Assembly (NCBI GenBank): GCA_003388555.1
Contig: QQVD01000043.1
Location: 124,001 to 188,000, forward strand
Direction: 5' to 3'
DNA length: 64,000 nt
Source of the DNA: Acidobacteriota bacterium
Lineage (GTDB): Bacteria; Acidobacteriota; Thermoanaerobaculia; Multivoradales; Multivoraceae
In this document: piece by piece, positions 1 through 64,000 of the stretch
Numbering within the stretch: position 1 is the first letter of the stretch
Layout: every line of letters starts with the position of its first letter
Program-made: the position numbers and the translations under genes
The notes under the pieces: generated by a model
Databases searched by the model: none
Told to the model about the DNA's origin: nothing
What the model saw: only the letters and a program-made list of their open reading frames with translations

Positions 1-346
1 TTTGCCGAAGCGAGCGTGAGCGAGCTGAGCCGAAAGACCGGCAGTCGAGCCTGTGAAGACTGACGGTCTACCCTCGGTTGGGCGGAGTCGCTCGAGGAGA
101 CGCGGGCGCCTCGGGAGACCGGGAAGTCGTCGCCGCCCAGCAGCGATGCCATCCTCACCCACCCTGAGCCGCATGGTTCGCGGGCTCTTCGAGCTTCGAA
201 GGATCGTCGCCGACTCCAGCGTCTAACCTGCGACAGTCTCTCTCTTTCTCTCTTCCCTTTCCCACTTACCCTTTCCCTTTTCCCTTTTCCCTCCTCCCCC
301 CACCCCCCACCCCCAACCCCAACCCCCAAACCCCTTCCGCCGCCCC
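1..346. other. Upstream region without a recognisable gene
   Basis: No convincing coding sequence is visible on either strand. Plus-strand frames are interrupted early (stops at 26-28 and 61-63), and the one frame that runs to a TAA at 224-226 has no start or family resemblance I recognise. From 237 to 338 the plus strand has no G at all, first as C/T tracts and then as six runs of four to six C, directly before the sigma-factor start. The region presumably carries the promoter of the sigma/FecR pair, but I see no clear -35/-10 boxes. Confidence 0.5.
296..334 (-). promoter_or_regulatory. G-quadruplex motif upstream of the sigma-factor gene
   Basis: On the minus strand, six runs of four to six G are separated by loops of only 1, 1, 2, 2 and 3 nt (plus-strand C runs at 296-301, 303-308, 310-314, 317-320, 323-327 and 331-334). 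This satisfies strict intramolecular G-quadruplex rules; the plus strand could form an i-motif. It ends 12 nt before the GTG start at 347, on the template strand for that gene, so it could affect transcription or replication. It also takes the place where a Shine-Dalgarno sequence would be expected. The motif is seen directly; folding and function are inferred. Confidence 0.55.
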
Positions 347-982
347 GTGTCCCTCTTCCCCCAAACCCACGACCGCCGCCTCCAAGGCCGTCTCCTGCGC
401 GGCGACACCGCGGCGTTCGACGAGTTCTTCGCCACCTACCATCCGGCTCTGGTGCGCTTCGCGCTGGCGCGGCTCGGCGGCGAGATGGAGCTGGCGGAGG
501 AGGTGGCGCAGGTGACGCTGTGCCAGGCGGTGCGCAAGCTGCACACCTGGCGTGGCGAGGCTTCGCTGCTGACCTGGATGTTCACCATCTGCCGGCGGCA
601 GATGGCCGACGAGCTGCGGCGCCTGGGGCGACGGCAGGAGATCCCGGTCAGCGAGCTCGACGACGAGATCCTCGCTGCGCTCGAGTCGCTCAGCGATCCG
701 GAGAGCGACGCCTCGAGGCGGGCCAGGCGGCACGAGCTGGCCCAGCGGGTGCGGGCCACGCTCGAGCGGCTGCCGAGCCGGCAGCGTCAGGTGCTCGAGG
801 GCAAGTACCTGCGGGAGCTCAGCGTGCGCGAGATCGCCGCGGCACTCGGGGTCAGCGAGAAGGCCGCCGAATCGCTGTTGTCGCGGGCGCGCGCGTCGTT
901 CCGCGAGGCGTTCGTGCTGGTCGAGCGGGCGGCGGCGACGGCGAAGGCTCCGCGACCTATGGCCGAGGCGGAGACGCCATGA
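347..982 (+). CDS. RNA polymerase sigma factor, ECF type
   Basis: A 211-residue sigma-70 family protein of the extracytoplasmic-function kind. Region 2 spans about residues 20-90 and includes the WMFTICRRQMADELR helix that contacts the -10 element. Region 4 spans about 150-197, with a helix-turn-helix containing LSVREIAAALGVSEKAAES. Length and domain order are normal for ECF factors. The start is GTG at 347; no Shine-Dalgarno sequence precedes it because the upstream DNA is a G-free pyrimidine-rich tract, so initiation may be leaderless. The stop overlaps the ATG of the FecR-like gene (ATGA at 979-982), implying translational coupling and a sigma/anti-sigma pair. Confidence 0.9.
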   Translation: MSLFPQTHDRRLQGRLLRGDTAAFDEFFATYHPALVRFALARLGGEMELAEEVAQVTLCQAVRKLHTWRGEASLLTWMFTICRRQMADELRRLGRRQEIPVSELDDEILAALESLSDPESDASRRARRHELAQRVRATLERLPSRQRQVLEGKYLRELSVREIAAALGVSEKAAESLLSRARASFREAFVLVERAAATAKAPRPMAEAETP

Positions 983-2145
983 CGATGCCCTCGCACGATT
1001 CGCGCGATCCGCTCGCCGAGCTGCTCGAGGTCGGTTTCGAGGAGGCCGCGGCGTCGCCGACCGACGGGTCGTCGCGCGGCAGCGCGCAGGGCGTCGCGCC
1101 TCGGGTCGGCTCGGCCGACGACGGCGTTCCTTCCGACGACGCCGGGGAGTCGCTGACGTCCCAGGCAGCCCGACCGGAGGCGACCGCTCGGGCCTACGAG
1201 ACGGCGCGCTCCGCCTGGCGCGAGGCGCTCTCGCGCCGACGTCGCCAGCGCTTTGCAGTCCTCGCCACCGCGGCGACTCTGCTGCTCGGCTGTGCGCTCG
1301 GCGTCGCGTGGTGGCGCCAAGGTATGCAGCGACCGGCGGCGATTCTGCGGGTCGTGCAGGGCGAGGTGTTGCAGGGCGACGGCCAGCCGCTGCGCGGCGC
1401 CGAGCTGCAGCTGGCCCGCGACAGCGTGCTGGCGACCGGCTCCGACAGCGGCGCCGCCTTCGAGCTCGCCGGCGGCGCTCACCTCAGGCTCGGCCGGAGC
1501 AGCCGTGTGCGCCTGCGCGACGCGCGCAGCATCGAGCTGCAGCAGGGTGGCGTCTACTTCGACTCGCGGCGCGACGCGGAGAGCTCCGGCTCGTCCGGCC
1601 GCGACGACGGGGCGGCGCGCCGGGCGGCATCGGCGAACCAACCGGGCACCTCGGTGGTCGTCTCCGTCGAGACGCCGCTGGCGACTCTGCGCAATCTCGG
1701 CACCCGCTACCAGGCGAGGGTCGAGCGGGAGCTGCTGCACGTCGCGGTGCGCTCCGGGACGGTGCTGGTGAAACCGCGGCGCGGCAACGAGATCTCGCTG
1801 TCGGCCGGTGAGTGGCTGACGCTCGCCGGCGACGGAGTCCGCGAGCGCGGTCTGGTGTCTGCCTTCGACCAGCGCTGGAGCTGGACCTGGAGCCTGGCGC
1901 CGCCGTTTGCCACCGAAGGGCGGACGCTGGGCGAGTACCTCGGCTGGGTGGAGCGCGAGCTCGGAGTGGAGCGCCGCGTGCTCGCCGAGCCGAGCGTGGT
2001 GCAGATGCGACTGCGCGGCGACCTGGTCTGGCGCTCGGTGCTGGAGTCGCTGCAGCCGACGCTCGCCCTGTGCGGTCTCGAAGGCGAGATCGACGGCGGC
2101 GTGCTCACGGTTCGCGACCGTGGTGCGGCGGGCGATCCGAGGTGA
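979..2145 (+). CDS. FecR-like membrane-anchored sigma regulator
   Basis: A 388-residue protein starting at the ATG that overlaps the sigma-factor stop. An acidic, low-complexity cytoplasmic N-terminus (1-90) leads to one membrane helix (about 92-113, FAVLATAATLLLGCALGVA). A periplasmic FecR domain follows (about 120-280, including the core ETPLATLRNLGTRYQARVE). The C-terminal 75 residues (about 308-382) resemble the STN-like FecR_C module found in regulators that talk to TonB-dependent receptors. The expected job is to hold or activate the adjacent sigma factor in response to an envelope signal. No TonB receptor lies next to it; the nearest one is about 38 kb away and has no visible STN domain, so the input is unknown. 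Confidence 0.85.
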   Translation: MTMPSHDSRDPLAELLEVGFEEAAASPTDGSSRGSAQGVAPRVGSADDGVPSDDAGESLTSQAARPEATARAYETARSAWREALSRRRRQRFAVLATAATLLLGCALGVAWWRQGMQRPAAILRVVQGEVLQGDGQPLRGAELQLARDSVLATGSDSGAAFELAGGAHLRLGRSSRVRLRDARSIELQQGGVYFDSRRDAESSGSSGRDDGAARRAASANQPGTSVVVSVETPLATLRNLGTRYQARVERELLHVAVRSGTVLVKPRRGNEISLSAGEWLTLAGDGVRERGLVSAFDQRWSWTWSLAPPFATEGRTLGEYLGWVERELGVERRVLAEPSVVQMRLRGDLVWRSVLESLQPTLALCGLEGEIDGGVLTVRDRGAAGDPR

Positions 2146-2374
2146 CGTCGACATCCAGCACGGGCAGTTCCACACTCCATCTCCCGCCCTCGACGCCGCA
2201 CTGCGGGCACCGAGTCGGCCGGAGATCCGAGAGTCGATCGGCCATGCCCGGTGCCGGCCGCCGATCTCGACCGGCGGCCGAGGTCGCGTCGGCCTGTTCG
2301 CCGAGGCCGACGTGCAGACGCAAGGGCGCGGAGCCGACGAGCCCTGACCGGGGCGGCTGCTATCTTGCGTCGCC

Positions 2375-2905
2375 ATGAGCGACTCGAAGAAGCGGCAGAG
2401 CCCCGATCTTGCGCATGCCTCCGGCGCCGTCGATCCGACCCGACGTCCCGGCAACGGCGGCGCCGAGCCGCCGACCGCCGACGAACAGGCGCTGGCGGCT
2501 CTCCTGCGCGGACTGCCCGAGCGCCTGTTGCCGTCGCGCTACTTCGAGGCCGGCGCGATCGCGGCGACGGACGTGGCGACGGCCGCTCGGGCGGTCAGTC
2601 GCGTGCTGCTGGGCAGCGCCGCGGCGAGCGGCGAAGCGCAGCTCGGTCCGGAGACCTTCCAGCGCGAGATCGCCGCACGCCTCGGCACCGACGAGGCCCG
2701 CGCCGAGCAGATCTTCGACTGGCTGCAGGAGGTCGCCGAGGAACGTCCGTTCGTCTTCCCCAAGCTGGTCGCCGAGCGCAGTGACGGCGAGACCCTGCAG
2801 CTGCTGCCGGATCAGGGGTTGCCGGGCGACCTGGCGTTCCGCTGGGCGCTGACCCGCGAGGTGCTCGAAGAGGTGGCCGAGGACGGCGGCGGCGAGACGG
2901 ACTAG
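2375..2905 (+). CDS. Hypothetical protein, 176 residues
   Basis: I do not recognise a family. The protein has a polar, proline-rich N-terminus (1-30) and then a mainly helical region rich in Ala, Arg and Glu, without signal peptide, membrane segment or cysteines, so it is probably cytoplasmic. The segment at about 95-135 (FQREIAARLGTDEARAEQIF) has the look of a small helical bundle. No Shine-Dalgarno sequence precedes the ATG, but a TATCTT at 2361-2366 could be a -10 box for a leaderless transcript. Its stop codon shares bases with the stop of the convergent S9 peptidase gene (CTAG at 2902-2905). Confidence 0.7.
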   Translation: MSDSKKRQSPDLAHASGAVDPTRRPGNGGAEPPTADEQALAALLRGLPERLLPSRYFEAGAIAATDVATAARAVSRVLLGSAAASGEAQLGPETFQREIAARLGTDEARAEQIFDWLQEVAEERPFVFPKLVAERSDGETLQLLPDQGLPGDLAFRWALTREVLEEVAEDGGGETD

Positions 2906-4857
2906 TCTGCCAGGTGGCGCACGAACCACTCGACCGTCTTCACCGTCGAGGTCAGGCGGTTCGGCGCCTTGCGGAAGCCGTGACCCTCGTCGGGGAAGAG
3001 CACGTACTCGACCGGCACGCCGCGACGCTCGAGGTTCTCGACCACCTGCTCGGCCTCGACCACCGGCACGTTGGTGTCGTTGGCGCCGTGCAGCACCAGC
3101 AGCGGGGTGCGCACACGGTCGAGTCGGTGGATCGGTGAGAGCTGCCGGAGGAGCTCCTTCTGGGTCTCGGGGTCGCCGTACTCGGTGCCCGAGATCGCAG
3201 CCATCCACGGTTCGGTGTTGGCGAAGAAGGTCTCGAAGTTGACCATGCCGAAGAGGTTGACGCCGGCGGCGAAGAGCTCGGGATAGTCGGTGACGCCGAC
3301 CATCACCGCGTAGCCGCCGTAGCTGCCGCCCATGATGCCGAGACGCTCCGGATCGGCGATGCCCGACTCCACCAGGTGTCTGGCGCTCGCTTCGATGTCG
3401 CGGTTGGCGTCGACCCGCAGCTCGCGGTTGTCGAGGTTGACGAAGCGCTTGCCGAAGCCCGAGGAGCCGCGGATGTTGGGCGCGAAGACGCCGATGCCCT
3501 CGGCGAGCAGCGCCTGGTAGTCGGAGCGCAGGGTGGGTCGCTCCTGGCCTTCCGGACCGCCGTGGAAGCTCAGCACGTAGGGCGGCTTCGCCTCGTCCTG
3601 GCCCTCGTCGCCGGCCTTCGGTCGATAGAGCCAGCCACTCAGCTCGAGCCCGTCGTGGGCGTTGAAGGTGACCAGCTCGGGGCGCACCAGCTCGGCGAGG
3701 TCCACCCCTGGATGCGGGCAGTTGGTGAGCAGCGCCCCGCGGCCGGTCTTGGGATCGAGGCCGAACACGTTGGCCGGCAGCGCCGCGCCGGCGACGGTGA
3801 ACACGAGCATGCGGGCGTCGGCGCTCCACTCGAGCGAGCCGACCAGATCGGCGCCTCCCGTCTGCACCGGCTGTGAAGCACCGCTCTCGAGGCCGTAGAG
3901 CTCGAGCTCGGAGCGCCCGGCGACGTTCCACACCAGAGCGGCGACCCTCTCGTCGGGGGAGACCGCGAACGACTCGAGGTCGGCGTCGCTGCGCGCCCGC
4001 AGCACGGTGATCGGCGACGCGCTCACCGACTCTCCTTCGCCGTCCACCTCGATACGCCCGAAGGTGATGCGGTCGCTCTCCTGGTTGCCCGCCACCCACA
4101 CGGTTCTCCCGTCGGAGCTGAGCTCGCCGTCGAAGCTGCCGGGTCCCTGGTGCTCGGTGAGCAGGAGCTCGCGCAGGGTGGCGCCGTCGTCGCCCAGCTC
4201 CCTCAGGTAGAGGTCGTTGCTGCCGCGTCCCTCCAGCTTGGTGATCAGCAGACGCTGGACCGCGCCTTGCTGCTCTGCGAGATCGAGGATCCCTCCGAAG
4301 CCACCGATCTCCGCCGCGAGGTCGAGGCGTTGCTCCTCGACATCGTAGAGGTAGCCGTCCATCGCCGCGGGATCGCGCGCGTTCGAGCTCAGCGGGAGAA
4401 AGCGGCCGCTGGCGCTCCAACGCCCGATGCGATGCATCTCGCTACCGCCGGAGGTGATCCGCTCGACATCGAAGCCGTCGGGCGAGACGAGGTAGACCTG
4501 CGAGTTCATGCCGCCGCCCGGCGCCGCGCTCACCGCCAGGCGCTCGCCGTCCGGCGACCAGCTGACCCCGGCGACCGTGTCGTCGAGCGCGGTGACCTGG
4601 GTCGGCCAGCCGCCACGCGACGGCACCTTCCAGATCTGCGGCGTGCCGCTGATGTCGGCGACGAAGGCGAGGGTCTGGCCGTCGGGAGAGAGTGCCGGTG
4701 AGCGGCACGAAGTGATGCGGGCGAAGCGGGCGACGCGCTCGCGGATCGCGTCGGAGCTGGCGGGTCCGGTCGCGGAGGTCTCGGTGGCGAGCAGGCTGGT
4801 GGCGAGTGCAGCTGCCCAGGCGACCAGCGGGCCGAGGCGTGTCGAGTGGCTGTTCAT
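2902..4857 (-). CDS. S9 family peptidase (prolyl oligopeptidase type)
   Basis: A 651-residue exported serine peptidase. A signal peptide (about 1-29) precedes a beta-propeller of WD40-like PD40 repeats (for example SPDGQTLAFVAD and WSPDGERLAVS, about 45-390), then an alpha/beta-hydrolase domain. The catalytic triad is visible: Ser near 511 in GGSYGGYA, Asp near 594 in HGANDTNVP, and His near 626 in DEGHGFRK. Family members cleave short peptides, often after proline or as dipeptidyl/acyl-aminoacyl peptidases; the specificity here cannot be read from sequence. It is divergently oriented to the ELWxxDGT gene (188-bp gap) and overlaps the stop of the upstream convergent gene by 4 bp. Confidence 0.92.
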   Translation of the reverse strand: MNSHSTRLGPLVAWAAALATSLLATETSATGPASSDAIRERVARFARITSCRSPALSPDGQTLAFVADISGTPQIWKVPSRGGWPTQVTALDDTVAGVSWSPDGERLAVSAAPGGGMNSQVYLVSPDGFDVERITSGGSEMHRIGRWSASGRFLPLSSNARDPAAMDGYLYDVEEQRLDLAAEIGGFGGILDLAEQQGAVQRLLITKLEGRGSNDLYLRELGDDGATLRELLLTEHQGPGSFDGELSSDGRTVWVAGNQESDRITFGRIEVDGEGESVSASPITVLRARSDADLESFAVSPDERVAALVWNVAGRSELELYGLESGASQPVQTGGADLVGSLEWSADARMLVFTVAGAALPANVFGLDPKTGRGALLTNCPHPGVDLAELVRPELVTFNAHDGLELSGWLYRPKAGDEGQDEAKPPYVLSFHGGPEGQERPTLRSDYQALLAEGIGVFAPNIRGSSGFGKRFVNLDNRELRVDANRDIEASARHLVESGIADPERLGIMGGSYGGYAVMVGVTDYPELFAAGVNLFGMVNFETFFANTEPWMAAISGTEYGDPETQKELLRQLSPIHRLDRVRTPLLVLHGANDTNVPVVEAEQVVENLERRGVPVEYVLFPDEGHGFRKAPNRLTSTVKTVEWFVRHLAD

Positions 4858-5045
4858 GGACCAGATCCTACGTTCCGCCGCGTCGGGCTGGCGCGCCAGG
4901 GAGCCGGTGGTGGTTCGTCTCGGATGAGGTGTGGGCCTCCCGCCTCCGCGTATCCCATGGTGAGCGCTGTCAGAACGACGCGCTTCGTCCCGTCCCGTTC
5001 GGTTCTGGGAGGGCGTTCCCTTTCCGCTCGAGGAGGTTTCCCGAA

Positions 5046-7793
5046 GTGAGCGAGAGCCGTATCCCGAAGGACCTGCGACGCAGGCCGAACACGCTCCTGC
5101 GGGTCGCTGTGCTCGGCGCCCTCGTCACCCTTATCGTCGTCGGTGAGGCTCAGTTGCTCGCCAATCCTCGAGTCATCGACCTCAACCCGACCGAGGAGCC
5201 CTTCAGCCCGTTCCTCGCGTACGACGGCGATGGCGTCGTCTATCGTGGTCTCTACTACTTCCTCGGTAACGACGGGCGGCACGGCGAGGAGCTGTGGGTG
5301 AGCGACGGCACGGAGGAGGGCACGCGCCTGCTCAGGGACCTCGATCCGGGCCCGGTCGGCTCCGCGCCGCGTGACTTCCTCGTCGCCGACGGGCTGCTCT
5401 TCTTCAGCGCGACGGACTCGGCCCATGGGCGTGAGCTCTGGGTGACCGACGGCACGCCCGAGAACACGGAGCGGATCACCGACCTGGCGCCCGGCGCGGC
5501 CTCGAGCTCACCCTCGGACCTCGCCTGGGACGGCGGTCTGCTCTTCTTCGCCGCCACGACCCTGGCGAAGGGTCGCGAGCTGGCGGTGTGGGACGGCTCC
5601 GAGGCGACCGTGCTCGAGCTGCAGCCGGGCGTTGAGGGTGTCGATCCCGTCGGCATGACGGTCGGACCGGCGCGGGGAGTCTTCTTCAGTGCCTATCTCG
5701 AGGGGGTCGGGCGCGAGCTCTTCTTCAGCAACGGCACCTCCGGCGGTACCGACCTGGTCGCCGACATCTTCTTCGGCGAGAACGACTCCGACCCGGAGGA
5801 GATCACCCTGGTCTCCGACGAGATCGTGTTCTCGGCACGCGACGAGAGCCTCGGTCGCGAGCTGGTGAGATACCGCCCGTCGACGGGTGTCCTCACCGTG
5901 GAAGATCTCCGCGACGGCGCCGGTGGCTCGTTCCCGAAGCGCATTACACCGTTCAGCGACGTGCAGGTCTTCTTCATCGCCAACGACGGCTCCGCCGGCG
6001 AGGAGCTCTGGGACTACCTGCGCGTCACCGGCGCCATCGAGCGACGCACCGACATCGACGGTGGGGCTGCCAATGGAGTGGGCGGCTTCCCCCAGGTGCT
6101 GGGGAACAAGGTCTGTTTCTCGGGATGGCAACCCGCCACGGGATGGGAGCCCTGGTGCTACGACGTGCTCGCTGGAGCGAGACCCCTGGGTGATCTCGAG
6201 TCGGGAACGGACGGCTCCAGCCCGAGCTCGTATCTGGCCGTCGACGGCTGGCTCTACTTCCACGCCTACAGCGGTCCGACCTGGGGCAAACTGTGGCGCA
6301 GCGACGGCACCGCAGCCGGCACCGAGGTCATGAACGACTTCGATCCCGATTCGACTCTCGACAGCGGGCGGCCACTGGCCTGGGTCGACGAGACGCTCCT
6401 CGTCCAGCTGTCCGGAGTCGACGGGCGTACCTACGCCCTTGCCGAGACCTCGAGGCCGAGAGTCTGGAGCATGCTGTCGGAGGAGGTCCTGTCGTCGTCG
6501 TTGCCCAGGTACATGGCTTCCGACGGAGACGGCGGAGTCCGCTTCACGGCATATCGGCCGCACGAGGGCAACGAGCCGTGGACCGCCGATGGCGAGAGTG
6601 CTCGGCTCATCGAGGACCTCGTGCCTGGCGAGCAGTCCTCTTGGCCACGCACCTACCTGGTGCACCGAGACCGTACGGCGATGGTCGGCGTCGAGCAGGG
6701 ATCGATCGCCGGCGAGCCCTATGTGTGGGATGGCGCATCGGTGCAGCAGATCAACCTGTCGGCTGGCGATTCCGAGCCCTGGGGGCTCGCCGCGGTGGGC
6801 GATCGGGTTCTGACCGCCTCCTCGGAGTTCGACGAGGAAGCGCTCTGGGCGATCGATCCCGTGACGTCGACCACCGAACAACTCACCACGGACCGTCCCG
6901 GGCGATTCGTCGGTGCAGGAGCTCTCGGGCTCTTCGCGCAGGGCTTCGAGCTGTGGAAGACCGACGGCACCGCGGTCGGAACGGAGCTGTTGGCGACCGC
7001 GCCGGAGCGGTTTCGCGAGCTCGCTGTGCTCACCGAGCCGACGGAGACGAGCGCGCTCTCGGCCTTGCTGACCACCGAGACGTTCCCGGAGGACCTGATC
7101 GAGCTCTGGCACACCGACGGCACCACGACGGGCACGCAGATGCTTCTCGGGAGCTTCGCTGCTCTGGGGTTCGCCGAGGACCTGCTGGTGCCGCCCTGGT
7201 TCGCGGTGTCCGGCGGCCTGGGGCTCCTGGCGGCCCGGCTCGAGGGCGCCACCCACCGCGAGCTCTTCGTCACCGACGGCACGGTGGCGGGCACCCAGCA
7301 GATCACTCAGCGTGCCAGCGACGACTTCGTGCCCGAAGAGCTCTTCGTGATCGGCGCGGTCGACGGCGGTTGGATCTACCAGGACTGGCACCAAGAGTCC
7401 GGGCCGGAGATCTGGTTCACGGACGGGACGATCACCGAGATCGTCGAGCTGGTGCCCGGCGTGCTCGGCTCGCGCCCGGTCGGCCTCGACGACGATGCTC
7501 CGTACCGCGGCGCGACGATCGACGGCGAGCTGGTCTTCTCGGCGTACACGGAGGATCGCGGCTACGAGCTGTGGCGCAGCGACGGCACCGCGTCCGGCAC
7601 GGTGCCGCTGCGCGAGCTGCGCCCGGGGGAGGCCGGCGAGCCGCTCGACCTGATCGCCTCGGGCGGCCGGGCCTGGGCGGCGGGACACGGGCCGGACGGA
7701 GAGGGACGCGAGCTCGTGGTCTACGAGCTGGCACTCTTCGAGGACGGATTCGAGTCCGGCGACACGAACGCGTGGAGCTCGGTCGTACCTTGA
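5046..7793 (+). CDS. ELWxxDGT-repeat secreted protein with C-terminal ESGDT tag
   Basis: A 915-residue exported protein made almost entirely of about 16 units of 45-60 residues built around ELWxxDGTxxGT followed by LxDLxPG. This repeat family is predicted to form beta-propellers or related all-beta folds; function unknown. The GTG at 5046 is chosen because AGGAGG lies at 5031-5036 with 9-nt spacing and the reading then begins with basic residues and a hydrophobic signal segment (about 17-38). The open frame extends upstream to 4806, but that part lacks a start signal. The protein ends LFEDGFESGDTNAWSSVVP-stop, the tag shared with three other proteins here. The stop lies 16 nt from that of the convergent gene. 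Confidence 0.88.
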   Translation: MSESRIPKDLRRRPNTLLRVAVLGALVTLIVVGEAQLLANPRVIDLNPTEEPFSPFLAYDGDGVVYRGLYYFLGNDGRHGEELWVSDGTEEGTRLLRDLDPGPVGSAPRDFLVADGLLFFSATDSAHGRELWVTDGTPENTERITDLAPGAASSSPSDLAWDGGLLFFAATTLAKGRELAVWDGSEATVLELQPGVEGVDPVGMTVGPARGVFFSAYLEGVGRELFFSNGTSGGTDLVADIFFGENDSDPEEITLVSDEIVFSARDESLGRELVRYRPSTGVLTVEDLRDGAGGSFPKRITPFSDVQVFFIANDGSAGEELWDYLRVTGAIERRTDIDGGAANGVGGFPQVLGNKVCFSGWQPATGWEPWCYDVLAGARPLGDLESGTDGSSPSSYLAVDGWLYFHAYSGPTWGKLWRSDGTAAGTEVMNDFDPDSTLDSGRPLAWVDETLLVQLSGVDGRTYALAETSRPRVWSMLSEEVLSSSLPRYMASDGDGGVRFTAYRPHEGNEPWTADGESARLIEDLVPGEQSSWPRTYLVHRDRTAMVGVEQGSIAGEPYVWDGASVQQINLSAGDSEPWGLAAVGDRVLTASSEFDEEALWAIDPVTSTTEQLTTDRPGRFVGAGALGLFAQGFELWKTDGTAVGTELLATAPERFRELAVLTEPTETSALSALLTTETFPEDLIELWHTDGTTTGTQMLLGSFAALGFAEDLLVPPWFAVSGGLGLLAARLEGATHRELFVTDGTVAGTQQITQRASDDFVPEELFVIGAVDGGWIYQDWHQESGPEIWFTDGTITEIVELVPGVLGSRPVGLDDDAPYRGATIDGELVFSAYTEDRGYELWRSDGTASGTVPLRELRPGEAGEPLDLIASGGRAWAAGHGPDGEGRELVVYELALFEDGFESGDTNAWSSVVP

Positions 7794-7809
7794 TTCAGAG
7801 GCCGGTTCC

Positions 7810-8832
7810 CTACGGGTCGACGAACTCCCGCATCAGCAGCGAGAGCGCCTCGGCGCGGTGCCGAGTGCCGTGCAGATAGGGACGCCAGGCCCGCTCGAGC
7901 ATCGGCAGGAACGCGCCGGAGCGGCGCTGCCAGATGCCGTACTTGTCGGCATAGGTCGTGTGCCCGGGGATCGCGGTGCGCGCCGCCTCGCCAGCGGTGA
8001 AGAAGATCATCGCGTGGCTGAGGCCGCCGGGGAAGCGCACCCCGTGGGCGATCGCGGCGGCGCGCAGCATCTGGAACTGTGCGTCGTCCCACTGGTGCAT
8101 CGCCTCGTGGAAGAGGATCTCGAGACCCTCGGTGCTGCCGCGGATCGCCTCGTCGAGGCTCGAGACCACCAGCAGCCGGCCGCTGGTGGAGTAGGCGCCG
8201 GCCCAGTTGCAGTAGCCGGAGAGCTGGATCGGGTAACCGCCCTCCGGCCACGGCAGACCGTAGGCCCGGGTGACGAAGGCGAGGATCTCGGCGCCGTGTT
8301 CGGCGATCAGTGGCTGCATCGAGACGACCCAGGCGCGGTTCGCATCGCGGTGCTCCGGCCACCACAACCGCCGGTAGAGCGGCGCCGCCTGCTCGAGCGC
8401 CCGCCGCCAGGCGGGATCGAGCTCGACGCCTTCGAGGTCGCCCGCTTCGGCGGGCAGCGCGGCGAGGGCTCGCGTCGCCGCGACCAGCTCCTCGTCGAAC
8501 ACCGCGTCGAGCTGGCTGGCTCCGGTGGCGTAGGTCGAGACCGCCGCACGCCACGCCTCCCGCTCGGCGGCGGGCAGCCCCTCGAGCCCGCGCTGCTGGT
8601 CGGCGGGGGCTTTGGCGACGGCGTCGCGCCCGCTGTCGGAAGCTCCGGATTCGGCACGGCCCAGCACGTAGAGGAAGTGGTGCAGGTTGAGCCAGAAACC
8701 ATCGGTCTCGAAGCGGAAGATCGGTTCTGGAGGAGCGCTTTCGGGCGCCTGGGATCTTGCCGCCGGGACGACGAGGAAGATCGTCGTGCAGGCGACGAGC
8801 AGGGCGGAGCAGTGCCTGTCGGAAGTTCGCAT
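7810..8832 (-). CDS. Secreted HExxH protein, putative metallopeptidase-like
   Basis: A 340-residue protein with a signal peptide (about 1-29). A motif FHEAMHQWDD places H242, E243 and H246 as in zincin metallopeptidases. The rest is helical, with Trp/Tyr-rich segments (LYRRLWWPEHRDANRAW, GYCNWAGAYST) that I cannot assign to a named peptidase clan. ATG at 8832 is preferred: GGGG at suitable spacing precedes it and the signal peptide follows directly. The frame stays open far upstream (to 11346), but that region is antisense to the SpoIIE phosphatase. The gene is divergent from the phosphatase, with 144 bp between starts. Catalysis is an inference from the motif alone. Confidence 0.75.
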   Translation of the reverse strand: MRTSDRHCSALLVACTTIFLVVPAARSQAPESAPPEPIFRFETDGFWLNLHHFLYVLGRAESGASDSGRDAVAKAPADQQRGLEGLPAAEREAWRAAVSTYATGASQLDAVFDEELVAATRALAALPAEAGDLEGVELDPAWRRALEQAAPLYRRLWWPEHRDANRAWVVSMQPLIAEHGAEILAFVTRAYGLPWPEGGYPIQLSGYCNWAGAYSTSGRLLVVSSLDEAIRGSTEGLEILFHEAMHQWDDAQFQMLRAAAIAHGVRFPGGLSHAMIFFTAGEAARTAIPGHTTYADKYGIWQRRSGAFLPMLERAWRPYLHGTRHRAEALSLLMREFVDP

Positions 8833-8976
8833 CGGCTCATCCCCTTTCCAGCTGCGGGTGGGACCTGATAGTCCGAGTTGCTGCCCATGGTACGGGTCCC
8901 GTCGGGACGGCGTTGTAGCGTTCGGCCTTCGACCGCACCGCCTCGTCACCCGATCGGCTGTCCGCAGGAGGAAGCC

Positions 8977-11040
8977 TTGCGCCGTCCGCAGGTCTCGATC
9001 TCGGTCCGTACCGCCCTGGCTCTGACGCTCTGCGGCGTCACCCTGGCGGTGGGCGGCGCGATCCTCGCGACCACCTTCGTCGGCGCCGAGCGCACTGTGC
9101 GCTCCCTGTCGAGCCGGCTGGTGGACAACGCGGCGCGGCGCGCCGAGTTCGAGATCGAGAACTTCCTGCGGCCGCTCGACCAGCAGCTGCGCTTCACCGC
9201 CAGCTGGGCAGGCTCGGGCCTGCTGACGCCACGCGACGTCGATGCGATGCGGCGTCTGCTCGCCCCCGTTCTCGAACAAAACCCTCAGATCGCCGCGGCG
9301 GTGATCGCCGACCGTGAAGGCAACGAGCTGCGCCTGCTGCACGACGGCAGCACGTGGGGCCTGCGCCAGAGACTCGCCGATCGCCCGGGCGAGCAGGTGT
9401 GGATCCGTTGGCCCAGTGGTTCGCGGTCGACCGACCGGGCGCCGGCGCCACTCGACGAGGAGCTCGAGGCGGGGCCGGTGCCGGGGCCCGACGCGGTGCC
9501 GCGCACCTGGTTCGAGGACACCTTGGCTCTCCTGCGCAGCGACAGCGAGCGCAGCGAGCCGCCGGAGCTCTATGCCACCCAGCCGTACCGTCTGGTCGGC
9601 ACGACGCGGCTCGGGGTGACTCTGGCCCTCGGCGTCTGGGGTCCCGAGACCGAGCCTCTCGTGGTGGCGTTCGACGTCCTGCTCGCCGGCATGCGCGACT
9701 TCGTCTCCCACATGACGGTGGGAGAGAACGGCTCGGTGGTGCTGCTCAGCGAGGAGGGCAGGCTGGTCGCGGCGCAGCCACGGGTGCTGCCGCCGGGCGC
9801 CACCGAGGCCGACTGGCTGTTCCGTTTTCCCGAAGAGATCGACTCGCCGCTGCTGCAGGCCGCCAGTGCGGCGTATGCGCGCAGCGGGACCGAAGATGCC
9901 GCAGGCGCCAATGGCGCGCAGCGCCGATTCCACAGTGGCGAGCGCGCCTGGTGGGGGCAGGTGCGTCCGTTCGAGCTGCAGACCGGCACCCTGCTCATCG
10001 TCGTGCTGATCCCCGAGACCGACCTGCTCGCCGAGCGCAGCGCCATCCGCCGGCGCGTGGCGCAGGTCACCGGTGTGGCGCTGCTGCTGGCGCTCGCCGC
10101 GGCGGTGGTGGTCAGCCGGCGCTTCTCGAGCCCGATCGAGACCCTGGTGCGCAACGCCGAGCGCATCCGGGTCGGTGAGCTCGACGCGGCCGAGCCGGTC
10201 GACAGCTCGCTGCGCGAGATCCGCGACCTGGCCGACGCCGGCCAGCGCATGCGGGCCGGTCTGGCCGCCCTGATGAAGGTCGAGGGGGATCTGCAGCTGG
10301 CGCGGCAGATCCAGCGCAGCACGCTGCCTTCGACGCTGCCGAAGATCTCGGGCTGGAACATCGCCGCGCTCTCCGAGCCGGCCGACGAGACCGGCGGGGA
10401 CACCTACGACGTGATGGGACTGGACGAGCACGGGCACCTGGTCTCGAGCGCGGACCGCTGCACGCGTGCGGCTCTGCTGCTCGCCGACGCCACCGGTCAC
10501 GGCGTGGGCCCGGCTCTCTCGGTGGCCCAGGTGCGTGGCATGGTGCGCGGAGCGGTCCGCTCCGGCGCCGACCTCGACGCGGTGGCCGAGCAGCTCAACG
10601 AACAGCTGGTGGTCGACCTGCCGCGCAACCGCTTCATCACCGCGTGGCTCGGGGTGATCGAAGCCGACCGTGGCGTCTTGCGCTACGTCAGTGCCGGGCA
10701 GGGGCCGTTGCTGGTGGTGCGCCGCGACGGCGAGACCTCGCGCCTCGCCGCCTCCTCGCCGCCGCTCGGAGTCTTCGCCGGCCGTGAGCTGCGCATGGCG
10801 CCGGAGATCGAGCTCCAGCCGGGCGATCTCTTCGTGGCGCTGACCGACGGCTACTTCGAGGCGTTCTCCCCCGAAGGCGAGGAGTTCGGGCTGGAGCGGG
10901 TCGAGGCGGTGCTGCGCGCCAACCTCGGCCGCACCGCCGAGCAGATCGTCGAGGCTCTGGAGCGGGCGGTCGAGTCCTTCGCCGCCGGCGCTCCGGCGGA
11001 GGACGACCGCACCGCGCTGGTGCTGCAGCGGACGGGTTGA
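8977..11040 (+). CDS. Membrane SpoIIE/RsbU-type protein phosphatase with HAMP domain
   Basis: About 687 residues. An N-terminal membrane helix (about 8-32), a periplasmic sensor region of roughly 330 residues (Cache-like in layout), a second helix (about 363-384), a HAMP linker (385-430), a short coiled coil (DLQLARQIQRSTLP) and a C-terminal PPM/SpoIIE phosphatase (about 455-685). Metal-binding acidic motifs are visible in DATGHGVGPALS, LTDGYFEAF and EDDRTALV. Such proteins dephosphorylate anti-anti-sigma (STAS) proteins in partner-switching stress responses. TTG at 8977 is chosen because AGGAGG (8966-8971) precedes it by 5 nt; the frame is open back to 8878 without better signals. No anti-sigma partner genes are adjacent. 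Confidence 0.87.
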   Translation: MRRPQVSISVRTALALTLCGVTLAVGGAILATTFVGAERTVRSLSSRLVDNAARRAEFEIENFLRPLDQQLRFTASWAGSGLLTPRDVDAMRRLLAPVLEQNPQIAAAVIADREGNELRLLHDGSTWGLRQRLADRPGEQVWIRWPSGSRSTDRAPAPLDEELEAGPVPGPDAVPRTWFEDTLALLRSDSERSEPPELYATQPYRLVGTTRLGVTLALGVWGPETEPLVVAFDVLLAGMRDFVSHMTVGENGSVVLLSEEGRLVAAQPRVLPPGATEADWLFRFPEEIDSPLLQAASAAYARSGTEDAAGANGAQRRFHSGERAWWGQVRPFELQTGTLLIVVLIPETDLLAERSAIRRRVAQVTGVALLLALAAAVVVSRRFSSPIETLVRNAERIRVGELDAAEPVDSSLREIRDLADAGQRMRAGLAALMKVEGDLQLARQIQRSTLPSTLPKISGWNIAALSEPADETGGDTYDVMGLDEHGHLVSSADRCTRAALLLADATGHGVGPALSVAQVRGMVRGAVRSGADLDAVAEQLNEQLVVDLPRNRFITAWLGVIEADRGVLRYVSAGQGPLLVVRRDGETSRLAASSPPLGVFAGRELRMAPEIELQPGDLFVALTDGYFEAFSPEGEEFGLERVEAVLRANLGRTAEQIVEALERAVESFAAGAPAEDDRTALVLQRTG

Positions 11041-11073
11041 AAGAGCCTCGCCAATGGTGGCACCCCCACCCTG

Positions 11074-11095
11074 CCCTCCCCCTGAAGGGGGAGGG
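11074..11095. terminator. GC-rich hairpin after the phosphatase gene
   Basis: Perfect 10-bp inverted repeat with a 2-nt centre (stem 11074-11083 with 11086-11095; CCCTCCCCCT paired with AGGGGGAGGG), 33 nt after the phosphatase stop. There is no downstream T-tract, so factor-independent termination is doubtful; it may stabilise the transcript 3' end. Confidence 0.35.
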
Positions 11096-11137
11096 TGTCG
11101 GAGTCGCGTCGCTTCGACGGTCCCTAGGGTCAGGACC

Positions 11138-11550
11138 CGCCGCCGAGGCGAGCTCGTCGAGCCGAGCCGCACGACGTGAGCTCGGATTTCTCCCGAGGTC
11201 AGCGTCGTAACGCCGATCGTCTGGAGGCACCTAAGGTGTGGTTGCAGCCCACCCCTCAGGTGTCTCGTGAGTGTCCAGACTCGACGCCGAGCTCGAGCCG
11301 TAGGCGAAGAGCGCCGCCGAGGCGAGCTTGTCGAGCCGAGCCGCACGACGTGAGCTCGGATTTCTCCCGAGGTCAGCGTCGTAACGCCGATCGTCTGGAG
11401 GCACCTAAGGGGTGGTCACAGACCACCCCGAGGTGTGACAGGACCAGACTCGACGCCGAGCTCGAGCCGTAGGCGAAGAGCGAGCCGCCGATCGTCTGGA
11501 GGCACCTAAGGGGTGGTCACAGACCACCCCGAGGTGTCTCCAGACTCGAA
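11138..11550. repeat. Array of palindromic repeats, three copies
   Basis: Two direct repeats of about 170 bp (11138-11311 and 11312-11481), nearly identical over their first 100 bp, are followed by a truncated third copy from 11482 that runs into the end of the FG-GAP gene. Each contains a long palindrome: copy 3 has arms 11495-11518 and 11522-11544 around a 3-nt loop, copy 2 starts its arm at 11394, and copy 1 at 11220 is more degenerate. In copy 3 the palindrome is coding, for the tag ESGDTSGWSVTTP plus stop. Copy 2 still reads HTSGWSVTTP-stop on the minus strand after a small insertion. The array separates two convergent genes, so it may act as a bidirectional terminator. Confidence 0.85.
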
Positions 11551-12825
11551 CCCGTCCGCGAACAGCACGAGGAGCGTCGAGTTGAAGGCGTACACCCGGC
11601 CATGACCCTCGCCGGTGGGTCCTTTCGGATCGGAGACCAGGATTCCGGACTGCGGATCGATGCGGACCACGCGGCCGTAGTCGGCCTCCGCTTCGGGATC
11701 GATGACCAGTGCCGTGGCACGCAGGCGGGCGTACTCCGACCAGCTCCCGAAGCGGCACGAGTCACCGCTGCGTCGGAAGAGCGCGGCGTCGCCCTGTTCG
11801 TTGAGATTGAGTCGCTGCACTCTCCAGCCACCGAGCACCAGGTTCGGTCCCGCCAGGTCGATGTCGAAGCCCCAGTAGTCCTCCGACAGAGCGCCCTCCG
11901 GCACCAGCACCTGCTCCTGGAACCAGAAGTCCTCCGGGCTCACGCCGTACGCGGCGAAGCCTCCGGTGTCGGGAGTGGGAGGGATGAAGCCCTGGTTGAA
12001 CGAGGTCATGCCGATCACCAGGCAGACGTCGTCGATCGCCACCGAGGCGCCGAAGGAGACGCCGGACTGCAGTGGGTTGCCGTCTTCGATCTGCTGCCTC
12101 AGGGTCCAGCCGAAGTCGCGACGAAAGACCCGCACCAGACCGTCACTGTTGTTCCAAGTGGGATCGCCGAAGGCCGCCCAGGTGCCGTGCAGGGCGACGT
12201 TTCTGCCGTGGCTCGAGGAGGGATGGGTCGTGTCCCACGAGTCGATCAGGAACCAGTCGTTTCCGACCTTCTCGTACATCCGGCTCGCGCCGCCGCCGCC
12301 CGAGGAGTAGCGCGAGATGCCGACAGCCAACACATCGATCGTGATGCCTCGGTCGCCGCCCTCGTCTCCCCAGACCGACGCGGCGAGCGCTGTGGGCTCC
12401 TGGCCTGTGCCGCTGTCGACGACCACGGTCTGCGGCGGGAAGAGTCGTTGCGCACGGATCTCCCAGGACTGAGTCGACGGCGGGTTCGCGCCCACCTGGG
12501 TGATCGCGGCGTAGAAGATCGTCAGACCGTGCACCGCGACGACGGGCGCCAGCTCTTCGGCTGTCGGCGTGAGCGTCGGGCCGGCCTGCCACGAGCCCGA
12601 AGAGAGGTTGAAGGTGAAGGTCTCGATCGTCGCGTTCTCGGGCGAGACGACCGCGGAGAAGTACCCGTCGACGTCCATGGCAGACCCGAAGCTCGCGAAG
12701 TCGGGACCCGACAGGACCTGATCCTGCGACAAGGTGTCGAAGGCGAGCGCCGGAACGGCGGAGAGAGCCGCGGCCGCCAGGGCCAGCGATCTCGCGTGGC
12801 GGAGGAGGCTGAGGCGGTGAGACAT
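11506..12825 (-). CDS. Secreted FG-GAP-like beta-propeller protein with C-terminal ESGDT tag
   Basis: A 439-residue protein. ATG at 12825 has GGAGG 7 nt upstream and is followed by a clear signal peptide (MSHRLSLLRHARSLALAAAA). The mature part contains FG-GAP/integrin-alpha-like blades, for example AAFGDPTWNNSDGLVRVF and FGASVAIDDVCLVIG, and is probably a seven-bladed propeller for binding or adhesion outside the cell. No catalytic motif is seen. It ends LFADGFESGDTSGWSVTTP-stop. The last 13 codons and the TAG lie inside a near-perfect palindrome continuous with the adjoining repeat array. The upstream neighbour (permease) ends 135 bp away in the same direction, so co-transcription is possible but not obvious. 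Confidence 0.85.
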   Translation of the reverse strand: MSHRLSLLRHARSLALAAAALSAVPALAFDTLSQDQVLSGPDFASFGSAMDVDGYFSAVVSPENATIETFTFNLSSGSWQAGPTLTPTAEELAPVVAVHGLTIFYAAITQVGANPPSTQSWEIRAQRLFPPQTVVVDSGTGQEPTALAASVWGDEGGDRGITIDVLAVGISRYSSGGGGASRMYEKVGNDWFLIDSWDTTHPSSSHGRNVALHGTWAAFGDPTWNNSDGLVRVFRRDFGWTLRQQIEDGNPLQSGVSFGASVAIDDVCLVIGMTSFNQGFIPPTPDTGGFAAYGVSPEDFWFQEQVLVPEGALSEDYWGFDIDLAGPNLVLGGWRVQRLNLNEQGDAALFRRSGDSCRFGSWSEYARLRATALVIDPEAEADYGRVVRIDPQSGILVSDPKGPTGEGHGRVYAFNSTLLVLFADGFESGDTSGWSVTTP

Positions 12826-12960
12826 GGTGGGTCCTCCGTGATGATTGCGGTGCCCCTCGGAGTGGGGTCGCGGAGGACACGTATTGCGCGACCGCCAGCG
12901 GACAGCCGGCGGCCTAGCGACGCCGCGCAGCAAGGGATCGCAGGTGGTCCGCGTAGCCGC

Positions 12961-15585
12961 TCACTCGCTGCGCAGCGCCGCGACCGGATCCTGGCGCGCC
13001 GCACGCAGCGCCGGCAGCAGGCAGGCGAGCAGCGTGGCGAGGGCGAAGAGGCTAGAGGCGAGCAGCAGCACCCTCGGTTCGAGCACCGCGGTGTCGAAGA
13101 GCAGCTCGCGCAGCAGGCGTGAGATCGCCAGCACGCCCACCAGCCCGAGCCCCAGGCCGACGAAGAGCAGCCTCACTCCCTGACTCAGCAGGACGCGCCG
13201 CACGTCGCCCGGCCGCGCGCCGAGAGCGACGCGCAGGCCGAGCTCGCCGCGCCGGCTGGCGGCGGTGAAGGCGACGAGGCCGTAGAGACCGATCAGCGCG
13301 GTCGCGAGTGCCGCCCCGGCGAACAGCGCGAAGACCTGGAGACTGAGGCGTGGACTGGCCATCGACCGACTCAGATCGTCCTCGACCAGCGAGGTCTCGG
13401 GCGGCGGCAGCAGAGGGTCGGCGCGGCGCACCGCTTCGCTGAGAGCGCGTACCAGCTGATCGCCGGGCAGCGTGCCGCGGGCGACGACCGTGAGGTCGGG
13501 CCATCCCATGTGGTGCTGGTTCCAGTAGTAGGTGGGGCGGGGCTCGGTGGCGACGTCGAGATCCCGCACGTCGGCGACCACGCCGACGACCCGTGCCAGC
13601 GGCCCCTCGGGCCGGATCCAGCGCACCTGCCTGCCGATCGGATCCTCGCCCGGATAGAGGCGCTCGGCGAGCGAGGCGCTGAGGATGGTCACCAGCTCCT
13701 TCTCGTCGGCGATGAAGTCGCGGCCTCGCAGCAGCGGCATGCCGAGGGCGCGGAACGTTCCGGGACGCACCGATCGCCAGGCGATCTCGACGAACTCGGC
13801 GCGCTCCGTGGCCTCCGGGCGTGCGACGGTGTTGGCCAGCGAGGGGCCGCGGAAGGGGTGGGTGGTGGTGGCGCCGGCGGCCTCGAGGCCGGGAGTGGAA
13901 CGCACCTCCTCGAGCACCCGGTCGTAGAAGAGCCTCACCTGCTCGGAGCCTTCGCCGTAGCGATCCATCGGCAAGGAGACGTCGGCTGCCACCAGTCCGT
14001 CGAGATCGATGCCGGAGGGCACCCGGCGCAGGGCCGAGAAACTGTCGAAGAGCAGCAGCGAGCTCGAGGTGAGCACCAGAGCAGCCGCCAGCTGGGCGAC
14101 GACCAGGGTCGAACGCAACCTGGTCGAACGCACACCCGAACCGCTGCGCAGGCCTCCGCCGGCCCACTGCCGCGGAGCGGTTGCCGAGAGCTGCAGCGCC
14201 GGAGCGGCTCCGAAAAGCAGCGATGCAGAGATGGCGACGGCGATGGTGAAGGCGGCGCCGCGCACGTCGAGAGCCGCGTCCTCGATACGGGGCAGGGCGC
14301 CGCTTCCCAGGCTGCGCACCAGCGGCAGCGCGATCGCGGCGAGCAGCAGCCCGCCCGCGGCCCCGACGACTCCGAGGACCGAGGACTCGGCGAGCAGCTG
14401 CCTGACCAGCCGCCAGCGGCCGGCGCCGAGCGCACGGCGCATCGCCATCTCGTCGCCGCGGGTGGCGCCACGAGCCAGCAGCAGGCTGGAGACGTTGGCG
14501 CAGGCGAGCAGGAGCAGCAGCACCACGGCGACGAGCAGGGCGAGTGTCGTGGCGCGGGCCTCGGGACCCAGGGCGACCTCGGCGAGTGGACGCAGGCGGG
14601 CGTCCCAGCCGCCGACCGTTTCGGGGTACTGCTCGCCGAGGCGGGTGATCACGTCGCGCAGCTCGCGCTCGGCCGACGCGATGTCGACGCCGGGAGCGAG
14701 GCGGGCGTAGGCCGAGAGACGGTGGTCGCCGCGCTCGCGCTCGATGTCGATCGGGTAGGGAATCCAGAGGTCGGCGCTCTCGCCGAAGCGGAACTCGGGA
14801 GGTAACACGCCGAGCACCGTCCATCGCTCGGCGCCGAGTCTCACCGTGTCGCCGACGAGCCCGGGGTCGCCGCCGAAGTGGCGCTGCCACGTCTGGTGAG
14901 CCAGCACCACCGACCGCGCGTCATTGCCCGGAGGCACCTCGCCCGGCTCCCAGGTGCGGCCCCGCTCGGGGCGTACCCCGAGCAGCGCGAAGAAGTCGTC
15001 GGTGACCGGGACCGCGCGCAGACGCACCGGCTCGTCGCCGTCGAGCAGCAGGTTCTGCGACGGGAAGGCGACCGCCGCGATGCCGTCGAGGGTCGTGGTG
15101 CGGGCGCGGAAGTCGAGCAGGTTGAGATCGGAGGTCGAGAAGAGATCGCCCTCGGGCGTGATCTCCGACAGCTCGACCAGCCGGTCGAGGTGCTCGTAGG
15201 GCAACGGACGCAGCAGCACCGCGTCGACCACGGCGAAGATGGTGATCGTGGCGCCGACACCGAGCACGAGGCTGAGCAACGCCGCCGCGGTGAAGCGCGG
15301 AGAGCGCGCCAGGGTCCGTGTGCCCAGCCGCAGATCCCGTGCGAGGTCTTCGAGCGGCAAGGTGCCGCGTTGCTCGCGGGTCGCCTCGCGCACCGCGCCG
15401 AGACCGCCGAAGGCCAGAGCGGCCTGGCGCCTGGCCGCGTCGCGATCGAGGCCGCTCTCACGCATCAGCGCCTCGGTCTCCATCGCGATGTGGTGCTCGA
15501 GCTCCTCCTCGAGCTCGGAGTTGGCGCGGCGGCGGTCGAGCAGCACCCAGAGGCGGTGGCGGATCTCGTCGAGGATTCGTCGCAA
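12961..15585 (-). CDS. ADOP-type ABC transporter permease (MacB/FtsX-like)
   Basis: An 874-residue permease of the acidobacterial duplicated-permease type. It has a short cytoplasmic N-terminal region (1-75, LWVLLDRRRANSELEEELEHH, typical of ADOP), a first TM helix and MacB-type periplasmic domain (about 85-350), three TM helices (about 355-480), a second periplasmic domain (about 510-740) and a final set of three TM helices (about 755-870) ending PVAALRSE. There is no ATPase domain and no neighbouring ATPase gene, as usual for ADOP proteins. TTG at 15585 is preceded by GAGGAG at 9 nt. It lies 12 nt downstream of the PadR gene in one operon. The substrate is unknown; such permeases are thought to act in efflux or mechanotransmission. 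Confidence 0.9.
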   Translation of the reverse strand: MRRILDEIRHRLWVLLDRRRANSELEEELEHHIAMETEALMRESGLDRDAARRQAALAFGGLGAVREATREQRGTLPLEDLARDLRLGTRTLARSPRFTAAALLSLVLGVGATITIFAVVDAVLLRPLPYEHLDRLVELSEITPEGDLFSTSDLNLLDFRARTTTLDGIAAVAFPSQNLLLDGDEPVRLRAVPVTDDFFALLGVRPERGRTWEPGEVPPGNDARSVVLAHQTWQRHFGGDPGLVGDTVRLGAERWTVLGVLPPEFRFGESADLWIPYPIDIERERGDHRLSAYARLAPGVDIASAERELRDVITRLGEQYPETVGGWDARLRPLAEVALGPEARATTLALLVAVVLLLLLACANVSSLLLARGATRGDEMAMRRALGAGRWRLVRQLLAESSVLGVVGAAGGLLLAAIALPLVRSLGSGALPRIEDAALDVRGAAFTIAVAISASLLFGAAPALQLSATAPRQWAGGGLRSGSGVRSTRLRSTLVVAQLAAALVLTSSSLLLFDSFSALRRVPSGIDLDGLVAADVSLPMDRYGEGSEQVRLFYDRVLEEVRSTPGLEAAGATTTHPFRGPSLANTVARPEATERAEFVEIAWRSVRPGTFRALGMPLLRGRDFIADEKELVTILSASLAERLYPGEDPIGRQVRWIRPEGPLARVVGVVADVRDLDVATEPRPTYYWNQHHMGWPDLTVVARGTLPGDQLVRALSEAVRRADPLLPPPETSLVEDDLSRSMASPRLSLQVFALFAGAALATALIGLYGLVAFTAASRRGELGLRVALGARPGDVRRVLLSQGVRLLFVGLGLGLVGVLAISRLLRELLFDTAVLEPRVLLLASSLFALATLLACLLPALRAARQDPVAALRSE

Positions 15586-15597
15586 GGTGGAGGCTCC

Positions 15598-15951
15598 TCA
15601 GGCGTGCTCGAGCACGCGGTCGACGGCGTCGGCGAGCTGGCGCCAGCTCGCGGTCTCGTGCTCGAGCTGGCGGCGGCCTGCCGGCGTGAGCTGGTAGAAC
15701 TTGGCGCGCCGGTTGTTCTCCGATGTGCCCCAGCTGGCGCGCAGCCAGCCGCGGCGCTGCAACCGGTGCAGCGCCGGGTAGAGCGAGCCCTGCTGCACCA
15801 GCAGCACCTCGCGCGAGACCTGCTCGATCCGCTTCGAGATCGCCCAGCCGTGCAGCGGCTCGAGCGCCACCACCCGCAGCACCAGCAGGTCGAGAGTGCC
15901 CTGGAGCACCTCCGAGCGCTGACTCGTCGCTTCCGATCGCTCGTCGCCCAT
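15598..15951 (-). CDS. PadR family transcriptional regulator
   Basis: A 117-residue winged-helix repressor. The core QGTLDLLVLRVVALEPLHGW, QQGSLYPALHRLQRRGWL and YQLTPAGRRQLE are hallmarks of the PadR group usually paired with ADOP permeases; the C-terminal helix (about 88-115) is for dimerisation. ATG at 15951 is preceded by GGGAGG with 7-nt spacing, better supported than the longer frame to 16044. The gene heads an operon with the permease 12 nt downstream. Two copies of a dyad operator lie just upstream (15986-16029), suggesting autorepression relieved by a ligand. Confidence 0.92.
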   Translation of the reverse strand: MGDERSEATSQRSEVLQGTLDLLVLRVVALEPLHGWAISKRIEQVSREVLLVQQGSLYPALHRLQRRGWLRASWGTSENNRRAKFYQLTPAGRRQLEHETASWRQLADAVDRVLEHA

Positions 15952-15985
15952 CCCCGATCCTCCCGAAGGTCGCGCCACGAGCTCT

Positions 15986-16029
15986 CCTGCAGACGTTCTA
16001 CAGGAGTCTTCTTGTAGACGGTCTACAAG
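15986..16029. promoter_or_regulatory. Paired dyad operators upstream of the PadR-permease operon
   Basis: A perfect 19-nt palindrome with a single central base, CTTGTAGACGGTCTACAAG, occupies 16011-16029. A second, imperfect copy lies at 15986-16004 (CCTGCAGACGTTCTACAGG, arms matching at 7 of 9 positions). Centres are 25 nt apart, about two and a half helical turns. TGTA...TACA dyads are typical PadR and BlaI-like binding sites, and the position 35-80 nt upstream of the PadR start fits autoregulation. Binding is inferred. Confidence 0.7.
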
Positions 16030-16138
16030 GAGGAGAGGTTTCATCGCTCCGGCGCTTCGGGCGCGAATCCGCCCGCGCCGTCCGTCTCGATACGGTGGAG
16101 GGTCTCTTGGACCGCAGAAAGAAGAAGGAGGTGGGCCG

Positions 16139-17545
16139 ATGCCGAAACCGGTGATCTTCGTTCCGGGCTACCCGGGCAGTGAGCTACGCGAGGCGGCCAG
16201 CGGTCGCAAGGCGTTCCTGAAGCTCTCGACCTTCGTGCCGGCCCCCGACGAGGGCGACCTGCTGCGCCTGCACGGTCCCGACGATCTGCTCGCCGCCGAT
16301 CCGATCGAGGCGGGCCCGCCGATCGAACGCTTCGCCAGGTTCCTGCTTTTCGACCTCGGTAAGCAGGCCAAGTCGCTGTACGACATCCTCGAAGGTCTCG
16401 GCATCGATCCGGTGAAGCTGGGCTGGGACTGGCGGCGCCCGGTCTGGGACCTGCGGGTGCAGAGCGATCTCGAGGTGGCGATCCGCCGTCTGCACCAGCA
16501 GAGTGGCCAGAGGGTCACCGTGATCGCCCACTCGACCGGCGGATTGGTGGTGCGCTACCTGCTCGAGATGAAGCCGGAGCTGGTCGACCGGATCGAGCGT
16601 CTCGTCTGCTTCGGAGTGCCGTGGGCCGGGGTGCTCAAGAGCCTGCGCTTCCTCGCCGGAGTCGACCCCTTCGTCACCGTGCCGGCGGCGCGCGCCCAGG
16701 CGCTGATCGCCACCACCTGGGCGGCGTTCGATCTGCTGCCGCCGGATCCGACGCGCACCGACATGACGGACGCCGCCGGCAACCCGCTCGATCTCGTGAT
16801 CGACGGCAGCGGCCGACAGGTCAGCCCGCTGATCAAGCGCGGCTGGTTTCCGGCGCATCTCGCCGCGGCGATGAGGCCTCGCGCGGTGGCGGCAGATCGC
16901 GAGCTGGGGGTGCGCACGCCGGCGTTGCAGCTCGGCACCAGGAGGCTCGAGGTGACCAACGTGGTCGGCTGGGGCTCGAGCACCGCCGTGCAGGCGACGA
17001 TCAGCGGCAGCGGCGCAGGTCAGACCATCTCGGGCTGGCGCATCGGAGCCGACGTGCTCGACGGTGGCGACGGCACCGTGCCGTACCGCTCGGCGAGCTG
17101 GCTGCGCGGCGCCGACGTCACCACCTACCACCTGCCGGTCGGTTTCCACTCCGGCGCCACACAGCGCAAACACTCGAGTCTCTGGCGCAATCCGGGCGGC
17201 CGCAACCTGCTCCACCACCTGCTCGGCGGAGAGGCGCTGACGCCCTTCGTCTACACGGCGGTCGACGAGGACGACTTCGGTGATCTGGGCGCCGACCGGG
17301 TGCGGGTCCGCATCTCGGCTCTCCGCGACGACGGCGCGCCGATACCGCAGCTGAGCTTGCGGTCGACCGACCTCGTCGGCCAGCAACTCGAGCTCGAGCT
17401 GCAGAGCACCGACGGCCGACACATCGTGCGGGTGCCGCGTGCCGCGATGCGCATCGTGCACCAGCAGATGTTCCGTCGCTTCACCCTGCGGCTGTCGTGG
17501 GACGGAGGCTCGGTCGACCGGGTGCTGATCGTGCGCAACGCGTAG
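16139..17545 (+). CDS. LCAT/PDAT-like alpha/beta hydrolase
   Basis: A 468-residue protein resembling lecithin:cholesterol acyltransferase-type lipases. The N-terminus MPKPVIFVPGYPGSEL is the family's oxyanion-side motif. The nucleophile Ser132 sits in AHSTGG, the likely Asp near 310 in DGGDGTVPY, and His near 344 in KHSSLW. No signal peptide is present, so it is predicted to be cytoplasmic, where it might hydrolyse or transfer acyl chains. The C-terminal 110 residues (from about 365) look like a beta-sandwich extension. ATG at 16139 follows AAGGAGG at 8 nt. It is divergent from the PadR operon; the two could share the control region at 15986-16029. Confidence 0.85.
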   Translation: MPKPVIFVPGYPGSELREAASGRKAFLKLSTFVPAPDEGDLLRLHGPDDLLAADPIEAGPPIERFARFLLFDLGKQAKSLYDILEGLGIDPVKLGWDWRRPVWDLRVQSDLEVAIRRLHQQSGQRVTVIAHSTGGLVVRYLLEMKPELVDRIERLVCFGVPWAGVLKSLRFLAGVDPFVTVPAARAQALIATTWAAFDLLPPDPTRTDMTDAAGNPLDLVIDGSGRQVSPLIKRGWFPAHLAAAMRPRAVAADRELGVRTPALQLGTRRLEVTNVVGWGSSTAVQATISGSGAGQTISGWRIGADVLDGGDGTVPYRSASWLRGADVTTYHLPVGFHSGATQRKHSSLWRNPGGRNLLHHLLGGEALTPFVYTAVDEDDFGDLGADRVRVRISALRDDGAPIPQLSLRSTDLVGQQLELELQSTDGRHIVRVPRAAMRIVHQQMFRRFTLRLSWDGGSVDRVLIVRNA

Positions 17546-17565
17546 TCCCGACGGGCGACCCTGGT

Positions 17566-18645
17566 CTACGTCCTCGCCGCGGCGACCGCCTTGCGCAGCG
17601 CGAGGAACTCGCCGATGTTCTCCATCGTCAGCAGGCCGACCAGGCGGTCGTGGTCGACCACCGGGAAGGAGCGCTGGGGGGTGGAGGCGAGCAGCTCGAA
17701 GACGGTGGAGACCATGTCGCGCCGGTCGACGGTCACGCAGCCGGCCAGGGTCAGCTCGCCGATCGGGCCGTCGACGCGGCCGGCGCGCAGGGCGTCGATC
17801 AGGTCGGCCTGGGTGAGCAGGCAGGCGCGACCGTCGTCGTAGAGCACCGGGAAGTCCTTCTGCGAGCCGGCGATGGTGAGCTCGGCGGCACGCGAGAGCG
17901 GCTCGCTGGGGCGCAGGACGTGGAACTCGGTGAGCATCACGTCGCCGATCGAGACGTCGCGCAGCGCCTCGCTGACCTGCAGGTGACTGGACTCGGAGCT
18001 GGCGCCGATCCAGACGAAGAAGGCGATGAAGATGAGGAAGGGATTGACCAGCAGGCCGACGAAGCCGAACACCAGGGCGAGGGCCTGGCCGAGGCCGGCG
18101 GCGATGCGGGTGGCGCGCAGCCGATCGAGGCGCATCGCCAGCACCGCGCGCAGCACCCGGCCGCCGTCCATCGGAAAAGCCGGGATCATGTTGAAGACCA
18201 CCAGGAAGACGTTGAGCACCGCGAGGCGCTGCAGGAAGTGGCTGTCGACGATGTTCAGCTCGCTGGTCGGGATCCACTGGCCGGCGAAGAGCAGGAAGAA
18301 GACGAGGCCGAGCGCGATCACCACGTTGACGGCCGGGCCGGCGAGCGCCACCACCAGCTCCTGCACCGGCTTGTCGGGCATGCGCTCGAGCCGCGCCACG
18401 CCGCCGATCGGCAGCAGCGTGATGTCGCGCGTCTGGATGCCGTAGCGGCGCGCCGCCAGAGCGTGGCCGTACTCGTGCAGCACCACACAGAGGAAGATGG
18501 CGAGCACGAAGAGCAGCCCGTCCGCCATCTGGGCGAGACCCTGGCCGCGGTACTGCAGGGCGACCCAGAGCAGGATGAGGAAGAAGGTGGCGTGCACCCG
18601 CACCTCGATGCCGAGGAGGCGGGCGAGGCGGAACGACCAGCGCAT
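17566..18645 (-). CDS. M50 site-2 protease family protein with CBS domains
   Basis: A 359-residue membrane metalloprotease of the SpoIVFB/S2P type. The zinc site HEYGH (H57, E58, H61) lies in a TM helix, and the third ligand Asp160 is in the FNMIPAFPMDGGRVLR motif. Six TM helices are predicted over 18-225. The C-terminal region (about 230-355) holds a pair of CBS domains that usually sense adenine nucleotides and gate activity. ATG at 18645 has GAGGA 9 nt upstream; the frame is open to 18876 but without a signal, and that part is antisense-like to the dimethylargininase tail. Substrates of such proteases are membrane-bound regulators; none can be named here. Confidence 0.92.
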   Translation of the reverse strand: MRWSFRLARLLGIEVRVHATFFLILLWVALQYRGQGLAQMADGLLFVLAIFLCVVLHEYGHALAARRYGIQTRDITLLPIGGVARLERMPDKPVQELVVALAGPAVNVVIALGLVFFLLFAGQWIPTSELNIVDSHFLQRLAVLNVFLVVFNMIPAFPMDGGRVLRAVLAMRLDRLRATRIAAGLGQALALVFGFVGLLVNPFLIFIAFFVWIGASSESSHLQVSEALRDVSIGDVMLTEFHVLRPSEPLSRAAELTIAGSQKDFPVLYDDGRACLLTQADLIDALRAGRVDGPIGELTLAGCVTVDRRDMVSTVFELLASTPQRSFPVVDHDRLVGLLTMENIGEFLALRKAVAAART

Positions 18646-18697
18646 CGGGGGTCCTCGTTCAGTGGCGCGACGTGACGGCTGAAGTGCCGACGTCGCC

Positions 18698-19534
18698 TCA
18701 GGGTTCGGTGGCGGCGGGCGGGCGGATGGTCCCAGGCCGGAAGAGGATGCTGCAGCAGGTGAGCCCCGCCTCGGCCTTGGCGAGCTCGTCGGCGACCACC
18801 GTGTCGACCCGCAGGCCGTGGGCGCGCAGACGCTCGGCGGTGCGCGGAGCCGCGGCGGAGACCAGCACTTGGCCACCGATCTCGAGCGCGTTCGCTGCTC
18901 CCGGCTCGGCGGCGTCGGTCTCGAGCACCTCGAAGCCTCGGCTCCGGAACGGCTCGGCCTCGATGAGCCGTGGGTCGAGCAGGAGCGTGTCCTCGCCGAC
19001 GCAGGTCACCGCGGTCTTGAGGTGCAGACAGCGTGACAGCTCGACCGCCTCCACCGAGTACTGCCACGGCGCCACCGCGTCGGCGAGCTGACGCAGCCCG
19101 TCGACGTTGGTGCGCCCGCCGACGCCGACGAAGAGCCGCCGGCCGCAGTGCAGCACGTCGCCGCCGTCGAGCGTGCCCGGCGCCGCGATGTGCGACAGCG
19201 GTCGGTGCCCGGTCAGCGCCGCCTCCACGGCAGCCACCTCGGGGCGCCTCGAGGCGACGCCCGGCCGGGTCAGCACCGCCACCTCGTCGAGCACCACGGC
19301 GCAGTCCTCGACGAACACCGCGTCGGGCAGCTCGTCGGCGGTGGGCAGGGCCACGACGTCGCAGCCGAGACGCCGCAGGCGCTCTTCGTAGACCCGGTGC
19401 TGGAAGCGGGCGCGCTCGACGTCGATCGGGCGGCGCTCGAGGTGGGTCAGCTCGCAGCGGCCGATGCTGGCGCTCACCGGCCGCGTCAGGGCGACCAGGC
19501 GCGCCGCGGGCCGGGGGGCAGGGTCGGCGGACAT
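18698..19534 (-). CDS. Dimethylargininase (DDAH)-like amidinotransferase-fold hydrolase
   Basis: A 278-residue member of the pentein fold. DDAHs hydrolyse N-omega-methylated arginines to citrulline and methylamines. Recognisable elements are the N-terminal ALTRPVSAS, the substrate-binding DAVFVEDCAVV (about 71-81), GTLDGGDVL (120-128), the catalytic His171 in HLKTAVT, and the nucleophilic cysteine in the C-terminal LTCCS (Cys260/261). Length matches bacterial DDAHs. It lies 52 bp upstream of the M50 protease in the same direction. No signal peptide; cytoplasmic. Arginine deiminase is less likely given the size and motif spacing. Confidence 0.9.
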   Translation of the reverse strand: MSADPAPRPAARLVALTRPVSASIGRCELTHLERRPIDVERARFQHRVYEERLRRLGCDVVALPTADELPDAVFVEDCAVVLDEVAVLTRPGVASRRPEVAAVEAALTGHRPLSHIAAPGTLDGGDVLHCGRRLFVGVGGRTNVDGLRQLADAVAPWQYSVEAVELSRCLHLKTAVTCVGEDTLLLDPRLIEAEPFRSRGFEVLETDAAEPGAANALEIGGQVLVSAAAPRTAERLRAHGLRVDTVVADELAKAEAGLTCCSILFRPGTIRPPAATEP

Positions 19535-19655
19535 GTGCGGAGTCTAAGCCCCGCCGGCCGGGAACGAGAGCGCCGCGGTCGGCTCGAGGCCGATGCCGCG
19601 GCGCCGGGAGTCGCCAGAGAAGAGAGAGGTCGAGCGAGGCGAGCGCTGCGTCGAC

Positions 19656-20816
19656 TCAGTCTTCGCCGTCGTCTGGGCAGAGGTCTTCCGGGCTCCACAC
19701 GCAGAGCGCTTCACGTAGCGCCTCGACGTCGTCGATGCCGCAGGCCGGATCGTCGAGCACCTCGAGCGAGTCTCCGACGCAGGTGACCTCCTCGCGTTCG
19801 CCGGTCGGCTCGCCGTCCTCGAACTTGGTCGCCAGAACGAAGCCGGTGCCTGGCAGGTAGTACTTGTTCTCGCTCTCCCCCGGATCGTGGGGGTTCGCCT
19901 CGAAGGTGCGCAGGCAGCCGCCGGCGCACGGTGCGAAGGCGACGTCGCCGCCCTCGGCCGCCGACGGCGTCGCGGCGAGATCGAGGTACTCGACGTAGTC
20001 CTCCGCCTCGTCGCTGGCCATCTCCTGGCGGTCCCCTTCGCCCGGCACCGGGAACCTGCGCACCAGGACGCCGGCGAGAGCGAAATCGCTGTCGTGGGCG
20101 AACGAGCCGTCGGTGTTGTCGATCAGGCCGTCCTCGATCTCGTAGGTGTTCTCGCCGCAGTAGTAGACGTCGCCATCGATGTGCTGGGCGTACCAGTCCT
20201 GTGTGACCTCGATCGGCTCGTAGGAGACCTCGCCGTCCTCGATCTCGACCTCGAAGACGAGATCGCGCACGACGCGGCAGGGCAGACCCCCGACGTCGCG
20301 CACCTCGTCGGTGTTGGTGACCACGGTGACCTCGCCATCGGCCAGGATCACGTGGGTGTGACCGGCGTCGAGCGGCCAGTAGGGGTTCGGCTCCACGCTG
20401 TCGCCGATGTCTTCGGGGTCGACGAAGTCGTCCGCCTCGATCTCCGGCGTGAAGCGCGCTTCGCCGACCAGCTCGCAGATCTCCATGCGGGCGTCGAAGA
20501 CCTCCTCGCACTCGTTGCGGCGTTCGTCGCGCTCGAAGCGGACCTCGTCGCGGCAGTCGCGCTGGTCTTCCGAGGCGACCACGTAGGCGCAGTTCGCCAG
20601 TCCGACCAGATAGTCGTCGCGGCGGTCGTTGTTGCACGCCAGCCGCATGAGCTGGGCGTGGGCGCTGCAGGCGCCGGCTCCGGCCGGCAACGCGGCGTCG
20701 ACCAGGTCGAGGCCGGGCAGGTCCTGGCCGAGCGCCGGAGTCAGAGCGAGCAGGCCGGTCAGCGTCGACGCCGAGAGCAGGCGCGCAAAGAGCGATCTCG
20801 AGGGCTTCGTGGACAT
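19656..20816 (-). CDS. Secreted cysteine-rich hypothetical protein
   Basis: A 386-residue exported protein with signal peptide (1-30). Residues 48-120 form a charged helical segment with regularly spaced cysteines (LACNNDRRDDYL, CAYVV, DQRDCRDE, RNECEE, EICELVGEARF). Then comes a beta-rich domain starting NPYWPLDAGHTHVI and containing GLPCRVVRDLVFE, TQDWYAQHIDGDVYYCGENT and LPGTGFVLATKFEDG. Proteins with the NPY..PL..G...Y and DWYAQD..GNVWYFGE pattern recur in Acidobacteriota and Proteobacteria, but I know no function. ATG at 20816 has GGAGG 8 nt upstream. The 5' region carries two inverted repeats (20835-20904). The tail is very acidic. Confidence 0.8.
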   Translation of the reverse strand: MSTKPSRSLFARLLSASTLTGLLALTPALGQDLPGLDLVDAALPAGAGACSAHAQLMRLACNNDRRDDYLVGLANCAYVVASEDQRDCRDEVRFERDERRNECEEVFDARMEICELVGEARFTPEIEADDFVDPEDIGDSVEPNPYWPLDAGHTHVILADGEVTVVTNTDEVRDVGGLPCRVVRDLVFEVEIEDGEVSYEPIEVTQDWYAQHIDGDVYYCGENTYEIEDGLIDNTDGSFAHDSDFALAGVLVRRFPVPGEGDRQEMASDEAEDYVEYLDLAATPSAAEGGDVAFAPCAGGCLRTFEANPHDPGESENKYYLPGTGFVLATKFEDGEPTGEREEVTCVGDSLEVLDDPACGIDDVEALREALCVWSPEDLCPDDGED

Positions 20817-20834
20817 CTCTTGGTCCTCCGTGCT

Positions 20835-20904
20835 GCGGTTCGTCGGAACCGCGGAGTAGGTGATCGGGCGCCCTTGGGTTGGTGATCTTCTGCCGGCGCC
20901 CGAT
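20835..20904 (-). promoter_or_regulatory. Two hairpins in the presumed leader of the secreted protein gene
   Basis: A 10-bp perfect inverted repeat (ATCGGGCGCC at 20863-20872 with GGCGCCCGAT at 20895-20904) and a 7-bp hairpin with 4-nt loop (GCGGTTC at 20835-20841, GAACCGC at 20846-20852) precede the GGAGG of the downstream minus-strand gene. They could be an operator plus leader hairpin, or the terminator of the upstream cytochrome gene. No T-tract follows either. I do not match them to a known riboswitch. Confidence 0.4.
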
Positions 20905-20960
20905 GAGATGCCGCTCGCCCCGTTTTCCTTCGCTCCTCTGTGAGCTCGAGTGAGATCGCG

Positions 20961-22328
20961 CTACTCGAACAGCTCCGAAGGCTCGACCTCCGGCGGCACC
21001 GCCAGGGTGACGAAGACGGAGGCCATCTCGTCGGAGGTCTGGCGGCCCCACGGCACGTCGCGACTGGGGTCGGGGTTGTGGGGGTTCTGCTCCGAGTTGT
21101 CCCAGCTGAGCTCGTAGCGGATCGTGTCGCCAGCCTGCAGCGCGAGCGGCTCGGCGAGCTCGTAGGTGATCTGCCAGTTGAAGTCGTAGCGCGGCACCTT
21201 GAGCAGGGCCCGCGGGGCAGAAGCCTCCGCCGGCTCGAGGTACACCTCCGCCGAGCGCCCACGCGAGTGCATGTGGGGCGTCAGCGCCAGCAGTCGCGCC
21301 TCCTGGGCGAGGGTCGCTCGCGTGGTGACCCGGTGGCTTGCCTCGCCCGCCGGGATCCAGATCGAGAAGTTGTCGAGGAACATCGAGACGACCCGCTGTC
21401 GGGGGGCCGCGTCGGCGAACCAGAGGCCGACGCGGCTGCGGTCGTGGACCGCGGTCCCGGACGGTGTGTAGTGCAGGTTGAGCACCAGATCGGCGCCGGC
21501 GGGCAGGAGGCGCGCATGGCCGTCGGGCAGCTCCTGCGGCACGCCGCCTGGCAGGAACGAGGTGAGGAACTCGATGTCGTCGCCGTCGATGCCGGCATCG
21601 GTGCGCGGCCGGGGGCGCTCGGTGATCGGCGAGCCGGGCAGGAAGCTGAGCTCACCGGGCTCGAGAGCCGCGAAGTCCTCGTCCTCGGGGCAGCCCGCCG
21701 AGCAGGCCAGCACGTCGATGTGGTGCACCACCTCGCGGGCCCCCGGCTGCACCTCGATGGCGCGGATCCACCGCGGCTCGGCCAGCCCGCTGGGCAGCCG
21801 CACGTAGACGTAGTCGACGACGCCCTCGGCGGGCACCGGGAACGCCTCGGGCATCTCGACCACCAGGTCCGGCGTGCCGAGACGCCAGCGGTCGTCGGGC
21901 GGTGCCGGAGGCACGGTGACGGAGGCAGAGTCGGGGCCTTCGCCGCGCGGAGCGCCGGCGCGCGCCCATTCGACGAGCCGATCGATCTCCGACGGCTCCA
22001 GCCGGGCGTCGTTGCGGAAGCTGCCGACCTCGGGATCGGCGAACCACGGCGGCATCTCGCGCGCCGCCACCTTGCGCGCGATGGCGCGTGCCCAGGGCCT
22101 CACCTCTTCGTAGCTGCCGAGGGTCATCGGCGCGATGTCGCCGGGTTGGTGGCAGCTGGCGCAGTGCCTGGCGAGGATCGGAGCGATGTCGCCGTAGTCC
22201 GGGGTCTCGAGCGCCGCAACGGGCAGGGCGGCGTACAGCGAGCCGACGATCGCGACGGCGAGGGTACGGATTCTCCTGGTCTTCTCGGAGGACCGGGGGA
22301 AGGTCCTCGACACGGGGGCCTGATGCAT
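20961..22328 (-). CDS. Secreted c-type cytochrome fused to copper monooxygenase-like domain
   Basis: A 455-residue exported protein. A signal sequence (about 18-40) is followed by a small cytochrome c domain with haem motif CASCHQPG (C56, C59, H60) and an axial methionine candidate in APMTLG or EMPPWF. The remainder has the two-part beta-sandwich look of peptidylglycine/dopamine-type, ascorbate-dependent copper monooxygenases, with REVVHHIDVL and LTPHMHSRG as likely copper-ligand segments and LNLHYTPSG between. Similar fusions are common in Acidobacteriota and Planctomycetota; substrate unknown. ATG at 22328 has a strong GGAGG 7 nt upstream. It is divergent from the acyl-CoA ligase, with 112 bp between starts. 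Confidence 0.85.
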   Translation of the reverse strand: MHQAPVSRTFPRSSEKTRRIRTLAVAIVGSLYAALPVAALETPDYGDIAPILARHCASCHQPGDIAPMTLGSYEEVRPWARAIARKVAAREMPPWFADPEVGSFRNDARLEPSEIDRLVEWARAGAPRGEGPDSASVTVPPAPPDDRWRLGTPDLVVEMPEAFPVPAEGVVDYVYVRLPSGLAEPRWIRAIEVQPGAREVVHHIDVLACSAGCPEDEDFAALEPGELSFLPGSPITERPRPRTDAGIDGDDIEFLTSFLPGGVPQELPDGHARLLPAGADLVLNLHYTPSGTAVHDRSRVGLWFADAAPRQRVVSMFLDNFSIWIPAGEASHRVTTRATLAQEARLLALTPHMHSRGRSAEVYLEPAEASAPRALLKVPRYDFNWQITYELAEPLALQAGDTIRYELSWDNSEQNPHNPDPSRDVPWGRQTSDEMASVFVTLAVPPEVEPSELFE

Positions 22329-22440
22329 CTTCGATCCTCCGGGACTGTGGGCGGCGCGACGCCTCCAACCTCTCCAACGCGTCACGGCGGGCCGGCGCAC
22401 GTGTCCTTTACACTCTCCTGCCAACACCAGGAGACGGGAG

Positions 22441-24090
22441 ATGAACCAGGACGCGGCCACCCGATCGCCCGCCGAGACCGAAAAGACTCTGCCCGCCTGG
22501 AGCTATGTGCCGGCGGACACGTCGCAGCCGATCCTCGACACCACGGTCGGCGGTGTGCTCCGCGACGCCGCGCGGCGCTTCCCCGACAATACGGCGCTGG
22601 TGGAGGGCGTGCCCGACGCGGCGGCGCGGCGGCGCTGGACGTACACCGAGCTGCTCGCCGACTCGGAGCGGGTCGCCAGGGCGCTCGCGACGCGCTTCGC
22701 CAAGGGGGAGAGGGTGGCGGTCTGGGCGCCCAACATCCCCGAGTGGGTTCTGCTCGAGTTCGGCGCCGGCCTCGCTGGGATCGTGCTGGTGACCGTGAAC
22801 CCGGCCTACCAGCCCAAGGAGCTGCGCTACGTGCTCGAGCAGTCGCGCGCCGCCGGCCTCTTCTACCTGCCGGAGTTCCGCGGCAACCCGATGCAGCGCT
22901 CGGTCGAGGCCGTGCGCGGCGACCTGCCCGAGCTGCGCGAAGTGATCTCCTTCGCCGACTGGGAGGCGTTCCTGGCCTCCGCCGCGGAGGACACCGAGCT
23001 GCCCGAGGTGTCGCCCGACGATCCGGTGCAGATCCAGTACACCAGCGGCACCACCGGCTTCCCCAAGGGGGCGCTGCTGCACCACCGCGGCATCACCAAC
23101 AACGCCCGCCTGTGCAGCGGCCGGCTCGACGTGCAGCCGGGCGACGTCTACGTCAACCCGATGCCGCTCTTCCACACCGGCGGCTGCGTGCTCGGCGTGC
23201 TCGGGCCGACCCAGTACGGCGCCACCCACGTGTGCATGATCCAGTTCGATCCCGGGCTGATGCTCGACCTGCTCGAGAGCGAAGGCGGCACCCACATGCT
23301 CGGGGTGCCGACGATGCTGATCGCCTGCATGGAGCATCCCACCTTCGGCCAGCGCAGGCTCGACGCACTGCGCGGCGTCTGCTCGGGCGGCGCCACGGTG
23401 CCGGCCGAGCTGGTGCGACGCATCGAGTCACAGCTCGGCGTCTGGTTCTCGATCGTCTACGGCCAGACCGAGTCGTCGCCGGCGATCACCCTGATGCGCC
23501 CGGACGACTCGGACGAGGACAAGGCGAACACCCTCGGGCCGGCGCTGCCGCAGACCGAGATGAAGGTGATCGATCCGACCACCGGCGCGATCGTCCGCAC
23601 CGGAGAGCAGGGTGAGCTGTGCACCCGCGGCTACCTGGTGATGCTCGAGTACTTCGAGATGCCGGAGCGGACCGCCGAGACGATCGACGAGGACGGCTGG
23701 CTGCACACCGGAGACCTGGTGACCATGGACTCGCGCGGCTACACGGTGATCACCGGACGGCTCAAGGACATGATCATCCGCGGCGGCGAGAACATCTATC
23801 CGCGCGAGATCGAGGAGGTGCTCTTCCAGCACCCCAAGGTCGCCGACGTCGCGGTGGTCGGCCTGCCCGATCCGAAGTGGGGCGAGATCGTCGCCGCCTT
23901 CGTGCGCGATGCCGACCCCGAGTCCCCGGCCGACGACCTCGAGCTGCACGACTACCTGCGGGCACACCTGGCGCCGACCAAGACCCCGAAGCTCTGGTAC
24001 CACGTGCGCGAGTTCCCGCTCACCGGCTCCGGCAAGGTGAAGAAGTTCGCCCTGCGCGAGATGTGGGAGAAGGGCGAGCTGGACGCATAG
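22441..24090 (+). CDS. AMP-binding acyl-CoA ligase (FadD-like)
   Basis: A 549-residue member of the ANL superfamily that activates a carboxylic acid to acyl-AMP and then acyl-CoA. The P-loop-like YTSGTTGFPKG starts near residue 200, the adenylate-binding YGQTESSP near 340, and the hinge region GRLKDMIIRGGENIYPREIE near 439. The conserved C-terminal lysine lies in TGSGKVKKF (about 530). The overall match is to medium/long-chain fatty acyl-CoA synthetases; chain length cannot be read. ATG at 22441 follows GGAGACGGGAG. No other beta-oxidation genes are nearby. It ends 101 bp before a convergent gene, with a palindromic repeat between. Confidence 0.93.
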   Translation: MNQDAATRSPAETEKTLPAWSYVPADTSQPILDTTVGGVLRDAARRFPDNTALVEGVPDAAARRRWTYTELLADSERVARALATRFAKGERVAVWAPNIPEWVLLEFGAGLAGIVLVTVNPAYQPKELRYVLEQSRAAGLFYLPEFRGNPMQRSVEAVRGDLPELREVISFADWEAFLASAAEDTELPEVSPDDPVQIQYTSGTTGFPKGALLHHRGITNNARLCSGRLDVQPGDVYVNPMPLFHTGGCVLGVLGPTQYGATHVCMIQFDPGLMLDLLESEGGTHMLGVPTMLIACMEHPTFGQRRLDALRGVCSGGATVPAELVRRIESQLGVWFSIVYGQTESSPAITLMRPDDSDEDKANTLGPALPQTEMKVIDPTTGAIVRTGEQGELCTRGYLVMLEYFEMPERTAETIDEDGWLHTGDLVTMDSRGYTVITGRLKDMIIRGGENIYPREIEEVLFQHPKVADVAVVGLPDPKWGEIVAAFVRDADPESPADDLELHDYLRAHLAPTKTPKLWYHVREFPLTGSGKVKKFALREMWEKGELDA

Positions 24091-24094
24091 CCTC

Positions 24095-24243
24095 TTACGG
24101 AACGGCCTGTGACCACGCCGAGGTGTCTCCAGACTCCACGCCGAGCGCGAGCCGTCAGGCGCGGTGCGAGCCGCGGATCGTCTGGAGGCCCCTAAGGGGT
24201 GGTCTGTGACCACGCCGAGGTGTCTCCAGACTCCACGCCGTCG
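24095..24243. repeat. Second palindromic repeat array with an orphan tag copy
   Basis: Two copies of the same repeat family as at 11.1-11.5 kb. The right copy has palindrome arms 24181-24204 and 24208-24230 around a TGT loop and encodes the C-terminus of the adjoining gene. The left copy keeps only one good arm (24111-24133). On the minus strand, 24139 down to 24095 still reads VESGDTSAWSQAVP followed by TAA, an orphan tag with its own stop but no gene body. Flanking DNA (about 24134-24160) matches that of the first array. It again lies between convergent genes (acyl-CoA ligase and the tagged protein). Confidence 0.8.
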
Positions 24244-25265
24244 GTGAACAAGAAGTCGCTCGGCACGAAGGCGAAGTCATCGGCCAGGAAGACGGCGCCG
24301 GCGGTTCCCTGCCCCGGGTTCAGGGCGACGAAGATGGCGACGCTCTGAGCTCCATCGGGGGGGAAGGCGGCGACGGCGAACGGCACGAAGAGACCGCTGG
24401 CGAAGGTCTCCCAGGCGTTGAGCTGGGTGTTGCTGGCGATGAGCCCCGGTCCGCTCAGCAGGTTGCCTGCGCAAGCGGTGTCGTCGAAGAAGAGAAACGA
24501 GAGGATGGTGTTGTCGAGTGCCGTCTCGGCCTTCATCCGCACCAACGGCAGGTAGGCGACCGAGGCCTGATGGTCGGCGAGCAGCACGCACTGCGACAGG
24601 AAGGCCGAGCCGTCGCCGGCGACGACGGCGCGCGCGGCGCCGGGCGGCGTGCTGAGGCCGTCGGCGACCCGCGTCCAGGTGCCGCTGTTCTGCGTCCAGC
24701 CGGCCAGGTTGGTGGTGAAATGACCGTTGCTGATCAGGCTGCGGTCGAGGCGCACGGCGTCGAATCGGGTCTGTTCGCCACCGGCGCCGTTGGTGATGGC
24801 GAGGCGTACCCGGGCGCTGGCGGCGCCGCCGGCCGGCACGCCGATGGTGGTGTAGGTGAGGTTCCACTGCGCCGCGTCGGGGGTCTGGTACGGATCGCTC
24901 GCTGCCGCGAGCAGCGATCCACCGCAGGCGGCGGCGGAGAAGAGCTCGATCTCGACCTCGGAGAGGGAGCTGTGTCCGACGGTGATCACCCAAGCGCGCA
25001 GGGCGAGGTCGCTGCCCCCGGGAACTGAGGAGACGTCGACGCACTGGGTGAGCGCGGCGGTTCCGGCTCCCGCCGACGTCGTGCCGGCGGTGCCACCGGG
25101 GCCCGGGATGCCGTCACCGAGGTTGTGCACCCAGGCGCCGCTCTCCTGCGTCCATGAGGTGAGCTGGGCGGAGAAGTCGGGGTTGCGCAGCAGCGTCGCA
25201 TCGCCGGGGACGGCGGCGAGCTGGAGCAGGGTACAGGCGAGGACGGGGAGGAGCAGGCGTCGCAT
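24192..25265 (-). CDS. Secreted protein with duplicated beta-sandwich domain and ESGDT tag
   Basis: A 357-residue exported protein. A signal peptide (1-24) precedes two homologous domains, each opening LLRNPDFSAQLTSWTQESGAW (residues 25-45) or LISNGHFTTNLAGWTQNSGTW (about 177-197). They share later elements such as AALTQCVDV/AFLSQCVLL and are probably carbohydrate-binding-module-like beta-sandwiches of about 150 residues. Function is most likely binding rather than catalysis. The protein ends LFTDGVESGDTSAWSQTTP-stop, with the tag and TAG inside a palindrome. ATG at 25265 follows AAGGAGA. It lies 95 bp downstream of the protease operon in the same direction. Confidence 0.82.
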   Translation of the reverse strand: MRRLLLPVLACTLLQLAAVPGDATLLRNPDFSAQLTSWTQESGAWVHNLGDGIPGPGGTAGTTSAGAGTAALTQCVDVSSVPGGSDLALRAWVITVGHSSLSEVEIELFSAAACGGSLLAAASDPYQTPDAAQWNLTYTTIGVPAGGAASARVRLAITNGAGGEQTRFDAVRLDRSLISNGHFTTNLAGWTQNSGTWTRVADGLSTPPGAARAVVAGDGSAFLSQCVLLADHQASVAYLPLVRMKAETALDNTILSFLFFDDTACAGNLLSGPGLIASNTQLNAWETFASGLFVPFAVAAFPPDGAQSVAIFVALNPGQGTAGAVFLADDFAFVPSDFLFTDGVESGDTSAWSQTTP

Positions 25266-25360
25266 CGGGTCTCCTTGGGCTTCGGAAATCCAGGGTGCCC
25301 GGGGTGGTCGGTCCGGCTCTCACCTCTAGAGGCGCAAGGAGGCGGTGCGGGGGACAGGAG

Positions 25361-27445
25361 TCAGGCCATCTGTCGACTCGCGGCGTCCATGCTCCGGCGC
25401 ACCGAGCCGAGCTTCTCGGCGGAGCGGTGGAACTGGAAGCCGGCACGGCTCGTGCGGTTGCCCAGGATCCGTGCCAGGGTGCCCTCGAGGGTCGCGGCGT
25501 CGTCGTCGAAGTCTCCGTGATGGGAGGCGCGGGACGCGGCCGGTGTGCCCTGGGTGGCGCTGTTGGGCGCCAGCACGTGCTCGTGCGGAGTGCCGCGTGC
25601 GAACAGGGCACGCAGTCGCAGCACCTTCTCCGCCGCGGCACGGGCCTCCGCGTCGCCCTCGGCCTTCTTGGCGATCTTCAACGCCTTCTCGGCGGCGGCT
25701 CCGCCGATGAACGTGTCCATGCCGAGGATCGCCTCGCCGTGTGGCCGCAGCAGCGGGATGCGGAAGCGCTCCTCGAACGCGTTGGAGACCAGGTAGAGCA
25801 GCGACTTGTTGTAGACGTGGGCGCAGTGGTCGTCCTGCTCGGCCTGGTCGGAGAGGGTGTAGAGCGCGAACCTCTCGATGGCGCCGTTCTCGATCGCCGG
25901 GCAGTAGGTGTCGAGGAAGAGGTCGACGGTGATCGCCGGCGCCCACAGGGTGCAGGAGGCGATCCGCAGACCACTGCCGGCGCGTCGCTTCATCGGCCCC
26001 TCGCTGATCTTCCCCTGACTGGTCAGCAGCTGCACCAGGGGCGCGAGGAAGATCGAGCCGGCGCTGTGCGCCGCGAGATGGATCTCGAGCTCATCGCGCT
26101 CCTCGAGCAGGCGCTCGAGGTGACGCAGGACGACTCGGGCTGCGCCCCTGTCGTTGCTGGTGGCGGCCAGCCCGTTCTCCTTCATCTCGTCCCACTGCAT
26201 CTTGCCGGTGAGGGCCCGAGCGAGCGGCTCGAGGGCGTCGTCGGCGCGGTCGAGCAGGAAGTCCTTGGCGCTGTCGAGCGGTCCCTCGGGACGCCGCCGA
26301 CGGCTGGCATCGCGCAGGATGTTGCCCAGGGTCGACCAGAAGTCGGTCTTCCAGACGAAGGCGAGCGGGTAGACGCCGCTCTGCAGCATCGTCGCGCGGT
26401 GGTCGGCGACCCGCTGGATCGCCGGCTTTTCGGCGACGAGTCCACCGTGCGCGTAGAGCAGCAACTTGGAGACGCCGTGCTCGTCGATCGCGCGCGGGAT
26501 GTCCTCCTCGAAGACGCGCCGCACGTCGCTCTCGCTCGAGCCCAGGAAGCCGCTCTCACGCAGGGCGCCGTCGTTGCCGACGCTGACCACGTGCGGGCGC
26601 ACCTCGCCGAAGGTGTAGGCCTCGGACTTGGCGGCGGTCGGCGCCAGGGCGGTAGAGGTCGAGCGCGGCTCGAGCAGACGGACCGGCGCCCCGAGGCGAG
26701 CCACCCAGACGTCGAGCGAATTCTCCAGCCAGTCGTCGTAGGTGATGTGGCCGAAGCCCCGGTCACCCCACTCCGGGCCCCACGAGTTCTGGAAGTACAG
26801 GCCGTCGGCGTCGTAGCCGACCAGGGCCACGGCGTGGGCGCCGAGCTGCACCTCGCTCGGCGGGATGCGGCCGGTCGCCTCGGCCTCGGCGCTGATCCAT
26901 CCCGTGTGCACGCGGGTGGTGGCCAGCAGCACGCCGACCTCGGTGATCGCGGCGTGCAGCGCCACCAGATCCTTGTGGTGCACCCTGAGGTAGGCCCCGA
27001 GAGGTCGCTTCAGCGCATCGTCGGCGCGTTCGTTGCTCAGCTCCCAGCTTCGCTCTCCAGCGACGTACGGCGCCAGGTCGCGTGAGCAGACACCGTGCTT
27101 GTGCCACCCCTTCATCACGCCGCGGGCGCTCGACCCGGAGTACTCCTCACCAGGCCATTCGTCGTAGCGCTTTGCCATCTGGTAGAGCATGCGCGCCGAC
27201 ACCTCGCAGGTGTCGGGCACCACCTTGCGCCGGCGCAACAGCGCGTTGGCGACCGTCGCGAGTGCGAAGCCGGTGCAGGCTCCCTCCCTCTCCTGGTCGA
27301 GCACCGGCACGCCCCACGACGCCCAGCCGTCCTCTTCGTCGATCAGTCGGTGCACCGGCACCTCGACCAGCGTCGGCTCGAACAGCCGGTCGCGGAAGTC
27401 GGCCGGATCGGGGAGGACGTCGAACCTTCGCTCTTCATCCGCCAT
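25361..27445 (-). CDS. Papain-like C1 peptidase fused to alpha/beta hydrolase
   Basis: A 694-residue two-domain protein. The N-terminal 260 residues match a C1-type cysteine peptidase: Gln51 (oxyanion) and Cys57 in QEREGACTGFA, His204 in LGAHAVALVGYD, and Asn220 in FQNSWGPEWGDRG. The second part (about 310-560) looks like an alpha/beta hydrolase, with LLLYAHGGLVAEK for the oxyanion region and a nucleophile elbow HLAAHSAGS (Ser near 462). A helical, Ala/Lys-rich tail follows. There is no signal peptide or prodomain, so the protein is cytoplasmic or exported by another route. It lies 9 nt downstream of a metzincin-like protease gene that also lacks a signal peptide, implying one operon and a joint role. 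Confidence 0.82.
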   Translation of the reverse strand: MADEERRFDVLPDPADFRDRLFEPTLVEVPVHRLIDEEDGWASWGVPVLDQEREGACTGFALATVANALLRRRKVVPDTCEVSARMLYQMAKRYDEWPGEEYSGSSARGVMKGWHKHGVCSRDLAPYVAGERSWELSNERADDALKRPLGAYLRVHHKDLVALHAAITEVGVLLATTRVHTGWISAEAEATGRIPPSEVQLGAHAVALVGYDADGLYFQNSWGPEWGDRGFGHITYDDWLENSLDVWVARLGAPVRLLEPRSTSTALAPTAAKSEAYTFGEVRPHVVSVGNDGALRESGFLGSSESDVRRVFEEDIPRAIDEHGVSKLLLYAHGGLVAEKPAIQRVADHRATMLQSGVYPLAFVWKTDFWSTLGNILRDASRRRRPEGPLDSAKDFLLDRADDALEPLARALTGKMQWDEMKENGLAATSNDRGAARVVLRHLERLLEERDELEIHLAAHSAGSIFLAPLVQLLTSQGKISEGPMKRRAGSGLRIASCTLWAPAITVDLFLDTYCPAIENGAIERFALYTLSDQAEQDDHCAHVYNKSLLYLVSNAFEERFRIPLLRPHGEAILGMDTFIGGAAAEKALKIAKKAEGDAEARAAAEKVLRLRALFARGTPHEHVLAPNSATQGTPAASRASHHGDFDDDAATLEGTLARILGNRTSRAGFQFHRSAEKLGSVRRSMDAASRQMA

Positions 27446-27454
27446 CGCTGCGCC

Positions 27455-28552
27455 TCAGACCGGATCGACGCTGAGTCGGAGGTCGTACTCGCCGGTGCCT
27501 CTCGGGTGCCAGTGGCGGATCCTGACCAGGTATCCACCCGCCGGCAGCAGGCGCCCGATGCGCGCATTCAGGCCGGTGCCGCTGTCGTCGTCGAAGGCCG
27601 CCAGGCGTGTCTCGTCGTCGGGGCCGAAGACCGACATCACGACGTCGGTGCCGCCACTCGTCTCGAGCAGGATCTGGCTGGTCTCCTGGAGGCTGAAGCG
27701 GAACTCGTCCTCTTCGCCGTGCTCGCCGATCTCGGCGCTCACCGGCGTGCCCGGCGCGAGCTCCTGCTGCTGAGGCCCGGCGCCGGGATACACCACGGCG
27801 ATGAACTCGCGGTCGCGCTGCGACAGGTCGCGGTTCCAGTCGACGGCGAAGTCGCCGATGGTGAGGGCGTTGGAGACCGGGTAGTGCATGATCGAGTCGG
27901 GGTCGTACTCCGACGCGTTCGTCTGGTCGGCGCTGTAGCGCCGCAGCACCTGCTGGTCGACCTCGGACGGGGTCCAGCCCTGGGTCAGGCGGTAGTACTC
28001 GTAGACCTTCGGCAGGTCCCACGGGATGCCGGCCTGGGGATGGGCGTGCTCGTGCACGGCGGCGAGGGCGTGGCCGAACTCGTGCAGCACGACGCGGCGG
28101 TACTCGTCGTCGCTGCTGTTGGGGCGCAGCCAGCCGTAGTTCATCGTCGGCTCGGCATCCGGGAAGACCAGCGCGTCGGTGCCGAGGTACGACCACGAGC
28201 CGGAGTTGCCGAAGGCGATGCGGATCTCGGCGTCGTCGTTCTCGCCGACGAAGTCGAGGGTCAGATTGGCGTGCTCCTCCCAGCGTCTGGCGAAGGGCAC
28301 GATGCGATCGCGCACGGTGGCGTCGCCACCCTGGAACTTGACCCTCAGCACCCTGCCCGGCACCCAGCGCTTGCCGGTCAGGATCGCCATCTCGGCGGGG
28401 CCGATCATGCCTGGCGCCACCGCCGGGCCGAGGGTGCGCATGGGCGCGTTGCGTGGGTTCTCCTCGATCGCCGCCCGTGCGGCTTGGATGAACAGCTCGT
28501 CCGGCACCGGCTTGATCGTGCAGGCCTGCACCTGGTCCCTGAGATCGGGCAT
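27455..28552 (-). CDS. Metzincin-like zinc metalloprotease with C-terminal PPC domain
   Basis: A 365-residue protein. The zinc motif HEFGHALAAVHEH (H157, E158, H161, H167) follows the astacin/metzincin spacing, with Ala in place of the usual Gly, and a Met-turn SIMHYP (Met222) follows at the expected distance. The N-terminal FARRWEEHANLTLDFV and AEIRIAFGNSGSWSYLGTDA fit astacin-like and serralysin-related catalytic domains. The last 90 residues form a PPC-type beta-sandwich (GEEDEFRFSLQ, GYLVRIRHW). No signal peptide is seen. ATG at 28552 follows AAGGAGGA. It is the first gene of the operon with the C1 peptidase fusion; a two-protease operon could serve in defence, competition or protein turnover. 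Confidence 0.85.
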   Translation of the reverse strand: MPDLRDQVQACTIKPVPDELFIQAARAAIEENPRNAPMRTLGPAVAPGMIGPAEMAILTGKRWVPGRVLRVKFQGGDATVRDRIVPFARRWEEHANLTLDFVGENDDAEIRIAFGNSGSWSYLGTDALVFPDAEPTMNYGWLRPNSSDDEYRRVVLHEFGHALAAVHEHAHPQAGIPWDLPKVYEYYRLTQGWTPSEVDQQVLRRYSADQTNASEYDPDSIMHYPVSNALTIGDFAVDWNRDLSQRDREFIAVVYPGAGPQQQELAPGTPVSAEIGEHGEEDEFRFSLQETSQILLETSGGTDVVMSVFGPDDETRLAAFDDDSGTGLNARIGRLLPAGGYLVRIRHWHPRGTGEYDLRLSVDPV

Positions 28553-28914
28553 CGCGCGTCCTCCTTGCGGTCGTCGGACCTTCGTCGTCGGCTTCGCTTC
28601 GTTTCAACGAGCTCCGAGAGCTCAGACGGACGGCCGACGCCGATTCCGGCGCACGGAGCGAGAAAGCGAGCGACCCTCGTCGACGTAGGACGAACCCCCA
28701 CAGCGGTCGAGGCGGAAGACCGATTGGTAGCGGCCCACGGGCAGTGCAGTCTGGGCGCCCACGCCAGTCGGAGCGCACCGCTGGTCGTCCCGCGAGACCT
28801 CCCGCCAGGCGATCCCGTGTAGGCTGGACGGCACGCTCTTTGTGCCTCGACCTGCTCAGACGGCGGGTCGGGTGCTGTCGTGGCGCCTCGGCCGCGCCCG
28901 CCTGGAGGTTCCTG
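28553..28914. other. Divergent intergenic region
   Basis: This 362-bp gap separates the protease operon (leftward) from the giant surface protein (rightward) and must hold both promoters. Two GAGCTC palindromes lie 3 nt apart at about 28608-28622. A minus-strand frame at 28622-28834 could encode 70 residues but has no recognisable homology or ribosome-binding site, and I do not call it. No terminator or RNA gene is seen. Confidence 0.4.
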
Positions 28915-31900
28915 ATGCTCCGCTTCTCCTCGCCCTTGACCGCCTCGGTTCTCTGTCTGGCACTGCTCGTCTCGAGCGGTCCGGCCGCTCACGCTGGTGA
29001 GCCGACCCCGGGCGTCGTCGGCGCCGCGAAGTCGGCCGAGCGCTCTGGCCGCATCGTGACCTTCGATGTGGTGCTCGAGCACCTGGGCGGTTCCGCCAGC
29101 ACGACGCTCGGCCTGACCGACGACCTCGATGTCGTCTTCGGCGAAGGGAACTACTCGCTCCTCGGTCCGCCGACGCTGTTCGACGATCCCGGGACGATCG
29201 TGCTCAACGCCGGGTTCGACGGCTCCAGCGACATCCAGATCATCGCCTCGGGCTCGCTCGCGGTCGGTGAGACCGCCGGTATCCGCTTCTCGGTCGAGAT
29301 CACGTCGGTGAGCAATCAGGGCTTCGGTCCCGGCATCTACTACAACCAGGCCACGGTGCAGAGCGACTCCGGGTCCGACCTCTCCGACAGCGGAACGGAT
29401 CCGGATGCGAACGGCAACGGCGACCCCGGCGATTCGGGTGAGGACGACCCGACGCTGGTCGATCTCACCGCCAGTCCGCGGATCGGCGTCGCCAAGGCGG
29501 CGACGCTGGCGGGCACCGAGGTGACGCTCGACTTCTACCTCGAGAACTTCGGCAACCGCTTTCTGCTCGACATCGAGCTAGCAGACGACCTCGATCAGGT
29601 GTTCGGCGCCGGCAACTACGTCGTCCTCTCGCCGCCGGCCCTGGTCGACGATCCCGGCACGATCGTCGTCAACGCCGGCTTCGACGGCAGTGCCGACAAG
29701 GCCCTGATCTCGAGCGGATCTCTCGCGATCGCCGACACCGCCCGCATCCGCGTCGTCGTCGACGTCACCGACGTGACCGATCAGGGCCTCGGCCTCGGCG
29801 TCTACTCGAACCAGGTGCAGGCGAACGCGCGCGGTCCGGCCGGCACGTTGACCAGCGACCTCTCGGATGCCGGCACCGAGCCCGATGCGAACGGCGACGG
29901 CGATCCCGAGGACCCGGGCGAGAACGACCCGACGATCTTCGTGATCGGTGAACAGCCGGTCCTGGGTGTCGCGAAGGACGTCACCGTGGTCGCCAGCACG
30001 GTCACGGTCGACCTCTACCTCGAAAACCTCGGCAACACGGCGCTCCAGGAGCTCTCGCTGGTCGACGACCTCGACGCGGTGTTCGGTGCCGGCAACTACT
30101 CGCTGACCGGCGCGCCAACGCTGGTCGACGACCCCGGCACGGTCGTCCTGAATCCTGGCTTCAACGGCTCGTCCGACCCTCAGCTGCTGGTGCCGGCCAG
30201 CTCGACCCTGGCGCTCGGCGACACGGCGCAGGTGCGCTTCACCGTCCGCGTGGTGCGCCGCACCGACCTCGGATTGGGAGCCGGCAACTACGTCAACCAG
30301 GCTCTGGCGGGAGCGCGGTCGGCGGCCGGCGCGGTGACGTCGGATCTCTCGGACGACGGCACCGATCCCGATCCCGACGGTGACGGCGATCCGGGCGAGC
30401 CTGGCGAGAACGACCCGACCGGCTTCACCATCGCCGAGATCCCGGTGCTCGGCGTCGCCAAGGAGGTCGAGGTGTTCGCGTTCACCGGCGCCTTCATCGA
30501 CGTCGGCGGGGTGAACCAGCTCGGCACTGGGCCGCGCGTCCGCATGACGCTCTACCTCGAGAATCTCGGCAACGTACCGCTCTCCGACCTGAGCCTGGTC
30601 GACGCGCTCGACCCGGTGTTCGGCGCCGGCAACTACGGCACGTTCGCGTCAGCCACCAACCCGACGGTGCTCTACGACGACGGCGGACTCAACGTCGACA
30701 CGAACTACAACGGGTCGACCGACACGAACCTGCTGGCCCCCGGCAGCACGCTGGGTGCGGGCGAGATCGCGGCGCTGCAGGTCGAGCTGCTGGTGACCAA
30801 CGTCACCGACCAGGGGTTCGGTCTGGGCGTCTACCGCAACCAGGCCACGGGGTCGGGACAGGGACCGTCGGGCGGCATGACCAGCGACCTCTCCGACGCC
30901 GGGGACGACGCCGACAGCGACGACGACGGCGATCCCGGCGGAGCGGGCGAGGACGACCCCACCGAGTTCTCCGTGGGGGCGCTGGTCGGCGCCGCCAAGA
31001 ACGCCACCGTGAACGCCAACGTCGTCACCTTCGATCTCTACCTCGAGAGTTTCGCGCAGCAGACGGCGACCGCGCTCTCGCTCACCGACGATCTCGACAG
31101 CGTCTTCGGTGAAGGCAACTACGCCATCACCTCGCCGCCGACACTGGTCGACGACCCAGGCTCGTTGGTCCTCAATCCCTCCTACGACGGCTCGGGCGAC
31201 GGCGAGCTGCTGGCGCCCGGCAGCGCGCTGGCGGCCGGCGACACGGCACAGATCAGCTTCGACGTCACCGTGCTGCAGCTGGTCAACGCCGGTCTCGACC
31301 CGAACGGCGGCCTCGGTCTCTACTCGAACCAGGCCGTGCTGCAGGGCTCGATCAACGGCCAGACGGTCTTCGACGCCTCCGAATCGGGCACCGATCCGGA
31401 CCCCGACGGCAACGGCGACCCGACGGAGCCCGACGAGAACGATGCGACGAGCTTCACCGTGAGCAGCGACGCGGTCGTCGGCGTCGCCAAGGACGTCGCG
31501 GTGGCGGGCGAGCAGGTGACGGTCGACCTGTACCTCAAGAACTTCGGCAGCGCCACCAGCACCGATCTGTCGCTGGTCGACGATCTCGACCAGGTGTTCG
31601 GTGCCGGCAACTACCTGGTCACCGGCGCTCCGTCGCTGATCGTCGACCCCGGCACCCTGGTCCTCAACGGCGCCTACGACGGATCGGCCGGCTCCGGTGA
31701 TCCCGAGATCCTCGCCGCGGGGAGCAGCCTCGCCGGCGGAGCGACCGCGCAGATCCAGTTCGTCGTCGACGTCACCGAAGTGACCGACCAGGGCATCGGC
31801 TTCGGCCTCTACGCCAATCAGGCGACGGTGGTCGGGGTCGATCCGAACGGCATGCAGGTCCGCGACCTCTCGGACTTCGGCAGCGATCCCGACGCCGACG

Positions 31901-34900
31901 GCGACGGCGATCCCTCCGACCCCGGCCTGGCCGATCCACCGGTGCCCGGCAACGACGATCCGACGCCGATCGTGCTCAGCGACGCGGCGCTCGGCGCTGC
32001 CCTGCACTCGTACGTGAGCGGCAGTCAGATCACCTTCGACTACGTCGTCGAGAATCTCGGCGAAGTGGCGGTGAGCAGTATCTCGGTGACCCAGAACCTC
32101 TTCACGGAGTTCGGCTTCGGCAACTACAGCGTGGTGCAGCAGCCGGCGGTGCTCGAAGGGCCGTCGGGCTTCGCGCCCGTCGCCGCCTTCGACGGCACCT
32201 TCGCCCAGACGCTGCTCGTCGGGCAGAGTCTGCCTGCCGGAGCGCGGGCCCGGGTGCGCTTCGTGATCAACGTCGACACGGTGACGATGGGCGGTTCCTA
32301 CTCGACGCAGTTCACCGTCAACGGCACCGATCCGCTCGGCAATCCGCTCACCGATCTGTCCGACAGCGGAACGGTCTCGGACCCCGACGGCGACGGCAAC
32401 CCGAACGAGGTGGGGGAGAACGACGAGACGCTGTCGATCCTCGGCGAGGAGTCGGCGCTCGGCGTCGCCAAGGACGTCTCGGTCGACGACAACGAGGCGA
32501 CGATCGACCTCTACCTCGAGAACCTCGGCAACGTGGTCCTCAGCGATCTGTCGCTGGTCGAGGACCTCGACGCGGTGTTCGGTGCCGGCAACTACACGCT
32601 CTCGGGCGCGCCGTCGTTCATCGACGACCCGGGCACCATCAACCTCGAGGGCGGCTTCGACGGCTCCGGCACGACGGCGGTGATCGCCGCCGGCAGCACC
32701 CTCGCCATCGGCGACACGGCGCAGATCCGCCTGGTCGTCCAGGTCACGACGCTGACCGACCGCGGCCTCGGCCTCGGCACCTACACCAACCAGGTGCTCG
32801 CCGGCGGTGTGGGGCCCAGCGGGACCGTGGCGCAGGACTTCTCCGACGACGGCACCGATCCCGATCCCAACGGCAACGGCAACCCGTCGGACGCCGGCGA
32901 AGGCGACGCCTCGATCTTCACCATCAGCGCGCCGCAGATCGCGGTGGCGAAGCGGGCCTCGGTCACCGGTCGCACGGTGACGCTGGACTACTTCCTCGCC
33001 AACCTCGGCGTCGGCGAGCTGGTCGACATCAGCCTCGTCGAGGACCTCGACGCCGTGTTCGGGCCAGTCAACTACGTGCTGCTCTCCGGTCCGGAGATGG
33101 TCTCGACGCCGCGCAACCTGGTGCTCAACGAGGGCTTCGACGGCAGCACCGACACCGACCTCCTCGATCCCGCCTCGACGCAGGCTGCCGCCGGCAGTGC
33201 CGAGCAGATCCGCATCGTCGTGCAGGTCACCAACGTCACCGATCAGGGTCTCGGCCTGGGCGTGTACGCGAACCAGGTCACCGCGTCGGCGAACGGTGCT
33301 GTGGGTGGCAGCACCAGCGACCTCTCCGACAACGGCACCAACCCGGACCCGAACGGCAACGGAGACCCCGGCGACGCCGGCGAGGACGACCCGACGCCGA
33401 TCGCGCTCCGCGGCTCGATCGGCGACCGGGTGTGGAACGACCTCGACGGCGACGGGGTGCAGGACGGCGGTGAGCCCGGCCTGAGCGGCGTCACGGTCTA
33501 TCTCGATCTCAACGGCAACTCCGTGCTCGACGCCGGTGAGCCGTCGGCGACCTCCAACGTGAGCGGTGCCTACGACATCACCAACGTCGCGGCCGGCTCG
33601 TACACCGTGCGGGTCGCGTCGGCGAGCGTGCCAGCGGGCTTCGTGCTCACCTCCGGCAACCTGCCGTTCGCCGAGACCCTGTTCGCCGGCGAGGACTTCG
33701 ATCTCGCCGACTTCGGCTACCAGCAGCAGGACGCGTCGATCGGCGACCGGGTGTGGAACGACCTCGACGGCGACGGCGTGCAGGACGGTGGAGAGCCGGG
33801 CCTGAGCGGCTTCACCGTCTACCTCGACCTCAACGGCAACGGGACGTTCGACGCCGGAGAGCCCGCGGACGTCTCGGACGGCAGCGGTGCCTACGATCTC
33901 ACCGACCTCCCCACCGGCACCTACACGGTGCGGGTGGATGCCTCGACCGTGCTTGCGGGCTTCGTGCTCACCGGCGGCAGCGATCCCCTGGTCGTGAATC
34001 TCGCCGCCGGCGAGGACTACGACCTCGCCGACTTCGGCTACCAGCAGCAGGACGCGTCGATCGGCGACTTCGTGTGGAACGACCTCGACGGCGACGGGGT
34101 GCAGGACCCCGGCGAACCGGGGCTCGCCGGCATCACGGTGTACCTCGACCTCAATGGCAACGGCACACCCGACGGTATCGAGCAGTGCAGCCCCGGTTGT
34201 TCTCCGTGCCAGTGCTTCTCGGACACCACCGACTCGAACGGTGCCTATGACATCACGGGCTTGGCAACCGGTAGCTACCCGGTGCGGGTCGACGCCTCGA
34301 CGGTGGCGGCCGGCTTCGTGCTCACCGGCGGCAGCGACCCGCTGGTCGTGAGCCTCGCCGCGGGCGAGGACTTCGACGACGCCGACTTCGGCTACCAGCA
34401 GCAGGCCGATCTCTCGATCACCAAGGTCGACGACGTCGATCCAGTGGCCGCCGGCACCAGCTACACCTACACCCTGACCGTGAGCAACGCTGGACCCGGC
34501 GCGGCGGAGGACGTCGAGATCACGGACGTGCTGGCGCCCGAGCTGACGCTGGTCGCCACCTCTGGCTGCGCCGAAGATCCCGGCGGAGTGCCCACTTGCA
34601 GCCTGGGGACGATCGCGGCGGGAGCCGACGCGACGGTGATGATCGAGGTGGCACTCGATCCGGGAGCCACCGGCACGGTGCTCAACACCGCGACGGTGAC
34701 CAGCTCGACCTTCGATCCCGACACGGCGAACAACGAGGCGAGCGAAGAGACCACGATCATGCCCGAGGCGGACCTCTCGGTGACCAAGAGCGACTCGGCC
34801 GACCCGATCGCGCCGGGCGACACGCTCGTCTACACGATCGAGGTGAGCAACGACGGTCCCTCCGACGCGATGAACGTCGTCGCCACCGACACGTTGCCCG

Positions 34901-36120
34901 CCGGAGTCACGCTCGTGGCGACCGTGGGCTGCGCCGAGGATCCGAACGGTGTGCCGACCTGCACCCTGGGCACCATCCCCGCCGGCGGTTCGGCGAGCTA
35001 CACCGTCGAGGTCACCGTCGACGCCGACACACCGAGCGGTACCCTGGTCAACACGGTGACCGTGAGCGCCGACACTGCCGACATGTCGCCGGGCGACAAC
35101 ACCGCCAGCGAGGAGACCGAGGTCGACGCGGAGGCTCCGACGGTGACCGACGTCGAGACGATCGGCGGCGAACTGGCAGAGTGCGGCGAGGTGAAGACCG
35201 GCGTCACCGCACTGGAGGTGACCTTCAGCGAGGAGGTCCGCGACCCGGCTGGGGATGTGGATCCCGACGACGTCACCAACCCGGCGAACTGGCTGCTGGT
35301 GGCTTCGGGCCCCGACAACGACTTCGCCACCGAGCTGTGCGGCCCGGTGATGGGCGACGACGTGGCGATCGTCATCGACGCGATCGACTACGCCGCAGCG
35401 TCGAGCGTGGCCACGCTCGAGCTCAACGGCGGCGAGCCGCTGGAGGACTCGCTCCACCGTCTGCTCGCCTGCGGCGACACGTCGATCCGCGACATCGCCG
35501 GCAACCGGCTGGACGGCGACGGCGACGGCCAGGGTGGCGACGACTTCGTGCGCACGTTCCGTGTGGCGCGAGAGAACCGGCTGCGGAACGGCGAATTCGA
35601 CTGCGACCTGGAGCCCTGGACGAGGACCAGCACGGTCCCGGAGGAGATCGTCTACAGCACCGACGACATCGACGACTCGTCGGTCAGCGGTTCGGCCGAC
35701 GTCACCAACCTGTCGAGCTCGACCGACTTCGTGCTGTCGCAGTGCGTGCCGCTGGCGCCGCGCCTGACCTGCTCGCTGGATGCCAACGTCAGGATCGACA
35801 CCGACCCCGGAACCTTGCTGGCGACGACGACCACCTGCCGGCACTACGCGAGCAGCGACTGTAGCGGCGCGGCGCTCTCGAGCTCGTCGATCGCGTCGTT
35901 GCTCGGCGACACCGGCGGCCTCTGGGCCGAGGTCGGAGTCGAGACGATGTCGCCCGCCGGCTCGTCGTCGACTTCCTGCAGCGTCAGGCTGAGGACCGCC
36001 GCGGCGCTGCCGTTCACCGCCAACGTCGACCGGGCGAGGCTGCTGTGCAGCGGAGACATGCTGTTCGCCGACGGCTTTGAATCTGGAGACACCTCGTCAT
36101 GGTCGGCGACCGTCCCTTGA
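28915..36120 (+). CDS. Giant modular surface protein with ESGDT C-terminal tag
   Basis: A 2401-residue exported protein. ATG at 28915 has GGAGG 6 nt upstream and starts a signal peptide (1-27); the longer open frame from 28744 lacks a start signal. Modules in order: nine repeats of about 150-170 residues (about 32-1499); three SdrD B-like domains (1501-1831), each opening SIGD[RF]VWNDLDGDGVQD; two DUF11-like domains (1832-2070, ADLSITK and ADLSVTK starts); an Ig-like/Big domain (2071-2218); and a C-terminal beta-sandwich (LRNGEFDCDLEPWTR) related to the domains of the gene at 24192-25265. It ends LFADGFESGDTSSWSATVP-stop. Many DxDxDG calcium-type loops are present. A role as a surface stalk or adhesin is inferred. 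Confidence 0.9.
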   Translation: MLRFSSPLTASVLCLALLVSSGPAAHAGEPTPGVVGAAKSAERSGRIVTFDVVLEHLGGSASTTLGLTDDLDVVFGEGNYSLLGPPTLFDDPGTIVLNAGFDGSSDIQIIASGSLAVGETAGIRFSVEITSVSNQGFGPGIYYNQATVQSDSGSDLSDSGTDPDANGNGDPGDSGEDDPTLVDLTASPRIGVAKAATLAGTEVTLDFYLENFGNRFLLDIELADDLDQVFGAGNYVVLSPPALVDDPGTIVVNAGFDGSADKALISSGSLAIADTARIRVVVDVTDVTDQGLGLGVYSNQVQANARGPAGTLTSDLSDAGTEPDANGDGDPEDPGENDPTIFVIGEQPVLGVAKDVTVVASTVTVDLYLENLGNTALQELSLVDDLDAVFGAGNYSLTGAPTLVDDPGTVVLNPGFNGSSDPQLLVPASSTLALGDTAQVRFTVRVVRRTDLGLGAGNYVNQALAGARSAAGAVTSDLSDDGTDPDPDGDGDPGEPGENDPTGFTIAEIPVLGVAKEVEVFAFTGAFIDVGGVNQLGTGPRVRMTLYLENLGNVPLSDLSLVDALDPVFGAGNYGTFASATNPTVLYDDGGLNVDTNYNGSTDTNLLAPGSTLGAGEIAALQVELLVTNVTDQGFGLGVYRNQATGSGQGPSGGMTSDLSDAGDDADSDDDGDPGGAGEDDPTEFSVGALVGAAKNATVNANVVTFDLYLESFAQQTATALSLTDDLDSVFGEGNYAITSPPTLVDDPGSLVLNPSYDGSGDGELLAPGSALAAGDTAQISFDVTVLQLVNAGLDPNGGLGLYSNQAVLQGSINGQTVFDASESGTDPDPDGNGDPTEPDENDATSFTVSSDAVVGVAKDVAVAGEQVTVDLYLKNFGSATSTDLSLVDDLDQVFGAGNYLVTGAPSLIVDPGTLVLNGAYDGSAGSGDPEILAAGSSLAGGATAQIQFVVDVTEVTDQGIGFGLYANQATVVGVDPNGMQVRDLSDFGSDPDADGDGDPSDPGLADPPVPGNDDPTPIVLSDAALGAALHSYVSGSQITFDYVVENLGEVAVSSISVTQNLFTEFGFGNYSVVQQPAVLEGPSGFAPVAAFDGTFAQTLLVGQSLPAGARARVRFVINVDTVTMGGSYSTQFTVNGTDPLGNPLTDLSDSGTVSDPDGDGNPNEVGENDETLSILGEESALGVAKDVSVDDNEATIDLYLENLGNVVLSDLSLVEDLDAVFGAGNYTLSGAPSFIDDPGTINLEGGFDGSGTTAVIAAGSTLAIGDTAQIRLVVQVTTLTDRGLGLGTYTNQVLAGGVGPSGTVAQDFSDDGTDPDPNGNGNPSDAGEGDASIFTISAPQIAVAKRASVTGRTVTLDYFLANLGVGELVDISLVEDLDAVFGPVNYVLLSGPEMVSTPRNLVLNEGFDGSTDTDLLDPASTQAAAGSAEQIRIVVQVTNVTDQGLGLGVYANQVTASANGAVGGSTSDLSDNGTNPDPNGNGDPGDAGEDDPTPIALRGSIGDRVWNDLDGDGVQDGGEPGLSGVTVYLDLNGNSVLDAGEPSATSNVSGAYDITNVAAGSYTVRVASASVPAGFVLTSGNLPFAETLFAGEDFDLADFGYQQQDASIGDRVWNDLDGDGVQDGGEPGLSGFTVYLDLNGNGTFDAGEPADVSDGSGAYDLTDLPTGTYTVRVDASTVLAGFVLTGGSDPLVVNLAAGEDYDLADFGYQQQDASIGDFVWNDLDGDGVQDPGEPGLAGITVYLDLNGNGTPDGIEQCSPGCSPCQCFSDTTDSNGAYDITGLATGSYPVRVDASTVAAGFVLTGGSDPLVVSLAAGEDFDDADFGYQQQADLSITKVDDVDPVAAGTSYTYTLTVSNAGPGAAEDVEITDVLAPELTLVATSGCAEDPGGVPTCSLGTIAAGADATVMIEVALDPGATGTVLNTATVTSSTFDPDTANNEASEETTIMPEADLSVTKSDSADPIAPGDTLVYTIEVSNDGPSDAMNVVATDTLPAGVTLVATVGCAEDPNGVPTCTLGTIPAGGSASYTVEVTVDADTPSGTLVNTVTVSADTADMSPGDNTASEETEVDAEAPTVTDVETIGGELAECGEVKTGVTALEVTFSEEVRDPAGDVDPDDVTNPANWLLVASGPDNDFATELCGPVMGDDVAIVIDAIDYAAASSVATLELNGGEPLEDSLHRLLACGDTSIRDIAGNRLDGDGDGQGGDDFVRTFRVARENRLRNGEFDCDLEPWTRTSTVPEEIVYSTDDIDDSSVSGSADVTNLSSSTDFVLSQCVPLAPRLTCSLDANVRIDTDPGTLLATTTTCRHYASSDCSGAALSSSSIASLLGDTGGLWAEVGVETMSPAGSSSTSCSVRLRTAAALPFTANVDRARLLCSGDMLFADGFESGDTSSWSATVP
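29005..33410 (+). repeat. Nine tandem protein repeats of about 480 bp
   Basis: Repeat units begin near 29005, 29482, 29961, 30445, 30981, 31468, 31985, 32452 and 32936. The unit starts LGVAKD, then YLENLGN, LSLVDDLDxVFGAGNY, VDDPGT, NxGFDGSxD, LAxGDTAQIRF, VTDQGLGLGVYxNQ, LSDxGTDPDxxGxGDP and GENDPT. Unit 4 has an insertion (about 20 residues near 30490) and unit 7 is the most divergent. The pattern combines a DUF11-like immunoglobulin fold with a calcium-type acidic loop at each junction. DNA identity between neighbours is only moderate, so the duplication is old. Confidence 0.85.
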
Positions 36121-36140
36121 GCTCCGAGAGAGGAAGTGAG

Positions 36141-36965
36141 ATGAAGCACGTGCTGAACGCGACACTCGCCGTCGCCCTGACGATGGTCGTGGCCTTCGCG
36201 CCCTCGGCGGCGGGGGCCGAGCCCGGCAGCGGTGGGGTCGGCGGGACCGGCGGGACCTGGAGCCCGATCTTCGAGCTGGCTGCGTCGCCGCGGGTCGACG
36301 GGCCGCCACCGGCGGGAGCCACGGTCAGCTTCGTGCTCGACGACGGCCAGCCCGACGGCTCGGTCGGCATCGCCGAGGGCAGCGCCGCCAAGCAGTTCCT
36401 CTTCTTCAACCAGTTCTCGCTGCTCGGTGTCGGCAACGCCCAGCTGGAGGAGATCCAGGTGCTCTTCCAGTCCGAGCCGAGCGTCGTCGTCGGCGCCGCG
36501 ATCGAGCTCGTGGTCTGGCACGATCCGGATGGAGATCCGAGCAACGGCGCGGTGCGGCTGGCGCAATACGACGAGACGATCCAGGCCGTCGACGGGGCGA
36601 CCTTCTCGGCCTACCCGCTGCCCGAGCCGCTGGCGCTGCCGTTGGGGGGCGAGCTGCTGATCGGGGTTGTTCCCCGGTTCATCGTCTCCGGGATCACGCC
36701 GGCCAACACCCCGGCGGTGATCGACACCACCACCGTGCTCGGCAGGTCGTGGCTCGCGGTCTGGACCGGCGATCCGCCGGCGCCGGTGACCCTGCCGCCC
36801 GATCAGTTCCTCGGCCTGGTCGACGACGTGCTGCCCGGCACCTGGTTGATCCGCGGCTTCGCCTCGCCGCGGGCGACGGTCGAGATCCCGACCCTTCGTG
36901 GCTGGGGCGTCCTGCTGCTGGCGAGCCTGCTGGCCTGGCTCGGCTGGCGTCGTCTCGGTGGCTGA
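36141..36965 (+). CDS. IPTL-CTERM-anchored secreted protein
   Basis: A 274-residue protein with signal peptide (1-26), a central beta-rich domain of unknown function (about 60-240, containing VSFVLDDGQPDGSVG and IELVVWHDPDGDPSNG) and a C-terminal IPTL-CTERM sorting segment. That segment is EIPTLRGWGVLLL followed by a membrane helix and the basic end WRRLGG. IPTL-CTERM tails are thought to be membrane-anchored and processed during surface sorting. ATG at 36141 follows AGAGGAAG. It lies 20 nt after the giant tagged protein and is probably co-transcribed; its stop is overlapped by the next gene. Confidence 0.83.
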   Translation: MKHVLNATLAVALTMVVAFAPSAAGAEPGSGGVGGTGGTWSPIFELAASPRVDGPPPAGATVSFVLDDGQPDGSVGIAEGSAAKQFLFFNQFSLLGVGNAQLEEIQVLFQSEPSVVVGAAIELVVWHDPDGDPSNGAVRLAQYDETIQAVDGATFSAYPLPEPLALPLGGELLIGVVPRFIVSGITPANTPAVIDTTTVLGRSWLAVWTGDPPAPVTLPPDQFLGLVDDVLPGTWLIRGFASPRATVEIPTLRGWGVLLLASLLAWLGWRRLGG

Positions 36966-38172
36966 CGTCCGGCCGCGCGCCGGCTTGCGGGCGCTCGCAC
37001 TGCTCACGGTGCTGTTCCTGGCCGGTGCGCCTTCGCTCGGCCGGCAGGCTGCGGAGGACGTCGAGCGGCCCCGCGCCCGCGCTCTCGGCATCGCCCCCGG
37101 CGTGCTGGCGACCGGACCCCTCAACGCCATCACCGACGTCGACGGGGTCCGGGTCGGCCACGCGACGCTGATCGAAGGCGACTCGGTGCGCACCGGCGTC
37201 ACCGCGATCGTCCCGCACGGCGGCAACGTCTTCCAGCAGAAGGCGCCGGCGGCGGTGTGGGCCGCCAACGCCTTCGGCAAGGCGGCCGGTTTCCTGCAGG
37301 TGCGTGAGCTCGGCACCCTCGAGTCGCCGATCGTGCTGACCAACACCTTGAGCGTCGGCACCGCTGTGGAGGCGGTGGTCGCGTGGACCCTGGGCCAGGC
37401 CGGCAACGAGGCGGTGACCTCGGTGAACGCCGTCGTCGGCGAGACCAACGACGGCTGGCTCAACGACATCCGCCGCCAGGCGATCCGCGGCCAGCACGTG
37501 GTGGCGGCGCTCGATGCGGCTGGATCAGGGCCGGTTGAGGAGGGGAGCATCGGCGCCGGGACGGGCACCGTGCTCTACGGCTGGAAGGGCGGCATCGGCA
37601 CGTCGTCCCGACGCCTGCCTGACTCTCTCGGGGCCTACACCGTCGGCGTGCTGGTGCAGAGCAACTTCGGCGGCGTGCTGACGGTGGACGGCGCACGGGT
37701 GGGGGAGGCGCTGGGCCGCTACAGCTTCCGTGACGAGATCGAAGCGGCGCCGGCCGGCGCGGCGGTCGAGGGCTCTGCTGCCTCCGCGCACCGGGCTCGC
37801 GAAGGAGACGGCTCCTGCATGATCGTCGTCGCCACCGACGCGCCGCTGACCTCACGAGACCTCGAGCGCCTGGCGCGCCGGGCGCCGCTCGGTCTGGCCC
37901 GCACCGGCTCGTTCATCTCGAACGGATCGGGCGATTTCGTGATCGCCTTCTCGACCGCCTACCGGGTTGCCCACGACAGCGATTCCCCGGTCGAGCAGCG
38001 CACGGTGCTGCGCACCGACGCTCTGAGCCCTCTCTTCCTCGCCGTGGTCGAGGCCACCGAGGAGGCGGTCTACAACTCGCTGCTCCGCGCCACCACGGTG
38101 AGCGGCCAGCGGGGCAGGGTGGTCGAGGCGATCGACGTCGAGGCGCTGCAGGGTGTGCTGGGTCGTCGCTGA
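36958..38172 (+). CDS. P1 family peptidase (DmpA/beta-aminopeptidase type)
   Basis: A 404-residue N-terminal-nucleophile-like hydrolase of the DmpA/BapA family, which self-cleaves before a serine and releases N-terminal D- or beta-amino acids from peptides. The self-processing site is visible as Gly285-Ser286 in REGDGSCMIVVATDAPL. The N-terminal ITDVDGVRVGHATL and LTNTLSVGTAVEAVV are conserved family blocks. GTG at 36958 begins a signal peptide (about 1-30), overlaps the previous gene by 8 nt and has no clear ribosome-binding site, so it is likely translated by coupling. The enzyme is predicted periplasmic or extracellular. Confidence 0.9.
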   Translation: MADVRPRAGLRALALLTVLFLAGAPSLGRQAAEDVERPRARALGIAPGVLATGPLNAITDVDGVRVGHATLIEGDSVRTGVTAIVPHGGNVFQQKAPAAVWAANAFGKAAGFLQVRELGTLESPIVLTNTLSVGTAVEAVVAWTLGQAGNEAVTSVNAVVGETNDGWLNDIRRQAIRGQHVVAALDAAGSGPVEEGSIGAGTGTVLYGWKGGIGTSSRRLPDSLGAYTVGVLVQSNFGGVLTVDGARVGEALGRYSFRDEIEAAPAGAAVEGSAASAHRAREGDGSCMIVVATDAPLTSRDLERLARRAPLGLARTGSFISNGSGDFVIAFSTAYRVAHDSDSPVEQRTVLRTDALSPLFLAVVEATEEAVYNSLLRATTVSGQRGRVVEAIDVEALQGVLGRR

Positions 38173-38191
38173 GGCGGAAGGTCGCGAGCCC

Positions 38192-39337
38192 TCAGCCGAG
38201 ACGCTCGAGCTCCTCGAGCATGCGGCCGCAGATCGTCTCCGGGTCCAGGGCCCGGCGCCAGTGGTCGGCGATGGCCATCGCGTCGCGGTGGCCGTCGTCC
38301 CACAGCTCGGCCTCGTGCAGCAGTGCCGCCGCCAGACTGCCTGGCGTGTGCCGCGAGCTGACGGTGCCGAAGCGCCCCTCCTGGCTCCAGCTCGACAGGC
38401 TGGGGATCGGTGTGCCGACGAGCGTGCCGCCGGTCGCCAGAGCTTCGTTGGCGGCGTGCGGCGAGCCCTCCCAGCGCGACGAGAAGACGATGGCGCGACT
38501 GCTCGCGAGTTCCACGGCGAGGCCGGCCTGGTCGATCTCGCCGCGGTACGAGACGCCGGCCGGCCGGTCCGGGCCGCCGAACCTCGATGCGCCGCCCGGT
38601 CCGAACACGTGGATCTCGGTGCGTTGCCGGTGGGCCCGGAAGCGACGCAGCGCCGCCGCCAGCAGCGCCGGGTTCTTCTGGGGATCGTCCCATCGACCGA
38701 CGGCCACGAAACGGTCGGCCCTGGTCTCCGGCAGAGGGCATCGGGTGAACGCCTCGCCGATGCAGAAGGGCAGCGAGACGACCCGCGCCATGAGACGCTC
38801 GGTGCGCCGCGAGCGCAGGAAACGCGCGAAGCGCTGCTCAGCGACGGCGCTCCCGAGCACGATGAGATCGGAGCTCCGAGAGCTCTCCAGGTACTCGCGC
38901 TCCTCGTCGGGAAAGGGAGTCCGGAGCTGCCGCAGCCAGTAGCGCAGGCAGCGGATCCGGCCGCGCAGCGAACGCTGGTAGACCCACATGCGCTGCAGGG
39001 TGATCCACGGATGGGCCCGGGTGCCGAGCTGGCCGTCGGAGTCGGTGAGGGCCACGGTTCGGACCCCCGCGTCCTGCATCGCACGCAGGACCTCGGACAT
39101 GCGGTGCCAGGTCACCACCACCGCGACGTCGCAGCCCAGCTGCCGCCACGCTTCGGGATCGGCGAAGCGATCGGCGGGGATCGTCGTCGTCGGCGCCGGG
39201 AATCCCTCCTCGCACCCCGGGTGGCAGACCACCACCGCGCGGTGGCCGAGGCGCTCGAACCCGCTGGCATAGCGCTCGAACCGCACCGAGCAGCGGGTCA
39301 GCGGCCGGGGGGCGTTCCAGACGACGGCGATCTTCAT
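38192..39337 (-). CDS. GT4-like glycosyltransferase
   Basis: A 381-residue protein with a GT-B fold layout. The N-terminal domain starts MKIAVVWNAPRPLTR; the C-terminal donor-binding domain includes RFVAVGRWDDPQKNPALLAAA (about 212-232), GVSYRGEIDQAGLA and the acidic pair region FSSRWEGSPHAANEALATGGTLVG, where the E of WEGSPHAANEAL is the usual donor-binding glutamate. No signal peptide or TM segment. ATG at 39337 lacks a strong Shine-Dalgarno sequence; the frame is open to 39772, but that part has no start signal and overlaps the divergent SDR gene. Donor and acceptor are unknown; no other polysaccharide genes are adjacent. Confidence 0.82.
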   Translation of the reverse strand: MKIAVVWNAPRPLTRCSVRFERYASGFERLGHRAVVVCHPGCEEGFPAPTTTIPADRFADPEAWRQLGCDVAVVVTWHRMSEVLRAMQDAGVRTVALTDSDGQLGTRAHPWITLQRMWVYQRSLRGRIRCLRYWLRQLRTPFPDEEREYLESSRSSDLIVLGSAVAEQRFARFLRSRRTERLMARVVSLPFCIGEAFTRCPLPETRADRFVAVGRWDDPQKNPALLAAALRRFRAHRQRTEIHVFGPGGASRFGGPDRPAGVSYRGEIDQAGLAVELASSRAIVFSSRWEGSPHAANEALATGGTLVGTPIPSLSSWSQEGRFGTVSSRHTPGSLAAALLHEAELWDDGHRDAMAIADHWRRALDPETICGRMLEELERLG

Positions 39338-39503
39338 GACGGGCCGGTCACTCCATCTGTCGAGGATCTCACCACACGACCCGAGGCGCGATCTCCGCGG
39401 AGCGTCGGCGCGCCCGCCGCCGCCGGGGTGCGGCGCCCGCGAACTCAAGCCCGTCTGCGAATCCGGGCGAATGCTGGCGGACGAATAGGAACGTGAGGCT
39501 CCC

Positions 39504-40367
39504 ATGAAGACCCCCTTCGACTCCAGCACCGCCCTGGTGACCGGCGGCGCCTCGGGCATCGGACGCGCCCTCTGTGAGGAGCTGCTCCGGCGCGGCGCCG
39601 AGGTCTGGCTGACGGACGTGGACGCCGAGGCGGCGGCGGCCGCTGCCCGCGCTCTGGGAGGGGGGTGCCGACACGCTCGGCTCGACGTCAGGGACGCGCA
39701 GGCGTTCCGCGAGCTGGTACACGAAGTGGCGGCCAGCGGCGGTCTGGGGTTCCTGTTCAACAACGCCGGCATCGGCGTCGGCGGGGAGGCGCATCAGCTC
39801 GGAGTCGAGCACTACGACCGGGTGATCGACGTCAACGTGCGGGGGGTAACCAACGGCGTCGCCGCTGCGTATCCACTCATGGTCGAGCAGGGCTCAGGGC
39901 ACATCGTCAACACCGCGTCGGCGAGTGGGTTGGTGCCGGTGCCGCTGCTCGCCCCCTATGCGATGAGCAAGCACGCCGTGGTGGGACTGAGCACGAGCCT
40001 GAGCTTCGAGGCCGAGCGCCATGGAGTGGGAGTGCACGCTCTCTGCCCAGGCCCGATCGAGACCCCCCTGCTCGACTCGCTCGGTCCCGGCGACCTGCCG
40101 GAGGTGTGGCGGCCCGACGTCCGGGCCTACCTCGAGCTCTTGGCGGGCAGGCCGATCTCGGCCGGAGACCTGGCGCGCCAGGCTCTCGACGCGGTGGCCA
40201 GGGGACGCCGTTTGATCGTGCTGCCGCGCAGCACCCGGGTGGCGGCCGTCGTCGCCCGGCTGCTGCCCGGTCTCGTGCACGCCAGGATCCGGAGCGCCCT
40301 GCGTCGACAGCTGTCGCAGCGGGAGGCAGAGCCGGCCCGGCCCTCTCCGGGCAGTTCCGGACTGTGA
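39504..40367 (+). CDS. SDR family oxidoreductase
   Basis: A 287-residue classical short-chain dehydrogenase. Cofactor motif TGGASGIG at 13-20, NNAG at 86-89 and the catalytic set Ser139/141, Tyr152 and Lys156 in PYAMSK are all intact. Asp38/Asp40 after the second strand (WLTDVDAE) suggests NAD(H) preference. The substrate is unknown. The C-terminal 35 residues (VARLLPGLVHARIRSALRRQ) are basic and amphipathic, so membrane association is possible. It is divergent from the glycosyltransferase and 50 bp upstream of the TonB receptor. Confidence 0.9.
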   Translation: MKTPFDSSTALVTGGASGIGRALCEELLRRGAEVWLTDVDAEAAAAAARALGGGCRHARLDVRDAQAFRELVHEVAASGGLGFLFNNAGIGVGGEAHQLGVEHYDRVIDVNVRGVTNGVAAAYPLMVEQGSGHIVNTASASGLVPVPLLAPYAMSKHAVVGLSTSLSFEAERHGVGVHALCPGPIETPLLDSLGPGDLPEVWRPDVRAYLELLAGRPISAGDLARQALDAVARGRRLIVLPRSTRVAAVVARLLPGLVHARIRSALRRQLSQREAEPARPSPGSSGL

Positions 40368-40417
40368 CAAGATCGTCGGTAGAGATCCGTAAAGACACTC
40401 ATTCAAAGGAGTTCGCC

Positions 40418-42974
40418 GTGGAGAGCTGGAAGAGACAATTCGTCGGCTGCGGGGTCGCCCTGCTGCTGGCGACGCCCATGATGGGGCAAGAGCAATCGCA
40501 AGCAGAGGGCGAGCAGACCGAGGAGGCCCGGCCGGGCCGAGACACCTTCCTCGAAGAGGTGACGGTCACCGCCACGAAGCGTGAGGAATCGCTGCAGGAC
40601 GTTCCGATCGCGGTCACCGCCGTGACCGAGCTGCAGATGGAGCGTGCCGGCTTCCAGGACATCCGTGACCTGCCGGTGCTGGCCTCGAGCTTCAACATGA
40701 ACTCGACCCAGACCGAGTCGCAGGGCTCGACCCTGCGCATCCGCGGCGTCGGCACCACCGGCAACAACATCGGCCTCGAGAGCGCCGTCGGAGTCTTCCT
40801 CGACGGCGTCTACCTGTCCCGTCCGGGTGTGGCGCTGGGCGACCAGATGGACATCGAGGCGATCGAGGTCCTGCGTGGACCGCAGGGCACCCTGTTCGGC
40901 CGCAACGTGTCGGCCGGTGCGCTGAACATCCGCACCAAGGCGCCCAACCTCGGCGGATCGAACTACTTCGCCAACTTCACCGGTGGTAACTTCGGCGCCT
41001 TCAACGTGCAGGCCGGCGCCACCCGGTCCGGTGTCGGACAGCCTCGCCTACCGGCTCTCGGCCGCGGTGCGCAGCCGCGATGGCTTCGTCGAGAGCACCA
41101 CCGGCGCCGAGAGCCTGACCCGCGATCGCGCCCTGTGGCGCGGCCAGCTGCTCTTCGAGCCCAGCGACAGCTCGTCGCTGCGCATCATCGGCGACTACTC
41201 GGACGCCGACGAGCAGTGCTGCGACGCTGTCATCCTGGTCGAGACCCCCGCCGTTGCGTTGGGCTCGTTCGCGGCCGCCGGTCTGCCCAGGGACGGCGGC
41301 GCCCCGGTCACCGGCGACCGCGCGTTCGAGGAGCGCATCTCGAACGCCGAGCAGTTCGACAATCCCTTCGAGCAGACCGGCTTCTCGCTCGAGTGGAACA
41401 AGACCTTCGGTGGCTCGACGACCCTGACCTATATCGGGTCGTACCGTGACTTCAAGGCCACCAGCGTGCAGCACTCCGACTTCGTGGGCCTCGATATCTT
41501 CTCGGTGCGGCCCGAGGCCGCCGGTGGCTTCGAGAGCTTCGACGACATCGAGTCGACCAGCCACGAGCTGCGCCTCGACGGCGACACCGGTCGCTTCCGC
41601 TGGCTGGTCGGCGGCTACTACTCCGACGAGTCGATCCTCGAGCACCAGGGCCTCGGCCTCGGCACCGCTTTCGGCCAGAACATGGACGCCGTACTGTGGA
41701 ACTTCGCCTTCGCCCCGGTACTGCCGTTCGCGCCTCTGCTCGCCAACGTCCCGATGGCGACCGGCGGCACCTTCGGCCAGGTGTTGGCGGCCGGCAACCA
41801 GGCGGCGGCCTTCGCCGGCAACGTTCCCTTCGCCGGCGCTTTCGGCAACAACGTGTTCGAGCAGGACACCGAGTCGTACTCGATCTTCACCGACAACACC
41901 TTCGACATCACCGACAACTTCGCGGTGAACATCGGTGCCCGTTACGTCGATGAGAGCAAGGACGGCAGCTTCCGCCAGCTGCGCTCGACCAACAACGCCT
42001 GCCTGGCGACTCTCGCCAACGCCGGCGCTCTGATCGCCGGAGCCCGCGGAACCGGCCTCGAGGCGGTGGCGGCGACGATCGGCAACTTCTCGGCCGGTTT
42101 CGCTTGCTTCCCGTTCACCGCTCCGGCGGTGGGCGTGTCGATCCTGCCGGTGCCGTTCAGCGAGACCTTCGAGGACGACGAGGTGGTCTACACCGGCAAG
42201 TTGATCTACAAGTTCTCGGACCGGGCGAGCCTCTACGGCAGCTACACCCACGGCTTCAAGTCCGGTGGCTTCAACCTCGACGCCACCGCGGCCGTCGGCG
42301 GCGCCAGCCCGTCGTTCCGCTCCGAGCTGATCGACTCGCTCGAGTTCGGCCTCAAGACCGAGTTCGCCAACCGCAGGGTGCGCTTGAACGCCACCGTGTT
42401 CGACTACGACATGGAAGACTTCCAGGTGCTCGAGTTCACCGGCGTGCAGTTCGTCACCTTCAACGTGCCGACCGCCGAGAGCAGCGGCGCCGAGCTCGAG
42501 CTCAACGCGCTGCTCGGCAACAAGGTGACATGGAACTTCGGCTACACCTACGCCGACTCCAAGTACCCGGAGGATTGTGACGGCGGCGTCACCACCCCCA
42601 CCGTCAGCACCCTGTGCGGCGCACAGCTGACCAACGCGCCGAAGAACGTGGCCACCACCAGCCTCGACTTCGACGACATCATCGGCGAGCGGCTGCTCTA
42701 CTTCCTCTCGGCCTACGGCCGCTACGAGGACGACCGCCGTACCAGCACCCAGCCGGGTCTGGCGCGCGACATCCAGGAGTCGAACACCAAGATCGGCGCC
42801 CGGATCGGTGTCGGTGGCTACACCGGCAAGTGGACGTTCGAGCTGTGGGGCGACAACCTCACCGACGAGCAGACCCGCAACGTGACCTTCAACACGCCGC
42901 TGCGGGTGAACAGCCGCGGTGCGTTCCTCGAGGCGCCGCGCACCTTCGGCGCGACGCTGCGTCTGCGCTACTGA
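40418..42974 (+). CDS. TonB-dependent receptor interrupted by a one-base frameshift
   Basis: An outer-membrane receptor of about 850 residues if read through. GTG at 40418 follows AAAGGAG; a signal peptide (1-24), the TonB-box-like EEVTVTATKREESLQDVPIAV and a complete plug domain (about 50-170, ending LRGPQGTLFGRNVSAGALNI) are in one frame. The barrel, to the terminal aromatic residue (FGATLRLRY), is in another. Removing one C from CCC at 41022-41024 joins them as QAGATGPVSDSLAYRL. As written, the first frame stops at 41447-41449. The intact downstream coding suggests a recent mutation or a sequence error. It resembles receptors for complex organic substrates and has no STN signalling domain. 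A strong terminator follows. Confidence 0.85.
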
Positions 42975-43020
42975 GTCGCAGAACGCATCTGAGCTGCCTC
43001 TGAGCTGAAGGCCTGAAGGA

Positions 43021-43060
43021 GGGCGGCGGCGCGAGAGCGTCGTCGCCCTTCGTCTTTCTC
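43021..43060 (+). terminator. Rho-independent terminator of the TonB receptor gene
   Basis: A 12-bp stem (43021-43032 with 43037-43048, two G-U pairs) closed by a GAGA tetraloop is followed by TTCGTCTTTCT, 46 nt after the stop codon. This is the clearest intrinsic terminator in the window. The minus-strand gene ends 21 bp further, so it may serve both directions weakly. Confidence 0.75.
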
Positions 43061-43080
43061 GGCAGCTCGGCGCCGGGGCT

Positions 43081-43815
43081 TCAGGGTCCGCCCGGCGCCA
43101 CGTCCTCCAGCACGATCCGCGCGTCGCCGAAGCGCAGCCTGGCCTGGATCGACTGCGCCCCCTTGCCGTCCTCCTGGCTCCACTGCCCGCGGGCGCCCAC
43201 CAGCGCCTTGCGGCGGCTGTGCACCCGGCCGTCGACGTGCACCGCGGCGTCGCCGAAGCGGGCCCGCGCATTGGCCAGAGCGACCTGGTCCCGCGACCCC
43301 TCGATTCTCAGGTCGCCCGCCATCATCCGCACCGTGAGGTCGCGGTCGCCGGCCTCGATGTCGACGTCGCCGGCGCCGATCTTCACGTCGAGCGGCGAGT
43401 CGCGCGGCACCACCACCGTGCCGGACACCTGGAGCCGGCTGAGCAGCTGCCTGCGCATGCCGGCCATGCGCAGCTCCAGCCCGTCGGTGGTGCGCCGCGG
43501 TTCGACCCGCAGCTTGCGCTTCGCCTCGCCGCACAGGGCTCGCCGCGCCGGCGGACACCGCACCTCGATCTCGGCGCGCAGCTCCGGGCTGTCGCCCGCC
43601 AGCACCTGCAGCTCGCCGGCGCCGAAGCGCAGCCGAACCGGCTCGCCAGGCTCGACCGCGGCGATGGCCGGGCCCTCGCCGACGACGAAGATCTCCTCGG
43701 AATAGCTCGCCAGGCGCTGGTCGGGGGGTTCGCCGGCGTCGAGCGTGTCAGGCATGACGAAGAGCGTGGCGAGGGCGAACGCCTGGGCCAGGGCGGCGGC
43801 TGGGAGCTTGGGCAT
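43081..43815 (-). CDS. Secreted DUF4097-like beta-repeat protein
   Basis: A 244-residue exported protein. ATG at 43815 is chosen because GAGGAGG lies 7 nt upstream; an in-frame ATG at 43830 has no such signal. After a signal peptide (about 1-25), short beta-strand repeats such as PLDVKIGAGDVDIEAGDRDLTVRMMAGDLRIEG recall the DUF4097/adhesin-like beta-helix domains of putative surface proteins. No catalytic residues are evident. The mature N-terminus contains two cysteines (CPPARRALC) likely to form a disulfide. It ends 21 bp from the terminator of the TonB receptor and is divergent from the transporter. Confidence 0.75.
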   Translation of the reverse strand: MPKLPAAALAQAFALATLFVMPDTLDAGEPPDQRLASYSEEIFVVGEGPAIAAVEPGEPVRLRFGAGELQVLAGDSPELRAEIEVRCPPARRALCGEAKRKLRVEPRRTTDGLELRMAGMRRQLLSRLQVSGTVVVPRDSPLDVKIGAGDVDIEAGDRDLTVRMMAGDLRIEGSRDQVALANARARFGDAAVHVDGRVHSRRKALVGARGQWSQEDGKGAQSIQARLRFGDARIVLEDVAPGGP

Positions 43816-43987
43816 CGATGGCCTCCTCATCGTGATTCTCGGCTTCACCCTGTGCAGACGCGCGAGCGGGCGAACGGTTTCGTCGCCCGCCATCTACGGT
43901 GGTGCGCCGGGAGTCGGTCGGTCAGAATGCGGCCTCTCCCGGGGCGCCGTCCGTGACGCGCCCGACGCGCGCCCCTTGGTACTCCCG

Positions 43988-45772
43988 ATGACGCTCGAAA
44001 TCGCATTCGTCCTGGTCCTGATCGCGGGCGCGCTGTACTCGTTCGCGCGCGAGCTGCTGCCGATCGAGGTCACCGCGATGGCCCTGCTCGCCATGCTGAT
44101 GATCAGCGACCTGGTGACCACGGAGGAGGCGATCGCCGGCCTGAGCAACAAGGCCGTCGTCGCGGTGGGTGCGATGCTCATCCTCAGCCACGCGCTGGTG
44201 AAGACCGGCATGTTGGAGCAGCTCGCGGATCTGCTCAGCCGGCGCGGCGCCAACTGGACGACGATGCTGCTGATGCTCACCGTCGCGGCGCTGCTCTCCG
44301 GGTTCCTCAACAACACCGCGGTGGTGGCGATCTTCGTGCCGCTGGCCATCGACCTCTGCCGACGTGCCGAGATCAGTCCCACCCGGGTGCTGCTGCCGCT
44401 CTCCTACGTGGCGATCGTCGGCGGCACGCTGACCCTGATCGGCACCTCCACCAACCTACTGGTCAGCTCGATGTCGGAGGCCGCCGGCCATGGGGCGCTC
44501 GGCATGTTCGAGTTCACCCGCCTCGGCGGCATCTTCCTGATCATCGGCCTCGTCTACGTCGCGCTGATGGCGAGACGCGTGCTGCCGGCGCGTCAGACGC
44601 CCCGGTCGCTGGCGTCCCGCTTCGGCCTCGGCGCCTACCTGGCGGAGCTGCGGGTCGACGAGAACTCGATCCTGGCGGGTCAGACTCCGCGCGAGGCGGC
44701 GATCGCGCGTCGCTACGACGTCACCGTGCTGAGCATCTACCGCGGCGACGAGCCGTTGCCGAGCGAGGTCGCCAACACCGCCCTGGCACCGGGAGACCGG
44801 GTCCTCGTGCGTGGCGCCAGCGAGGACCTCATACGCCTCGAGCGCGAGCTGCGGGTGACGCTCTTCATCGAGGTGGAGCCGAGAGAGGAGGAGCTGGCCA
44901 AGGAGGGGCACCTCATCTCGGAGGTGATCCTGGCGCCCGAGAGCTCGCTGGTCGGCAAGACGATCCAGGAGGCGGACTTCCGCGGCACCTTCGGCATGCA
45001 GGTGCTGGCGATCCAGAGCGGCGGCGAGACCCTCTACCAGGACCTGTCGCAGGTCAAGCTGCAGCCGACCTCGAGCCTGCTGGTGTTCGGCAGCGAGGAG
45101 AGGCTCGAGCATCTGCGTGACCACGAGGACCTCTGGGTGGTCTCGCAGCTCGACCAGCGCCGCCGCCGCGAGCGCTGGTGGTGGCTGGTGCTGCTGCTCT
45201 ACCCGGCAGTGATCGCCCTCGCCGCCCTCGGCGTCGTCGACATCGTCAAGGGGGCGGTGATCGCCACCATCGCGCTGCTCGCGTCACGGGCGCTGAAGCC
45301 GGCGGAGGCCTACCACGCCATCAACTGGTCGGTGCTCTTCCTCATCGCCGCCTTCGTGCCGCTGGGCAGCGCCATGGTGTCGACGGGCGCCGACGAGCTG
45401 CTCGCCTCGCTGTTGATCTCCTCGGCCTCGCTCTTCCCACCCGAGATCACCGCCAACGCGGTGCTGGCGCTGCTCTATCTGTCGACCATGCTGCTGACCC
45501 AGCTGGTGTCGAACAATGCCGCGGCGGTGATCGTCGTGCCGATCGCGATCAGTCTGGCGAACACGCTGGGCGTCGACTCACGGCCCTTCCTGATCGCGGT
45601 CTGCTTCGCCGCGTCGACCGAGTTCATGACCCCCTACGGCTACCAGACGAACCTCATCGTCTTCTCGCCCGGCAAGTACCGCTTCACCGACTACATCCGC
45701 TTCGGCACGCCGCTCAACCTCACCTTCTGGATCCTCGGCTCGCTCTTGATCCCGCTCTTCTGGAGGTTCTGA
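43988..45772 (+). CDS. SLC13-family transporter with two TrkA-C (RCK_C) domains
   Basis: A 594-residue membrane protein of the DASS/SLC13-like group, which imports anions such as sulfate or dicarboxylates with Na+. The N-terminal half has about six TM helices and the first SNT-type signature (GFLNNTAVVAIFVPL, GTLTLIGTSTNLLVSS). Two cytoplasmic TrkA-C domains (about 205-290 and 300-375) sit in the middle, and the second half of the transporter follows with LVSNNAAAVIVVPIA and TPYGYQTNLIV. ATG at 43988 has a weak Shine-Dalgarno sequence; the open frame from 43745 is antisense to the neighbouring gene. Substrate unknown. Confidence 0.88.
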   Translation: MTLEIAFVLVLIAGALYSFARELLPIEVTAMALLAMLMISDLVTTEEAIAGLSNKAVVAVGAMLILSHALVKTGMLEQLADLLSRRGANWTTMLLMLTVAALLSGFLNNTAVVAIFVPLAIDLCRRAEISPTRVLLPLSYVAIVGGTLTLIGTSTNLLVSSMSEAAGHGALGMFEFTRLGGIFLIIGLVYVALMARRVLPARQTPRSLASRFGLGAYLAELRVDENSILAGQTPREAAIARRYDVTVLSIYRGDEPLPSEVANTALAPGDRVLVRGASEDLIRLERELRVTLFIEVEPREEELAKEGHLISEVILAPESSLVGKTIQEADFRGTFGMQVLAIQSGGETLYQDLSQVKLQPTSSLLVFGSEERLEHLRDHEDLWVVSQLDQRRRRERWWWLVLLLYPAVIALAALGVVDIVKGAVIATIALLASRALKPAEAYHAINWSVLFLIAAFVPLGSAMVSTGADELLASLLISSASLFPPEITANAVLALLYLSTMLLTQLVSNNAAAVIVVPIAISLANTLGVDSRPFLIAVCFAASTEFMTPYGYQTNLIVFSPGKYRFTDYIRFGTPLNLTFWILGSLLIPLFWRF

Positions 45773-45803
45773 GCCGTCAGCTCCGACGGACGGGTGCCGC
45801 GGC

Positions 45804-45983
45804 TCAGCCCATGAAGAAGCCCTTGCGATGGGACACGCCGACGATCGCTCGGCAGGCAGAGCAGAAGTAGAGGTAGCGTTTCCCGAGCGCCCCGCGCAGC
45901 TCGCGGAAGAAGAGCCGCTTCTGCTCGGTCCTGCAGTGTGGGCACAGTGGGTCCAGGTCGTCCCTGCGATCCAGCTCGATCAT
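45804..45983 (-). CDS. Small zinc-ribbon protein
   Basis: A 59-residue protein with two CxxC pairs, CPHC near residues 15-18 and CSAC near 42-45, the spacing of a rubredoxin-knuckle zinc ribbon; rich in basic residues in between. ATG at 45983 has a very strong AAGGAGGAGG, which decides the start against the long upstream open frame (to 46889). It is convergent with the transporter; an imperfect hairpin (TGAGCCG at 45770-45776 with CGGCTCA at 45800-45806) joins the two stop codons. A nucleic-acid or protein-binding role is possible but not shown. Confidence 0.75.
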   Translation of the reverse strand: MIELDRRDDLDPLCPHCRTEQKRLFFRELRGALGKRYLYFCSACRAIVGVSHRKGFFMG

Positions 45984-46199
45984 CGTCCTCCTCCTTCCGA
46001 GGCGTGGCGTCCGTGTCGTTCCTACGGCGCCGAGGGCGATTCGATTCCGGCCGGGTTCCGGTGCCCGGAGGCTCCCCTGAGGACTCCCTGAGGACTCTCC
46101 GAGGCCGCCTTCACTACCTTGGTCCGCAGAGGAGGACCGCCGTGATGCGGCGAGTGTCTCGCCGACGGCCTTCTCGGAACCGGAACGGAGGAGTGGATC

Positions 46200-46913
46200 A
46201 TGGAGTTTCGCAACAGGACCTCGGGCGGCGACCTCGGAGCGCCGACAGTGCGGCGGCGTGGGCCCGTTTGGCTGAGAGCGTCGGTGGCGACGGTGCTGCT
46301 CGCCGGCAGCGCCGTCACGGCCTGGGCTGGGCCCCAGGCAGCGCCGCAGAGCCTGCGCGTCGCACCGCACGGACCGTGCAAGATCGCGGGCAGCTGGTTG
46401 GCCACCTCGCCGGCCTTCCTGCCGGAGCTGGGAGACCAGACGCTGCTCGCGATCGCGACGATCACGCCGATCGATCCCACCTGTCGGCGTTTCGCCTTCG
46501 AGCTGGTGCCGGTGAACCCGGAGCTCTCCTTCGCCGGCATCTTCCCCGAGGCCACCGTGCCGCCGGGCCTTTTCGGTACCTTGGTCCGCGAAGCCGGCGG
46601 CTACCGCCTCTTCGCGACCGCGCCGAGTCCGGAACCGCCGCCGCCGGGGCTGCCCATCCGCGGCAGGGTGCTCTACTTCTGGACCTACGACGCGACGATC
46701 GACTGCGCCGATGCGAGCTGCGAGACCTTCGACTTGCTCGGAGTCGTCTCCCTGTTCAGCAGCATCGACGATCCGGAGCGGGAGGTTCCCGAGCTGGGCC
46801 TCTTCGGCGTCCCGGATCAGGATCGCGATGACGACGGCTTCGCCGACGACGGCGAAGTGCCGCTCCTGCAGGCGCCCTTCCCCTTCCACGGCCGCCGCAT
46901 CGGCGCGCGCTAG
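46200..46913 (+). CDS. Secreted hypothetical protein with EF-hand-like tail
   Basis: A 237-residue exported protein; a twin-Arg-like basic stretch (VRRRGPVWLR) precedes the hydrophobic core of the signal peptide (about 24-43). The mature domain is beta-rich with four cysteines (PHGPCKIAGSW, DPTCRRF, DCADASC) and no family that I recognise. Near the C-terminus DQDRDDDGFADDGE is an EF-hand-type calcium loop. ATG at 46200 follows GGAGGAGT. It is convergent with the regulator gene (6-bp gap), and CTCACAGTGTGAG at 46919-46931 is a near-palindrome at the junction. Confidence 0.72.
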   Translation: MEFRNRTSGGDLGAPTVRRRGPVWLRASVATVLLAGSAVTAWAGPQAAPQSLRVAPHGPCKIAGSWLATSPAFLPELGDQTLLAIATITPIDPTCRRFAFELVPVNPELSFAGIFPEATVPPGLFGTLVREAGGYRLFATAPSPEPPPPGLPIRGRVLYFWTYDATIDCADASCETFDLLGVVSLFSSIDDPEREVPELGLFGVPDQDRDDDGFADDGEVPLLQAPFPFHGRRIGAR

Positions 46914-46919
46914 CTGTCC

Positions 46920-48662
46920 TCACAGTGTGAGACCGAGGTCGGCGAACAGCTGGAGGTAGCGTTCTTCGCCGCGCAGGGTAGCCCACCGGGGATGCAACCT
47001 GAGCACCTCGAGGAGGCGCAGATCGTGGGTACGGCCGGCCCGTTCCAGCCAGTCGAGGGCCGCGGCCGGTCGCCCACACAGGGCCTGGAGGCGGGCGATC
47101 TCGATCGGCTGCACGTAGCGGCGCTCGGACTCGGTCACGAGATGATCGGCCAGGCGCTCGAGGACGACCCGCGCTGCGGCCCCGGAAGCGGGCTCTGCCG
47201 GATCGTGCGGCAGCAGCCGGGCCGCCACAGGATCACGCATCCACCAGGCGCGCTCGTGCGCCAGCGCCTCCGCGATCCGGCCCCCGTGCCAGGCGAGGTC
47301 GGCCAGCAGTTGATGGGTCGGCTGGTGCTCCGGATCGATCTCGAGGGTCGCCTGCAGGACCGCCGCCGTCGGCTCCTCGAGGCCGGGCCGGCTCGACAGA
47401 GCGAGCGCGTGGGCCAGCCCGGCCGCCGGGTTCAGCGGATCGATGCGCCGGAAACGGTCGCTCCACATCAACGCCTGGCGCTGTCTGCCGAGGATCATCT
47501 GATGCAGGACGCGGATCAAGAGGGCGTGACTGGAGCTCGGGTTGAGCTCGAGTGCGCGGTCGAGCGACTTCGCCGCGGCGACGTAGTCCCGGTGCACGAA
47601 CAGATGCTGCACGGCCTGGATCGAGTGCGCCTCGGCAGACCCGGGATCGACGAGCAGGGCCTGTGAGATGGCACTGTCGATGCCTTCTCGGACCTCGGCG
47701 AACGGGACCTGTCCCCAGTAGGCCATCGCCCCTCGCACGTCGGCTATCCCGGCGTGTGCGTCGCCGAAGCTCGGCTCGATGCGCACCGCGGCCTCGAAGT
47801 GGCCGAGCGCCTGCTCGATGTGCGGCGGGCCCAGCTTGTAGAAGTGGAATCGCCCGCGCAGGAAGTGGTCGAGTGCTTCGGCCGACACCGCCGGGCCGCC
47901 CGTGTCGGCCCGGATCCGCTCGTCGTCCGGCGAGGACCGGCGGGCGATCTCGTCCGAGATCGCCGCGGCGAGTTCCCTCTGCAGCCCGAAGGTGTCTTCC
48001 AGCGGCCGCTCGAAGCCCTGCGACCAGAGCATTCGATCGGCCGGGCCGTCGAGCAGCCGCACCGAGATGCGAACCGCTTCGGAGCTGCGTAGGACGCTGC
48101 CTTCGACGACCCAGTCGACGGCGAGGTCGCGGGCCACCTCGGGCAGCGTCGCCTTCCGATCGCGCAGCACCATGACCGAGCGCAGAGACACGACCTCGAG
48201 CTCTGGGCAACGCCCGAGCGCCTCGATCAGCGCATCGGTCATGCCGTAGGCGAACACCTCCTCGCCTGGTGCGCTGTCGGCGTCCGGGCCGCGGTTCACC
48301 GGGCCGAGGTCCCCTGACGCGAGAGGCAGCACGGCGAGTCGGCGGCGACGCGACACCGGCGCGATGAGCCGATACCCGCGGCGCGGCACGGTCTGGATGT
48401 AGCGCGGTCGCCGCGCGTCGTCGCCGAGGCTGCGGCGTAGGGCCGCCACCGCTGTATGAAGAGCTCCCTCGCTGACGAAGGCGCCTTCCCAGACGTGGCG
48501 GACCAGGTCGCGCTGGCTCACCACCTGCTCCTGGTGCCGGGCCAGGAAGACCAGCAGATCCATGACCCTCGGCTCGAGCCGTTCACGAACCCCGGGACGC
48601 TCGAGGCGGCCCTCGTCCGGGAACACCCGCCAGGCACCGATCTGGAGCTCGCGCTCGTGCAT
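46920..48662 (-). CDS. Winged-helix regulator with TolB-like and TPR domains
   Basis: A 580-residue regulator of the CadC/OmpR-wHTH type. The N-terminal trans_reg_C domain (about 8-103) shows RLEPRVMDLLVFLARH, VSQRDLVRHVW and PRYIQTVPRRGYRLI. Then RRRRLAVLPLASGD starts a TolB-N-like domain (about 110-230) and TPR helices follow (about 260-560). Unlike CadC there is no obvious membrane helix between the wHTH and the sensor part, so it seems soluble. This architecture is common in Acidobacteriota and often regulates nearby genes; the divergent amidohydrolase is the obvious candidate target (142 bp between starts). ATG at 48662 follows AGGGAGA. Confidence 0.85.
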   Translation of the reverse strand: MHERELQIGAWRVFPDEGRLERPGVRERLEPRVMDLLVFLARHQEQVVSQRDLVRHVWEGAFVSEGALHTAVAALRRSLGDDARRPRYIQTVPRRGYRLIAPVSRRRRLAVLPLASGDLGPVNRGPDADSAPGEEVFAYGMTDALIEALGRCPELEVVSLRSVMVLRDRKATLPEVARDLAVDWVVEGSVLRSSEAVRISVRLLDGPADRMLWSQGFERPLEDTFGLQRELAAAISDEIARRSSPDDERIRADTGGPAVSAEALDHFLRGRFHFYKLGPPHIEQALGHFEAAVRIEPSFGDAHAGIADVRGAMAYWGQVPFAEVREGIDSAISQALLVDPGSAEAHSIQAVQHLFVHRDYVAAAKSLDRALELNPSSSHALLIRVLHQMILGRQRQALMWSDRFRRIDPLNPAAGLAHALALSSRPGLEEPTAAVLQATLEIDPEHQPTHQLLADLAWHGGRIAEALAHERAWWMRDPVAARLLPHDPAEPASGAAARVVLERLADHLVTESERRYVQPIEIARLQALCGRPAAALDWLERAGRTHDLRLLEVLRLHPRWATLRGEERYLQLFADLGLTL

Positions 48663-48804
48663 TCTCCCTGCTCACCCGTTTCGGGCGACGGTCGGGTCGC
48701 CGCCGGATCCAGATCGTAGCGTCCGGGCGGGTCGAGGCACTCGGCCGGCAAGGGTCGGCTACTCTTCGCTGGCGAGAACGACCCGATCGACAGGAGGGCC
48801 ATAG

Positions 48805-50205
48805 GTGCACTACCCGAGTGTGAGCAGTCAACGCACCAGCGTCCGTCCAGTGGCCGCGTCCGTGCTGCTGTCCTGGGCCTGCATCCTGGCGCCGAGCAGC
48901 GCGACGGCGGCGGCTGCGACCGCCGTCGAGGCCGCGGCTCCGGACGACGAGGCGCGCTGGGTCGAGGTGCGCTGCGGCATCGTGCTCGATGTCGAGCAGC
49001 GGCGGGCACTGCGCGAGCAGAGGATCCTGATCGAAGGCGCCTGGATCCGGGCGATCGGAGGCGAGGTCGACGCTCCGCCGGACGTCGAACTGCAGACGAT
49101 CGATCTCTCGGATCACGTCTGCATGCCCGGCCTGATGGACGCCCACGTGCACCTGTTCATCGATCTCGTCGGCCGCACCCTCGACGAGGCGGCGCCGACC
49201 CAGTCGAGCGCCTACAACGCTCTGATGGGCCTGCGCAACGCGCAGACGCTGCTGCGCCTCGGCTTCACCACCATCAGGGTGCCGGGCGACATGGACTACC
49301 ACTACGCCGGCATCGAGCTGCGCGACGCGATCGCGCGCGGCGAGTTCCGCGGCCCGCGAATGTTCGTCGCGCCCCACGCCATCTCGCCCTTCGGCGGCCA
49401 TGGCGATTTCAACTCCTACGCGCCGGATCTGCCACACCTGGTGCAGGGCCCGATGATCGCCGACGGGGTCGACGCGGTGCGGCGGGCGGTGCGCCGCGAG
49501 ATCAAGTACGGTGCCGACTGGATCAAGGTGATGGCGAGCGGCGGCGTCATGTCGCAGCACGACGACCCGGAGGTCGCCGCCTACAGCGCCGAGGAGTTCC
49601 GGGCCTTCGTCGAGGAGGCGCATCGGCACCGCAAGAAGATCACCGCCCACGCCCACGGCGACGCCGGCATCCGCGCTGCGGTCGAGGCGGGCTTCGATTC
49701 GATCGAGCACGCGACCCTCATGGAGCCCGAGACCGCCCGGCTGATGGCCGAGCGCGGCACCTTCTACGTGCCGACGGTGTACGTCGTCGACTGGATCCTC
49801 GAGCGCGGCGCCTCGGGAGGCATCTCGGCGAACAACCTCGAGAAGGCCGAGCTGGTCTCGAAGCGCCACGGCGAGTCGGTGGCCCTGGCCACCGAGGCCG
49901 GGGTCAGGCTGGTCATCGGCTCGGATCCGATCTTCCCTATGGAGGAGGCGATCCGCGAGTTCACTGCGCTGGCCAAGCGGGTGCGGGACAACTGGACGGT
50001 GCTGCGCGCCGGGACCCTGCATGCGGCCGAGATGCTCGGCATCGACGACGAGCTCGGCAGCCTCGCGGTCGGCAAGCGGGCCGACCTGGTGGCGACGCCG
50101 CGCAGCCCGATCGAGCAGATGATGAACATCGAGCAGGTCGACTTCGTGATGCAGGACGGACTCGTGGTGCACGACGGGCGCGATGGAGAGCGAGCGTCGC
50201 CCTGA
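48805..50205 (+). CDS. Secreted amidohydrolase (M38/imidazolonepropionase-like)
   Basis: A 466-residue metal-dependent hydrolase. GTG at 48805 follows AGGAGG at 7 nt, and residues 11-40 form a signal peptide. The metal-binding HVH (H114, H116) is in MDAHVHLF, the bridging lysine near 241 in DWIKVMASGG, further histidines in TAHAHGD and SIEHATLM, and the catalytic Asp near 374 in IGSDPIFP. It is closest in pattern to the Xaa-Pro/Xaa-Arg dipeptidase and imidazolonepropionase-like group, often exported in Acidobacteriota. The likely substrate is a dipeptide or cyclic amide; not resolved. Confidence 0.88.
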   Translation: MHYPSVSSQRTSVRPVAASVLLSWACILAPSSATAAAATAVEAAAPDDEARWVEVRCGIVLDVEQRRALREQRILIEGAWIRAIGGEVDAPPDVELQTIDLSDHVCMPGLMDAHVHLFIDLVGRTLDEAAPTQSSAYNALMGLRNAQTLLRLGFTTIRVPGDMDYHYAGIELRDAIARGEFRGPRMFVAPHAISPFGGHGDFNSYAPDLPHLVQGPMIADGVDAVRRAVRREIKYGADWIKVMASGGVMSQHDDPEVAAYSAEEFRAFVEEAHRHRKKITAHAHGDAGIRAAVEAGFDSIEHATLMEPETARLMAERGTFYVPTVYVVDWILERGASGGISANNLEKAELVSKRHGESVALATEAGVRLVIGSDPIFPMEEAIREFTALAKRVRDNWTVLRAGTLHAAEMLGIDDELGSLAVGKRADLVATPRSPIEQMMNIEQVDFVMQDGLVVHDGRDGERASP

Positions 50206-50215
50206 CCGCTGGCTG

Positions 50216-51097
50216 TCAGCTCGAGCCGGTCGACAGATCGACGACCCAGGCACCGTCGCACGTCGCCTCGACGATCTCGCGCACCAGGTTGACCCACCCG
50301 ACACAGCCCTCCAACACGGCGCTGTCGGCGGTCGCGACGAGGCCGCCGCAGGCGACCAGGGCGCCGTCCGGGTCGTCGTCGAGCTCGGCGGTCCAAGGCC
50401 AGCCGTTGTCGCGCGCCAGCTCCAGGGCGAGGCCACGCAGGCGGCCGCTGTTCGAGATCGGTCGGTCGAAGAGCCAGCGCACCCGTTCGACGCGCTGCGT
50501 CGCGAGGAACCGCCCGATGGTCACCAGCGCCGGTCGGGTCACCGCCAGCTGCCGGTAGTGGCGTGACAGCGCCGAGAGATCGCGCAGCACGCCGTCGCGG
50601 CCGAGCAGCAGCACCCCGCCGGAGATCGCGGTCTCCACGGTGAGCAGCACGTTGTAGCCGTCGATCCAGAGCTCGCGGCCGCGCAGCTCGGCGGCGGGGA
50701 GGTGTTTCGCGGTGCGGCGCGAGACCGCCTCCTCCGAAGCGGCGCAGCGACCGATCGCGCGTCGCTGCCGATCGATCAGCTGGTGACGGTCGCCGACCAG
50801 CTTGAGTGCCGCCTTGGGCGCGTAGCCTCGGCCGAGCAGCCAGGACAGCTCCTGCGTCGCGATTGCGAGCCGCGGAACGGAGTCTTCGCAGAAGCAGCGT
50901 TCATCCTTGGGGTGCGCGCCGCGCCGTGTCTGTGCTGCGATCGTTCCTCCCCCGATGACCGGAAGCCGTTCCGAGCTGGCGCCGAGTCTTGCACGGCCCT
51001 CCCGCCGACCGTGTTCCGGTGGGCTCTCAGGCCAGCATGGCGACCCTGGCCAGCAGTCGGCGTCGGATCGGCGGGATGCGGATCGCAGCGTCCACAA
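50216..51097 (-). CDS. DUF434 domain-containing protein
   Basis: A protein of roughly 240-293 residues with the DUF434 block (RRGAHPKDERCFCEDSVPRL, YAPKAALKLVGDRHQL) followed by the associated DUF5616-like region (LWIDGYNVLLTVE, GGVLLLGRDGVLRD). Function unknown; the second region looks like a PIN/nuclease-like fold with conserved Asp residues, which is an inference. The only ATG/GTG/TTG in frame upstream of the domain is TTG at 51097, inside the monooxygenase gene and without a ribosome-binding site. A GGGGGAGG lies just before an in-frame ATC at 50941, so an unusual ATC start is a real alternative. It is the last gene of the peroxiredoxin/monooxygenase run. Confidence 0.75.
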   Translation of the reverse strand: MWTLRSASRRSDADCWPGSPCWPESPPEHGRREGRARLGASSERLPVIGGGTIAAQTRRGAHPKDERCFCEDSVPRLAIATQELSWLLGRGYAPKAALKLVGDRHQLIDRQRRAIGRCAASEEAVSRRTAKHLPAAELRGRELWIDGYNVLLTVETAISGGVLLLGRDGVLRDLSALSRHYRQLAVTRPALVTIGRFLATQRVERVRWLFDRPISNSGRLRGLALELARDNGWPWTAELDDDPDGALVACGGLVATADSAVLEGCVGWVNLVREIVEATCDGAWVVDLSTGSS

Positions 51098-52181
51098 GCT
51101 GGAGCGACGGGCGCACCAGGCGGCCGCGGCTGCCGAGCAGGAGTCGCGTCGCCAGGGTGGTGAAGCGGTTCACGCTCCTTCGCACCTGACGCCGGCGCTG
51201 GCGGGCGAACGCCGCCAGCGGCTCCACTACGTCGCGATCGAGCGCGACGCAGAGCGGATCGAGGAGTTGCGCCGCGTCCTGGATGCCGGCGTTCATCCCC
51301 TGACCGCCGACCGGGCTGTTGAGGTGCGCCGCGTCGCCGGCGAGCACGACCCGCCGGTCGTGGAAGACGGTGCTGATGCGGTCGTGCAGGCTGAACTCGC
51401 TGCGCCAGACCGGCTGCCAGGGTCGGCCTCCCAGGAGCCGCAGGGCGGCCTCTTCGATGCGCTGTTCGAGACCGACTCCAGGCTCGCTCAACCGCGGCAG
51501 GATCAGCCGCCACAGTCGCTCCGCGATCCGGATGGCGATGGCGAGGCGCGGCTGCGTGGTCAGCCGGGGCGAGGTGGGGTCGCCGGCGGTGTCGTCGAGG
51601 CGCAGGTCGGCGAGCGCCACCCGTTGCGGGAAGGTGCGGCCTTCGAGGTCGGCCCCGATGGCCTCGCGCACGAAGCTGTGGGCGCCGTCACAGCCGACGA
51701 CGAACCGCGCTCGCAGCCTGGCGACTCGATCCGCTGCCGCGAGGTCGAGCTCGACGGCGGACTCCTGCTGCGACAGGCCGATGACTTCGGTGGAGAAGCG
51801 GACCTCGGCGGTCGGCTGGTCACGCAGCGCCGCGAGGAGCAGCTGCTCGGTGCGCGACTGCGGCAGCACCAGCAGGCGGGGATGACGGGTGCGGTCGCGC
51901 AGCTCTTCGAGCGGCAGGCGGAGCAGCGGCGCACCCCGGTCGACGTCGTGCAGCACCAGTCTCGGAAGCTGGATGCCCTCGGCGAGGAAGCGCTCGACGA
52001 CTCCGAGATCCTCGAGCACCTCCTGAGTGCGCGGCCAGATCGCCGGGGCGCGCGAGTGCTCTGCCGTGTCCGATTCGCGCTCGAGCACCACGACCCGTCT
52101 GCCGCGCCGAGCGAGCCCGAGGGCCACCGCGAGCCCGACCGGGCCGGCGCCGACGACAGCGATCTCGTGCGACGGAGTCAG
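51027..52181 (-). CDS. FAD-dependent monooxygenase (PHBH fold)
   Basis: About 384 residues. The dinucleotide-binding motif IAVVGAGPVGLAVALGLARRG, the second FAD motif RFVVGCDGAHSFVREA and the third, VVLAGDAAHLNSPVGGQGMN, are all present, as in aromatic-ring hydroxylases of the p-hydroxybenzoate hydroxylase group. The first motif lies upstream of the first GTG (52127), so that start would truncate the FAD site. No ATG, GTG or TTG exists between the in-frame stop at 52200-52202 and the motif; CTG at 52181 gives a sensible N-terminus (TPSHEIAVVGAG) and is chosen. It follows the peroxiredoxin gene by 18 nt. Substrate unknown. Confidence 0.8.
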   Translation of the reverse strand: MTPSHEIAVVGAGPVGLAVALGLARRGRRVVVLERESDTAEHSRAPAIWPRTQEVLEDLGVVERFLAEGIQLPRLVLHDVDRGAPLLRLPLEELRDRTRHPRLLVLPQSRTEQLLLAALRDQPTAEVRFSTEVIGLSQQESAVELDLAAADRVARLRARFVVGCDGAHSFVREAIGADLEGRTFPQRVALADLRLDDTAGDPTSPRLTTQPRLAIAIRIAERLWRLILPRLSEPGVGLEQRIEEAALRLLGGRPWQPVWRSEFSLHDRISTVFHDRRVVLAGDAAHLNSPVGGQGMNAGIQDAAQLLDPLCVALDRDVVEPLAAFARQRRRQVRRSVNRFTTLATRLLLGSRGRLVRPSLQLVDAAIRIPPIRRRLLARVAMLA

Positions 52182-52199
52182 GACGTGGCCGCCTCGTCG

Positions 52200-52733
52200 T
52201 CAGTCGCCGGGGCTCTCGAGCTCGGCGATCGCCGCCAGCACGTCGGCGGCCTGCTCGGCGGTCGAGGCCGAGGTGTCCCGCCACACCACGACTCCGTCAC
52301 GGATCAGGTAGGCCTGGCGCGAGGCGAAGCTGCCGCGCGACGGCACGCCGAACGCCTCCAGCACCCGCTTGTCGGTGTCGGCGATGAGGGTGAAGGGGAG
52401 GGAGTGCTTCTGCTTGAAGCGCTGCTGCGCCTCGACGTCGTCGGTCGACACGCCGACCACCCGGACGCCCTCTCTGGTCAGCCGCTCGTAGGCGTCGCGC
52501 AGGCTGCAGGCCTGCTTGGTGCAGCCCGGAGTGCCGGCCCTGGGGTAGAAGAAGACGAGGGTGTAGCCGTCGACGTAGAGATCGGCGAAGTCGACGGTCT
52601 CACCGCTGTCGGTCGTGGCTTCGATCCGCGGCGCCGGGGCGCCCACCGCGAGCTCGTCGGCCCGGGTCGGCAGCGCCAGGGCGCCGAGAGCGGAGAGAAG
52701 GGTCATCGACTTGCGAACGAGGCTGGGGCTCAT
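52200..52733 (-). CDS. Peroxiredoxin (BCP-type) with signal peptide
   Basis: A 177-residue thioredoxin-fold peroxidase. The peroxidatic Cys71 and resolving Cys76 are in GTPGCTKQACSLRD, the BCP/PrxQ arrangement with cysteines five residues apart. A short signal-like N-terminus (1-25) suggests export to the periplasm, where it would reduce peroxides with a thioredoxin-like partner. ATG at 52733 follows AGGAGA at 8 nt. It heads the run with the FAD monooxygenase and the DUF434 protein; protection against peroxide formed by an uncoupled monooxygenase is one possible link. Confidence 0.9.
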   Translation of the reverse strand: MSPSLVRKSMTLLSALGALALPTRADELAVGAPAPRIEATTDSGETVDFADLYVDGYTLVFFYPRAGTPGCTKQACSLRDAYERLTREGVRVVGVSTDDVEAQQRFKQKHSLPFTLIADTDKRVLEAFGVPSRGSFASRQAYLIRDGVVVWRDTSASTAEQAADVLAAIAELESPGD

Positions 52734-52799
52734 GGTGCGCTCTCCTGGGGTGAGTCGTGTGCGCGGCTCTTCGCCGCCGCCGCGGGAAGCGATGTCGGC

Positions 52800-55421
52800 T
52801 TACCCGGCGAGGCCTCGCGCCAGCGCCCGGAGCACGCGCGCCAGCTCACGCGAGCGCTGTGCCAGGACGGCGTCCTCAGGCAGTGACGACTCGACCTCGT
52901 CGGCCTGGCGCTGCAGCCGCGTCGCCAGGCTGCCGGCGTCGGCAGCGGCCGCATCCGGATCCGCGAGCGCCTGCTCGGTCTGCTCCAGCGACTGCTCGAT
53001 GGCAGCGGCGCGCGACCCGCCCAGGACTCCGGCGCGGGTCAGCTGCGACAGGTAGGCGCGCGCCACGACCGGGGTGTCGGGCCACTCGATGCGGCGCTGC
53101 ATCTGTGGGTTGAAGACGCCTGCGGGCAGCGAGGCGGCGGCGTCGAGCTCGGCCTGCGACAGATGCTCGCTGGGCACCAGCCGGAGGACGTCGAGGCCGC
53201 GGGCGATCTCGGTGGCGTAGACGTGGCCGTCGTGCCAGTAGGCCGACCAGTGACCGCCCATCAGCAGGTCCTCGGCGTCGATCGGGCCACGGTCGAAGAA
53301 GGCGATCTCGTAGGGGTTCGCCGAGTCGGTGAAGTCGAACACCGAGACGCCGCCCTGGTACCACGCCTGCACCATCACGTCGCGGCCCGGGATCGGCACC
53401 AGCGAGCCGTTGTGCGCGACACAGTTCTCGGTCTCGCTCTGCGGCGCCGGCAGCTTGTAGTAGCTGCGGAACTCGAGCTTGCCATCCTCGATGTCGAAGA
53501 TCGCGTTGGCTCCCCACTGCTTCGGGTCCGAGGCGCGGCAGCGCGGCCGCATGCCGCCTCCCCACTCGTCGGTGAAAACGACCTTGGTGCCGTCGTTGTT
53601 GAAGGTCGCCGAGTGCCAGTAGGCGAAGCCGGGGTCGAGCACCTGGTCGAGACGCACCGGGTTCACCGGGTCGGAGACGTCGAGCAGGATGCCGTTGCCC
53701 GAGCAGGCGCCGGCCGCCAGTCCGCGGTCGGGGAAGACCGTGATGTCGTGGCACTGGTTGGTCTCCGAGGTGCGCTGGGTGCCGGTGCCGTGGGCGCCGC
53801 CGCGCCAGAGGCCGGCGATGAAGCCGGTCTCGGGATCGGAGAAGATCCTCGGCCGGTTGACCACCCGCGCCCTGTCCGGCGCGGCGACTTCGACCTCGAT
53901 CACGTCGATGCTGAACAGGGCGGTGTCCTCGTCCTCGCCTGGAGGGGCGTCCGAGCAGCCTTCGAGCTCTTCGGCGCTGCGCACCGAGCTGGTGCCCGAG
54001 CCGTAGACGTAGAAGCGTCCTGCATCGTCTGGATCGTTGACCACGGTGTGGGTGTGGGAACCGCGACAGGTCTGCACCGCCGCGACCTGGCGCGGTAGCG
54101 ACAGGTCGCTGATGTCGAAGATGCGCACACCCCGGAAACGCTGGTCGCTGACCGGCTCGGCGACCCCCTGCAGGCCGCAGTCGAGGCGGCCGCGGGTCTG
54201 CTCGACCGACATGATCAGCAGGTCGCCGACCACCGAGACGTCGCCCTGGCCGCCCGGGCAGACCACCGCGGCGAGCAGCCGCGGATCGGTCGGATCCTCG
54301 ACGTTCCAGGTCTTGAAGCCGTGGAAGCTGCCCTCGAAGAGCACGTTGCCGCGGAAGGCGATGTCGGAGTTGGCGAAGTTGAGGATCGCCGAGGTGCGAG
54401 CCCGGCGCCGTCGCTCCTCGGCTTCGCGCCGCGCCCGGCTGCTCTCGGCCTCGGCTTCCGCCTCGCTCTCGTCCTCGTCTTCGCCCGCCGGCTCGGCGTC
54501 GTCCTCCGTTTCCGACATCGCCTCGGCCACCGGCTCGGCGCCACCGTCCTCGCTCTCGTCCTCCTCCTCGGGCGGGATCGGAACCCCTTGCGGCGCCTCG
54601 GGAGAGAAGAAGCCCGGCGGTTTCGGCAGCGCCGCCACCAGCTCGAGGTTCCAGGCGCTCTGCTCGGCGTCGTGGAAGCCGGCCGCGAGGCCGACCCGGG
54701 GATCGGGCGACAGCGCCGCCAGCATCGAGCCCATGCGGTCGATCTCGGCGCTCTGGTCGGCGACCACGTCGCTGGTGAAGGCGAAGACCGTCGATTCCTG
54801 AGCCGCGCCCGGCTGTTCCAGCAGGTCGTCGACCATCACCAGGGCGCCGCGATGGTGGGCGATCATCAGCTCGAGGAAGAGGCGATCGAAGTCCGGGCCC
54901 TGCGCCGCGGCGAGCTGAGCCATTTCCGCCGCCGTCAGCATGCCGGGCATCAGGTGCTCGCCGTCGTCGCCGTGCCCGTCGTGCCGTCCGCCGTGGCCGG
55001 CGTGTCCCGAGGCCTCATCCGCCGAGAGGGGGTCGGGCGCCTGCTCGCCTCGTTCGCGCAGCCAGTCCTGCATCATGCTGATCTCGTCCTCCTGGGAGAG
55101 CTCGATCCTCTGGCCAAGCGCCCGCATCTCAGGGTTCTGGGTGCGCTCGTCGATCAGCTCGGTCATCTCGAGCGCTTGGGCGTGGTGGGCGATCATGCCC
55201 TGCATGAACGCGACGTCGGCGGCGGTGTAGAGGATGCTCGCCAGGTCCGATGCCGTCTCGGGGGTGATGATGCGGCTCGGCTCGCCCGGGGCACCGGGTT
55301 GCACGATCGGCGGAGGATCGTCGCCCTGGACCTGGGCCAGGCTCCCGGCGAGAGTGCCGCCGGCGAGGGCCATTGCGAGCGTGAGCAGGAGGGTGGGGGT
55401 TGCGGAGGCTGTGGACGACAC
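52800..55421 (-). CDS. DUF305-LVIVD beta-propeller fusion protein
   Basis: An 873-residue exported protein. GTG at 55421 is preferred (GGGAG 7 nt upstream, then a signal peptide at about 1-33); TTG at 55442 is in frame further out. Two DUF305/ferritin-like halves carry FMQGMIAHHAQALEM (about 72-86) and LMIAHHRGALVM (about 185), with a His/Gly-rich loop HAGHGGRHDGHGDDGEH between, suggesting metal binding. A very acidic linker (about 285-345) leads to a six- or seven-bladed LVIVD-type propeller (about 350-780, for example GVRIFDISDLSLP, VSVFDFTDSANP). A helical tail ends the protein. Copper handling is the usual guess for DUF305; function unproven. Confidence 0.85.
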   Translation of the reverse strand: MSSTASATPTLLLTLAMALAGGTLAGSLAQVQGDDPPPIVQPGAPGEPSRIITPETASDLASILYTAADVAFMQGMIAHHAQALEMTELIDERTQNPEMRALGQRIELSQEDEISMMQDWLRERGEQAPDPLSADEASGHAGHGGRHDGHGDDGEHLMPGMLTAAEMAQLAAAQGPDFDRLFLELMIAHHRGALVMVDDLLEQPGAAQESTVFAFTSDVVADQSAEIDRMGSMLAALSPDPRVGLAAGFHDAEQSAWNLELVAALPKPPGFFSPEAPQGVPIPPEEEDESEDGGAEPVAEAMSETEDDAEPAGEDEDESEAEAEAESSRARREAEERRRRARTSAILNFANSDIAFRGNVLFEGSFHGFKTWNVEDPTDPRLLAAVVCPGGQGDVSVVGDLLIMSVEQTRGRLDCGLQGVAEPVSDQRFRGVRIFDISDLSLPRQVAAVQTCRGSHTHTVVNDPDDAGRFYVYGSGTSSVRSAEELEGCSDAPPGEDEDTALFSIDVIEVEVAAPDRARVVNRPRIFSDPETGFIAGLWRGGAHGTGTQRTSETNQCHDITVFPDRGLAAGACSGNGILLDVSDPVNPVRLDQVLDPGFAYWHSATFNNDGTKVVFTDEWGGGMRPRCRASDPKQWGANAIFDIEDGKLEFRSYYKLPAPQSETENCVAHNGSLVPIPGRDVMVQAWYQGGVSVFDFTDSANPYEIAFFDRGPIDAEDLLMGGHWSAYWHDGHVYATEIARGLDVLRLVPSEHLSQAELDAAASLPAGVFNPQMQRRIEWPDTPVVARAYLSQLTRAGVLGGSRAAAIEQSLEQTEQALADPDAAAADAGSLATRLQRQADEVESSLPEDAVLAQRSRELARVLRALARGLAG

Positions 55422-55592
55422 GGAGATCTCCCGTCGGTGCAATGGGCGCGGGCATGGGTCCCGGGCCTCGGGTGCTGCGTCGCTGCGCCGGCGACGGCCT
55501 TCGGATCGCTGCAGTCTGGCACGGTCCCGGTGCCGAAGCCGAGACGAACGCTACAGTCCGCGTCGGACTCCGAGAATTCCGGGAGGAGTGGG

Positions 55593-56402
55593 ATGAACGC
55601 ACAGTCGGGACCACCGAACGACGTAGATGAAGCCGGCCGCCTGGCGGTCTGCCTGGTGCTCGGCGCCGGTGCCGGGGTCGGCGGCCACGTCGCGGCGCGC
55701 TTCGCCCGCGAGGGTCACCACGCGGTGCTGATCCGGCGCAGCGACCAGGAGGGCCTGGACCGGCTGGTCGGCGGCATAGAGGACGAAGGAGGGCGAGCTT
55801 CGGGGTTCCTGCTCGATGCCTCCCGGCCCGACACGATCGAGCAGTGCGTCGAGCGGGTCGAGGCCGAGATCGGCCCGATCGCCGTCGCGGTGTTCAACCT
55901 GGGAGCGCAGATCGGCCACCGTCCGCTGCAGGACACCAGCTACAAGGCCTTCGAGCTCGGCTGGCGCCTGGCGACCTTCGCGCTGTTCCGCCTCGCCACC
56001 GCGGTGGTGCCGCGCATGGTCGAGCGCGGTGGCGGCACCCTGCTGGTCACCTCGTCGACCGCGGCGATGCGCGGCAACCCGGGACAGCACGCCCACGCCG
56101 CCGCGATGGGCGGGCGGCGCATGCTGTGCCAGAGCCTCAACGCCGAGTTCGCCAGCCAGGGCGTGCACGTGGCGCACATCGTCGTCGACGGCGCCGTCGA
56201 CGCCCCAGACACCCTGGGCAAGATGCTCGGTCCCGAGCGTTTCGAAGCTCTGCGCGAGCAGAGGGGCGGCGCGCACGACGGTCTGCTGCTGCCGTCCGCG
56301 ATCGCCGAGACCTTCTTCCAGATCGCCCGCCAGCACCGCTCGGCGTGGACCCACGAGCTCGATCTGCGGGCGCACTCCGACCAGGCGTGGTGGAACACCT
56401 GA
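55593..56402 (+). CDS. Atypical SDR-fold protein lacking the Tyr/Lys pair
   Basis: A 269-residue Rossmann-fold protein of the SDR superfamily. The cofactor loop is LGAGAGVGGH (23-32), and SSTAAMRG (154-161) and GVHVAHIVVDGAVD match an SDR subgroup. Where Tyr-xxx-Lys is expected the sequence is His168-AAA-Met172 (HAHAAAMGG), so classical hydride-transfer catalysis is doubtful; NNAG is also replaced by NLGAQ. ATG at 55593 follows GGGAGGAG. The next gene starts inside its last codons. It could be a binding or regulatory SDR, or use other residues. Confidence 0.85.
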   Translation: MNAQSGPPNDVDEAGRLAVCLVLGAGAGVGGHVAARFAREGHHAVLIRRSDQEGLDRLVGGIEDEGGRASGFLLDASRPDTIEQCVERVEAEIGPIAVAVFNLGAQIGHRPLQDTSYKAFELGWRLATFALFRLATAVVPRMVERGGGTLLVTSSTAAMRGNPGQHAHAAAMGGRRMLCQSLNAEFASQGVHVAHIVVDGAVDAPDTLGKMLGPERFEALREQRGGAHDGLLLPSAIAETFFQIARQHRSAWTHELDLRAHSDQAWWNT

Positions 56403-57295
56403 ACCGACTGAACCGGGTCCCAGCGCTCGTCGCGCTGGCGCTTCTGCTGCTCGCCGGTTGCGGCCGCGACGAGGTGGTCTTCCAGCAGCGCTCCGAATAC
56501 CAGCAGGTGCTGGTGACCGAGGGTCGCGAAGGGGTGCGCACTCTGCGCTTCGGCAGTCGTCGCGGCGCGGTGCAGAGCCGGGTGGTCGTCGGCGATCCTC
56601 TCGACCTGAGGGTTCCCTACGTGCGCGCGGCGATGGCGGGCCTCGCCTTCCTCGAGCCACCGCTGGACGACTTCGGCACCCGCTCGTTGTCGGTGCTGGT
56701 CGTCGGCCTCGGCGGTGGGTCGATCCCGATGTACCTGCACCAGGTGCTGCCGGCGGCGCAGATCGACGTCGCCGAGCTCGATCCGCTGGTCGTGCAGGTG
56801 GCGGACGAGTGGTTCGGGCTGCGAGAGGACGAGCGCCTGCGCATCCGGGTCGGCGACGGTCGCGAGTGGATCGAGCAGGCGGCGGCACGTGCGGCGCCGC
56901 GCTACGACCTGATCGTGCTCGACGCCTACGGCGAACGCGAGGTGCCTCCGGCGCTGACCACGCTCGAGTTCCTGCGGGCGGTGCGCGGCGTCCTCGCGCC
57001 GGGCGGTGTGGTGGTCGCGAATCTCTGGGGCGGGCGCTCGAACCCGCTCTACCCGAGCATGCTCCGCACCTACGGCGAGGTCTTCGGGCAGGTGCACGAG
57101 CTGGCGGTGCCGGCGCGGTCGAACCGCATCGTGGTGGCCCTGGACTCACCCACGGCCGCACCTCGCGAGCTCGAGCGCCGGGCCGCACACCTGGCGCGCA
57201 CACTGCCCGGACGCCTCGGTCTCGAGGAGCTCTTCCGCGGCGATTCCCGGGTCGACCCCGAGGACCTGCGCGGTGAGGTGTTGCGCGACGGCTGA
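56390..57295 (+). CDS. Spermidine-synthase-like methyltransferase-fold lipoprotein
   Basis: A 301-residue protein. GTG at 56390 (or 56387) starts a lipoprotein signal ending LLLLAGCG with Cys24 as the acylation site. After it comes a spermidine synthase/SAM-methyltransferase fold: LVVGLGGGSIPMYLHQVLP for nucleotide binding, VAELDPLVVQVA with the ribose-binding acidic residue, GDGREWIEQ, and YDLIVLDAYG with the catalytic-region Asp. The N-terminal beta domain is shortened relative to true spermidine synthases. It overlaps the SDR gene by 13 nt and has a poor ribosome-binding site, so coupled translation is likely. A SAM-type fold behind a lipobox is odd, because its usual substrate is cytoplasmic. 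Confidence 0.78.
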   Translation: MEHLNRLNRVPALVALALLLLAGCGRDEVVFQQRSEYQQVLVTEGREGVRTLRFGSRRGAVQSRVVVGDPLDLRVPYVRAAMAGLAFLEPPLDDFGTRSLSVLVVGLGGGSIPMYLHQVLPAAQIDVAELDPLVVQVADEWFGLREDERLRIRVGDGREWIEQAAARAAPRYDLIVLDAYGEREVPPALTTLEFLRAVRGVLAPGGVVVANLWGGRSNPLYPSMLRTYGEVFGQVHELAVPARSNRIVVALDSPTAAPRELERRAAHLARTLPGRLGLEELFRGDSRVDPEDLRGEVLRDG

Positions 57296-57420
57296 CCGGG
57301 GCTCGCCAAGCGGCGCGCAGGAAACGAACCGCCGGTCGCCTGCGTCCAACCGCTCGAACCCAGGGCTCGACCCGATCTGCTCACAGGTCTTCATCGTCCT
57401 TCCCCATCCGGAGTCACCAT

Positions 57421-59058
57421 ATGCCTCATATGCCTCATATGCCTCTCAGCTCTTCCTCTCGACGTCGTCTGTTCGATCTCCTTCCGGTGGTGTTCTTCAC
57501 CGCTTCGACGCTGGCGCTCGCCGTCGCCGCGGCCGCCCAGCCCAGCGGCGACGACGAGTCGATGCAGGAGGGCTCGAAGAAGCCCGCCATGCAGTCTTCC
57601 CAGCTGCCCGAGCGCAAGCTGCCGGCCGACATGGCGATGACGAAGAGCGCCGAGGTCACCATCCTCGGCCAGCGCGTGCCCTACGACGTGACGATCGGCA
57701 CCCAGCCGGTCTACGGCGACGACGGAGTGGCGGTGGCGTCGCTGCACTACACCTTCTACGAGCGCACCGACGTCACCGATCCAGAGGCGAAGGCGCGGCG
57801 GCCGCTCTTCATCTCGTTCAACGGCGGTCCCGGGTCCGGCTCGCTCTGGATGCATCTCGGCTACACCTCGCCGAAGCTGCTGGTGATCGACGACGAGGGC
57901 TATCCGGTGCAACCGTACGGCGTGCGCGACAACCCGCACTCGATCCTCGACGTCGCCGACATCGTCTTCGTCAATCCGGTGAACACCGGCTTCTCGCGCA
58001 TCCTCGACGAGAAGGCGGACCGCAAGAAGTTCTTCGGCGTCGAGGCGGACATCGTCTATCTGGCCGACTGGATCGACGTCTTCGTCTCGCGCCACGAGCG
58101 CTGGCGCTCGCCCAAGTACCTGATCGGCGAGAGCTACGGCACCACCCGGGTCTCCGGGCTCGCCGGCGCGCTGCAGGACCGTCACTGGATGTTCCTGAAC
58201 GGCGTCATCCTGGTCTCGCCGACCGGTCTCGGTCTCGCCGCGGAAGGCCCCGCGCCGCGCTCGCCCGTGCTCAAGCTGCCGTACTACGCCGCCGCGGCCC
58301 ACTACCACGGCCAGCTCGCCCCCGAGCTGCAGTCTCAGGATCTCGAGCAGTACCTCGCCGAGGTCGAGGAGTTCACCCTCGACGAGTACCTGCCGGCGCT
58401 CAGCCGCGGCGGCTTCCTCGACGCCGAGCGCCGGGCGGAGATCGCTCGCCAGGTGGCGCGCTACGCAGGACTCGACGAGCAGTACGTGCTCGACCACAAC
58501 CTCGCGGTACCGGAGTCGGCCTTCTGGAAGGAGCTGCTGCGCGAGCAGGGCTACACCATCGGCCGCCTCGATTCGCGCTACCTCGGCGTCGACGGCAGGA
58601 ACGCCGGCGAGCGCTACGACTACCCGGCCGAGCTGACCTCGTGGAACCACGCCTTCGCGCCGGCGATCAACCACTACCTGCGCGACGAGCTCGGCTTCGA
58701 GACCGACCTGCAGTACTACCTGTTCGGGCCGGTGCATCCGTGGGAGGGCCGCGACGAGTTCGACGTCGCCGAGGAGCTGCGCCGGGCCATGGCGCAGAAT
58801 CCGTACCTGCACGTGATGGTGCAGTCGGGCTACTACGACGGCGCCACCGACTACTTCACCGCCAAGTACGTGCTGTGGAACATGGACCGCAGCGGGCGCC
58901 TGCGCGATCGCATGCGCTTCGAGGGCTACCGCAGCGGCCACATGATGTACCTGCGGCGCGAGGACCTCGAGACCTCGAACCAGCACATCCGCGACTTCAT
59001 CGAGGCGAGCACGCCGGCCGAGGGCCAGCCGGCCAGCTACGGGCGGGTGAACCAGTAG
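57421..59058 (+). CDS. S10 family serine carboxypeptidase-like protein
   Basis: A 545-residue exported protein. After a signal peptide (about 15-40), the S10 fold shows FISFNGGPGSGSLWMHLG (oxyanion region, about 136-153), the nucleophile Ser238 in GESYGTTR, Asp473 in GYYDGATDYF and His507 in RSGHMMYL. S10 enzymes remove C-terminal residues at acidic pH; bacterial members of this type are common in Acidobacteriota. The start is ambiguous: ATGCCTCAT is repeated so that ATGs occur at 57421, 57430 and 57439. GGAG 7 nt upstream favours the first. It follows the lipoprotein gene by 125 bp. Confidence 0.9.
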   Translation: MPHMPHMPLSSSSRRRLFDLLPVVFFTASTLALAVAAAAQPSGDDESMQEGSKKPAMQSSQLPERKLPADMAMTKSAEVTILGQRVPYDVTIGTQPVYGDDGVAVASLHYTFYERTDVTDPEAKARRPLFISFNGGPGSGSLWMHLGYTSPKLLVIDDEGYPVQPYGVRDNPHSILDVADIVFVNPVNTGFSRILDEKADRKKFFGVEADIVYLADWIDVFVSRHERWRSPKYLIGESYGTTRVSGLAGALQDRHWMFLNGVILVSPTGLGLAAEGPAPRSPVLKLPYYAAAAHYHGQLAPELQSQDLEQYLAEVEEFTLDEYLPALSRGGFLDAERRAEIARQVARYAGLDEQYVLDHNLAVPESAFWKELLREQGYTIGRLDSRYLGVDGRNAGERYDYPAELTSWNHAFAPAINHYLRDELGFETDLQYYLFGPVHPWEGRDEFDVAEELRRAMAQNPYLHVMVQSGYYDGATDYFTAKYVLWNMDRSGRLRDRMRFEGYRSGHMMYLRREDLETSNQHIRDFIEASTPAEGQPASYGRVNQ

Positions 59059-59086
59059 AGCACGGCCGCGCAGCGCCGGCGGCGGC

Positions 59087-60196
59087 TCAGTCCCCCGTCG
59101 GCGCGGCTGCGACGTAGAGCGCGGCCAGCCGTTCGAGCAGCGGCGCCAGCGCTCCGCTGTTGGTGTTGGTGATCAGGGCGATGGCGACGCCCTGCTCGGG
59201 CTGGTACCAGAGGTCGGCGGTCGCGCCGACGTGGCTGCCGCCGTGGCCCTTGAAACGGTGGCCCGCGAGGTCCTGGTCCTGCCAGCCGATGCCGTAGCCG
59301 GTGCTCTCACCGGAGTCGGTCTGCATCGCGGTGGCGAAGCGCTCGGTCGTGCTCCTCGGCACCAGGCGCCCCTGCCACATCGCATGGGCGAAGCGCACCA
59401 GGTCCTCGGCCGAGGAGAGCAGCCCGGCCGAGGGCCAGGCGTCGCTCTGGTCGATCGCAGGGGTGTTGAGGTGGCCGGTCGAGGTGGTGACGTACGCCTG
59501 GGCGCGGTGCGCCACGAGGGGAGTCGCTCGATCGGGCAGCGTGTCGTGCAGGTCGAGCGGCCTCAGCACCCGCTCCTGCAGCAGCTCGAGGAAGGGCTTC
59601 CCGGCGGCGCCCTCGATGGCGGCGCCGACGAGGTTCCAGCCGAAGCTCGAGTACTCGAAGCGCTCTCCGGGCGGGAAGAGCAGCTCGCGGTCGCGAAACT
59701 TCTCGAGTGCCTCGGTGACCGAGGCGTAGTGCCGCCGGTTGACGAACTCCGCCGGCTGGTAGTGGGGCATACCGGAGAGGTGTCCCGCGAGCTGGCGCAG
59801 CGTCATCGGATGGCTCTTGGCCGGGAAGCCGGGCACGTAGGTCCGCACCGGGACGTCGAGGTCGAGCGTCTCCTCCTCGACCAGCAGGGCGAGCAGCGAC
59901 GCGGTGAAGGTCTTCGTGATGCTGCCGATGCGCATCCGCGTCGCGGGAGTCGTAGCGACAGCATGCTCGAGGTTGCACTGCCCCAGGGCGGCGGAGAAGA
60001 CGATCTCGCCGCGCACCAGTACGGCGGCCTGCAGGCCAGGCAGCCTGCCCTCGACCAGCGCCTTCTCGGTCAGGGCCTGGGCCCGCGCGGCGCGGCCATC
60101 CTGGCCGCTCGCCGCATGGGCTCCGAGAAGGAAGAGAAGGCTCAAGAGACTCAGGAAGCGGACGGGGAATCGGTGGAGCGGCATCGACCATCTCAT
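59087..60196 (-). CDS. Serine hydrolase (beta-lactamase/class C, penicillin-binding fold)
   Basis: A 369-residue exported protein. A signal peptide (about 8-31) precedes the fold. Motif 1 is Ser92-x-x-Lys95 in GSITKTF, motif 2 is EYSSFGWN (Tyr-Ser-Ser in place of the usual Tyr-x-Asn) and motif 3 is HGGSHVG (His-x-Gly). This set fits the esterase/D-peptidase/beta-lactamase-like group rather than a specialised antibiotic resistance enzyme. ATG at 60196 is chosen because the signal peptide follows; a second ATG lies at 60184. It is convergent with the S10 carboxypeptidase (28-bp gap). Confidence 0.88.
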   Translation of the reverse strand: MRWSMPLHRFPVRFLSLLSLLFLLGAHAASGQDGRAARAQALTEKALVEGRLPGLQAAVLVRGEIVFSAALGQCNLEHAVATTPATRMRIGSITKTFTASLLALLVEEETLDLDVPVRTYVPGFPAKSHPMTLRQLAGHLSGMPHYQPAEFVNRRHYASVTEALEKFRDRELLFPPGERFEYSSFGWNLVGAAIEGAAGKPFLELLQERVLRPLDLHDTLPDRATPLVAHRAQAYVTTSTGHLNTPAIDQSDAWPSAGLLSSAEDLVRFAHAMWQGRLVPRSTTERFATAMQTDSGESTGYGIGWQDQDLAGHRFKGHGGSHVGATADLWYQPEQGVAIALITNTNSGALAPLLERLAALYVAAAPTGD

Positions 60197-60294
60197 GCGC
60201 CGAGCGTGCACTGGCCGCGCTCGCCGGGCAAGCGGCGTGCGGTGAGCGGGGCCTGCTGGGTTGCGAACGGGACTGCGTCGCCTCGCGGGTCTGA

Positions 60295-61164
60295 TCACTC
60301 CGCGTCCGGGAACCGGTAGCGTCTGCTCCGGCGGAGCACCGTCCCGTCGCGCAGCTCGATCTCCGCGTCGCCCTTGGCCAGCGGCCGCTCCGCGACGACC
60401 CGTTCCCGGTTGACGAGGCTCGAACGGTGGATGCGCACGAAACCCTGGGCGGCGAGCCGGCGGGCCAGCTCGGTGAGGCTGCCGCGCATCAGCAGCCAGC
60501 GTTCGCCGACGTGCAGCCGCACGTACGAGCCGTCGGCCGAGATCCAGTCGACGTCCGCGACGTCGACGAAGCGCGTCGATCCCCGCGAGCGGATCTCGAG
60601 GCGCGGCGAGGGCACCTCGGGCTCGACCGGAGCTGCCGGAGGGTTGGAGCGCGGCCGCAGAGCGAGGGTTCGTGCACCGAGGATTCGCGGGCCGAGAGCC
60701 AGGAGCACGCCGTAGAGCAGCAGGCAGACGAGGAAGAAGTCGCCGACCTCGACCCAGAAGGCATGCTGCAATCCGCCGAGGGTGAGCTCCTCCCCATGCG
60801 TCACAAGCCTGAACGCGGCCAGGTAGTGGAGATAGGCAGTCGCCGCCAGCAGCGCCGCCGCGATGTGACGCGGCGCGTTCGCTCGATTCGCAGGGAACTC
60901 GCGGCCGAACACCGAGACGGCCCAGGCCATTGGTACCCAGGGAGCCCAGGCGACGAGGTTCAGCCACAGCAGCGACAGCGGCTCGGGGCGCTGGTCGGCG
61001 AGTCGCTGCCGCAGGTAGATCTGTGCGGCGGAGAGCACGGCGGCCACGGCGCAGGCGGTGGTGAACCCGAGCAGGGCCCGTAGCGACGACCTCGAAGCGA
61101 CCGTCAGGAGCGGGAGGCGGGTGGAGGTGAGGCTCATCGGCACGGCGGAGGTCCTCTGGGTCAT
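60295..61164 (-). CDS. Membrane-bound LytTR transcriptional regulator
   Basis: A 289-residue protein with four TM helices over about 28-165 and a C-terminal LytTR DNA-binding domain (about 190-285). The latter shows RFVDVADVDWISADGSYVRLHV, RGSLTELARRL, GFVRIHRSSLVNRERV and GTVLRRSRRYR, all typical. Such regulators often control adjacent transport genes; the divergent permease gene starts 123 bp away. ATG at 61164 lacks a strong ribosome-binding site, and an internal ATG at 61137 is possible. The short intergenic region has a 10-bp direct repeat (GGCGACGAAG at 61169 and 61212) and an inverted repeat (61169-61185) that may be its operator. Confidence 0.88.
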   Translation of the reverse strand: MTQRTSAVPMSLTSTRLPLLTVASRSSLRALLGFTTACAVAAVLSAAQIYLRQRLADQRPEPLSLLWLNLVAWAPWVPMAWAVSVFGREFPANRANAPRHIAAALLAATAYLHYLAAFRLVTHGEELTLGGLQHAFWVEVGDFFLVCLLLYGVLLALGPRILGARTLALRPRSNPPAAPVEPEVPSPRLEIRSRGSTRFVDVADVDWISADGSYVRLHVGERWLLMRGSLTELARRLAAQGFVRIHRSSLVNRERVVAERPLAKGDAEIELRDGTVLRRSRRYRFPDAE

Positions 61165-61287
61165 GAAAGGCGACGAAGCGTCGCCGCCGACCCCCTTGGG
61201 TTCGCGCTCTCGGCGACGAAGGTTGCAGTCGCGGCTCCCTGCGTCGATCTGTAACCGATCGCCACGCCGCGGCCTCTGTGCTTCCAG

Positions 61288-63744
61288 ATGCTCGATCTGA
61301 AAGCCGCCCTGCGTTCGCTGAGCTCCACCCCCTGGGCGAGTGCCGTGGTGGTGCTCACCCTGGCGCTGGCGATCGGCATGGGCAGCGCCGTGTTCGGCGT
61401 CGTGCGCGCCGTTCTGCTGCTGCCACTGGGTTACGACGGCGAAGACGACCTGGTGGTGCTGTGGTCGACGCAGCAGCCGCCCGCCTCCGATGCCACCAGC
61501 GCCGTCGACGCGGCACAGGACCTCTTCCGCCTCTCGCCGGCCGACTACGCCGACCTACGCCAGGGTGCCGACAGCTTCGCCGGCAAGGTGGCGCTCTACC
61601 GCGCCATCGGCTCGACCCTGACCGGTCTCGATCCGGTGGAGCAGGTGGGCAGCTTCACCGTGACGCCGAGCCTCTTCGAGGTGCTCGGCGCCCGGGCGGC
61701 GGCGGGACGGCTCTTCTCCGACGACGAGGAGCGTCGCGGCGGTGAGCGTCGCGCCGTGATCACCCACGCCGCCTGGCAGCGGCGCTTCGGCGGCGATCCT
61801 TCGATCGTCGGCTCGGTCCTCGAGCTCGACGGTGAGCCGCACACCGTGATCGGCGTCACCGGGCCGGGCTTCACCTTCCCACCGGGAGACACCGAGGTCG
61901 AGGTCTACCTGCCGATGGTCCTCTCGGGACCGATCGTGCTCGAGCGCGACCACCGCATGTTCGACGCCATCGCCCGCCTCGCCCCGAACGTGTCCCTGGA
62001 TCGGGCCCAGGCCGAGCTCGAGACGATCGGGCGCCGGCTCGAGCGGGAGTATCCGCAGACCAACCTCGGCTGGCGTCTGATCGCCCGGCCGCTACGCCGC
62101 GAGCTGGTCGGTGATCTGGCGCCGACCCTGCAGGCGCTGCTCGGCGCTGTCGCTCTCCTGCTCGTTGTCGCCAGCGTCAACGTCGCCAATCTGCTCGTCG
62201 CCCGCGCCGGCGGCGGGCTCGGTCGCGAGCTGTCGGTGCGCACGATGCTCGGCGCGCGTCCGCGGCATCTGCTGCGCCGGCTGCTCGCCGAGAGTCTGGT
62301 GCTCGGCGTCGCCGGAGCGGTGCTCGGTGTGGTGCTCTCGATCGTCGCCACGGCCTGGCTGGGTGCGGTGCTGCCCAGCGAGATCGCGCGGCTGGCGGCA
62401 GTGCGCCTCGATGGCGCGGTGCTGCTGATGGCGCTCGGGCTGGCGCTGCTGGCGACAGTGCTGTTCACCGTGCTTCCGGCGGTGCACGGCCTGCGCGGCC
62501 TGGGCCTCTGCCGCCGTGAACCGCTCGCCGGCAGCACCCTGGGAGGAGGCGAGCGGGGAGCACGGCGTCTGCGCGAGGCCCTGGTGGCGGTCGAGGTGGC
62601 CCTGGCCGTGACGCTCGTCGTCGCCGCGGTCCTGCTCGGCCGCAGCCTGCGCACGCTCGAGGCCAGCGAGCCGGGGCTGCGGCCGGAGAACCTGACCGCG
62701 GTCTCGCTGAAGATGCCTCGCTCGAGCTACTCGCGCGCCGAGTGGCGGCCGTTCTACGAGCGCCTCGCCCAGCGCCTCGCGGCGTCTCCCGGCGTGCAGC
62801 GGGTCGGCGCCACCTCGGATCTGCCTCTCAGCTCGGTGGGACTCGGCTTCGAGATCGAGCTCACCGCTCCCGGTCTCGCGGCGCGGTCACCGACCGTGCG
62901 GCCCAACGCCGAGGTGCGCCTGGTGTTGCCCGGCACCTTCGAGGCCGCCGGTATGCGCCTGATCGCCGGTCGCGACTTCACCACCAGCGAGCATGAGGAG
63001 CGCGGCGTGACGGTGGTGAACGAGACTCTGGCGCGCCGCGTCTTCGGCGAGCTCGATCCGCTCGGCCGGACCCTCGAGCTGCAGAACATCGGCGAGTTCG
63101 AGGTCGTCGGCGTGGTCGAGGACGTGCTGCAGCGCGGGCTCACCTCGCGTCACGAGTCGGAGCTCTATCTGCCCTTCGGTCGACCGATCGCGACCATGGA
63201 GATGCACCTGCTGGTGCGCACGGACCGCGGCGACCTCGGCGCCGCGGCGGTCGGCGATCTGGTGCGCTCGATCCTCTCCGACATCGATCCGCAGTTGGTG
63301 CCGTCGCGCGTGGTGGGCCTCGAGGAGCTGCTCTGGCGCTCGGTGGCCAGGCCGCGCTTCAACGCCGCGTTGATCGGGCTCCTGGCCCTCTCTGCGGCTC
63401 TTCTCGCGGTCGCCGGGGTGCACGGCATCGTCGTGTACGACGTGGCGAGGCGGCGGCGCGAGATCGGTGTGCGCATGGCGCTGGGTGCCGACGCGCCGGC
63501 CACCGCCGCGCTGGTGGTGCGCCAGTCGCTGCGGCTGGTGCTGCTCGGTGCCGCCTTCGGGCTCGCCTCTGCCGCCGCGCTCGGGCCCTTCGTCGAGCGC
63601 CTCCTGCACGGCGTCGAGCCGCTCGATCCACTGACCTACGGTTCGGTCGCGCTCGGCGCCGTGGCGACCGCCGCCCTCGCCTCCGTTCCCGCGGCCCGGC
63701 GCGCCGTGCGGGTCGATCCGAGCGTCGCGCTGCGCAGCGACTGA
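61288..63744 (+). CDS. ADOP/MacB-like ABC transporter permease
   Basis: An 818-residue permease with the same plan as the one at 12961-15585: an N-terminal TM helix, a MacB_PCD periplasmic domain (about 50-260), three TM helices (about 270-400), a second periplasmic domain (about 430-680) and a final FtsX block (about 690-810) ending PSVALRSD. It lacks the long cytoplasmic N-terminal extension and any PadR neighbour; instead it is divergent from a LytTR regulator. No ATPase is encoded nearby. ATG at 61288 has a weak ribosome-binding site. Its 3' end overlaps the reverse-strand frame that enters from the right edge. Confidence 0.88.
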   Translation: MLDLKAALRSLSSTPWASAVVVLTLALAIGMGSAVFGVVRAVLLLPLGYDGEDDLVVLWSTQQPPASDATSAVDAAQDLFRLSPADYADLRQGADSFAGKVALYRAIGSTLTGLDPVEQVGSFTVTPSLFEVLGARAAAGRLFSDDEERRGGERRAVITHAAWQRRFGGDPSIVGSVLELDGEPHTVIGVTGPGFTFPPGDTEVEVYLPMVLSGPIVLERDHRMFDAIARLAPNVSLDRAQAELETIGRRLEREYPQTNLGWRLIARPLRRELVGDLAPTLQALLGAVALLLVVASVNVANLLVARAGGGLGRELSVRTMLGARPRHLLRRLLAESLVLGVAGAVLGVVLSIVATAWLGAVLPSEIARLAAVRLDGAVLLMALGLALLATVLFTVLPAVHGLRGLGLCRREPLAGSTLGGGERGARRLREALVAVEVALAVTLVVAAVLLGRSLRTLEASEPGLRPENLTAVSLKMPRSSYSRAEWRPFYERLAQRLAASPGVQRVGATSDLPLSSVGLGFEIELTAPGLAARSPTVRPNAEVRLVLPGTFEAAGMRLIAGRDFTTSEHEERGVTVVNETLARRVFGELDPLGRTLELQNIGEFEVVGVVEDVLQRGLTSRHESELYLPFGRPIATMEMHLLVRTDRGDLGAAAVGDLVRSILSDIDPQLVPSRVVGLEELLWRSVARPRFNAALIGLLALSAALLAVAGVHGIVVYDVARRRREIGVRMALGADAPATAALVVRQSLRLVLLGAAFGLASAAALGPFVERLLHGVEPLDPLTYGSVALGAVATAALASVPAARRAVRVDPSVALRSD

Positions 63745-64000
63745 GGGAGCGACTCAGGGCACGTGGCCACGCCGCCCCGGGTGAGGCTCTCCGCTCCAGC
63801 CCTCTCGAAGACCAGGTCCCAGAGCTCGAGCGGTGGTGCTCCGGCGCGCTCCACGCCGCTTCGAATCACCAGGTGATCTCCTTCGGCCCTGACCAACGAG
63901 TCGTCGCAGCGCAGAGCAGCGATGCCGTGGCGCTGGAGGCTTTCGATCTCCTGGGGCCGGCTGATGCCGTCGACGTCGCGGTCGTGCCAGAGGGCGACGC
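63636..64000 (-). CDS. Partial EF-hand-like protein, C-terminal part
   Basis: The frame is open from the right edge of the window, so the start lies outside. The visible part includes VALWHDRDVDGISRPQEIESL, which has the DxDxDG-type calcium loop often found in secreted dockerin-like or FG-GAP proteins, followed by HGIAALRCDDSLVRA and ELWDLVFERAG. The last 30 residues are low in complexity and overlap the convergent permease gene by 109 nt, so the true end may be earlier after a frameshift or the overlap may be real. Family not recognised with certainty. Confidence 0.5.
   Translation of the reverse strand, partial: VALWHDRDVDGISRPQEIESLQRHGIAALRCDDSLVRAEGDHLVIRSGVERAGAPPLELWDLVFERAGAESLTRGGVATCPESLPQSLRSATLGSTRTARRAAGTEARAAVATAPSATEP

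Follow-up and report, generated by a model that had tools for sequence, protein, structure and literature searches.

We examined if a short pattern that closes four exported proteins within the window (the whole 64,000-nucleotide stretch of DNA analysed here) could act as a C-terminal sorting signal, as a sequence-only reading of this DNA had suggested. The tag was found in frame and directly before the stop in all four proteins (A, B, C and D; Table 1) when the open frames of the window were read, and with 147 matches in the same genome (G000) the sharing lies far beyond chance. No Pfam or NCBIfam family covered the tag in the four proteins scanned, in keeping with the statement that no curated family could be named for it; nor did any CTD model match at the tag in these proteins or, for 125 tagged tails, among the 25 commonest families. 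The four proteins had been called unrelated, which needs correcting in part: C and D share a last beta-sandwich (24% identity over a three-row alignment) and A and D fall within one loose BLAST cluster of eight.

Table 1. Tagged proteins, their tags and the DNA repeats at tag genes within the window.
Feature	Coordinates	Strand	Details
Protein A, ELWxxDGT repeats, tagged	5046..7793	+	TIGR04534, E 3.4e-114; start set at signal-peptide-like start; longest open frame from 4806
Tag of A, LFEDGFESGDTNAWSSVVP	7734..7790	+	then stop 7791-7793
Protein B, FG-GAP_2 repeat, tagged	11506..12825	-	start at MSHRL; longest open frame from 12933
Tag of B, VLFADGFESGDTSGWSVTTP	11509..11568	-	then stop 11506-11508
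Imperfect palindrome: B's tag codons, stop and downstream DNA	11494..11545	-	11 of 12 outer pairs, inner stem 9
Tag-derived repeats in a tandem array, immediately downstream of B	11138..11491	-	period 174, 2.1 copies
Protein C, two beta-sandwich-like halves, tagged	24192..25265	-	
Tag of C, FLFTDGVESGDTSAWSQTTP	24195..24260	-	then stop 24192-24194
Imperfect palindrome: C's tag codons, stop and downstream DNA	24180..24231	-	10 of 12 outer pairs
Second copy of C's tag, orphan and out of frame, ALGVESGDTSAWSQAVP	24098..24148	-	DNA duplication of C's tag; fifth window copy
Protein D, DUF11 and SdrD_B modules, tagged	28915..36120	+	start set at signal-peptide-like start; longest open frame from 28744
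Tag of D, MLFADGFESGDTSSWSATVP	36055..36117	+	then stop 36118-36120

The tag is anchored to the stop and constrained as protein

The 147 matches were obtained by scoring 150 of 151 first-look candidates in the window's own genome. The stop lay no more than 31 codons from the tag in 136 of them (among these a few orphan fragments whose frames are very short), and 125 of these 136 tags were carried on open frames of at least 150 aa; the other 11 of the 147 lay inside a protein or at its N-terminus, were truncated at a contig end or had no nearby stop for another reason. Exactly five residues followed the last Trp in 111/136, showing that the matches are stop-anchored and not random, and a final Pro was present in 102 of the 130 tags on open frames longer than 60 aa. 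The tag is about 20 aa long with a consensus of roughly [IL]F-x-DGFESGD-x-S-x-W-S-x-x-x-P-stop, and no LPXTG occurred among the tags listed. The earlier claim that L, F, D, G, E, S, G, D, T, W, S and P are invariant was too strong: only Trp and the final Pro were invariant in an alignment of 89 out of 116 clean tags (the choice of rows favoured Pro endings), while F, D, F, E, G and S reached 90%. The Ser of FES was encoded by TCN in 59 and by AGY in 20 of the 84 tags fitting the core pattern; since both serine codon families are used, the tag is under constraint at the protein level.

Palindromes and tandem arrays at the DNA of some tags were unexpected. In a register test, 18 of the 136 stop-near tags formed pairs with the DNA downstream of the same tag, where about 1.1 would be expected, and tandem arrays were present at 14/136 tags compared to 0/139 other ORFs taken from the first 60 of 93 stretches. 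The array units were 93-111 nt, with one of 174, and the repeat at B had at least 34 matches in the genome, mostly at tag genes, when 40 of 233 candidates were scored. The arrays resemble the bacterial constant-unit tandem repeats of Subirana and Messeguer in having a near-constant unit whose sequence differs between loci; they differ in unit size (52 or 20-21 nt in an excerpt of PMC8161180) and in lying at the coding end of tag genes. These repeats would suit an account in which a palindromic repeat expands at gene ends and yields the tail as a coding by-product with little function as protein. We regard that account as very improbable, given that most tags in this genome have no palindrome, that C-terminal tags in other genomes showed one palindrome and no downstream copies among 92 (and one palindrome among 17 tags in G002), and that the tags, with their two serine codon families, are in frame and on signal-peptide proteins.

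Carriers of the tag and the place it shares with IPTL-CTERM

The tag was not part of one domain family: the 125 tagged tails matched 54 Pfam families (the 25 commonest listed), with most cargos beta-rich, and BLAST of 137 tagged proteins gave 17 clusters and 48 singletons. Within 81 paralogue pairs the median identity was 35% for the body, 67% for the tag and 13% for the 15 residues before the tag, the last being a low estimate because the comparison was ungapped. A stop-anchored region of homology on otherwise unrelated proteins, as found here, is a general trait of C-terminal sorting signals.

Export of the carriers was assessed from 122 complete tagged frames of at least 200 aa. By a crude score, 77/122 had a signal-peptide-like start compared to 29/230 untagged ORFs, so that the expected signal peptides were enriched among carriers, although 45/122 had none by this score. 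Of the 86 tagged proteins that had a signal peptide, 20 showed a further hydrophobic stretch by a crude measure. The proposal of a tail that lacks a hydrophobic helix was upheld, as only 1 of 130 tagged proteins had a hydrophobic 11-mer within the last 25 residues.

The commonest NCBIfam family among the tails was the choice-of-anchor Q domain (choice_anch_Q, 23/125). It was found in 7 of 10 tails scanned, ending 18-27 residues before the end of the protein, and the tag was on the same open frame in 12/12 listed places of the 23 in G000. At three sites in tag-poor relatives (G048, G042 and G027), IPTL_CTERM follows choice_anch_Q on one open frame; three swap sites are few, with other ends at 17 of the 20 choice_anch_Q sites read outside G000. 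This swap of tag for IPTL-CTERM after the same domain is the best functional clue. The tag holds the place of a known address label yet resembles none, and thus may be a new kind of label.

We consider it probable, at about two chances in three, that the tag sorts, as a C-terminal signal, much of the extracellular proteome of one order of Acidobacteriota, and that it is read at the outer membrane without a membrane-embedded sortase. Tagged proteins would enter the periplasm by their N-terminal signal peptide; an outer-membrane machine for export or attachment would then recognise the short soluble tail on the periplasmic side, with a single reader serving about a hundred substrates. We infer this recognition at the outer membrane, as we do the origin of the tail discussed below.

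Distribution among relatives and the search for a reader

At least 19 tags were present in 28 of 59 relatives (G000 not counted) from one Acidobacteriota order, presumably placed around Thermoanaerobaculales. The tag was abundant in eight families of the order, sparse in family f5 and parts of f3, and absent from 21/21 genomes of the sister genus g2. Tag count followed choice_anch_Q count in the 38 relatives outside g2 (Spearman 0.61, not corrected for kinship). Loss in g2 was probably one event; since choice_anch_Q, exosortase matches and the PilQ class of secretin are missing from g2 too, this loss points to no single partner. Within 400 kb of G010, a g2 genome, inspection of 37 signal-peptide-like proteins by eye showed no shared substitute ending, and no candidate partner was seen by eye among the neighbours of the single tag in G067.

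The co-occurring protease or secretion gene that the sequence-only reading had proposed to look for was not found among exosortase, T2SS markers and SprA. A PF09721 exosortase match was present in 24 of 28 tag-rich relatives compared to 5 of 31 others, mostly because g2 lacks both enzyme and tag; the enzyme was XrtH by NCBIfam in the two scanned. The idea that exosortase H, or some other membrane-embedded sortase, acts on the tag draws on this co-occurrence, and we give it next to no credence. The two dissociate both ways: G025 (97 tags), G040 (81) and G054 (24) had no exosortase match even with an order-specific profile, and G035 and G042 had the enzyme without any tag. The enzyme instead tracks IPTL_CTERM, with at least two matches in 28/29 genomes having exosortase and fewer in 28/30 without it. 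Exosortase H (XrtH) acts on IPTL-CTERM, which fits this profile. The tag does not match the exosortase, PEP-CTERM or IPTL-CTERM type of signal in the joint presence or absence of signal and enzyme, nor in the C-terminal transmembrane stretch, which all but the one protein noted above lack.

T2SSK matches were weak and occurred also in 7/14 controls, Bacillus subtilis among them, and so are uninformative. The GspD search returned two classes of secretin, a stronger class missing from g2 and a weaker one kept there. The stronger class was not taken for T2SS, the one example checked in G000 being PilQ in a PilM-containing operon; the weaker, T2SS-like class adjoins GspE- and GspG-like genes in G010, the one g2 genome where its identity was checked. 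The search for SprA of the type IX system (T9SS) matched 0/60 genomes, with the control equally silent (0/14). That the tail is the recognition signal of a known system present here, such as a T2SS-like one, gains from the occurrence of this T2SS-like secretin across relatives and from the resemblance of some cargos, in the NCBIfam scan of tails, to rhombosortase- or myxosortase-dependent peptidases. We judge it distinctly improbable nonetheless, as the secretin is kept in g2 genomes that have no tag.

If the sorting-signal reading is right, the order addresses up to about 100 or more surface proteins per genome by one label, and the tag would allow the extracellular proteins of uncultured species to be predicted. 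The uneven distribution (rich in most families, absent from g2, sparse in f5 and parts of f3) means that the partner should be findable by comparing complete proteomes.

Likeness to known domains and sorting systems

The label was not found in print by text search: the motif DGFESGD and shorter strings gave no report of it, the matches to shorter strings being unrelated by title among those listed. Literature on "choice-of-anchor" held nothing on the tag as judged by title and the start of the abstract, and text searches for Thermoanaerobaculia with secretion and C-terminal, and for IPTLxxWG, exosortase or XrtH, gave no match.

The nearest likeness among domains is to the opening strand of CBM_4_9, CBM16 and MAM-like jelly-roll domains, which carry an FExGxxxxW-like motif as does the tag; regions of other phyla that look like jelly-rolls begin with such a motif too, and PF02018 aligned over it in one (L171) of ten internal examples, below Pfam's cut-off. 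In these domains about 130 residues follow the motif. Since the tag ends only five residues past Trp, it lacks the remainder of such a domain, and the tail probably arose as a detached first strand of a CBM_4_9-like domain. A tentative proposal, to which we would give well under even odds, is that of an undescribed outer-membrane docking system: the detached strand would be donated to a surface receptor with an incomplete jelly-roll, by which about 100 proteins would be exported or held. The donation step is conjecture.

The same likeness, together with the beta-rich nature of most cargos, could mean that the tail is a structural or binding module with no part in sorting, capping beta-rich folds or binding calcium or glycan after ordinary secretion. 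This is unlikely, in view of the unrelated folds that bear the tag, the variable linker before it and the place that it shares with the sorting signal IPTL-CTERM. In an AlphaFold2 model of D (a weak one, from three alignment rows, mean pLDDT 44) the tag formed a low-confidence coil outside the last sandwich, and the best Foldseek matches, of little weight for so weak a model, included phage tailspikes and CBM16 modules. It is scarcely credible that the tail is a neutral remnant of truncated jelly-roll domains spread by gene fusion, however much it looks like their start; the tag is more conserved than the bodies, keeps a fixed distance to the stop and is abundant in eight families of the order.

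Returning to the tag as a sorting signal, among its closest counterparts is IPTLxxWG-CTERM (TIGR04174) with exosortase H (TIGR04177): both labels are C-terminal, occur many times per genome and stand after choice-of-anchor Q within the one order. The IPTL-CTERM sequences from relatives show a hydrophobic stretch and a basic end, and the tag has neither; the tag is far commoner in G000 (147 compared to 5 matches) and occurs in genomes without exosortase H.

MYXO-CTERM with myxosortase and GlyGly-CTERM with rhombosortase are alike in being clade-specific and many-to-one, a single label serving many different exported proteins. Both signals are tripartite with a transmembrane helix and a basic end, as described in excerpts of PMC11980579 (MYXO-CTERM) and PMC3237569 (GlyGly-CTERM); the tag has no such helix. 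The C-terminal domains of type IX secretion in Bacteroidota are likewise soluble C-terminal signals, on proteases, adhesins and beta-helix proteins, and for GFP to be secreted and attached only the last 22 residues of Hbp35 are reported, in an excerpt of PMC11969387, to be strictly necessary. A type IX CTD folds as a beta domain of 40-82 residues and carries other motifs, unlike the short tag, which, if the reading preferred here is right, would be a helix-free signal outside Bacteroidota.

The C-terminal tag as a protein module

The tails that the sequence-only reading had described on four window proteins (A, ELWxxDGT repeats; B, FG-GAP; C, beta-sandwich; D, DUF11/SdrD_B modules) are present in the sequence as stated there, and a six-frame search with a 22-aa tail gave 147 tag matches in the window's genome, G000 (6.8 Mb, 74 contigs). 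The surrounding DNA was read for each match and a stop lay within 31 codons in 136 of them, in agreement with the proposed C-terminal anchoring; 125 of these were on an open frame of at least 150 aa. Alignment of 89 tags gave the consensus xxFxDGFESGDxSAWSxxxP; there are exactly five residues between the last Trp and the stop in 111/136 tags, the last residue is Pro in 102/130 on frames over 60 aa, and the absence of a hydrophobic helix was borne out, a hydrophobic stretch being present near the end in 1/130 tagged proteins. Four G000 copies of a tag-like motif (table) stand right behind a signal-peptide-like start and are likely at the mature N-terminus, not the C-terminus.

The tag is a protein module. 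BLAST comparison of 137 proteins from the 147 sites gave 17 clusters and 48 singletons, and 125 tagged tails (up to 350 aa each) matched 54 Pfam families, with beta-helix (12), FG-GAP types, subtilase (6) and reprolysin types (4) at the top among the matches listed. Over 81 homologous pairs the median identity was 35% for the body, 67% for the tag and 13% for the 15 residues before it (tag and pre-tag values are from ungapped comparison, 13% being a low estimate). The Ser of FES is encoded by TCN in 59 and by AGY in 20 of 84 tags, and the use of both codon families is the pattern expected of selection on protein. The last beta-sandwich is common to C and D; a weak AlphaFold2 model of the end of D placed strands at residues 175-309 and the tag in low-confidence coil. 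A 321-nt tandem repeat (2.4 copies) in D lies within the part matching SdrD_B-like domains. A signal peptide had been expected on each tagged protein; the score was met by 77/122, that is, by many but not by each, compared with 29/230 untagged ORFs from the same DNA, this score and that for hydrophobicity being crude and short-profile E-values and ORF starts also rough. By the crude measure, a further hydrophobic stretch was present in 20/86 tagged proteins having a signal peptide.

Coordinates of features in the window and elsewhere in G000
Feature	Location	Locus	Basis
Tag-derived DNA forming palindromes and tandem arrays	window 11138-11545 and 24089-24240		
321-nt tandem repeat in D	window 33415-34174		
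Exosortase H gene (TIGR04177)	C2:205622-206053	L231	profile match
Tag-like motif behind signal-peptide-like start	C11:164339	L067	
Same	C11:178306	L068	
Same	C11:118727	L066	
Same	C9:199872	L060	

Tag-derived DNA around the stop codon

In G000, 18/136 tags pair with the DNA that follows them, always in one register relative to the stop (at least 10 of 12 bases), where about 1.1 of 136 was expected from swapped downstream regions; these are 16 genes and two orphan copies, and include B and C. The downstream arm matches the local tag, e.g., CCGGGAACAC / GTGTTCCCGG at C8:178370. A tag-like copy was located within 400 nt downstream of 14/134 tags; the same count made upstream as a control was 5, including two or more orphans seeing their parent tag. 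Tandem Repeats Finder detected arrays at 14/136 tags vs 0/139 other ORFs. Thirteen of these arrays have a period of 93-111 nt and the one at B has a period of 174; 12 of the 14 start before the stop codon is complete. Because contigs break in tag-derived repeats (C2, C6, C7, C31 and C74 end in them; C40 and C32 begin in them), array lengths are minimum values. Elsewhere, one of 92 C-terminal tags was palindromic and none had a downstream copy; in the relative G002 the palindrome was found in 1/17 tags. We read the palindromes and arrays as secondary: tag DNA would have seeded an expansion specific to this lineage, perhaps through template switching and slippage.

Distribution and candidate partners

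All evidence on the tag is comparative. Among 59 relatives (up to 150 candidates scored per genome), matches at E 0.01 were found in 35, and 28 had 19 or more ("tag-rich"). The tag-rich genomes cover all but one of the nine families seen; the exception, f5, had 0-9 tags. The profile search returned zero tags in G035, G042 and G059, and in all 21 genomes of the sister genus g2, where the loss was probably one event. Besides tags, exosortase matches and choice-of-anchor Q, g2 also lacks the stronger secretin class (L291, L301), whose one example checked in G000 is PilQ; the genus is without several surface functions at once, not the tag alone. In a phylum-wide draw of 396 genomes, matches at E 0.001 occurred in 20: ten with at least 22 each (nine in the window's order, G000 included, and G418 in its class) and ten with 1-2 each. 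G432/G026, G447/G002 and G448/G043 gave identical places and scores and were treated as the same genomes. Twenty named genomes had 136 (P_S1_bin.14), 93 (OFTM27), 149 (Co_bin.310), 70 (FeB_10) and 114 (genome of L211) matches, and 1-5 in each of the other 15. A pattern scan of named genomes gave at least 120 motif matches; among those listed, the C-terminal matches came from entries labelled Acidobacteriota (55), Deltaproteobacteria (7), other phyla (3) or uncultured (3) and from entries with no title shown (27), the internal ones from Acidobacteriota (5), other phyla (16) and entries with no title shown (3), and one Acidobacteriota match was cut off.

A co-occurring secretion gene had been anticipated; searches of the relatives for T2SS, T9SS (controls silent too) and pilus markers yielded no partner. 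PF09721 exosortase matches occurred in 24/28 tag-rich vs 5/31 other relatives, or 24/28 vs 5/10 with g2 not counted. No exosortase was found in G025 (97 tags), G040 (81) or G054 (24), even with an order-specific profile, which gave a fragment in G038 and weak matches in G033, G046 and G056; G035 and G042, with zero tags, have exosortase. The known sorting signal IPTL_CTERM had at least two matches in 28/29 genomes with exosortase and fewer in 28/30 without, and exosortase is accounted for by these matches. The tag was ruled out as an exosortase signal on its dissociation from the enzyme and the near absence (1/130) of a terminal hydrophobic stretch. Exosortase H (loci L231, L232 and L233) scored 105.9 bits in G000 and 105.6 in G002 by NCBIfam (cut-off 86); the XrtH-associated membrane protein beside it was above cut-off in G024 and at 32.9 bits in G002 (cut-off 35).

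Place, origin and known analogues

Choice-of-anchor Q was the commonest NCBIfam family (23/125 tagged tails), and was found in 7/10 tails scanned (one below cut-off), its end lying 18-27 residues short of the C-terminus; in G000 there are 23 such domains, with a tag on the same open frame in 12/12 among the matches listed. In f5 the domain is followed by IPTL_CTERM on one open frame in G048 (C364), G042 (C1) and G027 (C81). Twenty sites were read outside G000, with IPTL-CTERM at 3 and other endings at 17 (three run off the stretch), and no tag was present at these 17 within the at most 160 residues examined at each. G051 has 42 choice-of-anchor Q domains vs 5 tags, and ten sites read (L306-L315) end in other domains. 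At L316 (G035), L318 (G048), L320 (G042) and L322 (G027), choice-of-anchor Q precedes a repeated C-terminal domain, about 117 residues long and with F-x-T-hydrophobic...CP or CN at its end, which is possibly another C-terminal module. Among the other tagged cargos, some are similar to peptidases that depend on rhombosortase or myxosortase or are LPXTG-anchored (NCBIfam, tails). From this likeness and the choice-of-anchor Q/IPTL-CTERM placement, the tag stands in the position of sorting signals, and its place is the best clue to function.

As to origin, internal copies of the motif resemble the opening of jelly-roll domains, PF02018 (CBM_4_9) lay over the motif in 1/10 internal copies scanned (L171; 24.5 bits vs cut-off 25.9), and the motif has a likeness to MAM and CBM domains; on these grounds we infer that the tag is a detached opening strand of a jelly-roll domain. 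In another family of the phylum (L272, G410 C14) a tag-like motif, GLFADGFESGNTSAWSVTVP, lies inside a protein, with 200 further residues behind it, and may represent an intermediate form linking jelly-roll start and tag.

A tagged protein would probably enter the periplasm via its signal peptide, whereupon a putative outer-membrane export or attachment machine would probably recognise the free tail. MYXO-CTERM and GlyGly-CTERM require a membrane helix (PMC11980579; PMC3237569); the nearest analogue of the tag in logic is the Type IX C-terminal signal (PMC11969387).
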